Origin: Limisphaerales bacterium
Lineage (GTDB): Bacteria; Verrucomicrobiota; Verrucomicrobiia; Limisphaerales; SXTU01
Direction of reading: 5' to 3'
Length of the DNA stretch: 34,042 nt
Assembly: GCA_009773355.1 (NCBI GenBank)
Contig: WRPG01000059.1
Location: 1-34,042, forward strand
The position numbers and the translations under genes are program-made. Positions 1-34,042 of this stretch are shown one piece after another. The notes under the pieces are model-generated. The model had not been told where the DNA came from and made no database searches. It saw nothing but the letters and a program-made list of their open reading frames with translations. Position 1 is the stretch's first letter, and every line of letters starts with the position of its first letter.

Positions 1-95
1 GTCAGTTCCCGACCAAGGGCCAGTGCATTCATCCGCCCATGCTCGCTCACCCAATGGGACATTTACCGTCCCACCCACGTTTGTGAGATAGCTTC

Positions 96-147
96 TAGTA
101 ATTAGTCCAGACCGTCGGCTACGCTCGTTACTCAGCACTAATTACTA
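96..147. repeat. 11-bp inverted repeat upstream of the GT39 gene
   Basis: TAGTAATTAGT at 96-106 is the exact reverse complement of ACTAATTACTA at 137-147, with a 30-base spacer. It is an AT-rich island in GC-rich DNA and ends 13 bases before the GTG start of the glycosyltransferase. It could be a transcription-factor dyad or a small dispersed repeat; the sequence alone does not decide. Confidence 0.4.
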
Positions 148-160
148 ATCACTTTCCCCT

Positions 161-2026
161 GTGCCGCACGCCGACTCCGATCAACGCGCCCCGTGGTGGT
201 TCCTGCCGTTCGTCGCGCTGCTCTTCCTCGGCCTGCTCGGCACGCGCTCGCTCAACGAGCCGGACGAGGGCCGTTACGCCGAGATCGCCCGCGAGATGGT
301 CGAGACGGGCAACTGGCTCGTGCCGCGCATCTGGTATGTGCCGCACCTGGACAAGCCGCCGTTCACCTACTGGGCCGTCGCCGCGTCGCTCTCCGTCTTC
401 GGCGTGAACGAATGGGCCGTGCGCCTGCCTTTGGCGCTCGCGGGCCTCAGCGCGGCGTGGGCCACGTTCCTCCTCGTGCGCTCCGTCGCGGGCGCGGCGG
501 CGGGCCGCGCGGCGGTGCTGGTCTTCGGCACGTCCGCGCTGGCGTGGGTCATGGCGCGGATGCTCACCACGGACATCTTCCTCACGCAGTTCATCGCGTG
601 GGCGATCTACTTTTTCTGGCGAAGCTGGCGGAGTCTCGACGCGTTGGCGGAGCCTTCGGCGGTCAGCAGTCAGCCGTTGGCAACGCCCGTCGAGGGCGAA
701 CCTGACCCGGTGGGCGATGCGCGTGCGCTTGCCGCCCGCCGCAGCTTCGGCTGGCAGCTCGCGGCGTGGGCGGCGATGGCGGGCGGCTTCCTGACCAAGG
801 GACCGGTCGCGCTGGCAATTCCGCTGGTTTCATTTGGCGCGCTGCTGTGGTGGCGCCGGGGAATTTCTCCGGTGGCCAAGGCGGAGGACTACACGCTGAC
901 TCCGTTTGGCGCGGTGTTCTGGCACGGAACCCGGGCGCCCAACCCGCGTCTCAGCATCCTGCTGTTCGGCGCGCTCGCGGGAATTCCGCTGTTCGCCGCG
1001 CTGGCGCTGCCGTGGTTCTGGATGGTCTGGGAGACCGTGCCGCACTCGTTCGAGTTCATGGTCAAGGGCCAGATCGTCGGCCATGCGGTGCAGGCGGCGG
1101 CGAAGAACCGCGCGCAGCCGTTCTGGTTTTTCGTGCCGGTGCTGATCGCCGGCTTCCTGCCGTGGACGCTGCTGCTGGGCTGGCTCTGGCGGCGCGCGCA
1201 TTGGCGGTCACTGGATGCGCGGACACAGGAGGCGTGGCTGGTGTTGAGCGTGTGGGCGGGCTTCACCTTCGTGCTCTTCTCCATCAACAGCGCGAAGCTC
1301 ATGCACTATATTCTGCCCATGTTTCCCGCGCTGGCCGCGCTGGTGGCACTGCGGTGGCCGGGCTTCGGAGCGGCGGAGACGGGCGTCCCGCGCTGGGTCT
1401 GGCGCGCGCTGCCTGCCGGCGCGGTGCTGCCGTTGATCGCGTTTCCCGTCGCGGGCTGGTTTGTCTTCAAGGTTCAGGACCAGCTCTGGGTCAAGTTCAC
1501 GCCCTTCGCCGCCGCGCTGTTGCTGGTGGTGGTCGCGTTGGAGAGCCGCAAGTGGCCGGCGACGCTCTGCGTGCGGTGGGCGGGCGGACTGGCGGCCATC
1601 GCGCTCCTCGTCGTGGTCGCGCTCACGCCGCTGGTGGAGACGGAGCTGCGCAGCAACCAGACGCTCAAGCCGCTGGGCCTCGCCCTGAAGCGCGAGTTCC
1701 GCGACGGCGACCTCGTCATCATCCGCCACCGCATCCCGCAAGGGCTGCCCTTCTACGCGCATCCGGTCATCAGCGCGGCGCGGCGGCCTTACCTGTCCGG
1801 CCTGCCCGAGCACCGGATGCCGTTCGCGTTTCCCGGCAACCGCGAGCGCTTCGGCGACCGCGTGCTCAAGGACGACCACATCTATGGCAACCTCCTCGCC
1901 GGCCAGCAACGCGTGCTGGTGGTGGGGTTCAAAGGCTCGCTCACCAGTTCCCGCGCGCTCGCGCGGGGCAAGCCGCTCCGACTGCTCGCACAGGTGGGCG
2001 ACTGGGAGTTGTTCACGAACCGATAG
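161..2026 (+). CDS. ArnT-like family 39 membrane glycosyltransferase
   Basis: A 621-residue polytopic inner-membrane protein. GT39/ArnT/PMT-type enzymes move a sugar from a polyprenyl-phosphate donor to lipid A, protein or other acceptors on the periplasmic face. The N-terminal first-loop signature is clear: NEPDEGRYAEIAREM at residues 32-46, then LDKPPFTYW at 63-71, and LTTDIFL after the next membrane helices. Roughly ten to twelve hydrophobic segments follow, and the C-terminal 120 residues are less hydrophobic, as in ArnT relatives. The start is GTG at 161, because the next in-frame ATG (298) lies inside the catalytic loop and would remove the DE motif. No Shine-Dalgarno is visible. Acceptor and sugar cannot be read from sequence, and there are no aminoarabinose genes nearby, so the symbol arnT is not justified. 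Confidence 0.85.
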   Translation: MPHADSDQRAPWWFLPFVALLFLGLLGTRSLNEPDEGRYAEIAREMVETGNWLVPRIWYVPHLDKPPFTYWAVAASLSVFGVNEWAVRLPLALAGLSAAWATFLLVRSVAGAAAGRAAVLVFGTSALAWVMARMLTTDIFLTQFIAWAIYFFWRSWRSLDALAEPSAVSSQPLATPVEGEPDPVGDARALAARRSFGWQLAAWAAMAGGFLTKGPVALAIPLVSFGALLWWRRGISPVAKAEDYTLTPFGAVFWHGTRAPNPRLSILLFGALAGIPLFAALALPWFWMVWETVPHSFEFMVKGQIVGHAVQAAAKNRAQPFWFFVPVLIAGFLPWTLLLGWLWRRAHWRSLDARTQEAWLVLSVWAGFTFVLFSINSAKLMHYILPMFPALAALVALRWPGFGAAETGVPRWVWRALPAGAVLPLIAFPVAGWFVFKVQDQLWVKFTPFAAALLLVVVALESRKWPATLCVRWAGGLAAIALLVVVALTPLVETELRSNQTLKPLGLALKREFRDGDLVIIRHRIPQGLPFYAHPVISAARRPYLSGLPEHRMPFAFPGNRERFGDRVLKDDHIYGNLLAGQQRVLVVGFKGSLTSSRALARGKPLRLLAQVGDWELFTNR

Positions 2027-2030
2027 AACG

Positions 2031-2156
2031 CCGTGGCGGGGACACTCTTGTCCCCCATTTACGGCGCACCGCCATTGGGGTCGCGGGGGGCTTTCCTGAT
2101 GGCCGGCGTGCCGATGCTATTCCCTCCAAGGGGACAAGAGTGTCCCCGCTACGCGG
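2031..2156. repeat. Paired REP-type palindrome (family B)
   Basis: GGGGACACTCTTGTCCCC at 2038-2055 is repeated as its exact reverse complement at 2130-2147. Each arm folds alone (GGGGACA/TGTCCCC with a CTCT loop). The right arm, read on the minus strand, is preceded by GTAGC and the left arm by GTGGC. A GTAG foot before a hairpin is the hallmark of REP sequences mobilised by TnpA-REP (RAYT) transposases. The pair lies in the 205-base gap between the glycosyltransferase and the permease, and shares only the foot and layout with the island repeats. Confidence 0.75.
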
Positions 2157-2231
2157 TGGCTGCACTCCCGTCTCGACACGCACACGTATCATCGGAACAC
2201 TCCGCGCGACGCCCGTTTCGCTCACACAGTT

Positions 2232-3677
2232 ATGGACCCGCTCTGGATTTTCCTGCTTGGCATGGTCGTGGTGCTCGGCGGCATTCTCGCCCTGCGCCTG
2301 CACGCGTTTCTCGCGCTCGTGCTCGGCGCGCTCGTCGTGGCCGCGCTCACTCCGGCGGAGGCCATCGTCAAGCACGGCCTCAGCAAGAAGCTTTCCCCCG
2401 AGGCTGCCCAAGCCGTGGCGGACCAGCCGGTCATCAAGCGCGTCACGCTGCAATTCGGCGCCACGGTCGGGGGCATCGGCGTGCTGATCGCCTTCGCGTC
2501 CATCGTGGGCAAGTGCCTGCTGGACAGCGGCGGCGCGGACCGCATCGTGCGCTCGACCTTGCGCGTGCTGGGGGAGCACCGCGCACCGCTGGCCTTCCTC
2601 GCCAGCGGCTTCCTGCTGGGCATCCCGGTGTTCTTCGAGACGGTGTTCCTGCTGATGATTCCGCTCGGCAAGGCGACGCGGCTGCGCACGGGGCGCGATT
2701 ACACGCTCTATGTCCTGTGCATCATCGCGGGCGCGACGATGACGCACTCGCTCGTGCCGCCGACGCCGGGTCCGCTTTTCGTAGCGAAGGCGCTGAACGT
2801 GGACCTGGGCGTGATGATCCTCGCCGGCTGCGTGGTGGGCGCGATCACCGCCGGCGCGGGCAAGCTCTACGCGCATTGGATCAGCCGCCGACTGGACATT
2901 CCGCTGCGCGACACGGTCAAGACCTCGCTGGCCGACATCGAGGCGCTGTTGCAGCGCGATGAGAAACAACTGCCGCCGTTCTGGCTGGCAGCGATGCCCA
3001 TCGTCCTGCCGGTCCTCCTCATCAGCGCGGCCACGCCGCTGGACGCGAAGGGCGGCGCGGAACTTTATGCGAAATGGTTCGCGGCGTGTCCGTGGGTGAT
3101 TGACGTGATCCGCGTGGTGGGCGACTCGACTATTGCGCTGGGCATCGCGGCGCTCATCGCGCTGGGCACCGTGTTGTGGCAGGGCAAGCAGAAGACCGGC
3201 GAGGTGATGGACAAGGGCGTGGGCATCGCGCTCGAGGAGGCCGGGCTGATCATCCTCATCATCGCGGCGGGCGGGGCGTTTGGTGGCGTGCTCCAGCAGA
3301 CCGGCATCGGCGCACGGCTCCAGGAATTATCGGCGACCTACAGCATCGGCATTCTGCCGCTGGCGTGGGCGGTGACGGCGGTCGTGCGCGTGGCGCAAGG
3401 CTCCGCCACGGTGGCGATGGTCACGGCGGTGGGGATGCTGGGCGGCATGGCCAGGCCGGAGCTGCTGGGCTTCCATCCCGTGTGGGTGGCGGTCGCCATC
3501 GGCTGCGGCTCGAAGCTGGGGCCGTGGATGAACGACAGCGGCTTCTGGGTGATCTGCAAGATGAGCGGCTTCACCGAGCGGGAGTGCCTCAGCACGTTCA
3601 CCGTGATGTTGAGCCTCATGGGCGTGGTCGGCCTCGGCGTGGTGATGCTGCTGGCGAAGCTGTTCCCGCTGGTGTGA
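2232..3677 (+). CDS. GntP-family organic-acid/sugar-acid:H+ symporter
   Basis: A 481-residue inner-membrane permease of the gluconate:H+ symporter (GntP) family, whose members import gluconate, related sugar acids, or serine and glycerate. Diagnostic segments are the N-terminal WIFLLGMVVVLGGILALRL helix, the GIPVFFETVFLLMIPL stretch near residues 135-150, THSLVPPTPGPLFVAKALN near 173-191, and the late SGFWVICKMSGFT segment. The length is normal for the family (about 440-480). The start is ATG at 2232, with the family-B palindrome just upstream and no good Shine-Dalgarno. It converges with the PPIase gene. Substrate cannot be assigned: no sugar-acid dehydratase or kinase lies beside it. Confidence 0.9.
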   Translation: MDPLWIFLLGMVVVLGGILALRLHAFLALVLGALVVAALTPAEAIVKHGLSKKLSPEAAQAVADQPVIKRVTLQFGATVGGIGVLIAFASIVGKCLLDSGGADRIVRSTLRVLGEHRAPLAFLASGFLLGIPVFFETVFLLMIPLGKATRLRTGRDYTLYVLCIIAGATMTHSLVPPTPGPLFVAKALNVDLGVMILAGCVVGAITAGAGKLYAHWISRRLDIPLRDTVKTSLADIEALLQRDEKQLPPFWLAAMPIVLPVLLISAATPLDAKGGAELYAKWFAACPWVIDVIRVVGDSTIALGIAALIALGTVLWQGKQKTGEVMDKGVGIALEEAGLIILIIAAGGAFGGVLQQTGIGARLQELSATYSIGILPLAWAVTAVVRVAQGSATVAMVTAVGMLGGMARPELLGFHPVWVAVAIGCGSKLGPWMNDSGFWVICKMSGFTERECLSTFTVMLSLMGVVGLGVVMLLAKLFPLV

Positions 3678-3700
3678 GGACGGGAGGCGAAGTCCCGTCC
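3678..3700. terminator. Hairpin between convergent genes
   Basis: GGACGGGA at 3678-3685 and TCCCGTCC at 3693-3700 form a perfect 8-bp stem with a 7-base loop. The hairpin fills the gap between the stop codons of the convergent permease and PPIase genes. No T-run follows on either strand, so a bidirectional transcription stop is inferred from position and stem strength only. Confidence 0.5.
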
Positions 3701-3703
3701 CGC

Positions 3704-4669
3704 TCAGAAGTAGCGGACGAACGACTTCTTCTTCAGCCGCTCGACGTATTTCTTTTGCAGCCGGGCGCGCTCCTGATTCAGCAGCGTCTTCTCGATCTCA
3801 TCACGCACTTCGACCAACGGGCGGATCTGCGCGGCCTTCACCTCCTCGACCTGCAGCAGGAAACAGGCGTCGGGCAGGTCAATCACCCCGGTGCGCTGGC
3901 CGGGCTTGAGGTTCGCCGTGGCGTCGGCGAATTCCTTGCGCAGCACGGAGCGGTTGACCCAGCCCAGATCGCCGCCCTCGCGCTTTTGGGAGCCGTCGGA
4001 ATAGATTTCCGCCATCTCCGTGAACTTCACGCCCGCCGCGAGCTTGGTCTCGATCTCCCTGGCCCGCTGCCGCACGGCCGCCGGGTCGCCCCCGTCCCGC
4101 TTGCGCAGCTCGATCATGCGGAGCCGCACCTGGTCCGGCAGCTTGAATTCGTCCTGGTGCGCCTGGTAGTAGGTTTCGATCTTGAAGGGCGAGATGATGA
4201 CCGCCGAGGAGACGTTTTTGAGGTTCATCTGCTCGACGATGAACTGGTCGCGGATGTCCGTGCGGAACTGTTCGTAGGTCATGTTCTGCGCCTCCAGCGT
4301 CTTGATGAGCTTCACGCGGTCGCCATACCGCTCGCGGATGCGCTCCTGCACGAAGTCCTCGATGATGCTTTCCGGGAAGCTGTAGCCGGCGGCCTTGAAG
4401 TCGTTGAGTGTGAGCTGGCGCTCGACAAGCTGGTTGAGGCCGTCCTTGTAGATCTCCATCGCCCGCTCGTTGTAGGACTGGCGGGTGATGCCCGGCTGGC
4501 GCTCCAGCGCGATGATGGCCGGCTCGATGAACTGCCGCGCCTCCTTCTCGGTGATGACGGTCTCGTCCACAATGGCGACGATGCCATTGACCAGCTCGGG
4601 CGCGGCCCCGGCACACGGGCGCAGGCCCGCCAGCAGGAGTGCAAGAAAGACCAGACGCTTCATGTCCAT
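3704..4669 (-). CDS. SurA/PpiC-type periplasmic peptidyl-prolyl isomerase
   Basis: About 321 residues with an N-terminal signal peptide (KRLVFLALLLAGLRPCAGA). It has a SurA-like N-terminal chaperone region (GIVAIVDETVITEKEA, a run of amphipathic helices and the conserved VERQLTLNDFKAAGY segment) and one parvulin domain (FTEMAEIYSDGS, then GGDLGWVNRSVLRKEF, then PGQRTGVI). The family helps outer-membrane proteins fold in the periplasm. E. coli SurA has two parvulin domains; this protein has one. The open frame runs further upstream to 4816, but that would add non-signal residues and overlap the tRNA, so the ATG at 4669 (or 4663) is chosen. There is no Shine-Dalgarno; a promoter-like pair lies immediately upstream. 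Confidence 0.85.
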   Translation of the reverse strand: MDMKRLVFLALLLAGLRPCAGAAPELVNGIVAIVDETVITEKEARQFIEPAIIALERQPGITRQSYNERAMEIYKDGLNQLVERQLTLNDFKAAGYSFPESIIEDFVQERIRERYGDRVKLIKTLEAQNMTYEQFRTDIRDQFIVEQMNLKNVSSAVIISPFKIETYYQAHQDEFKLPDQVRLRMIELRKRDGGDPAAVRQRAREIETKLAAGVKFTEMAEIYSDGSQKREGGDLGWVNRSVLRKEFADATANLKPGQRTGVIDLPDACFLLQVEEVKAAQIRPLVEVRDEIEKTLLNQERARLQKKYVERLKKKSFVRYF

Positions 4670-4677
4670 GGCGCGGG

Positions 4678-4705
4678 AGGATAGGCGGCAAGCGGGTCTG
4701 GTCAA
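4678..4705 (-). promoter_or_regulatory. Sigma70-like promoter of the PPIase gene
   Basis: Read on the minus strand, TTGACC (4705-4700) and TATCCT (4683-4678) are 16 bases apart. They match five of six and four of six consensus bases. Transcription would begin near 4671, almost at the ATG at 4669, giving a leaderless or nearly leaderless mRNA. That agrees with the lack of a Shine-Dalgarno. Confidence 0.4.
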
Positions 4706-4732
4706 GAGCCGCGCGTGCGGAAAAATCGAGGG

Positions 4733-4761
4733 TTGCCGCCGCAGGCTCGCTTTGGTAGCAA
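4733..4761 (+). promoter_or_regulatory. Weak promoter-like pair before tRNA-Gly
   Basis: TTGCCG at 4733-4738 and TAGCAA at 4756-4761 are 17 bases apart and end 18 bases before the tRNA. Spacing and position fit a tRNA promoter, but the -10 match is poor, so this is only suggestive. Confidence 0.25.
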
Positions 4762-4779
4762 CAACTGCGTCAGCCCGGT

Positions 4780-4853
4780 GCGGGTGTGGTTCAATGGTAG
4801 AATGTGGGCTTCCCAAGCCTGAGACGAGGGTTCGATTCCCTTCACCCGCTCCA
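4780..4853 (+). tRNA. tRNA-Gly (anticodon CCC)
   Basis: A full cloverleaf can be folded. The acceptor stem is GCGGGTG (4780-4786) with CACCCGC (4843-4849). The D stem is GTTC/GAAT. The anticodon stem 4805-4809/4817-4821 has two G-U pairs, and its loop TTCCCAA gives anticodon CCC at 4812-4814. The T stem GAGGG/CCCTT carries loop TTCGATT. The discriminator is T at 4850 and CCA is encoded at 4851-4853. This tRNA reads GGG codons. Its 3' end doubles as the left copy of the island attachment repeat, so integration kept the tRNA whole. Confidence 0.93.
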
Positions 4854-4859
4854 CTTCAA
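4824..4859 (+). repeat. Left attachment-site repeat (attL) at the tRNA 3' end
   Basis: A 36-base sequence running from the tRNA variable loop through the T arm, acceptor stem and CCA into CACTTCAA. It recurs without mismatch at 26630-26665. The bases on either side (G/C here, A/A there) differ, so the match ends exactly at these limits. This is the usual core position for tyrosine-recombinase integration into tRNA genes. Confidence 0.85.
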
Positions 4860-5124
4860 CAAATCCCCAATAAAACAAAGGAAACCGAAGTGTTTCGACA
4901 ACCTCGTTTTTGGAAAGTAAGAATACAAGTAAGAATGTTTTCTTTCCCGTCCTGACTTTTGACCTCAACTGTAACCAACCGTGTGAAACAGCCACAGCAG
5001 GCCCGAAAACATTGACCTTGCCGAAGCCGGTCGATATTGGCGTCGCTGGAGCATGCGAAATTGACGGACTCGACGGGGGGTGTTTGAAGGACGGGTTGGA
5101 GGCGAAAATCTGCGCGAGGGAAGT

Positions 5125-5340
5125 TGATCGATCGACGCTGATGAACTTCGCTTTCCGGCTGAGTGCGAAGATGAGGAACTGCTCCCGGTGCCGCCAGATA
5201 ATGCGGATGAGCGACCCGGAGCGGAGGAAGTTGACCTCCACCTCGTTGTGTCGGCCGGGCCGCGCCATCGGCGTGGGCATCCACAGCTCGCAGATGAAGC
5301 CATAAGGCTCGAAGTCCCGGCGGCTCGCGTCGAATTGCCA
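5125..5340 (-). pseudogene. Remnant of an AraC-family regulator N-terminus
   Basis: Translation of the minus strand gives FEPYGFICELWMPTPMARP, then GRHNEVEVNFLRSGSL. It lines up with the N-terminus of the intact AraC regulator at 13014 (FEPYGFTCQRWTPVPMKRP, then DRHNEIELNLLKRGSL). After GSL the match is lost in this frame; the nucleotides suggest a one-base shift at the GGCGGCA stretch near 5200. No sensor remainder or HTH domain follows. The rest of the 563-base gap 4854-5416 holds no gene I can support. The fragment points away from the isomerase gene, as a divergent regulator of the sugar operon would, and may be what is left of one. Confidence 0.7.
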
Positions 5341-5416
5341 AGTCTTAGAATACCGTGACTTTTTGCTGTCCCTGAAGGGAGAACATTTGCGAGTCTGACA
5401 GCACACTCCTTCCACA

Positions 5417-6847
5417 ATGCCGACTGACCTCGCTCTAAAACCGCCCACGCTCGCCGTCCTCTACGGCAACCGCGATTTCTTCCCCGACATCCTCGTCGCC
5501 GAGGCGCGCAAGGACATTGCCGCGCTGTTCGCGAAGCTCGGCATCAAGGCCGTGCAGCTCGGCGAAACCGCCACCAAGCTCGGCGGCGTCGAGACGCACG
5601 CGGACGCGCGCAAGTGCGCCGACCTCTTCCGCCGCCACGCCGATGAGATTGACGGCGTGCTCGTCTGCCTGCCCAACTTCGGCGACGAAAAGGGCGTCGC
5701 CGACACGCTCAAGCTCGCGCGCCTCAACAAGCCCGTGCTCATCCAGGGCTACCCCGACGACCTCGCGCAGCTCTCGCCCGCGCGCCGCCGCGACGCCTTC
5801 TGCGGAAAAATCTCCGTGTGCAACAACCTCGTGCAGGCGGGCATTCCCTTCTCGCTCACGGAACGCCACGTCTGCCGCCCGGATTCCGCGACCTTCCTCG
5901 CCGACCTGCAAAAGTTCCTCGGCGTCTGCCGCGTGGTGAACGGCCTGCGCGGCGTCCGCCTCGGCGCGGTCGGCGCGCGCCCCGGTGCCTTCAACACCGT
6001 GCGTTACTCGGAGAAAATCCTCGAACGCCACGGCATCAGCGTCACCACCGTGGACCTGTCCGAAATCATCGGCGCCGCCAACAAATTGGTCCCCTCCGAC
6101 CCATCCGTCGCAGCCAAGCTCGCCGAAATCCACAGCTACGCTCCCGCCCCCGGCGTGCCCGCCGACAAGCTCCTTCAGATGGCCCGGATGGGCGTCGCCC
6201 TCGAAACGTGGGTCGAGGCCAACGCACTCGACGCCACCGCCATCCAGTGCTGGACCAGCGTCCAGCAGAACTTCGGCTGCAACGTCTGCACGCTCATGAG
6301 CATGATGAGCGAGAAGTTCATGCCCAGCGCCTGCGAGGTGGACGTGACCGGCGTGCTCACGATGTATGCGATGCAGCTCGCCAGCACCACGCCCGCCGCA
6401 CTCGTGGACTGGAACAACAACTACGCCGACGACGAGGACAAGTGCGTCCTCTTCCACTGCGGCAACTGGGCGAAGAGCTTTCTGCCCGACATCAAAATCG
6501 CCAACGCGCCCATCCTCGGCAGCATCCTCGGCGTCGAGAACACCTACGGCGCGCTCGAAGGCCGCACGCCCGCCGGCCCGCTGACCTTCGGCCGCGTCAC
6601 CACCGCCGACACCGAAGGCCGCATCCGCGCCTACGTCGGCGAAGGCGAGTTGACCAACGACCCGCTCGACACCTTCGGCAACCGCGCCGTCGCGAAGATT
6701 CCGCGCCTGCCCTCGCTCATGCAGCACGTCTGCCGCAACGGCTTCGAGCACCACGTCGTCATGACCGTCTCCCATAGCGCCGCGATTCTGGAAGAAGCCT
6801 TCCGCACCTACCTCGGCTGGGAAGTCCACCATCATCCGTCGCATTAG
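5417..6847 (+). CDS. L-fucose/L-arabinose isomerase family protein
   Basis: 476 residues, cytoplasmic, with no signal peptide. It belongs to the FucI/AraA-type ketol-isomerase superfamily, which interconverts aldoses and ketoses at a divalent-metal site. The N-terminal Rossmann-like half contains DGVLVCLPNFGDEKGVADT and VLIQGYPDDL. The middle has SCE-like and cysteine-rich segments (NFGCNVCTLMSMMSE, SACEVDVTGVLTMYAM), which carry family acidic metal ligands (E and D). The C-terminal beta-barrel half ends in GFEHHVVMTVSHSAAIL, with the closing His/Trp cluster. It is the first gene of the operon; four bases separate it from the transketolase N-half. The substrate is not proven: fucose, arabinose and other pentoses are handled by relatives. 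Context suggests apiose to apulose (inference). Confidence 0.8.
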   Translation: MPTDLALKPPTLAVLYGNRDFFPDILVAEARKDIAALFAKLGIKAVQLGETATKLGGVETHADARKCADLFRRHADEIDGVLVCLPNFGDEKGVADTLKLARLNKPVLIQGYPDDLAQLSPARRRDAFCGKISVCNNLVQAGIPFSLTERHVCRPDSATFLADLQKFLGVCRVVNGLRGVRLGAVGARPGAFNTVRYSEKILERHGISVTTVDLSEIIGAANKLVPSDPSVAAKLAEIHSYAPAPGVPADKLLQMARMGVALETWVEANALDATAIQCWTSVQQNFGCNVCTLMSMMSEKFMPSACEVDVTGVLTMYAMQLASTTPAALVDWNNNYADDEDKCVLFHCGNWAKSFLPDIKIANAPILGSILGVENTYGALEGRTPAGPLTFGRVTTADTEGRIRAYVGEGELTNDPLDTFGNRAVAKIPRLPSLMQHVCRNGFEHHVVMTVSHSAAILEEAFRTYLGWEVHHHPSH

Positions 6848-6851
6848 CCCC

Positions 6852-7694
6852 ATGCGTCCCATTCCCATCACTGACCACGAACTCGCGCAAAAAGCCGCCG
6901 CGCTCCGCCAGCGGATGCTCCGGCTCATCGTGCAAGCCGGCGCGGGCCACACCGGCGGCGGCCTCTCCTGCCTGGACATCCTCAACGTCCTCTACAACCG
7001 CGTCCTCCGCGTCTCACCCGAGACTTTCACTGACCCGCACCGCGACCGTTACGTGCAGAGCAAAGGCCACTGCGTCGAGGCCCTCTACGTCGTGCTCGCC
7101 GACCGCGGCTTTTTCCCCGACGCCGACCTCGACACCGTCTGCCGCTACCAAAGCCGCTACGTCGGCCATCCCACGCGGAAAATTCCCGGCATCGAGATGA
7201 ACACCGGCGCGCTCGGCCACGGCCTGCCCATTTGCCTCGGCATGGCGCTCGCGGGAAAAATGGATGCCGCGCCCTTCCGCGTCTTCACCCTGCTCGGCGA
7301 CGGCGAACTCGCCGAAGGCTCGAACTGGGAAGCCGCCATGGCCGCCGCGCACCACCGCCTCGACAACCTCGTCGCCATCCTCGACCACAACACCCTGCAA
7401 ATCACCGGCCACACCCGCGACGTGATGAGCAACGAGCCGCTCGACGAAAAGTGGCGCGCGTTCGGCTGGGAAGTCCGCACTATCAACGGTCACGACTACG
7501 CCGAACTCACCCGCGCCCTCACCGAGCCACCGCCCGCCGGTAAGCCGCTCTTCATCATTGCCAACACCGTGAAAGGCAAAGGTGTCAGCTTCATGGAGAA
7601 CGTCGGCAAGTGGCACCACGGCGTCCCCAGCGAAGCAGAGTTAGCCGCCGCCCTCGCCGAACTCGACGCCACCATCCACCGCTTCAGCACATAA
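6852..7694 (+). CDS. Transketolase, N-terminal (TPP-binding) subunit
   Basis: 280 residues equal to the first half of a normal transketolase, ending naturally with TAA. The thiamine-diphosphate motif runs from GDGELAEGSNWEAAM (149-163) to DNLVAILDHN (171-180). Earlier conserved parts are GHTGGGLS (32-39), the SKGH segment (70-73) and the GALGHGLPICLGMA segment (119-132). Split transketolases work as an alpha2beta2 complex with the C-terminal subunit, here encoded next. Such pairs are typical of dedicated catabolic operons, including apulose-4-phosphate transketolase (EC 2.2.1.13, subunits A/B) and the sulfoquinovose transketolase pathway. The gene starts at ATG 6852, four bases after the isomerase stop, in a CCCAT-rich stretch. 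Substrate is inferred from context only. Confidence 0.9.
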   Translation: MRPIPITDHELAQKAAALRQRMLRLIVQAGAGHTGGGLSCLDILNVLYNRVLRVSPETFTDPHRDRYVQSKGHCVEALYVVLADRGFFPDADLDTVCRYQSRYVGHPTRKIPGIEMNTGALGHGLPICLGMALAGKMDAAPFRVFTLLGDGELAEGSNWEAAMAAAHHRLDNLVAILDHNTLQITGHTRDVMSNEPLDEKWRAFGWEVRTINGHDYAELTRALTEPPPAGKPLFIIANTVKGKGVSFMENVGKWHHGVPSEAELAAALAELDATIHRFST

Positions 7695-7722
7695 TTCCCA
7701 TGCGCCCCATCCGTCCCATCCC

Positions 7723-8775
7723 ATGAGCGCGCCCGCCCCATCCATGTTCACGCCCGCCGCGAAGTCCATGGCCGAACAGCTCGGCCTCAAACTGGGCCGC
7801 GCCAACCTCGACGAATTCGCCGCCACGTTGCAATCACTCGCAGAAGCGGATCGCAACATCGTCGCCGTGACCAGCGACTCGCGCGGCTCCGGCAAGCTCG
7901 CGCCCTTCGGCAAAGCCCTGCCCAAGCAGCTCGTCGAAGTCGGCATTGCCGAGCAAAACCTCGTTGGCATCACCGCCGGCCTCGCCGCGTGCGGCAAGCG
8001 CGCGTTCGGCGTTTCCCCGAGTTGCTTCCTCACCGCCCGCTCACTGGAGCAAATCAAAAACGACATCTGCTACTCGAACGTCCCCGCCGTCCTCGTCGGC
8101 ATCAGCTCCGGCGTGAGCTACGGCGCGCTCGGCAGCACGCACCACTCGCTCCACGACCTCGCCGTCCTGCGAGCCATCCACAACCTCACCATCATCGCGC
8201 CCGCCGACAACTTCGAGACCCGCGCCGCCATCCAAGCCGCCGCGCGCACGACGAAGCCGATGTTCATCCGCTTCGGCAAAGCCGCGATGTATGACTGTAG
8301 CTCGACATTCCAATGTCGAGACGAGCGCGCCGGCAGATCCGAACTCGACATTGGAATGTCGAGCTACAGCGTCGGCCAGGTCCGCGTTCTCCGCGATGGC
8401 AACGACCTCGCATTCATCGCCACCGGCGAAACCGTCATCCACGCACTGCTCGCTGCCGGCCAGCTCGCCGGGCAAGGCGTGAGCGCCCGCGTCCTCTCGA
8501 TGCACACCGTCAAACCGTTCGACGCAGCCGCCGTCCTGAAAGCCGGACGCGAGTGCCGCGCCGTCATCACCGTGGAGGAGCACAGCGTCCACGGCGGCCT
8601 CGGCGAAGCCTGCGCCGCCACTCTCCTGCAAGCCGGCGTCAGCGTCCCCTTCCGCATCGTCGCCATCCCCGACGAGGACACCGTCACCGGCGCGCAGGCC
8701 GACATCTTCCGCCACTACGGCATCTCGATGGAGGGGCTGGCCGAGGCCGCCCACACTTTGTTGAAACGCGCATGA
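7723..8775 (+). CDS. Transketolase, C-terminal (Pyr-domain) subunit with in-frame REP insert
   Basis: 350 residues: the pyrimidine-binding domain with the catalytic Glu in VEVGIAEQNL (E77), a GSTHHSLHDLAVLR segment (138-151), and the C-terminal domain (FIATGETVIHALLAAGQL to the end). It should pair with the preceding N-half. Residues about 192-216 (CSSTFQCRDERAG to DIGMSSYS) are not transketolase sequence. They are encoded by a complete family-A REP pair at 8297-8367, which sits between the RFGKAAMYD and VGQVRVLRDG segments that normally join within a few residues. The frame stays open. The insert lies in the linker between the two domains, a place likely to tolerate a loop. The stop overlaps the kinase start as ATGA. 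Confidence 0.9.
   Translation: MSAPAPSMFTPAAKSMAEQLGLKLGRANLDEFAATLQSLAEADRNIVAVTSDSRGSGKLAPFGKALPKQLVEVGIAEQNLVGITAGLAACGKRAFGVSPSCFLTARSLEQIKNDICYSNVPAVLVGISSGVSYGALGSTHHSLHDLAVLRAIHNLTIIAPADNFETRAAIQAAARTTKPMFIRFGKAAMYDCSSTFQCRDERAGRSELDIGMSSYSVGQVRVLRDGNDLAFIATGETVIHALLAAGQLAGQGVSARVLSMHTVKPFDAAAVLKAGRECRAVITVEEHSVHGGLGEACAATLLQAGVSVPFRIVAIPDEDTVTGAQADIFRHYGISMEGLAEAAHTLLKRA
8297..8367. repeat. Family-A REP pair 1, inside the transketolase C-half gene
   Basis: The left arm 8297-8320 is GTAG followed by CTCGACATT, CC, AATGTCGAG. The right arm 8344-8367 is its perfect 24-base reverse complement, with a 23-base spacer. Each arm is itself a hairpin with 9-bp stems, and GTAG lies at the outer foot of both. 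This is the REP-inverse-REP (BIME) layout. Confidence 0.92.
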
Positions 8776-10295
8776 GTCGCATTCTCGCCATTGACCAAAG
8801 CACCTCCGCCACCAAGGCCGTGCTCTTCGATGCCACGGGCGCGCTCCTGGCCAAGTCCTCCCGCGACCACCGCCAAATCTACCCGCAGCCCGGCTGGGTC
8901 GAGCACGATGCCGAGGAAATCTGGCAGAACGTCCTCGCTGTCATCCGCGACCTCGCCGCGCGGCACGACCTCTCGCAACTTGCCGGCCTCAGCCTCACGA
9001 ACCAGCGCGAGACCATCGTCGTCTTCGACCGCCAGACCGGCCAGCCGCTCCACCACGCCCTTGTCTGGCAGGACCGTCGCGGCGACGCGCTCTGTCAAAA
9101 GCTCCGCGAGCAAGGCCGCGAGAAACTCGTTCAGGCAAAGACCGGCCTCAAGATTGACACCTACTTCTCCGCCTCGAAGCTTGCGTGGCTCATTGAGAAC
9201 AAACCCGACCTCGCCGCCAAGCTGCGCGATGGCAGCGCCGTCATCGGCACGATGGACGCCTACCTCATCCACCGGCTCACGGGCGGCTCGGTCTTCGCCA
9301 CGGACCACACGAACGCCAGCCGCACGCTGCTCTTCGACGTAGCTCGACATTCCAATGTCGAGTCGGGAAGCGAGGGGACTCGACATCGGAATGTCGAGCT
9401 ACGCTGGGACGCGGAGCTTTGCGACCTCTTCGGCGTCCCCATGAATGCGTTGCCGGAAGTCCGCGAGAGCGCCTCCCACTTCGGCGAGACCAACGCCGAC
9501 GGCGCGCTGCCGCGGCGCGTCCCCATCGTCGGCGTCATGGGCGATTCGCAGGCGTCGCTGTTCGCGCAGCGCTGCTTCGCGCCGGGCGCGACCAAGGCCA
9601 CCTTCGGCACCGGCACGAGCGTGTTGCTGAACATCGGCAGCCAATTCAAACCCGCCGGGCAAGGAGCCGTCACCGCGTTGGCTTGGGTTCACAAAGGCAC
9701 TCCGACTTACGCCTCCGAGGGCATCATCAACTTCTCCGCCGCAACGGTGGCTTGGCTCAAGGACCAGCTCGGCCTCGTCCGCGACGCCGCCGAGAGCGAG
9801 GCGCTCGCGCTCGCCGTGCCGGACAACGGCGGCGTGTATCTCGTGCCCGCGTTCGCCGGCCTGAGCGCGCCGTATTGGTCGCCCGACGCCCGCGCGGCCA
9901 TCGTGGGCATGACCGCCCACACGCGGCGCGAGCACATCGTCCGTGCGGCGCTGGAATCCATCGCCTACCAACTCCGCGACGTGCTCGACATGATGCGCGG
10001 CGAGGCGGGCGTGGGGCTTCAGTCGCTCCACGCGGACGGCGGCCCTACGCGCAACCAGTTTCTCATGCAATTCACCGCCGACCTGACCGGCGTGGAGTTG
10101 AGCGTGGCCGATGTCGCCGAATCCTCCGCGTGGGGCGCGGCGATGAACGGCCTGCTCGCGCTCGGCGAGTTCAAGTCGCTCGACGAACTCGCCGCGCTGC
10201 CTCGCAGCACCCGCACCTACTCTCCGCGAATGCCCGCCGCTGAAGTGAAGCGCCTCCACGACGGATGGCTCGCCGCGGTGAAGCGAATCCTCTAA
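8772..10295 (+). CDS. FGGY carbohydrate kinase, glycerol-kinase-like, with in-frame REP insert
   Basis: 507 residues. FGGY-family kinases phosphorylate glycerol or ketopentoses with ATP in the cytoplasm. Evidence: the phosphate-1 motif [17 protein letters not shown] (4-20), [11 protein letters not shown] (41-51), [18 protein letters not shown] (73-90), WQDRRG (99-104), the [13 protein letters not shown] segment (177-189), [12 protein letters not shown], the [14 protein letters not shown] adenosine-side segment, and [20 protein letters not shown]. Sequence flavour is closest to GlpK. Between LLFD and [12 protein letters not shown] about 20 foreign residues (190-209) are encoded by a REP pair at 9339-9402. 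The start is the ATG overlapping the upstream stop. In an isomerase and transketolase operon it more likely makes a ketose phosphate than glycerol-3-phosphate; apulose kinase is one candidate (inference). Confidence 0.9.
9339..9402. repeat. Family-A REP pair 2, inside the FGGY kinase gene
   Basis: The left arm 9339-9362 is identical to pair 1. The right arm 9379-9402 differs by one base (CATC for CATT next to the centre). The spacer is 16 bases. It is read in a different codon phase from pair 1, giving ARHSNVE and RHRNVEL instead of SSTFQCR and LDIGMSSY. Confidence 0.92.
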
Positions 10296-10311
10296 GCAAC
10301 CAACCACACAC

Positions 10312-11262
10312 ATGAAAAACACCATCCTCCGACTCATGGGTCTCATGGGACTCATATCGCTGCTCACTTCCGCCTCGCACGCCGCCGACAAACCCAAAAT
10401 CGCCGTCGTCATCTCCACGCTCAACAACCCGTGGTTCGTCGTGCTCGGCGACTCCGCGAAGGCCCGCGCCATCGAACTCGGCTACGACGCCACCGTCTTC
10501 GACTCGCAGAACGACACCGCGAAGGAGGCCGCGCACTTCGAGAACCTCATCGCGCGCGGCTACAAGGCCGTGCTGTTCAACCCGACCGACGCGAACGGCT
10601 CCATCGCCAACGTAAAGAAGGCCAAGGCCGCCGGCGTGCCGGTGTTCTGCATTGACCGCGAAATCAACTCCACCGACGCCGCGACCGCGCAGTTGCTCTC
10701 CGACAATTACTCCGGCTGCGTCGCGCTCGGGCAGCACTTCGTGAAAGTCGTCGGCAAGGAGGGCAAGTATGCTGAACTGCTCGGCCTCGTCGGCGACAAC
10801 AACACCTTCAACCGCTCGAAGGGCTTTCACAGCGTTGTGGACCGCTTCCCCGGCCTGAAGATAGTCGCGCAGCAGAGCGCGGACTTCGACCGTGCCAAGG
10901 CGCTCGAAGTCTTCGAGTCCATCCTGCAAAAGCATCCCGACCTCGTGGCCGTCTTCTGCGGCAACGACGCGATGGCGATGGGCGCGTATCAGGCGCTCGT
11001 CAGCGCGGGCAAGGCCGACAAGGTGAAGGTGTTCGGCTTCGACGGCGCGGACGACGTGGTGAAGCTCATCGCCGAGAAGAGAATCGCCGCGACCGGGATG
11101 CAGTTTCCGAAAGTGATGGCCGCGAAGTCCGCCGAGTTCGCGCACGACTACCTCAAGGGCAAGCGCGACTTCGCGCAGAAAATCCCCGTGAAGGTCGAGC
11201 TGGTCACGCCGGAGAACGTGAGCCAGTTCGGCAACTACGGGAAGAAGCCCGCCGCCAAGTAA
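10312..11262 (+). CDS. Sugar ABC transporter periplasmic binding protein (RbsB type)
   Basis: 316 residues with a signal peptide (about residues 1-25, ending SASHAAD) and a Peripla_BP_4 fold. Family landmarks are [29 protein letters not shown], the hinge segment [54 protein letters not shown], and [15 protein letters not shown] with FGFDGADD. These resemble the binding proteins for ribose, allose and related pentoses. It follows the kinase by 16 bases, in the operon with DUF2291 and permease genes. The signal peptide contains a repeated CTCATGGG nonamer-type tract giving LMGLMGL. The ligand is unknown; apiose fits the pathway hypothesis. Confidence 0.92.
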
Positions 11263-11268
11263 CGCCTG

Positions 11269-11901
11269 ATGCCCAGCCGCACGACATTGTTCGTTGCCGC
11301 CGCGCTCGTTGTCGCCGGCGCGGTCTGCTGGCGCTTTCCGCTCTTCCGCATCGTGCCGCTGAAGCAGGCGGAGGCGGCGAAAACCGCCGGTGCCTTCGAC
11401 GCGGCAAAGGTCGCGGCAGAGTTCTGGAACGCGAAGCTGTTGCCGGCGGCGGATCGCGCCGTCGAGTTGAAGGAACTGCTCGCCGCACTCGCCCAACACC
11501 CCACCACCGCGCGCAAGCAGCACGGGCGCACGCTCGGCATCGGCGGCGCGACGATGTTCCTCGTGCGCGGCTCCGGCAAAATCACCTCCGTCTCAGAAGA
11601 CTCATTAGTCCTATCGCTCCACGATTCGGGCACGCCCGTCACCCTCAACCTCGGCCTGCTCTTCGGCAACACCGTGCGCGACGCCTCGGGCCTGCTCGAC
11701 GTGAGCGCTTTCCCCGACTCGCAGCAGTTCAACGCGCTCTCGACGGAGCTCAACACCATCGTGGAGACAAAGGTCGCGCCCGCGCTGAAGCAGGCGGCTG
11801 CTGCGGGAAAATCCATCCGCTTCGCCGGTTGTTTCGAGCTGGAGGACGACGCAAAGGCGGACGCGCTCACCGTGATTCCCCTCAAAGTCGAATGGCCATG
11901 A
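11269..11901 (+). CDS. DUF2291 family periplasmic protein of sugar ABC operons
   Basis: 210 residues with one N-terminal hydrophobic segment (TTLFVAAALVVAGAVCW). It could be a signal anchor or, with Cys15-19 context, a lipoprotein-like leader. The FDAAKVAAEFWNAKLLPA block and the later SGTPVTLNLGLLFGNTVRDASG and GKSIRFAGCFELED blocks are typical of DUF2291. Members are nearly always encoded between an RbsB-type binding protein and the ABC ATPase/permease, and their function is unknown. Six bases separate it from the binding-protein gene. Its stop overlaps the next start as ATGA, so no ATPase gene lies where one is usually found. Confidence 0.8.
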   Translation: MPSRTTLFVAAALVVAGAVCWRFPLFRIVPLKQAEAAKTAGAFDAAKVAAEFWNAKLLPAADRAVELKELLAALAQHPTTARKQHGRTLGIGGATMFLVRGSGKITSVSEDSLVLSLHDSGTPVTLNLGLLFGNTVRDASGLLDVSAFPDSQQFNALSTELNTIVETKVAPALKQAAAAGKSIRFAGCFELEDDAKADALTVIPLKVEWP

Positions 11902-12902
11902 GCAAGGCATCATCAGCGGCGGGCACGGGCAAATCCCGGAGGCTCGAGTGGCGACGGTTCCAAAGCATCGCCGCGTTGGTATTCATGGTCGTGGCCCTGA
12001 GTCTGCACCCGCAGTCTTCGGGCACCTTCCTCAGCCAGGAGAACGCGCTAAATGTGCTGCGGCAAATCTCCGTGAACTTGTGCCTCTCGGTTGGCCTGAC
12101 GCTCATCATACTCAGCGGCGGGATTGATTTGTCCGTCGGCTCGGTGCTGGCGTTCTCTGGCGCGGTCGCAGCGGGCTTGCTGAAGGACGGCATCGTGCTG
12201 CCGGGGCTGGGCGTGGTCGTGCAGTTCACGGCATTAGGCGCGTGTCTCGCCGGGTTGCTCGTGGGCGGGGCGCTGGGCTGGTTTAACGGGTGGGCCATCA
12301 CGCGTTTCAAGCTGCCGCCGTTCGTCGCGACGCTCGGGATGTTGAGCATCGCGCGCGGGCTGACGCAGCTGTGGACGAACGGGTTTCCCATCACCGGACT
12401 TGGCTCGGACCTCGGGCTGATCGGCACCGGGCGGTGGCTCGGGGTGCCTGCCCCGGTGTGGATCAGCGCACTGGTCGTCGCGCTCGGCGTGGGACTGACG
12501 CGCCACCTGGCTTTGGGCCGGCACATCTATGCGGTGGGCGGCAACGAGACTGCCGCGCGGTTCACGGGGCTGAACATTGACCGCATCAAACTCGCCGTCT
12601 ACACGCTCGGCGGCGCGCTCGCGGGCGTCGCGGGGCTGCTGCTCACCGCGCGGCTCGACTCCGCCACGCCCAACGCCGGCATCGGCTACGAGCTTGATTC
12701 CATCGCCGCCGTCGTCATCGGCGGCACGTCGCTGAACGGCGGACGCGGCAGCGTGCTCGGCACCGTGCTGGGCTGCCTCATCATCGGCGTGTTGAACAAC
12801 GGCCTCGTGCTGCTGGAGGTGTCACCGTTCTGGCAGCAGGTCATCAAGGGTCTCGTCATCCTCGCCGCCGTGGCGCTGGATAAGATGAGCGCGAAAGAGT
12901 AG
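11898..12902 (+). CDS. RbsC-like sugar ABC transporter permease
   Basis: About 334 residues with eight to ten membrane helices. The BPD_transp_2 family signature appears as ISVNLCLSVGLTLIILSGGIDLSVGSVLAFSG, with NGWAITRFKLPPFVATLGMLSIARG, YAVGGNETAARFTGLN and the C-terminal IAAVVIGGTSLNGGRGSVLGT loop that contacts the ATPase. The ATG at 11898 overlaps the upstream TGA (translational coupling); an ATG two codons earlier is the alternative. The TAG stop (12900-12902) is the TAG of the GTAG foot of REP pair 3. The protein therefore ends just where that repeat begins. No ATP-binding subunit is encoded anywhere in the window. Confidence 0.92.
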   Translation: MSKASSAAGTGKSRRLEWRRFQSIAALVFMVVALSLHPQSSGTFLSQENALNVLRQISVNLCLSVGLTLIILSGGIDLSVGSVLAFSGAVAAGLLKDGIVLPGLGVVVQFTALGACLAGLLVGGALGWFNGWAITRFKLPPFVATLGMLSIARGLTQLWTNGFPITGLGSDLGLIGTGRWLGVPAPVWISALVVALGVGLTRHLALGRHIYAVGGNETAARFTGLNIDRIKLAVYTLGGALAGVAGLLLTARLDSATPNAGIGYELDSIAAVVIGGTSLNGGRGSVLGTVLGCLIIGVLNNGLVLLEVSPFWQQVIKGLVILAAVALDKMSAKE

Positions 12903-12993
12903 CGCGACATTCCAATGTCGCGACGCACGATCATGACAAACAGCCAAACAAAGCGCGCGGGGACGGGTGCTCGACATTGGAATGTCGAGCTAC
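12899..12993. repeat. Family-A REP pair 3, at the permease stop
   Basis: The left arm 12899-12922 is GTAG then CGCGACATT, CC, AATGTCGCG: the stem base pair has changed on both sides compared with the other arms. The right arm 12970-12993 is the consensus. The spacer is 47 bases. The left GTAG provides the permease stop codon, and the right arm ends 20 bases before the AraC start. Confidence 0.9.
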
Positions 12994-13013
12994 GGATGAA
13001 AACTTGAGCCGCC

Positions 13014-13883
13014 ATGGTCAGCTTCGATTCATCCCGCCCCGAGTTCGAGCCGTATGGCTTCACCTGCCAGCGCTGGACGCCGGTGCCGATGAAGCGGCCG
13101 GACCGGCACAACGAGATTGAGTTGAACCTGCTCAAGCGCGGCTCGCTGACCTACCTGCTCGGCGGCAATTCCGTGACCATCCCCGCCGGGCGGCTCGCGG
13201 TGTTCTGGGCGGCCATCCCGCATCAAATCATCTCCTCGACCGACCAGGCGGAGTATTTCGTCGCGACCATCCCGCTCGTGTGGTTCCTGCAATGCCAGTT
13301 CCCGCCGCACTTCGTGGACGCCATCCTGCACGCGCGCGTGGTGCTGGACCCGGAGCCGCGCGTGCGGGGCGGGGACCTGGAGATGTTCGAGCGCTGGGTG
13401 CATGACCTGGAGGGGAAGGACCCGATGGGCCGCCGCGTGGCGTTCCTGGAAATCGAGGCGCGGCTGCTGCGCTTCTCGCTGGCCCTGTCCCCGGAGCCGC
13501 CGCCAGCCGGGCACGACCGACGGGCGGAGCCGGTGGTCATCGAGACCGGCGGGCTGCACCGCGTGGAGCAGATGGCGGGCTTCATCGCCCGGCACTACAC
13601 CGAGCCGCTCACGGCGGAGCGCATCAGCCGCGCGGCGGGCCTGCACCCCAACTACGCGATGACGCTGTTCAAGCGCACGCTGGGCCTTTCGCTGATTGAC
13701 TGCGTGACGCAGCATCGCGTGACGCACGCGCAGCGGCTGCTCGCGACCACGGACGAGAAAATCATCGAGATCGCGCTCGACTCCGGCTTCTCGTCCCTGA
13801 GCCGTTTCCACGAGGCGTTCAAGCGCGCGTGCGGCTGCTCGCCGCGCGAGTATCGGAAGTCGCACCGGCTCGGGGCGGCGTAA
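13014..13883 (+). CDS. AraC-family transcriptional regulator
   Basis: 289 residues. The N-terminal cupin-like sensing region (FEPYGFTCQRW, RHNEIELNLLKRGSLTYLLGG, a GRLAVFWAAIPHQI segment) recalls MelR-type sugar regulators. The C-terminal domain has two HTH motifs: LTAERISRAAGLHPNYAMTLFKRTLG and IIEIALDSGFSSLSRFHEAFKRACGCSPREYRK. It starts at ATG 13014, 20 bases after REP pair 3, and lies on the same strand just downstream of the sugar operon. It is the obvious candidate regulator of that operon, though autoregulation and the effector are unknown. A truncated relative lies upstream of the operon at 5125-5340. Confidence 0.9.
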   Translation: MVSFDSSRPEFEPYGFTCQRWTPVPMKRPDRHNEIELNLLKRGSLTYLLGGNSVTIPAGRLAVFWAAIPHQIISSTDQAEYFVATIPLVWFLQCQFPPHFVDAILHARVVLDPEPRVRGGDLEMFERWVHDLEGKDPMGRRVAFLEIEARLLRFSLALSPEPPPAGHDRRAEPVVIETGGLHRVEQMAGFIARHYTEPLTAERISRAAGLHPNYAMTLFKRTLGLSLIDCVTQHRVTHAQRLLATTDEKIIEIALDSGFSSLSRFHEAFKRACGCSPREYRKSHRLGAA

Positions 13884-13904
13884 CGCAAAAGGGGCACCGC
13901 CGGC

Positions 13905-13931
13905 CTCCGTTTCCGCCGTAGGAAACCGGAG
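13905..13931 (+). terminator. Possible hairpin after the AraC gene
   Basis: CTCCGTTTCC at 13905-13914 pairs with GGAAACCGGAG at 13921-13931, with one bulged base and a 6-base loop, 22 bases after the AraC stop. There is no T-run. The rest of the gap to 14093 shows nothing else. Confidence 0.3.
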
Positions 13932-14093
13932 AAAATGGGCGGGAAAGCCGGAGGAAAAGATTCGCCTGCTCCCTCAGACTGCTCGCACACCCGGTCCAGC
14001 ATCGGCTGGCAGAACCAGTGGCGGGCGGCAGTCTCGCCGGGTTCGCGCATTGACGTTGGCCGGCAACACAGTGAACCAGAACCGGCCCTCACC

Positions 14094-14942
14094 ATGAACG
14101 CCATCCGCCCAAACGCACCGCGCTCCGCGCGCGGCTTCACCCTGATTGAACTGCTCGTCGTCATCGCCATCATCGCCATTCTGGCGGGGATGCTCCTGCC
14201 CGCGTTGGCGAAGGCCAAGGAGCGATCCCTGCGCGTCAGTTGCGCCAGCAACCTCAAGCAGGTTGGGGTCGGCGTCTTCATGTATGCGGGTGACAACGAC
14301 GACAAACTTCCGCCCAATCGGGTGAGCGCGACGTCCGGTTCGCTTTGGTATCCGTATGAAGTTGGGCGCCAGACCGGCCAGAACTGGACGCAAGGTCCGC
14401 ATAATTTGGGTTCACTTTGGGCAACCAAAGTCATTCCGGACGGCCAAACCTTTTACTGCCCCAGCAGCAAGCGACTGCCGGGAGAGTTTCGTTATGATGC
14501 TTACGCGAAGATCGGTCCCTGGCCCCTTGGCGCGGACCCGGCGGATCCGTTGTGGACTCAATTGGGCGTGAGTTCGGGCAACGTCCGGGCCGGATACTTC
14601 TACCTCCCACAATCACTGATCAAGGATGTGGACGCGGCTGGAAACCCGCTTCCCTACGCGCGGATAACACTCCGACGCGTCAGCGGGGTGGACTACAACT
14701 TCCTGCGAATGGCCGAAGTCAACGCCGGCAAATCCATGGGCACCGACCTGGTCTATAGCAGCGCGCCCAAGTCCCAGCCTCATCGCGACGGCGTCGCCGG
14801 GCTGAATGGGTTGTTTGCCGACGGGCACGTGAACTATCAAAGCCAGCGGAAGGTGCCGCAGGCATGGGCGAGTCCCTACAACGACTGGAGCGCTCTGACT
14901 CCCGTTGGCATCCGGACCATCATGGACATGTGGGAGCCTTGA
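14094..14942 (+). CDS. Prepilin-type N-methylation domain / H-X9-DG protein 1
   Basis: 282 residues. The N-terminus has a type IV prepilin-like cleavage site and helix, [17 protein letters not shown] at about residues 11-27, with the conserved Glu5 of the mature form. The C-terminus has the H-X9-DG style ending ([19 protein letters not shown]). In Verrucomicrobiota and Planctomycetota such proteins occur in large numbers and are thought to be pseudopilins or surface proteins processed by a prepilin peptidase; the role is not established. The ATG at 14094 is chosen because the longer frame from 13935 would bury the leader. A second copy of the architecture follows. Confidence 0.85.
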
Positions 14943-15108
14943 GCGTCGCGCCGGCCAGCGGGCAGCCGTTAGAAAACTGGACGAACTCCTGCGAATGGAC
15001 GGAAGAACTGGTTTGCCCTTTCTGCGAGTCTCCAAGAACACCCAGCCCGGCGCTGTTGCACGCGGAGCGGCCGCAGACGGCAGACGGGCGCAACCAACAC
15101 AACACCGC

Positions 15109-15936
15109 ATGAAAATGAACTCCACCTGTTCGAGTAAGCCAGACAGCCTGCGCGGCTTCACCCTGATTGAACTGCTTGTCGTCATCGCCATCATCGCCAT
15201 CTTGGCGGGGATGCTGTTGCCGGCCCTGTCCAAGGCCAAGGCCAAGGCGCACCAGACCCAGTGCCTCAACAACACCCGGCAGTTATCCATGGCCTGGCTG
15301 TTGTATGCGGGCGACCACGACGACCGACTGTCTGGCAATGTCGGTGGCAGGACGCGGTCAATGAACCTGACCTACTCGAACCAATCGTGGGTGTTGGGGT
15401 GGATGTCTTTGGGCACCGTTGCTTACGGCTCCGTTGACACCTCTCTGTTGCAGGTCGGGCAGCTCGGCAACTATCTCGTAAGGAATGTTGGCGTCTTCAG
15501 ATGCCCGGCCGACAAGTCCAGGAGCGGTGGCACGAACCGCGTCCGCAGCGTGGCCATGAACGGGTATCTGGGCAGCCCCGCGCTCGGCACTGTCACCGCC
15601 GGCTTCCGCCGCTACAACCGGCTCACGGACATCACTTCCCCCACGCCGTCGGACACTTGGGTGTTCATTGATGAGCGCGAAGACTCCGTCAACGACGGCT
15701 TCTACTACACTGTGGCGGCGGCCAGCCCGGCAGCGACACAAATAGGGGACTGGCCGGCCAGCTACCACAACCAGGGCGGCGCGCTTTCCTTCGCCGACGG
15801 CCATTCTGAAAACCACAAGTGGGTGGACGTCCGCACCCGGCCGGTCGTCAGCGGAACCCAGTTGACCTATCCAACTCCGTCCCCGAACAACGAGGACATG
15901 TGGTGGCTCTCGCAGCGCTCCACCGCGCCGAACTGA
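15109..15936 (+). CDS. Prepilin-type N-methylation domain / H-X9-DG protein 2
   Basis: 275 residues. The leader is [17 protein letters not shown] at about 16-32, followed by the helix, [20 protein letters not shown], a [17 protein letters not shown] segment and the terminal [15 protein letters not shown] motif. It is a paralogue of the gene 166 bases upstream, sharing nearly the same nucleotides across the leader/helix region but diverging after it. The start is ATG 15109 (MKMN). The long frame from 14905 is discarded because prepilin leaders are short. The pair may be exported by a type II-like machinery encoded elsewhere. Nothing links them directly to sugar catabolism except location. Confidence 0.85.
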
Positions 15937-15972
15937 ACCCGTCCACCACGCAGCTGCGTCTTGTGCCCGGCA

Positions 15973-16077
15973 GCCCGACATTCCAATGTCGGGGTGAACG
16001 ACAAACAAATCCCAGTGAAACACCCCCTGCCGCGCCGATTGCTGCGCTCTGTTCTCGCCATTGGAATGGCGAGCTAC
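15973..16077. repeat. Family-A REP pair 4 (diverged), overlapping a signal peptide
   Basis: The left arm is at 15973-15993 (CCCGACATT, CC, AATGTCGGG). The right arm is at 16054-16077 (CTCGCCATT, GG, AATGGCGAG, then CTAC). Both arms differ from consensus by paired changes that keep each 9-bp stem. The left foot is GCAG, the right foot is GTAG on the minus strand. The right arm is coding: it reads LAIGMASY in the next gene's leader. Confidence 0.85.
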
Positions 16078-17364
16078 TTGGCGCACGCCTCAACGCCGGT
16101 CGCCGCCGCAGCCCCGGCCGCGCGGCATCGGGTCGTCGTTTCCACGGACATCGGCGGGACGGACTTCGACGACTTCCAGTCCATGGTCCATCTGCTCGTT
16201 TATGCCGAAGCGATTGACCTCGAAGGGCTGATTTCGTCGCCTTACGGACCGGGGCGCAAGGAGCACATCCTTCAGGTCATTGACCGCTACGAGCGCGATT
16301 ATCCAAACCTCAAGTCGCACTCCGCCCGCTATCCCGCGCCCGCCGCATTGCGCGCCATCTCGAAGCAGGGCGCAACCGACTCGGCGGGCCTGCGCGGCTT
16401 CGGCCAGCCCACCGAAGGCTCGCGCTGGCTCGTCGAGTGCGCCCGGCGCAACGACCCGCGCCCGCTCTGGGTTCTCGTGTGGGGCGGCATTGACGACCTC
16501 GCGCAGGCGTTGCACGACGCGCCCGACGTGAAGCCCAAACTGCGCGTCTATTTTATCGGCGGCCCGAACAAGAAGTGGTCCACCACGGCATACGACTACA
16601 TCGAGCGCGCGCACCCGGACCTGTGGATTATCGAGGCCAACGACACCTATCGCGGCTGGTTCAGCGGCGGCAACCAGACGGGCGAGTGGGGCAACGCTGC
16701 GTTCGTCACCACGCACGTTGCCGCTCGCGGCGCGCTCGGCGACTTCTTCGCCACGGGCATCCGCTTCGACGCGAAGACCCGCTCCACCGTGAAGATGGGC
16801 GACACGCCGTCGCTCACCTACCTGTTCGGCAAGACGCCGGAAGACCCGACGAAAGACTCGTGGGGCGGACGCTTCGTGCGCGCGTGGGAACGGCCGCGTT
16901 ACACCTTTAACCGCGCGCCCACGGCGGCGGACCGCGTCGAGACCTTCGCGATTGTGGAACTCATCTATCGTCCTGCTGCAACTGCGCCCGCCGACGCCAC
17001 AGCGTCGCTGGTCGTGGACAAGCAGAGTTTCCCCGGCTTCAAGGACGACGCGGGCGCGTGGCACTTCCTGTTCTCGCCGAAGGAGGCGAAGACGTGGAGC
17101 TACGCAATCAAGAGCACGCACCCCGGCCTCGACGGCCAGACCGGCGGGTTCACGTCCTACTGGGCGACGCCGGACCTGGCGGGCAAGCCCTCCGCGCGCC
17201 ACCCGAACTGGTGGACGGACGACCCCGACCCCGCCGTGGCCGAGCGCGTGTTCGCGGGCGCGAAGACCGTAAGCAAATGGCGCGAGGAATTCCTCCGCGA
17301 CTTCGCCTCGCGGCTGGAGCGATGCAAAACACCTGCCGCTCCTGAACCCGCATCGAAACCATGA
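16015..17364 (+). CDS. Secreted DUF1593 (nucleoside-hydrolase-like) protein 1
   Basis: About 449 residues from GTG 16015; the open frame extends to 15961 without a leader-like start. The signal peptide [21 protein letters not shown] ends near VAAAAPA, and part of its core comes from a REP arm. The domain begins [20 protein letters not shown], which keeps the DxxxxxxDD metal-binding pattern of nucleoside hydrolases, and continues with [24 protein letters not shown] and [12 protein letters not shown]. The C-terminal part is a beta-rich DUF1593 extension. The reaction is unknown; a role on plant-derived glycans or nucleosides outside the cytoplasm is inferred. Its stop overlaps the next start (ATGA), so it is coupled to the acetylesterase-like gene. 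Confidence 0.85.
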
Positions 17365-18134
17365 AACAATCCCTCATCCCAAAACTGCGCGGGTGCCTCC
17401 TCGGCCTCGTGGGCTGTCTCCTGGTCCAGTCGTCCGCCCTCGCCGCAGAGAAGCCCGTGCGCATTGTGCTGGTCGGCGATTCCACCGTGGCCCCGAACGG
17501 CGGCTGGGGGCCGGCCTTCGCGCAGTTTCTGGGCGACGGCGCGAGCAGCACGAACCTCGCTCGCGGCGGGCGCAGCTCGAAGAGCTACCTCGCCGAGGGG
17601 ACCTGGGCAAAAGCGCTCGCTGCCAAGGGTGATTATTACCTCATCCAGTTCGGCCACAATGACCAGCCCGGCAAAGGCCCCGAGCGCGAGACCGACCCCG
17701 CCACGACCTACCGCGCGAACCTGCTCCGCTGCATCGAGGACGCGCGGGCCATCGGCGCGACGCCTGTCCTCATCACCTCGCTCACGCGGCGGAATTTCTC
17801 CACGAACAACCCCGCGCGCATTGACTCGACCCTCACGCCCTACGTCCAGGCCGTGAAGCAGCTCGCGACGAACAAGCAAGTGCCGCTCATTGACCTCCAC
17901 GCGCGCAGCATCGCCCTGTGCGAGAAGCTTGGCCCGGCGGGGACGGCGAAGCTCAACCCCATGAAGCCGGACGGTTCGCCCGACACGACGCACCTCGACG
18001 CGGCGGGCAGTGAAGTCTTCGCGCGCATCGTGGTGGAAGAACTGCGGCAAGTGGTGCCGGCGCTCGCTCCGGTTCTGCTCGCCGAACCGCGCGGTGCCAG
18101 CAGCAAGAATCTCAAAGGCAGTCGGGACAACTAG
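17361..18134 (+). CDS. Secreted SGNH hydrolase, rhamnogalacturonan acetylesterase-like (CE12)
   Basis: 257 residues with a signal peptide (residues 1-29, ending SSALAAE). SGNH blocks: [12 protein letters not shown] with the catalytic Ser at 41, [10 protein letters not shown] (68-77) giving the Gly block, [11 protein letters not shown] (96-106) giving the Asn block, and [10 protein letters not shown] near residue 204 giving the Asp/His pair. This combination is typical of RGAE-like CE12 enzymes, which remove acetyl groups from pectin backbones. It is translationally coupled to the DUF1593 gene and followed 48 bases later by a pectate lyase, supporting a pectin role. The C-terminal tail after about 225 is probably disordered. 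Confidence 0.88.
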
Positions 18135-18166
18135 CACCATGCGGCCCGTCACCGAACTGCACCACC

Positions 18167-18174
18167 AAGGAGGT
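18167..18174 (+). promoter_or_regulatory. Strong Shine-Dalgarno before the pectate lyase
   Basis: AAGGAGGT, eight bases before the ATG at 18183, is the full anti-16S complement. Most genes in this window show no such site, so this one stands out and fixes the start. Confidence 0.8.
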
Positions 18175-18182
18175 CACCCAGT

Positions 18183-19208
18183 ATGAACAAGCGCAAGTCG
18201 AGCAATCTGACCGCGCTGGCGTTCAGCGGATTCGTGGCCCTTGTCGCGATTGCTCAAGCCCAGAGCGTCACGAATGCCGTCACGCCAGATTTCAGTCTGG
18301 TCGGTTTCGCCACGCTGGACGGTGGCACGACAGGCGGCGCGGGCGGGCCGACGAACACCGTCACGACCGCCGCCGCGTTCACCGCCGCTGTCGGCGCGCC
18401 GGGCGCGGCCACAATTCTCGTCGCGGGGAAGATTGAGCTTGTCGGCGACGCGGTGCGCATCAAGTCGGACAAGACCATTCTCGGCGTGGGCACGAACGCC
18501 GGCGTGGTGGGCACGCTCTCCATCGTGGACGCGGGCAACATCATTCTCCGCAACCTCCAACTCGCCACACCGCCTGGCGTGTCTGGGCGCGATGCCTTGA
18601 ACACGTCGCGCGCGCACCACCTGTGGGTGGACCACTGCGACTTCGGCGAATGCACGGACGGCCAGTTCGACATCACGCACGGGAGCGACTTCATCACCGT
18701 GTCGTGGTGCCGGTTCAGCTACACGAACGCGGCGAACAGCCACCGCCTCTCGATGCTCATCGGCAACAGCGACCGTTACGCCGCCGAGGACACCGGCAAG
18801 CTGCGCGTGACGCTGCACCACAACTGGCTGGACACGCTCGTGCGCGAGCGGATGCCGCGCGTGCGCTTCGGGCAGGTCCACATCTTCAACACCTACTACG
18901 CCGCGCCGGGCAACAACTACTGCATCGGCCTGGGCCGCGACAGCCAGGTGCGGCTCGAAAGCTCCAGCTTCGACGCCGCCAAGCGCCCGTGGCGCGACTC
19001 GACTGACGCGAAGGTCGCCGGCGCGACGCCGGGCCGCATCGCGTGGAACGCGGACAATGTGTTCGCCGCCACGGAAGTCCCTGATTGGGCGCCGAACGCC
19101 GAACTCTTCCAGCCGCCATATCCCTACCGCCCTGACGCCGGTGTGACCGTGAAGGAACTCGTGACGAAGCACGCCGGTGCGGGCCGTGGCCCCTTCGCGC
19201 CGAAGTGA
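18183..19208 (+). CDS. Secreted pectate lyase, PL1 family
   Basis: 341 residues with a signal peptide (about 1-27, ending AIAQAQS). It is a parallel beta-helix enzyme that cleaves polygalacturonate by beta-elimination, with Ca2+. The PL1 blocks are all present: VDAGNIILRNLQ (115-126), LWVDHCDF (147-154), DGQFDITHGSDFITVSWCRF (159-178), RVTLHHNWLD (208-217) and RERMPRVRFG (221-230) with the catalytic Arg region. The calcium Asp residues of the DHCDF and DGQFDI segments are kept. It has an unusually strong ribosome-binding site. With the acetylesterase-like enzyme upstream it forms a pectin-degrading set. Confidence 0.92.
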   Translation: MNKRKSSNLTALAFSGFVALVAIAQAQSVTNAVTPDFSLVGFATLDGGTTGGAGGPTNTVTTAAAFTAAVGAPGAATILVAGKIELVGDAVRIKSDKTILGVGTNAGVVGTLSIVDAGNIILRNLQLATPPGVSGRDALNTSRAHHLWVDHCDFGECTDGQFDITHGSDFITVSWCRFSYTNAANSHRLSMLIGNSDRYAAEDTGKLRVTLHHNWLDTLVRERMPRVRFGQVHIFNTYYAAPGNNYCIGLGRDSQVRLESSSFDAAKRPWRDSTDAKVAGATPGRIAWNADNVFAATEVPDWAPNAELFQPPYPYRPDAGVTVKELVTKHAGAGRGPFAPK

Positions 19209-19333
19209 CGGCGGCGCTGCCGCTGGGTGACGCAGGCTTGCAGCTTGTGCAACCCGGTTTCAACCCGGAGTTCGGGATTGATACCGATTCGGAATGACGT
19301 TCAGCGGAATCGTTGACCGACCACGACGCGCTG

Positions 19334-19460
19334 CTTCTCCCTCTCCCTTCCTCGGAGGAGGGGAGAGGGTTGGGGTGAGGGGTTACGTGCGTCGGGGCTG
19401 GCGGCCCCACCCCTCATCCGGCCTTCGGCAACTTCTCCCCTCCTCCGAGGAAGGGAGAAG
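19334..19460. repeat. Imperfect inverted repeat with CCTCGGAGG cores
   Basis: The left arm at about 19334-19382 and the right arm at about 19411-19460 are imperfect reverse complements sharing CTTCCTCGGAGGAGGGGAG. The core of each arm is itself palindromic. The type CCCTCACCCCAACCCTCTCCCC is a widely scattered intergenic repeat in many bacteria. It has no GTAG foot, so it is not the same class as families A and B. It occupies the 473-base gap 19209-19681, in which I see no gene. Confidence 0.7.
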
Positions 19461-19613
19461 GCGCGCGATATTGCGTTCAGTTCACATTCCACCGTCTGCT
19501 ATCGGGAATTGGCAAGAATCCAGCCCAGCCCGGCTCGAAGTCCGCACCAGAAAAAGGCCACCTTAGAAAGCCGGGGGATTTGGGTCGGCTGACCGGGAGC
19601 AATCTTCTCGCGC

Positions 19614-19642
19614 CCAGTGGACACTGCGACCGTTACCACTGG
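19614..19642. promoter_or_regulatory. Possible operator dyad before the NHL gene
   Basis: CCAGTGG at 19614-19620 and CCACTGG at 19636-19642 form a perfect 7-bp inverted repeat with a 15-base spacer, 39 bases before the ATG at 19682. The symmetry and location suit a regulator site; chance cannot be excluded. Confidence 0.25.
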
Positions 19643-19681
19643 CTCGATGCCATGAGAATGTTCACACGAATCACTTCGCCC

Positions 19682-20677
19682 ATGAAACACATCCTCCGAC
19701 TTCTGCTCCTCCCATGCCTCTGCGCGCTCGCCCTCGATGCCCGCGCCGCCGGGCCGCAGAACTTCACTCCCTTGAAACTCGGCACGCTGCGCGGGCTGGC
19801 GGTGGACGCGGCGGACAATCTCTACGTGCCGAATCCCAAACCCGCGACGCTGCACAGAATCACGCCCGCCGGAGTCGCCACCGTCCTGCCCACCGCTCCC
19901 ATTCGGGACTTGTTCGCCGTGGCCATCGCCCCCGACGGCACACTCTACGCCTGCGAATCCATCCACGCCCTCGCGCACCGGCTCGGCAAGGACGGGGCCA
20001 CGCCCCTCGCGCCCGCCGGGAGCACAAACACGTTTCTCGGCCCGACCGCCCTCGCGTGCGATGCGGCGGGCAACCTGTTCGTCGCCGAGAACGACTGCAA
20101 CCTCATCCGCAAGGTCACGCCTGCGGGCGTCATCTCCATCCATGCCGGTGCGTTCCGGCAGCCCGGCAGTCAGGACGGCCCCGCCGCCACAGCCCGTTTC
20201 ACAAATCCCCGCGCCCTCACGATTGACCGCGCGGGCAACCTCTTCGTCGGCGATGAAAAGGACTTCACCATCCGCAAAATCTCCAAGGACGGCCTCGTCA
20301 CGACGGTCGCCGGGAAAATCGGCGAGAAGGGGAGCGCGGACGGCAAGGGTCTGGACGCCCGCTTCGCCGCGCCGCGTGGGCTGGCCGCCGACCGCGCCGG
20401 CAACCTCTACATCGCCGACACGCCGAACCACACCATTCGCAAGCTGACTCCCGGCGGCGTCGTCACCACTGTTGCGGGCAAGGCGGGCGAGAGCGGATTC
20501 GCGGATGGTCTGGTTTCAGCGGCGCGCTTCAACAACCCGCGCGCACTGGCCTTCGATTCCGCCGGCAACCTTTACGTGGCCGACAGCGACAACCACGCGG
20601 TGCGGATGATTTCCCCCGATGGCAAGGTCACCACGGTGGCGGGCGTGCTGCCGCCGGCAACAGGCGCGGCGCGTTGA
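19682..20677 (+). CDS. Secreted NHL-repeat beta-propeller protein
   Basis: 331 residues. The signal peptide is KHILRLLLLPCLCALALDARA. Five or six NHL repeats follow, with the recurring pattern of DRAGNLFVGD, the IRKI-type end and the GxVTTVAG turn (for example DRAGNLYIADTPNHTIRKL and DSAGNLYVADSDNHAVRMI). These build a beta-propeller used for binding rather than for a fixed reaction. The longer frame from 19580 is rejected because the hydrophobic leader begins at the ATG at 19682. Function unknown; it is exported and encoded among carbohydrate-active genes. Confidence 0.85.
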   Translation: MKHILRLLLLPCLCALALDARAAGPQNFTPLKLGTLRGLAVDAADNLYVPNPKPATLHRITPAGVATVLPTAPIRDLFAVAIAPDGTLYACESIHALAHRLGKDGATPLAPAGSTNTFLGPTALACDAAGNLFVAENDCNLIRKVTPAGVISIHAGAFRQPGSQDGPAATARFTNPRALTIDRAGNLFVGDEKDFTIRKISKDGLVTTVAGKIGEKGSADGKGLDARFAAPRGLAADRAGNLYIADTPNHTIRKLTPGGVVTTVAGKAGESGFADGLVSAARFNNPRALAFDSAGNLYVADSDNHAVRMISPDGKVTTVAGVLPPATGAAR

Positions 20678-20756
20678 ACCCAATCGGCTTCACACTCAAC
20701 AATCTGGACGCCCACACGGTGTCCGCATCAGCAAACCACCCAGAAAGGAAACACCC

Positions 20757-21152
20757 ATGAGAACACACACCCGCACCTCGCTCGCCATGGTCGCGCTCGG
20801 CGGCCTCATCGCCTTCGGCTCGCCCGCGCTGGCGGTGGACGACAAGAAGCCCGCGCCCGCCGAGAAGAAAACCACGGCGGAGGACATTGCGAAGCTGGAG
20901 CAGGCCGTCGGCCTCTCGGCCGAGCAGAAGAGCAAGGTCGCCGCGCTCCTCACCGAGCTGAACACCAAGCGCCGTGCCGTGCGCGGTGACTCCACCTTGA
21001 GCAGCGAGGATAAGAAGGCAAAAACCAAGGCCGGGGACACGGAGGTGCTCGGCAAAATCAAAGAGGCGATGACCGCCGAGCAATTCGCGAAGTGGGAGAA
21101 GCTCCAGGAAGCCCGCCGCAAGGCCCGCGCGGAGGGCGAGAAGAAGAAGTGA
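20757..21152 (+). CDS. Small secreted helical Lys/Glu/Ala-rich protein
   Basis: 131 residues with a signal peptide (THTRTSLAMVALGGLIAFGS, ending PALAV). The mature part is a charged helical bundle: LEQAVGLSAEQKSKVAALLTE, a middle turn, IKEAMTAEQFAKWEKLQEA, and a basic tail (KKK). The L-x-AEQ...M-x-AEQ-x-x-KW spacing recalls Spy/LTXXQ-like periplasmic helical proteins, but the identity is not secure. AAAGGA at 20744-20749 is a fair ribosome-binding site for the ATG at 20757. Its stop is followed within eight bases by REP pair 5. Confidence 0.75.
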   Translation: MRTHTRTSLAMVALGGLIAFGSPALAVDDKKPAPAEKKTTAEDIAKLEQAVGLSAEQKSKVAALLTELNTKRRAVRGDSTLSSEDKKAKTKAGDTEVLGKIKEAMTAEQFAKWEKLQEARRKARAEGEKKK

Positions 21153-21159
21153 CCGCCGT

Positions 21160-21233
21160 GTAGCTCGACATTCCAATGTCGAGCGCCGGGGCGGTGCCCG
21201 TGTGAAGCTCTCGACATTGGAATGTCGAGCTAC
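21160..21233. repeat. Family-A REP pair 5, intergenic
   Basis: The left arm is at 21160-21183 and the right arm at 21210-21233. They are perfect 24-base reverse complements, both with GTAG feet, and the spacer is 26 bases. It lies between the small helical protein and the GH140-like gene. It is the only family-A pair in the window that touches no reading frame. Confidence 0.92.
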
Positions 21234-21262
21234 GGCGACGACTGAAAGAACCCAGCAACCTC

Positions 21263-22678
21263 ATGAAACTCATCCTGTTCGTGCTCACGGGTCTGGCCGG
21301 CACCGCATTCGCCCAAGCTCCTTGGGCCAACGGCCCGCTTCAGGTCTCGGCGAACGGCCGCTTCCTCCAGCACACGAGCGGCAAGCCGTTCTTCTGGCTT
21401 GCTGACACTTGCTGGCTTGCCGTCCAGAAGTTCAGCCGCGAGGAGGCGAAGTCTTACTTCGAGAATCGCCGCGCCAAGGGCTTCAACGTCGTGCAATGCA
21501 CCGCCGTGCAGATGCTCACCGACAAGACCGTGTATGGCGACGTTCCGTTCGCGGGCGGTGATGTCGCCAGGCTGCTCACCACGACCGGCAGCGACCCCGC
21601 CGACGCGGAGCAATACGACTACTGGGACCATCTGGATTACCTGTTCGAGACTGCGGCCGCCAACGGCATCTACCTCGCGCTCGCGCCGACGTGGAGCCAC
21701 ACCGTCCGCCGCGCGCCCATCCCGGCGGACAAGGCCGCGCGCTACGTCGCCGCGCTCGCGCAGCGCCTCAAGGACCGGCCGAATCTCATCTGGCTCAACG
21801 GCGGTGCGGCCAAGGGCGACGTGGACGCCGACGTGTGGCAGGCCATCGGCGTTGCCATCAAGCAGCACGACCCGCGGCACTTGATGACCTTCCATGCGTT
21901 CGGACGGACGCAGTCCTCGTCGTGGTTCCGTGACGCGACGTGGCTCGACTTCCACACGTTCACCTCCGGCCACCGGCGCTACGACCAGGACACCGACGGC
22001 AAACGATTCGGCGAGGACAACTGGCGCTATGTGCTGGACGACCTCGCCAAATCGCCTCGCAAGCCCACGCTCGACACCGAGCCGTCCTACGAGGACACGC
22101 CACAGGGATTGCACGACGCCAATCAGCCATATTGGAACGCCGACGATGTCCGCCGCTACGCCTACTGGTCGGTCTTCGCCGGCGCGTGTGGCCACACTTA
22201 CGGGCAGAACTCGGTGCGGCAGGTTTACAAGCCCAGCGACCCGCGGCCTTCCAGCGGCGCGAAGCACTTTTACACCGCCGTCCTGGACGCGCCCGGCGCG
22301 GGCCAGATGCGCCACGTCAAGAACCTGATGCTCTCACGGCCCTACTTCGACCGCGCGAGCGCCCAGTCGCTCACCGCCGGCGACGAGGGCGAGAAATACG
22401 ACCGCGTGCTCGTGACCAATGGAAAGGAATTCCTGATGGCCTACACGTCCACCGGCCGCGACTTCAAGCTCGCGCTCGGCGAAATCTCCGGCGCGGAAGT
22501 TGCCGCGTGGTGGTTCAACCCGCGCACCGGCGAGGCCGCGAAGGCCGGCACTCACAAGAACACCGGCACCGTCGCGTTCAACCCGCCCGGCGAGCCGGGC
22601 CGGGGCAACGACTGGGTGCTCGTCCTCGACGACGCGAGCAAAGCCTTCGGCCCGCCCGGCGCTGGCGCGGCGCGGTAA
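21263..22678 (+). CDS. Secreted DUF4038 / GH140-like glycoside hydrolase
   Basis: 471 residues with a signal peptide (KLILFVLTGLAGTAFA). The TIM-barrel DUF4038 domain covers about residues 25-340: RFLQHTSGKPFFWLADTCW, SYFENRRAKGFNVVQ, YFD-type WDHLDYLFETAAANGIYLAL, NLIWLNGG (174-181) and PTLDTEPSYEDTP (268-280). A C-terminal beta domain of the Collagen_bind_2 type follows (FLMAYTSTGRDFKL, WWFNPRTGEA). GH140, founded on a Bacteroides RG-II apiosidase, has this architecture. The acidic candidates are E273 in DTEPSYE and an Asp near 186-188. The usual GGD after the fourth-strand Trp reads GGAAKGD here, so activity is uncertain. The apiose link comes from the family and the neighbouring operon. 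Confidence 0.8.
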   Translation: MKLILFVLTGLAGTAFAQAPWANGPLQVSANGRFLQHTSGKPFFWLADTCWLAVQKFSREEAKSYFENRRAKGFNVVQCTAVQMLTDKTVYGDVPFAGGDVARLLTTTGSDPADAEQYDYWDHLDYLFETAAANGIYLALAPTWSHTVRRAPIPADKAARYVAALAQRLKDRPNLIWLNGGAAKGDVDADVWQAIGVAIKQHDPRHLMTFHAFGRTQSSSWFRDATWLDFHTFTSGHRRYDQDTDGKRFGEDNWRYVLDDLAKSPRKPTLDTEPSYEDTPQGLHDANQPYWNADDVRRYAYWSVFAGACGHTYGQNSVRQVYKPSDPRPSSGAKHFYTAVLDAPGAGQMRHVKNLMLSRPYFDRASAQSLTAGDEGEKYDRVLVTNGKEFLMAYTSTGRDFKLALGEISGAEVAAWWFNPRTGEAAKAGTHKNTGTVAFNPPGEPGRGNDWVLVLDDASKAFGPPGAGAAR

Positions 22679-22706
22679 AGCCCGGTATCCTCGACCGCAT
22701 CTTGTG

Positions 22707-23261
22707 ATGGAAGTGCGCTATGAAACCACGGACAAGGATTTCCTCGCGTTGTTGGACCGCGTCCTGGAAGGCTCGGTGCTGGGGCGGCGGTTCTCGCGTT
22801 TCGCGTGGCTCGCCATCTCCGCGCTGGCCTGGCTCAGTGTGCTCCTGCCTTACTTGAAGTTCCGCGAGTTGGGCTTCGGCTTCTGGACGCGCGCCGTGTT
22901 CGCGCTGGCAATCACCATCGGTTTCCCGCAGTTCTACAGCGCCTACAGCACGGGCTGCTTCACGGGCATCATCAACGCGCGGACTGCGGAGCGGCTCGCC
23001 GGGCCGACCGTGCTCACCGTCGAGGACGGGTTCGTGCAGGTGGCGACGCAGACCACGACTGCGCGGGCGGCGTGGCGCGACGTTCACAGGCTGGTGCCGA
23101 CCGACACGCATCTGCTGCTTTTCTTCACGCCCTTGGTGGCCGCACCGATTCCGCGCCGGGCCTTTGCGGACGACGCAGCATTCCACACCTTGCACTCCAG
23201 GCTGGAGTCGCTCTGGTCCTCGACGAGGCCGGCCGTTCAGCGCCCCGGTTCCACGGCATGA
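22707..23261 (+). CDS. YcxB-like membrane protein
   Basis: 184 residues. A short N-terminal soluble part (MEVRYETTDKDFLALLDRV) leads into two adjacent membrane helices (FAWLAISALAWLSVLLPYL and AVFALAITIGFPQFYSAY). A C-terminal domain follows with LTVEDGFVQVATQTTTARAAW, VPTDTHLLLFF and PIPRRAFADDAAF, the pattern of YcxB-like proteins of unknown function. The ATG at 22707 is chosen over the long upstream frame because homology-like features begin there. Its stop overlaps the start of the next gene (ATGA). Confidence 0.75.
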   Translation: MEVRYETTDKDFLALLDRVLEGSVLGRRFSRFAWLAISALAWLSVLLPYLKFRELGFGFWTRAVFALAITIGFPQFYSAYSTGCFTGIINARTAERLAGPTVLTVEDGFVQVATQTTTARAAWRDVHRLVPTDTHLLLFFTPLVAAPIPRRAFADDAAFHTLHSRLESLWSSTRPAVQRPGSTA

Positions 23262-23638
23262 ACAGGACTTCAACCAAGCGAATCTCCGAGCATGAGCACC
23301 GGTCACGCGCGCTGTGGGCCGCCGACTGCGCGGAGCAAGCGCTCCCGCACTTCGAGGGAAGGCATCCGCACGATGACCGGCCTCGCAAAGCCATTGAGGC
23401 AGGGCGCTCATGGGCGCGAGACGAGTTGGCAATGATTGAGGCACGTGCCGCCGCCCTGGCCGCTCATGCAGCCGCCCGCGACGCCACGCATCCTTCAGCT
23501 CAGTTTGCCGCCCGCGCGGCGGGCCACGCCGCTGCGACGGCGTATGTCGCCGGTCACGCCCTGCACGCCGCCGCCTACGCTGCAAAGGCAGCCGCTGCGG
23601 CCGGGGGACACATCTTGCCCGCCAGCCAAGGACGCTGA
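23258..23638 (+). CDS. Imm5-like putative immunity protein
   Basis: 126 residues, cytoplasmic, very Ala/His-rich. The sequence RALWAADCAEQALPHFEGRH, the DDRPRKAIEAGRSWARDE segment and the tail of ARAAGHAAATAYVAGHA units fit the Imm-5-like putative immunity family found in polymorphic toxin systems and many genomes as orphans. It overlaps the YcxB-like gene by four bases (ATGA), so they are co-translated. No toxin with a matching C-terminal domain is visible here. The immunity role is family inference only. Confidence 0.7.
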   Translation: MNRTSTKRISEHEHRSRALWAADCAEQALPHFEGRHPHDDRPRKAIEAGRSWARDELAMIEARAAALAAHAAARDATHPSAQFAARAAGHAAATAYVAGHALHAAAYAAKAAAAAGGHILPASQGR

Positions 23639-23662
23639 ATCTCTGACGTCACCCTAGAAACT

Positions 23663-25078
23663 ATGAAAAACTTCCTGTCCAGTTTCCTCCTCGCGTTCGC
23701 GCTTTGCGCCACCCTCGCGTCCGCCGCTGATAGGCCGCGCGTGCTCGTGCTCACCGACATCGAGAACGAGCCGGACGACGCGATGTCCATGGTGCGGTTC
23801 CTCGTGTATGCCAACCAGTGGGAGGTCGAGGGGCTTGTCGCGACCACGTCCATCCATCAGCAGAAGAAGACGGCTGCGTGGCGCATCCGCGAGATTGTGG
23901 AGGCTTACGGCAAAGTGCGGGACAACTTGCTGCTGCACGAGCCGGGTTTCCCGACAGCGGCGCATTTGCTCTCGGTCATCCGCGACGGACGCACGGACTA
24001 CGGCATGAGAGCCGTCGGCGAGGGAATGGATTCGCCCGGCTCGGAACTCATCATCGCCGCCGTGGACAAGCCGGACGCGCGACCGTTGTGGGTGCCGGTG
24101 TGGGGCGGGCCGAACTGTCTCGCGCAGGCGTTGTGGAAGGTCCGCGCCACGCGCACCGCCGCCGAGTTGGACAGGTTCGTCGCCAAGCTGCGCGTCTATA
24201 CCATCTCCGACCAGGACGACAGCGGGCCGTGGTTGCGCAAGACGTTTCCCAAGCTCTTCTACATCGCCAGCCCCGGCATGCACGCGGGCGGCGCGTATCA
24301 CTTCGCGACGTGGAGCGGCATCAGCGGCGACCAGTTCCACGGGCGCTTCACGGGCGCGGACTTCGCCATCGTGGACAACCCATGGCTCGACCGGCACATC
24401 CGCAGCAAGGGGCCGCTTGGCGCGCAGCATCCGCACACGAAGTTCCTGATGGAAGGCGACACGCCGAGTTTCCTGAACCTCATCGCCAACGGCTTGAACA
24501 ACCCCGAGCAGCCCGACTGGGGCGGCTGGGGCGGGCGCTACGAATCCTACCTGCCGCGCACGCAGAAGTGGTTCCTCGAACCCGAGACACGCGCGTTCTG
24601 GACCGACGCGGTGGATGAAGTGCTCGGCGCGGACGGCCAGTGGCACACGAGCAATCACGCGACCATCTGGCGTTGGCGCGCCGCGTATCAAAACGACTTC
24701 GCCGCGCGAATGGACTGGACCATCAAGCCCTTTGCCGAGGCGAACCATCCGCCCGTCCCCAAGCTCAAGCACGCGGCCCAACTCACCGCGAAGCCCGGCG
24801 AACGCGTCAACTTGAGCGCCACCGCCACCGACCCCGACGGCCACGCGGTGAGCTACGAATGGTTTTACTATCCCGAGCCAGGCACGTTCGCCGTGTCCGG
24901 CGCACGCAGCGGCGCGCCGGTGAAAGTCGAGGACGCGGACAAACCCGACGCGTGGTTCCTCGTCCCGAACAGCCGCGTGCTGCGCAACGGCACGATGCAC
25001 TTCATCCTCGCCGTCACGGACAAAGGCACGCCGCCACTCACTCGCTACGAGCGGGTGATTGTGAACGTCGCCCCGTGA
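23663..25078 (+). CDS. Secreted DUF1593 (nucleoside-hydrolase-like) protein 2
   Basis: 471 residues with a signal peptide ([20 protein letters not shown]). The N-terminal domain starts [20 protein letters not shown], keeping the DxxxxxDD metal motif, and contains [31 protein letters not shown] and a [12 protein letters not shown] block parallel to [12 protein letters not shown] of the paralogue at 16015. The C-terminus, from about residue 375, adds a beta-sandwich ([22 protein letters not shown] to VIVNVAP) of the type seen in DUF1593 proteins. It is clearly a paralogue but not a recent copy. Reaction unknown. A hairpin follows its stop. Confidence 0.88.
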
Positions 25079-25083
25079 GCGGC

Positions 25084-25116
25084 TGGCGGGAGGGGCACCT
25101 ACCGTGCCTCCCGCCA
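25084..25116 (+). terminator. GC-rich hairpin after the last cargo gene
   Basis: TGGCGGGAGGGGCAC (25084-25098) pairs with GTGCCTCCCGCCA (25104-25116), with two bulged G residues and a 5-base loop. It begins six bases after the DUF1593 stop. No T-run follows, so intrinsic termination is only probable. The rest of the stretch 25117-25280 shows nothing I can name. Confidence 0.5.
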
Positions 25117-25280
25117 CGCTCTGCCAATCCGGGGTGCTCGTGCCGCGTAAGCGTCCCAGCAACTACGGCCCACAGACACACGCTGAACTTTGCCGTTGGA
25201 CCGGCATCGCCCCCGCATCGCTGTTGAAGCAGATACCTAAAATAGGGAAACGGGCGTGAGCCAGTTTCCTTCTCCCCACC

Positions 25281-26528
25281 TCACACCCCCAGCTTCCGAA
25301 GCGTTGGCTCGGAGGCTGAAAGGTGGGAGGTGGCAGGACAGGCACGGCCGGAGGACCACTGTTTCAATCCAACAATCTGCTCGGCCATCAGTTTCGACAA
25401 CGGCACGAAGCTGGTCATAGAAGCAGCAACGTCGAGATCCGTGAGTTCATCTGGCACTTCAGAGCTAACAAAAAAGAGCGCTAGCCAATTCCCCGCCTCC
25501 ACCCCAGCCCATCCCGACCGTTGAAGGCCGAGACGGACTGAGGCGAAGGGCGTTGGGGTTGATGGCCCGCCCACCCACACTCTGCGGCCGTGCCACGCCG
25601 GCTTTGATGCCGGCCTTCTCCACAATCTCCGAGAACCGCATGGAGAGGCCATGCGCGCCGCCGGTCTTTTTTCCGGCGAGCGACGGGAAAAGATGGGCCT
25701 CGGCGTTGTCCGAATCGGCAATCGAGAGCAAGTGCTCCTCCAACGCCGGGTGCAAGAGGATTACGACCTGCTTTTCGGGCGTCTTCATCGGCTTGAAGCA
25801 GACCAATTTGCGCGTCAAATCAACCGCCGGCCATCGCATATTGGCCACGTCCTGAAGCCGCGCACCCGTGTAGTAGGCAAAAAGAATCGCACCGCCCCAG
25901 TCTGCCGAAGTGGCCGAGTGGTCGCTGACAACAGATCTTCCACTTGCTCGCTTGTGAACGTCCCCTTCTCCGCCGCCTTGTGCTTCAAGGTCTCTAACGC
26001 CAATGCAGGATTGCTGGGGATGTAGCCTTGTCGCAGGGCTACGTTGAGCGCAGCGCTGATCGTCTTAACGGCAAGGTTGCAGGTTTTGGCTGATTTGCCC
26101 GCCTCCTGCTCCCTGTCCCGGAAGGATGCAATATCTTTGGGGCTGATGTGCTGAAGATTCAACTGCGCCCGCCGGCCCAGATGCGTGAGGAAAGTTTTCA
26201 CAACGTGTGCGTAGCGTTCATGCGTTCCTTCGGATCTCGCCTGCTCCTTGCTAGCCAGCCAGCCGTTGAGCCAAGATTCCACCGTGTAGAATGCCAGGGT
26301 CTCTGCGCCACCGGCGCGGGTCATGATGCCCTTCAAGACTTCTCGGGCTTGGGCCTCCACGAGTTGGCCTGAGCGGGCAAGCTGGGCGGCGCGCTCAAAT
26401 TCGAGGGCCATGGCCATCGCCTTGGATTTGTCGGTGTGCTTGGTGGAGCGGAGCAGTCGTCGTCCGTCCGGCCCCCGGTAGGCCGCCTGCCAGTAACAAG
26501 AGTCAGACGCGCGGTGGATGGATGCCAT
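25281..26528 (-). pseudogene. Decayed tyrosine recombinase (site-specific integrase)
   Basis: The intact N-terminal part from ATG 26528 has the Verrucomicrobia-type arm (MASIHRASDSCYWQAAYRGP) and the SAM-like core-binding domain (YAHVVKTFLTHLGRRAQLNLQ to PALALETLKHKAAEKG). At about 25893-25900 the frame shifts; the next frame gives AILFAYYTGARLQDVANMRW, holding the box-I Arg. A second shift follows after AGIKAG. In the third frame FASVRLGLQRS resembles a degraded FHSLRHSFNS box, with both His lost, and the LTGH box and Tyr region are not recognisable. It lies about 100 bases inside the right attachment repeat. At least two frame breaks and a missing catalytic centre mean no active enzyme. Confidence 0.88.
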
Positions 26529-26629
26529 AGACCCCCCCGCCAGCAAAACCCCTAACATCCACCCGTGTCAATGGTGTGTGCAGGTGGTGAAAACAAGGGA
26601 TTTTATCGAATTACAGAGAAAGGATGGAA

Positions 26630-26665
26630 ACGAGGGTTCGATTCCCTTCACCCGCTCCACTTCAA
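26630..26665 (+). repeat. Right attachment-site repeat (attR)
   Basis: A perfect 36-base copy of 4824-4859, i.e. the tRNA-Gly T arm, acceptor 3' strand, CCA and eight bases beyond. Upstream bases do not fold into a tRNA, so this is a 3' fragment and not a second gene. The gap 26529-26843 otherwise shows only a small palindrome (CCGCCTCCGGCGG) at about 26816-26828. Confidence 0.85.
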
Positions 26666-26843
26666 AGCGCCTCGCTCAACGCGCCGTTCCCGTGCGAAAC
26701 CCCGCTGCTTCAAGTCCGCTCCCGAGGATGCGTGCCGGAGCGGGATCGCTCCACCATGCGGCTGCCGTCGGCCGGGCGGAACCTTGGGCCGACGTCTTTC
26801 ACGGCCCGGCTTGTCCGCCTCCGGCGGTAGTCAGGTGTGTTCG

Positions 26844-27545
26844 TCACGGGATCGCTGTGAAGCAGCGTGCCCAGCGCGGCGCGAACCACCGCTCGCGGTC
26901 GAAGGACAGCACCACCGCCGTCGAGCGCCCGACAATCTGCTCGCGCGGCACGGGGCCGAAGTAGCGCGAGTCGAGGCTGTTGTCCCGGTTGTCGCCCAGC
27001 ATGAAGTAGTGGCCGGCGGGAATGGCCGTTGGGCCGAAGCTCCGCCGGGCGGGCAGGGCGGGCGTCGCCATCACCGGGTGCCTCCGCTCTGTGAGCCGCT
27101 CGCTGGCGAAGGCGTGGCGTGACTGCTGCACGGCGGGGATGGCGTTGACGATGACCGTGTCGAGCGAGTCATAGTCCACGGCGCGGCCATTGAGGAACAG
27201 CCGGTTGTCGCGCAGCTCGACGGTGTCGCCCGGCAGGCCAATGACACGTTTGACGAGCCGCTGGCCGTTGGCGGGCGAGAAGAACACCACGACCTCCCCG
27301 CGTTGCGGATCGCTCCACTCGGCGAGGTGCCAGGTGGTGAACGGAACCTTGAGGTCGTAGGCGAGCTTGTTGACCCACACGCGGTCGCCTTCGAGGATGC
27401 TGGGCTTCATGGAGCCGGTGGGCACGTCATTCCAGTCCGCGAGCGCGGAGCGCAGCGCGGTGGTGACGAGCACGATGACGAGGCCGGGCTTGAGCCACTC
27501 GCGCCAGAAGCGGTGGGCGGCGGGTTTCCAGCGGGTAGTTTTCAT
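26844..27545 (-). CDS. lepB: Signal peptidase I
   Basis: 233 residues. A single N-terminal membrane anchor (WLKPGLVIVLVTTALRSAL) precedes the S26 catalytic domain. The nucleophile is Ser in VPTGSMKPSILEGDRVWVNK, the general base is Lys in RLVKRVIGLPGDTVELRDN, and the C-terminal box is HYFMLGDNRDNSLDSRYFGPV. It removes signal peptides from exported proteins at the outer face of the inner membrane. Residues about 130-165 (VNAIPAVQQSRHAFASERLT and on) form a cap insert usual for the family. The ATG at 27545 is taken over a longer frame with no anchor-like start. It lies 59 bases after the kinase gene on the same strand, possibly in one transcript. Confidence 0.93.
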   Translation of the reverse strand: MKTTRWKPAAHRFWREWLKPGLVIVLVTTALRSALADWNDVPTGSMKPSILEGDRVWVNKLAYDLKVPFTTWHLAEWSDPQRGEVVVFFSPANGQRLVKRVIGLPGDTVELRDNRLFLNGRAVDYDSLDTVIVNAIPAVQQSRHAFASERLTERRHPVMATPALPARRSFGPTAIPAGHYFMLGDNRDNSLDSRYFGPVPREQIVGRSTAVVLSFDRERWFAPRWARCFTAIP

Positions 27546-27604
27546 GCCGGGGTTGGAACCCTGGCTGCGTGGCGCGTTCAAAGTTCGCCGGATTCGGCCC
27601 CCGC

Positions 27605-30600
27605 TCATTTCCAGGGGCGGGCGATTTCGGCTTGGAAAGCCGTGCCGGAGTCCGTCTGAACGACGCCGGGCGCGCGATGGCTGAAGTCCCAGATGCGGAC
27701 TTTACCGCGCTGGTCAACACTCGCCAGACGGTTGCCGGAGGGGCTGAACTGCAGGGTCTGGGGCGCGGCTGCGGAGGGGGGAAGTTCTTCCATCATGCGT
27801 CCGTCGCTGAGATTCCAGATCCGGATGCGGAGGTCGGCCGAGGCGGAAGCGAGCAGTGGTTGGGTCGGGTGCGCGGCCAGCGCGGTGATGGCTCCGTCGT
27901 GGGCGCGGAACTCGCGGCGCACTTCGAGGGTGGTGGCGTCGCGGATGCGCACGCGCTTGTCCGCGCCGGCCTCGGCGAAGTGCTGCCCGTCAGGCAGGAT
28001 GGCCAGGGTGTCAATCGCAGTCGGGTGGCTGGCCTGATGGAGCTGTCGTCCACGCGGAGTTTCGAGCAGAACGATGCGTTCCTCTTTGCCGGCCGCACCG
28101 CGGGGATGGGTGACGCCGAGGCAGACCAGCCTTTGGCTGGTCGCCCAACCGTAATCTTGGATGCTCCACAAACCGGCCAGGTTGGTGGCCTGCCAAACCA
28201 TGCGCCCGGTCGCAGTTTCGTGGATGGTCAAGTCACGATAGTCATTCTTGACGGCCACCAGGCGTGCGTCGGGACTCAGGCGCATTGAAACCGCCCTGCC
28301 GCTTCGCCCCTGCAGGGTCCCGGGAGTGTAGGAAAGCCCGTCGGCTGTGGGGCGCACGAGCAGGTAAGTGTGTCCGGTCTGGCCTGGGGCTTGGCTCCGC
28401 TCCACGAGGACGGACGCTGCCTTGCCCGAGGTGGCCAGGCCAGCCCCTTCCCATCCCGGTGGCAAAGTGCCGACGCGGTCCTTCCACTCACCGTTGCCAT
28501 CCAACCGCAACGGCACTCCGGACGGCGCGAACACGTCGTCCGAACCCATGAAAACCGCCGCTCCTGGGTAGCCGGGCAACTGCCATGCCGGGGCGCGGCC
28601 AGCCAGCGACCATGAGCGGGTTTCGGGTGCCGTCACCACCACTTCTTCGGAAAGGGGATGCACGGCCATGCCCTCGATCTGGCCGTAATGCCCGCGCAAA
28701 GTGTGCAGTTGAACGCCCGTGGCGGTGTCCCAGACACGCACCATGGTTTTGTGTTCGTCGTCGGTCACCGCTCCGATGACGCGCTGTCCGTCGGCGGTAA
28801 GCCCCACCGATGCCCAACTGCCGGAACCATCGGTGATGGACCGCTCAAAGAACGTGGCTCCGTCGGCCAGTCGGACGCCGCGCACGACCATTCCCCTCCA
28901 CGGGGTGTAGAAGAGATTTGCCCCGTCGGGCGACACCACCATGTTGAAGACCTCCGCCCGCAGCGGGGGCAGGGTTTGGCGGACGTTGCCGGTGGCGGCC
29001 TCCAGCCGCACCAACGCGGTCCCGTTGGCCGCAAGGATTTGACCGTCCGGCGTGAATTCCGCACGCAACACGCCGCCGCGCCGCCAGAGCACCTGCCCCG
29101 TGGATGGGTCGCGCACCGTCATTTGGCGGGGGTTGTCAATGTGCAGCACCTTGGAACCATCCGGGCTGAACCGCACGTATTCCGTGTTGGGGGCATCCCA
29201 CTCGATCAACAAGTTGCCGCTTTCGACATCGTAGATGCCCACGCCTCCATTCATCAGTCCGCCAACGATGAGCCGGCGGCCGTCTTTGGAGAATGCGATG
29301 CTGCGAAAAAGGCGGCCCCGCGCCTGCCGGGGACTGAGTTTGAATTCGCCGCGCCGCTGGCCCGTGCGGGCATCCACCAACTGGATGACACGCTCCGTGG
29401 AGGCGAGCGCGAAGACGCCCGGTTGCAACGGATGCGCGGCCGTGCCTATGTGGAGCAGATTCTCTCCCGCACGAAAGCTGGCCTGGGAATTGTCCGCCCG
29501 CTGGCGGAGATAAGCCCAGTCTCCCTCGCGCAGGTCGCTGGGCACGGCATCCAAGGCCGTAATCATCGTGCGGCTGTCCAGTTCGCGATAGGCGGCCTCG
29601 GCGAGGGAAACTTGGGATCTGGCGAGCGCCCGCCGCGTTTCGGCGGCACTGTCCTGCGCCGCGACTTTGGCCTTGATGGCCTCGGCGGCGCTCTGCTCCG
29701 CGTGGCGTTCGCTCACCACCAGCCGCGCGACGAAGCCGATGCTCAGGAGCAGGACGACCACGAGGGCGGCGACTGCGACGCGGTGGCGGCGCGCGAGCAG
29801 CCAGACCTGGCGACCGAAGCTGGCCTCCTCCGCGCTCGTGGCAAAGCCGCCTTGATACGCGGCGAGGTCTGCCTCGAAGGCCGTGACCGAGGGGTAGCGT
29901 TGCGCGCGGTCCACCGCCAGCGCGCGCATGGCCACGGCGGAAAGTGCCTCGGGCACGCGACCGCCAGGCAAGTGCGGCAACGGCGCGTCGGCGGACCGCC
30001 TTAGCGCCGGTGAACTGGGGTTGGCGTTTAATGCGATGTTCGTGCGCCGGCTTGTGTGCACGGTCGGCGGCACAATCTCCCCCGCGCGCACCTTGGACAG
30101 GATTTCCTCCCGGGTCTTTCCCTGCACGGGCGGATGCAAGGTCAGCACGGCGTAGAGCAGGCCGCCCAAAGAAAAGACATCCGACTGCGGGCCGACTTCC
30201 TCGACCAGGCCGGCCGCTTGCTCCGGCGACATGTAGTTCGGTGTGCCCATGACTGTGCCCGCCAGCGTCATCTGGCTGTCGGCTGGTTGGCCGAAGCCGG
30301 TCGCTCCCGAGTGGACGATGGCTGGAGCAGAAGCAGCCGGAGTCGGTGTCGAGATGATTGTCTCTGCCTCGGGATCGCCGGCTGGCTGAACGCCGGCCTC
30401 CGAGTCAGATGCTGAGGCCCACTCGGACGGGCCGGACTCGGCCGCCAAGGGGCTGCCCGGGAGAATCTTGGCGAGGCCCCAGTCCATCACGAGCACCTCG
30501 CCGAATTCTCCCACCATGATGTTCTGCGGCTTGAGGTCGCGGTGGAGGACGCCGCGCGCGTGGGCAAAGGCGATGGCGTCACAGACCTTTTGCAGCACGG

Positions 30601-31045
30601 TCAGCAGCGCGTGGAGCGGATATTTGGCCACCATGTGCGGGTCTCCGGCGTGCAGGCGCTGGAGGATCTCGTGCAGCGTGCTGCCGCCCACCAGCTTCAT
30701 GGCGTAGAAGGGCCGCCCCAGCTCATCCGTGCCCAGGTCGTAAATGGGCACGATGTTCGGATGGGCCAACTGGCCGAGCACCTGGGCCTCCCGGAAGAAG
30801 CGCTGCCTTTGCTCCGCGCCGGCGTGGCGGGCCTGCATCACCTTGATGGCCACGCTGCGCCTGAGTTTGGCGTCGTGGGCGTCAAACACCACGCCCATGC
30901 CGCCGCGGGCCAGTTCCCGGAGCGGACGGTAGTGCTGCGATTCGCCTGCGGGCTCTTCCTCCAATCCCAGTGCCAGAAGGCTCCTGGCCTGGCTCGAAGG
31001 ATTTTGCGCGGAACTGGGCGAAGGCTTGGGGTCGTGGGTCGCCAT
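27605..31045 (-). CDS. Membrane Ser/Thr protein kinase with C-terminal WD40 propeller
   Basis: 1146 residues. The Hanks-type kinase domain lies at about 40-400: LARGGMGVVFDAHD (G-loop), VAIKVM (Lys), HRDLKPQNIMV (catalytic loop), MDWGLAKI (DWG in place of DFG), a long Ser/Pro-rich stretch before MGTPNYMSPEQAAG, and SDVFSLGGLLYAVL. One membrane helix follows (VAVAALVVVLLLSIGFVARLVV). The C-terminal 600 residues, probably outside, hold WD40-like repeats (GHYGQIEGMAVHP, AHDGAITALAAHP and SADLRIRIWNLSDG). Residues about 329-353 (RRTNIALNANPSSPALRRSA) interrupt the usual join between IVPPT and LPHLPGG. The kinase starts 11 bases after the ECF sigma gene, a pairing typical of Verrucomicrobiota and Planctomycetota. 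Confidence 0.92.
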   Translation of the reverse strand: MATHDPKPSPSSAQNPSSQARSLLALGLEEEPAGESQHYRPLRELARGGMGVVFDAHDAKLRRSVAIKVMQARHAGAEQRQRFFREAQVLGQLAHPNIVPIYDLGTDELGRPFYAMKLVGGSTLHEILQRLHAGDPHMVAKYPLHALLTVLQKVCDAIAFAHARGVLHRDLKPQNIMVGEFGEVLVMDWGLAKILPGSPLAAESGPSEWASASDSEAGVQPAGDPEAETIISTPTPAASAPAIVHSGATGFGQPADSQMTLAGTVMGTPNYMSPEQAAGLVEEVGPQSDVFSLGGLLYAVLTLHPPVQGKTREEILSKVRAGEIVPPTVHTSRRTNIALNANPSSPALRRSADAPLPHLPGGRVPEALSAVAMRALAVDRAQRYPSVTAFEADLAAYQGGFATSAEEASFGRQVWLLARRHRVAVAALVVVLLLSIGFVARLVVSERHAEQSAAEAIKAKVAAQDSAAETRRALARSQVSLAEAAYRELDSRTMITALDAVPSDLREGDWAYLRQRADNSQASFRAGENLLHIGTAAHPLQPGVFALASTERVIQLVDARTGQRRGEFKLSPRQARGRLFRSIAFSKDGRRLIVGGLMNGGVGIYDVESGNLLIEWDAPNTEYVRFSPDGSKVLHIDNPRQMTVRDPSTGQVLWRRGGVLRAEFTPDGQILAANGTALVRLEAATGNVRQTLPPLRAEVFNMVVSPDGANLFYTPWRGMVVRGVRLADGATFFERSITDGSGSWASVGLTADGQRVIGAVTDDEHKTMVRVWDTATGVQLHTLRGHYGQIEGMAVHPLSEEVVVTAPETRSWSLAGRAPAWQLPGYPGAAVFMGSDDVFAPSGVPLRLDGNGEWKDRVGTLPPGWEGAGLATSGKAASVLVERSQAPGQTGHTYLLVRPTADGLSYTPGTLQGRSGRAVSMRLSPDARLVAVKNDYRDLTIHETATGRMVWQATNLAGLWSIQDYGWATSQRLVCLGVTHPRGAAGKEERIVLLETPRGRQLHQASHPTAIDTLAILPDGQHFAEAGADKRVRIRDATTLEVRREFRAHDGAITALAAHPTQPLLASASADLRIRIWNLSDGRMMEELPPSAAAPQTLQFSPSGNRLASVDQRGKVRIWDFSHRAPGVVQTDSGTAFQAEIARPWK

Positions 31046-31056
31046 GGTGGGCGGGC

Positions 31057-31752
31057 CTAAAGCAGGCTGACCAGATAGGCCAGCTCTTCCCTGACCTCGG
31101 CGGGGTTCACGACGGTATCCGCCACCGTCCGGCGGAGGTGTTCGCCGACGCTGGCGCGGAGACGCTTGACCTTCGTGGCGATGTTCGCCTCGGTCATCGC
31201 GAGGCGCTGGCCCAGGTCAGCATAACTGGGCGCGTTTGGGCCGGGGGTGAGCACGGGCACGAACGCCTCGAACTCCTGCGCCCGGCCTTTCTCCGCCCAC
31301 TCCTGGCGGCAGGTAGCCATCGCGTGTTCCAAGACCGCCAGCGCCCACTGCCGGTCAAACAGTCGCGTCTGATCTGGTTCCACGGCCAGGGCCGCTTGAA
31401 ACGCTGCTTCGGCGGCGGCGAAGTCCAGTGTGACTTGCTGCCAGTGCCCGCCGCGAGCCTGCGTCTTGGTGCGGCGCAGGGTGTCGGTCGCGAAGTTGCG
31501 GAAGGCGGTGACCAGCAGGCTCCGAAATCGCCCGCGCTCCGGGGAGACTTCGCCCAGCCCCCCTCGCTCGCAGAAGCTCGAAAAGAAAGCCTGGGTCAAA
31601 TCCTCGGCATCTTGCGGGGAGCGCCCCCAGACTCTTGCCAGGCTGTAGAGCGGCTGCCAGTAGGTCCGGCACACCTCGGCCAAAGCCTGATCCCGGCCCA
31701 CAGTGTCATCCGCCGCGAGCCGGTGGATCACTGACCAATGCGTTTCGGGCAT
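31057..31752 (-). CDS. ECF-type RNA polymerase sigma factor
   Basis: 231 residues. Region 2 is seen as ALAEVCRTYWQPLYSLARVWG, then SPQDAEDLTQAFFSSF, and ERGRFRSLLVTAFRNFATD. Region 4 is seen as PSYADLGQRLAMTEANIATKVKRLRASVGEHLR. The opening (PETHWSVIHRLAADD) is typical of the sigma factors that sit upstream of WD40 Ser/Thr kinases in this group. The ATG at 31752 is taken, since the long upstream frame contains no sigma sequence. No anti-sigma factor is present; the kinase immediately downstream is the likely partner. Target promoters are unknown. Confidence 0.9.
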   Translation of the reverse strand: MPETHWSVIHRLAADDTVGRDQALAEVCRTYWQPLYSLARVWGRSPQDAEDLTQAFFSSFCERGGLGEVSPERGRFRSLLVTAFRNFATDTLRRTKTQARGGHWQQVTLDFAAAEAAFQAALAVEPDQTRLFDRQWALAVLEHAMATCRQEWAEKGRAQEFEAFVPVLTPGPNAPSYADLGQRLAMTEANIATKVKRLRASVGEHLRRTVADTVVNPAEVREELAYLVSLL

Positions 31753-32143
31753 CAGTCCAAGGCGTGAAATGTTGTCCGGCACACCGTAAGAATGGTAAAA
31801 GGAGGGGGAGGAACGCCACCCGGAAATTGCCCGGTTGCGGCCACGGAATACGATTTTTCCGCCATTGAGCAGAAAGTCTGTCAGATCGCGCTGCCGATTG
31901 CGTTTCAACAAGGAGTTTCTGTGCCGGTTGTTTTTGAGCGCGCCAATGTTTGACTCAGTCCCAAGCCGCATCGTCGGGCAGCCGGTGGGCTTTCGCCTGC
32001 CTGCCAGCAGCCGCGCGGCAGAGCGCATTTCCCCCCGCCCCAGCCATTCCGCCGTGCCCAGTGACCCCACCGGTTTGAAATCCCCCGGCTTTCCCACTCC
32101 CTCTGGACCAAGGTCTTGACTACTGCCTCAAGGAAGAACCCGC
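31753..32143. other. Intergenic region between divergent sigma factor and adhesin-like genes
   Basis: 391 bases without a supported gene. It must hold the promoters of two divergent units. TTGACT at 32116-32121 is a possible -35 for the plus-strand gene but no good -10 follows. AAGGAAGAA before 32144 may act as a weak ribosome-binding site. No repeats of families A or B are present. Confidence 0.5.
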
Positions 32144-34042
32144 ATGAACAACACGCCCCACTCCCACCCCGCCCCGGCCATCGCCACTCCCATCACCCAG
32201 CCGGTGGCGCTTAACCCCAGCGTGCGGCTCACCCGGCTGCTGGCCTTGCTGCTGCTCCTGGCCGGCGCGGGAAGCGCCGCCGCGCAACTCACCTGGACCG
32301 CCCGCGAAAGCAGCCGTAATTGGGCGGCGGTGGCCAGTTCAGCGGATGGCACCAAGCTCGCCGCCGCCGCCGACCAAGGCATGATTTACACCTCCACCGA
32401 TTCGGGAGCGACCTGGACCGCCCGTTCCACCGCTGGCACCCGCAGGTGGCGTGCCCTGGCCAGCACCGCCAGCGGAGACAAGCTCCTGGCTGCCGACGAC
32501 GATGGCCTTGTCAGCGGCGGCGCACTCTACCTGTCCACTGATTACGGAGCGACCTGGACCACCCTGACGGCCGCCGGCAGCCGGTTTTGGTCCGCCGTGG
32601 CCATCTCGGCAGACGGGAGCACGTTGGTTGCCGCCACCACTACTGGCCAAGGCATCTTCATCTCCTCCGACAACGGCGCCACCTGGGCGCCGTATTACAC
32701 GACCGGCGATATTTGGTGGGCTGGGGTGGCCATCTCGAAGACGGGCAACCTAATCGTGGCTGCGGAGGATGCGGGTCGGATTTACACGACCACCGATAAA
32801 GGGGCGACTTGGGCGACCAACTCCACCGATGCGGGCGACAGCGCAACCACCCGTGGCTGGACTGCCGTGGCCACCTCGGAGGACGGCAGCAAGTTCATCG
32901 CTTCCGTCGGTGGTGCAGTCTCTGGCTACCTCTACACCTACGACAACAACACTTGGACCGAGCGGACCTCGGCGGGGCTGCGGAAGTGGGGTGCGGTGGC
33001 CAGCTCGACAAACGGCGCGAATCTCGTCGCTTCGGTTGGCAACAGCCTTTCCTCCGGCTTTATCCACACTTCCGCTGATTCCGGGGCGACTTGGACGGAA
33101 CAGACGGCTGCCGCCAGCCGTAAATGGCGGGCAGTGGCCAGTTCGGCGGATGGCACCAAAATCCTGGCGGCCGTCTTTGGCGGCCAGCTTTACACCGGCA
33201 CTCCCGCTCCGCTCAATTCCGCGCCGACCGACATTACGCTCTCCGCATCGAGCCTCGCGGAGAATGTGGCGGCCAACACGACGGTGGGGACGCTGAGCAC
33301 GACGGATCCGGATGCGGGCAACACCTTCACCTACACGCTGGTGACGGGCACGGACGGCACGGACAACAGTGCGTTCACCCTCACGGGCAGCACCCTGGCC
33401 ATCAACGCCAGCCCGAACTTCGAGACCAAGAACAGCTACACCATCCGCGTGCGCTCCACCGACCAGGGCGCGCTGTTCTTCGAGAAGGCGCTCACCATCA
33501 CGGTGACGGACGTGAACGAAGCGCCGACGCTAACCACCGTGACCGCACTTCCGGGGGGGACGGAGGACGTTGCGTTGACCATCAGCTACGCCACCCTCGC
33601 GGCGGCGGCGAACGCAGCCGACGTGGATGCGGGGGACACGCTGTCCTTCCGTGCGGCGAACGCAGCCGACGTGGATGCGGGGGACACGCTGTCCTTCCGT
33701 ATCGAGACCCTGTCGGGTGGCACGCTGACCAAGGGCGGTTCGGCCGTGACGCCGGGCACCACGCTGCTGGGCACGGGCGAGTCGCTGGTCTGGACGCCGG
33801 CGGCCAATGCCAACGGGACGCTCAACGCCTTCACGGTCAAGGCCACGGACGGAACACTCGCCTCCGCTGCCGCCGTCCAGGTGCAGGTGGTCGTGGCGGC
33901 GGTGAACGACCCGCCGACGTTAACCACCGTGACCGCGCTCACCGGGGGGACGGAGGACGTTGCGTTGACCATCAGCTACGCCACCCTCGCGGCGGCGGCG
34001 AACGCAGCCGACGTGGATGCGGGGGACACGCTGTCCTTCCGT
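32144..34042 (+). CDS. Large secreted Asp-box / cadherin-like repeat protein (3' end outside window)
   Basis: 633 codons are open to the window edge. A long leader precedes the signal helix (LTRLLALLLLLAGAGSAAA, about residues 29-47). Residues about 48-355 carry six sialidase-type Asp-box repeats of about 50 residues (STDSGATW, STDYGATW, SSDNGATW, TTDKGATW, a degenerate YDNNTW, SADSGATW), predicting a beta-propeller. From 358 there is a cadherin-like domain (APTDITLSASSLAENVAANT to ITVTDVNEAPTL). It is followed by a 130-residue Ig/VCBS-like unit (GGTEDVALTISYATLAAAAN and on) that begins again at the window end. It is probably a cell-surface or adhesion protein. Within the unit a 48-base tandem duplication occurs. 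Confidence 0.85.
   Translation, partial: MNNTPHSHPAPAIATPITQPVALNPSVRLTRLLALLLLLAGAGSAAAQLTWTARESSRNWAAVASSADGTKLAAAADQGMIYTSTDSGATWTARSTAGTRRWRALASTASGDKLLAADDDGLVSGGALYLSTDYGATWTTLTAAGSRFWSAVAISADGSTLVAATTTGQGIFISSDNGATWAPYYTTGDIWWAGVAISKTGNLIVAAEDAGRIYTTTDKGATWATNSTDAGDSATTRGWTAVATSEDGSKFIASVGGAVSGYLYTYDNNTWTERTSAGLRKWGAVASSTNGANLVASVGNSLSSGFIHTSADSGATWTEQTAAASRKWRAVASSADGTKILAAVFGGQLYTGTPAPLNSAPTDITLSASSLAENVAANTTVGTLSTTDPDAGNTFTYTLVTGTDGTDNSAFTLTGSTLAINASPNFETKNSYTIRVRSTDQGALFFEKALTITVTDVNEAPTLTTVTALPGGTEDVALTISYATLAAAANAADVDAGDTLSFRAANAADVDAGDTLSFRIETLSGGTLTKGGSAVTPGTTLLGTGESLVWTPAANANGTLNAFTVKATDGTLASAAAVQVQVVVAAVNDPPTLTTVTALTGGTEDVALTISYATLAAAANAADVDAGDTLSFR
33523..34042 (+). repeat. 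Tandem domain repeat with a 390-base period
   Basis: Bases 33523-33652 match 33913-34042 with only a few differences (for example at 33530/33920 and around 33546-33552). This shows a recent duplication of a 130-codon domain unit; the second copy continues past the window. Confidence 0.85.
33605..33700 (+). repeat. 48-bp tandem duplication, two copies
   Basis: 33605-33652 is repeated exactly at 33653-33700, adding 16 residues (AANAADVDAGDTLSFR) in frame. Without it the domain unit would be 342 bases long. An assembly slip or a true recent duplication would look alike. Confidence 0.9.

Follow-up and report, generated by a model that had tools for sequence, protein, structure and literature searches.

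A REPIN arm as the probable core of a signal peptide in a Limisphaerales PF07632 protein

RESULTS

A diverged REPIN reaches into the 5′ end of a PF07632 gene

The stretch of DNA analyzed here (the window, 34,042 nucleotides) is one contig of a Limisphaerales genome of 6.16 Mb. Positions 15970 to 16077 are occupied by a diverged head-to-head REP dimer, that is, a REPIN of the GTAG type, which we refer to as pair 4. The original prediction had the element begin at 15973, and this is corrected here, as the left arm begins at 15970. Ten REP arms were found in the window versus no matches in shuffled windows, and against the consensus arm CTCGACATTGGAATGTCGAGCTAC those of pair 4 carry three differences on the left and two on the right. 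The arms are separated by 60 nt, compared with the 20 to 28 nt that are usual in the family. Like most copies of the family, pair 4 comes directly after a gene, 33 bp past the end of a pilin-like gene (15936), but the space between genes is short at this site and its right arm overlaps the beginning of the coding sequence that follows, a member of PF07632 whose nearest named homologues come from Verrucomicrobiota/Opitutae assemblies and from other phyla too.

15970 to 15993, minus strand: left REP arm of pair 4, GCAGCCCGACATTCCAATGTCGGG, with stem pair 2/19 altered in a compensated manner and GCAG in place of GTAG
15994 to 16053, plus strand: inter-arm spacer of pair 4, 60 nt, holding GTG 15994, GTG 16015, TTG 16039, and n-region codons
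16054 to 16077, plus strand: right REP arm of pair 4, CTCGCCATTGGAATGGCGAGCTAC, reading LAIGMASY, with the compensated change A5C/T16G relative to the consensus
16015 to 17364, plus strand: Sde182_NH-like (PF07632, formerly DUF1593) gene, with GTG 16015 as the most likely start
16048 to 16083, plus strand: putative signal-peptide core by hydropathy, 8 of its 12 residues given by the arm
16066 to 16068, plus strand: rival ATG start in the right arm, with a resulting N terminus that has no usable leader
16129 to 16875, plus strand: Sde182_NH-like (nucleoside-hydrolase-like) domain, E 5e-58

The open reading frame of the PF07632 gene runs from 15961 to 17364, and the right arm lies in frame within it, so placed that the consensus arm would read LDIGMSSY. 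It had been proposed that the arm encodes LAIGMASY inside the leader of the DUF1593 protein. The frame is confirmed, and the term leader applies provided that translation starts at GTG 16015, TTG 16039, or GTG 15994.

The repeat family and its RAYT

About 200 arms with up to three mismatches are present in the genome, compared with none for a reversed-pattern control, and 129 of these are exact matches to the 19-base stretch CATTGGAATGTCGAGCTAC. Arms were gathered by pattern searches and region fetches, which covered nearly all exact-arm sites, and 85 inverted pairs were recovered. Their spacers vary in sequence and are mostly 20 to 28 nt long; the GTAG tag is retained by most arms, the left arm of pair 4 having GCAG. 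Arm matches occur in 10 of the 11 genomes of the genus, with just 1 to 12 in each of the others. The genome also holds a Y1_Tnp open reading frame, a RAYT (L087, 2146 to 2937), with a REP pair of the same family at either end; it matches the REP_Tyr_transpos model at E 2.5e-15, although the match falls short of the model's curated cutoff. The family is thus a GTAG-type REP/REPIN with its own RAYT, as described in PMC3733652, and by analogy with that literature it is presumably mobilized by the RAYT of this genome. REPINs themselves are treated in PMC3116915.

Several further observations were made at the RAYT locus. The pairs that flank the gene (L087, 2020 to 2990) have long spacers of 73 and 49 nt, the C terminus of the RAYT is encoded by the 3′ REP pair, and a small sequence behind the gene reads through an arm in the phase that is also used at pair 4. 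An alignment between the 60-nt spacer of pair 4 and that of the rear pair (L087, 2894 to 2990) is suggestive of a shared origin (0 of 1,000 global shuffles; about 0.005 for local shuffles, among many spacers tested), and we do not rely on it. Elsewhere in the window (19339 to 19461) there is another inverted repeat, of 28 nt and with its arms 67 nt apart, which is unrelated to the REP family.

Position of the repeats relative to genes

Gene positions around the 85 pairs were taken from a self-trained codon-usage gene caller. Most pairs (61 of 85) are intergenic, many of them near the 3′ end of a gene, and for 11 pairs, including one in the window at 12899 to 12993, the GTAG tag supplies the TAG stop of the flanking gene. 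Insertion behind preexisting GTAG targets could be the cause. Nine pairs lie inside genes, two overlap a 5′ end, and two overlap a gene otherwise. Pair 1 of the window (8297 to 8367) is an in-frame insert in the C-terminal half of a transketolase, and pair 2 (9339 to 9402) is an in-frame insert in a relative of glycerol kinase; homologues lack the insert in both cases. These two pairs indicate that translated REPINs are tolerated in this genome. A gene for a heavy-metal P-type ATPase carries a further in-frame pair (L122, 2029 to 2103), a short way past the DKTGTLT phosphorylation motif.

At the other loci where an open frame continues through an arm in front of a gene, a start codon is available downstream of the arm, and in several of them (L107, L083, L116, and L223) it opens a good leader. 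We considered L116 as a second case of an arm in a leader and rejected it, as it has a good downstream start of its own, MPRPLFLAFLLASALSAAAAE. Pair 4 is the only one of the 85 pairs with an arm in the leader and without a good start downstream. It is mainly for this reason that we take its arm to be translated.

Start codon and leader

In-frame starts ahead of the domain are TTG 15961, GTG 15994, GTG 16015, TTG 16039, ATG 16066, and TTG 16078, such that the candidates upstream of the arm are GTG and TTG codons only. A Shine-Dalgarno signal that might have helped to choose among them was sought genome-wide and was not found (23 of 222 versus 28 in the control). Judged from its sequence and hydropathy, the leader that begins at GTG 16015 has a positive n-region, a hydrophobic core, and an AxA-like end. 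It contains a twin arginine (PRRLLRS) without the full Tat motif S/T-RRxFLK; actinobacterial homologues (L149, L153, and L156) carry RREFL. From the starts downstream of the LAIG part (ATG 16066 and TTG 16078), neither a positive n-region nor a core remains.

We expressed leader hydropathy as the best 10-residue Kyte-Doolittle window. The real arm gives a value of 1.93, against 1.28 for the consensus arm, 1.13 once the arm is deleted, and 1.11 when translation starts at ATG 16066. If the leader exists, the arm is therefore its core, and most of that core would be lost with the consensus arm or without the arm, in line with the earlier suggestion that LDIGMSSY would be less suited to the role. 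The core is nevertheless weak for the family: 56 PF07632-type leaders of relatives average 2.6, and only 5 of them fall below the value of pair 4.

Alternatively, translation could begin within the arm, at ATG 16066. In that event the repeat would contribute the start codon and the first residues, MASY, the leader upstream would be untranslated, and either the export signal would have been lost or the protein would be decaying. ATG 16066 is the sole ATG in the N-terminal region and slightly the best start by codon usage, and codons 16015 to 16065 score low, near the bottom of the range for leaders in this genome. Furthermore, many REPs at N termini may be extragenic, since translation may begin downstream of them (PMC3733652), and L116 provides an example here. 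Yet the product would have neither charge nor core, while nearly all orthologues bear a leader. In addition, the in-frame codons upstream specify a charged n-region and then a core, which is unlikely for untranslated DNA, and the remainder of the PF07632 gene is intact. A start at ATG 16066 had been named in advance as evidence against a repeat-derived leader; despite the slight preference in codon usage, we see it as conceivable but on the unlikely side.

Orthologues and the age of export

A leader occupies the same place in almost all of the best relatives of the protein, whose identity ranges from 67 to about 50%, and the REP arm, sought in the leaders of PF07632 orthologues, was found in none of them. 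Export is therefore ancestral, because the orthologues have leaders without the repeat. On these sequence comparisons, the arm is most likely a later intrusion into an existing leader or a partial replacement of it. The idea that the repeat created the secretion signal is thus not supported. A conserved leader in orthologues lacking the repeat had been put forward as grounds for rejecting recruitment; the leaders of the orthologues are conserved in function but not in sequence. The PF07632 gene was also sought in genomes of the same genus and was absent from them, thus offering no empty site to read.

It could also be argued that the LAIG part belonged to the ancestral host leader and that a REP arm arose around it, either newly built or by conversion. 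The best match to the pair 4 leader among orthologue leaders is LLRLVLAIGTSVY of G022, which has no repeat and aligns with a score of 40, reached by 0.1% of shuffles. However, 12 of 903 pairs of orthologue leaders score as high, so that 43 leaders would be expected to give about half such a match, and we rejected the likeness as a sign of homology because it is within chance. Moreover, of the 24 bases of the arm, 22 are those of the repeat, and the agreement extends to the CTAC tag, which lies outside the palindrome. An ancestral origin of the LAIG part is accordingly very improbable. The window holds another PF07632-type gene at 23663 to 25078, a distant paralogue (34% identity) whose signal peptide is ordinary.

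The substitutions in the arm

The original prediction held that two changes, D to A and S to A, both raise hydrophobicity and keep the DNA stem paired. The gain in hydropathy (1.28 to 1.93) and the pairing are as described, but the changes are not separate: A5C/T16G turns GAC into GCC and TCG into GCG on the two sides of one stem pair, and it is one compensated base-pair change.

One could suppose that a RAYT-mobilized palindrome was domesticated as a signal-peptide core, with a palindrome-preserving double change selected for both the hairpin and membrane insertion, so that the repeat would be a new secretion signal. In keeping with this, hydropathy does rise, A5C/T16G is rare (2 of 145 arms), and only 2 of the 27 possible compensated changes reach the observed hydropathy or more. 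That proportion still corresponds to a chance of about 0.07. Compensation, furthermore, is the rule: in the first 71 pairs retrieved, each of the 10 stem changes that affect both sides is compensated, whether the copy is coding or noncoding. The same change also recurs in the left arm of L091, at the 3′ end of a gene and outside any leader. Because compensation is the norm in this family, the change recurs in L091, and 2 of the 27 possible compensated changes do as well, the case for selection for secretion is not made, and a reading of the substitutions as a sign of adaptation is not supported. A5C/T16G fits with secretion without proving selection. Given also that it is a single event and that leaders are older than the repeat, adaptive domestication seems to us unlikely, whether framed as selection on hydrophobicity with DNA pairing kept or on hairpin and membrane insertion together.

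DISCUSSION

Building on the repeat, its frame, the orthologue leaders, and the hydropathy effect established here, we favor, as the probable explanation, that a REPIN arm encodes the core of the signal peptide of an existing protein, with translation from an upstream start. Pair 4, presumably moved by the RAYT, would have landed just behind the pilin-like gene. Translation would set out from a codon ahead of the arm, with GTG 16015 the likeliest, and because the 24 bases of the arm make eight codons and are neutral to phase, the arm would be read as LAIGMASY. A Sec-type or weak Tat-like signal peptide would owe the greater part of its hydrophobic core to these residues. The function of the leader is itself ancestral, the arm having most likely entered an existing leader or taken over part of it. 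One compensated stem change (GAC/TCG to GCC/GCG) would then have converted LDIGMSSY into LAIGMASY, making the core usable, and this palindrome-keeping change may have been retained because export needed it. Of the recruited signal that was originally envisaged, what most likely survives is the arm as core, not a secretion signal made anew by the repeat.

Pair 4 is a real and unusual instance of a kind already published. Translated REPs have been described, and GTAG REPs inside genes, at N termini, and supplying TAG stops have been reported, with intragenic copies in the verrucomicrobium O. terrae exceeding those of all other genomes in the survey (PMC3733652). As in the GTAG-type REPs and REPINs of PMC3733652 and PMC3116915, the repeats here form GTAG-tagged inverted pairs with variable spacers (mostly 20 to 28 nt), sit near the 3′ ends of genes, provide TAG stops, flank the RAYT, and include some copies within open reading frames. 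Pair 4 departs from them in its position, the signal-peptide region of a protein of exported type, and in its 60-nt spacer, which contains the probable start codon. Rickettsia palindromic elements are likewise palindromes translated in frame, including at the N termini of expressed proteins (PMC3733652), but they are a different repeat family, and the literature searched gave no instance of their serving as a signal-peptide core. A literature search for repeats that form signal peptides returned nothing relevant. In its charged n-region, hydrophobic core, and small-residue c-region before the start of the domain, the leader resembles other PF07632 signal peptides, from which it differs in having a core that a mobile repeat would encode and that is less strong than in most orthologues.

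The importance of REP-encoded residues to the protein was left open by PMC3733652. Were a REP copy to lie in the core of a signal peptide, the residues that it encodes would have to matter, and export is easily assayed. Compensated changes in a palindrome have the added property that one change hits two codons together, as in pair 4.

Two other features of the window were observed in passing. In two pilin-like genes that lie next to each other, the DNA for the N-terminal helix is 89% identical over 92 bases (14129 to 14220 and 15150 to 15241). The end of the contig (33503 to 34042) is a repetitive coding region with long, near-identical direct repeats, of which 150 nt match at 93% and units of 48 nt at 100%.
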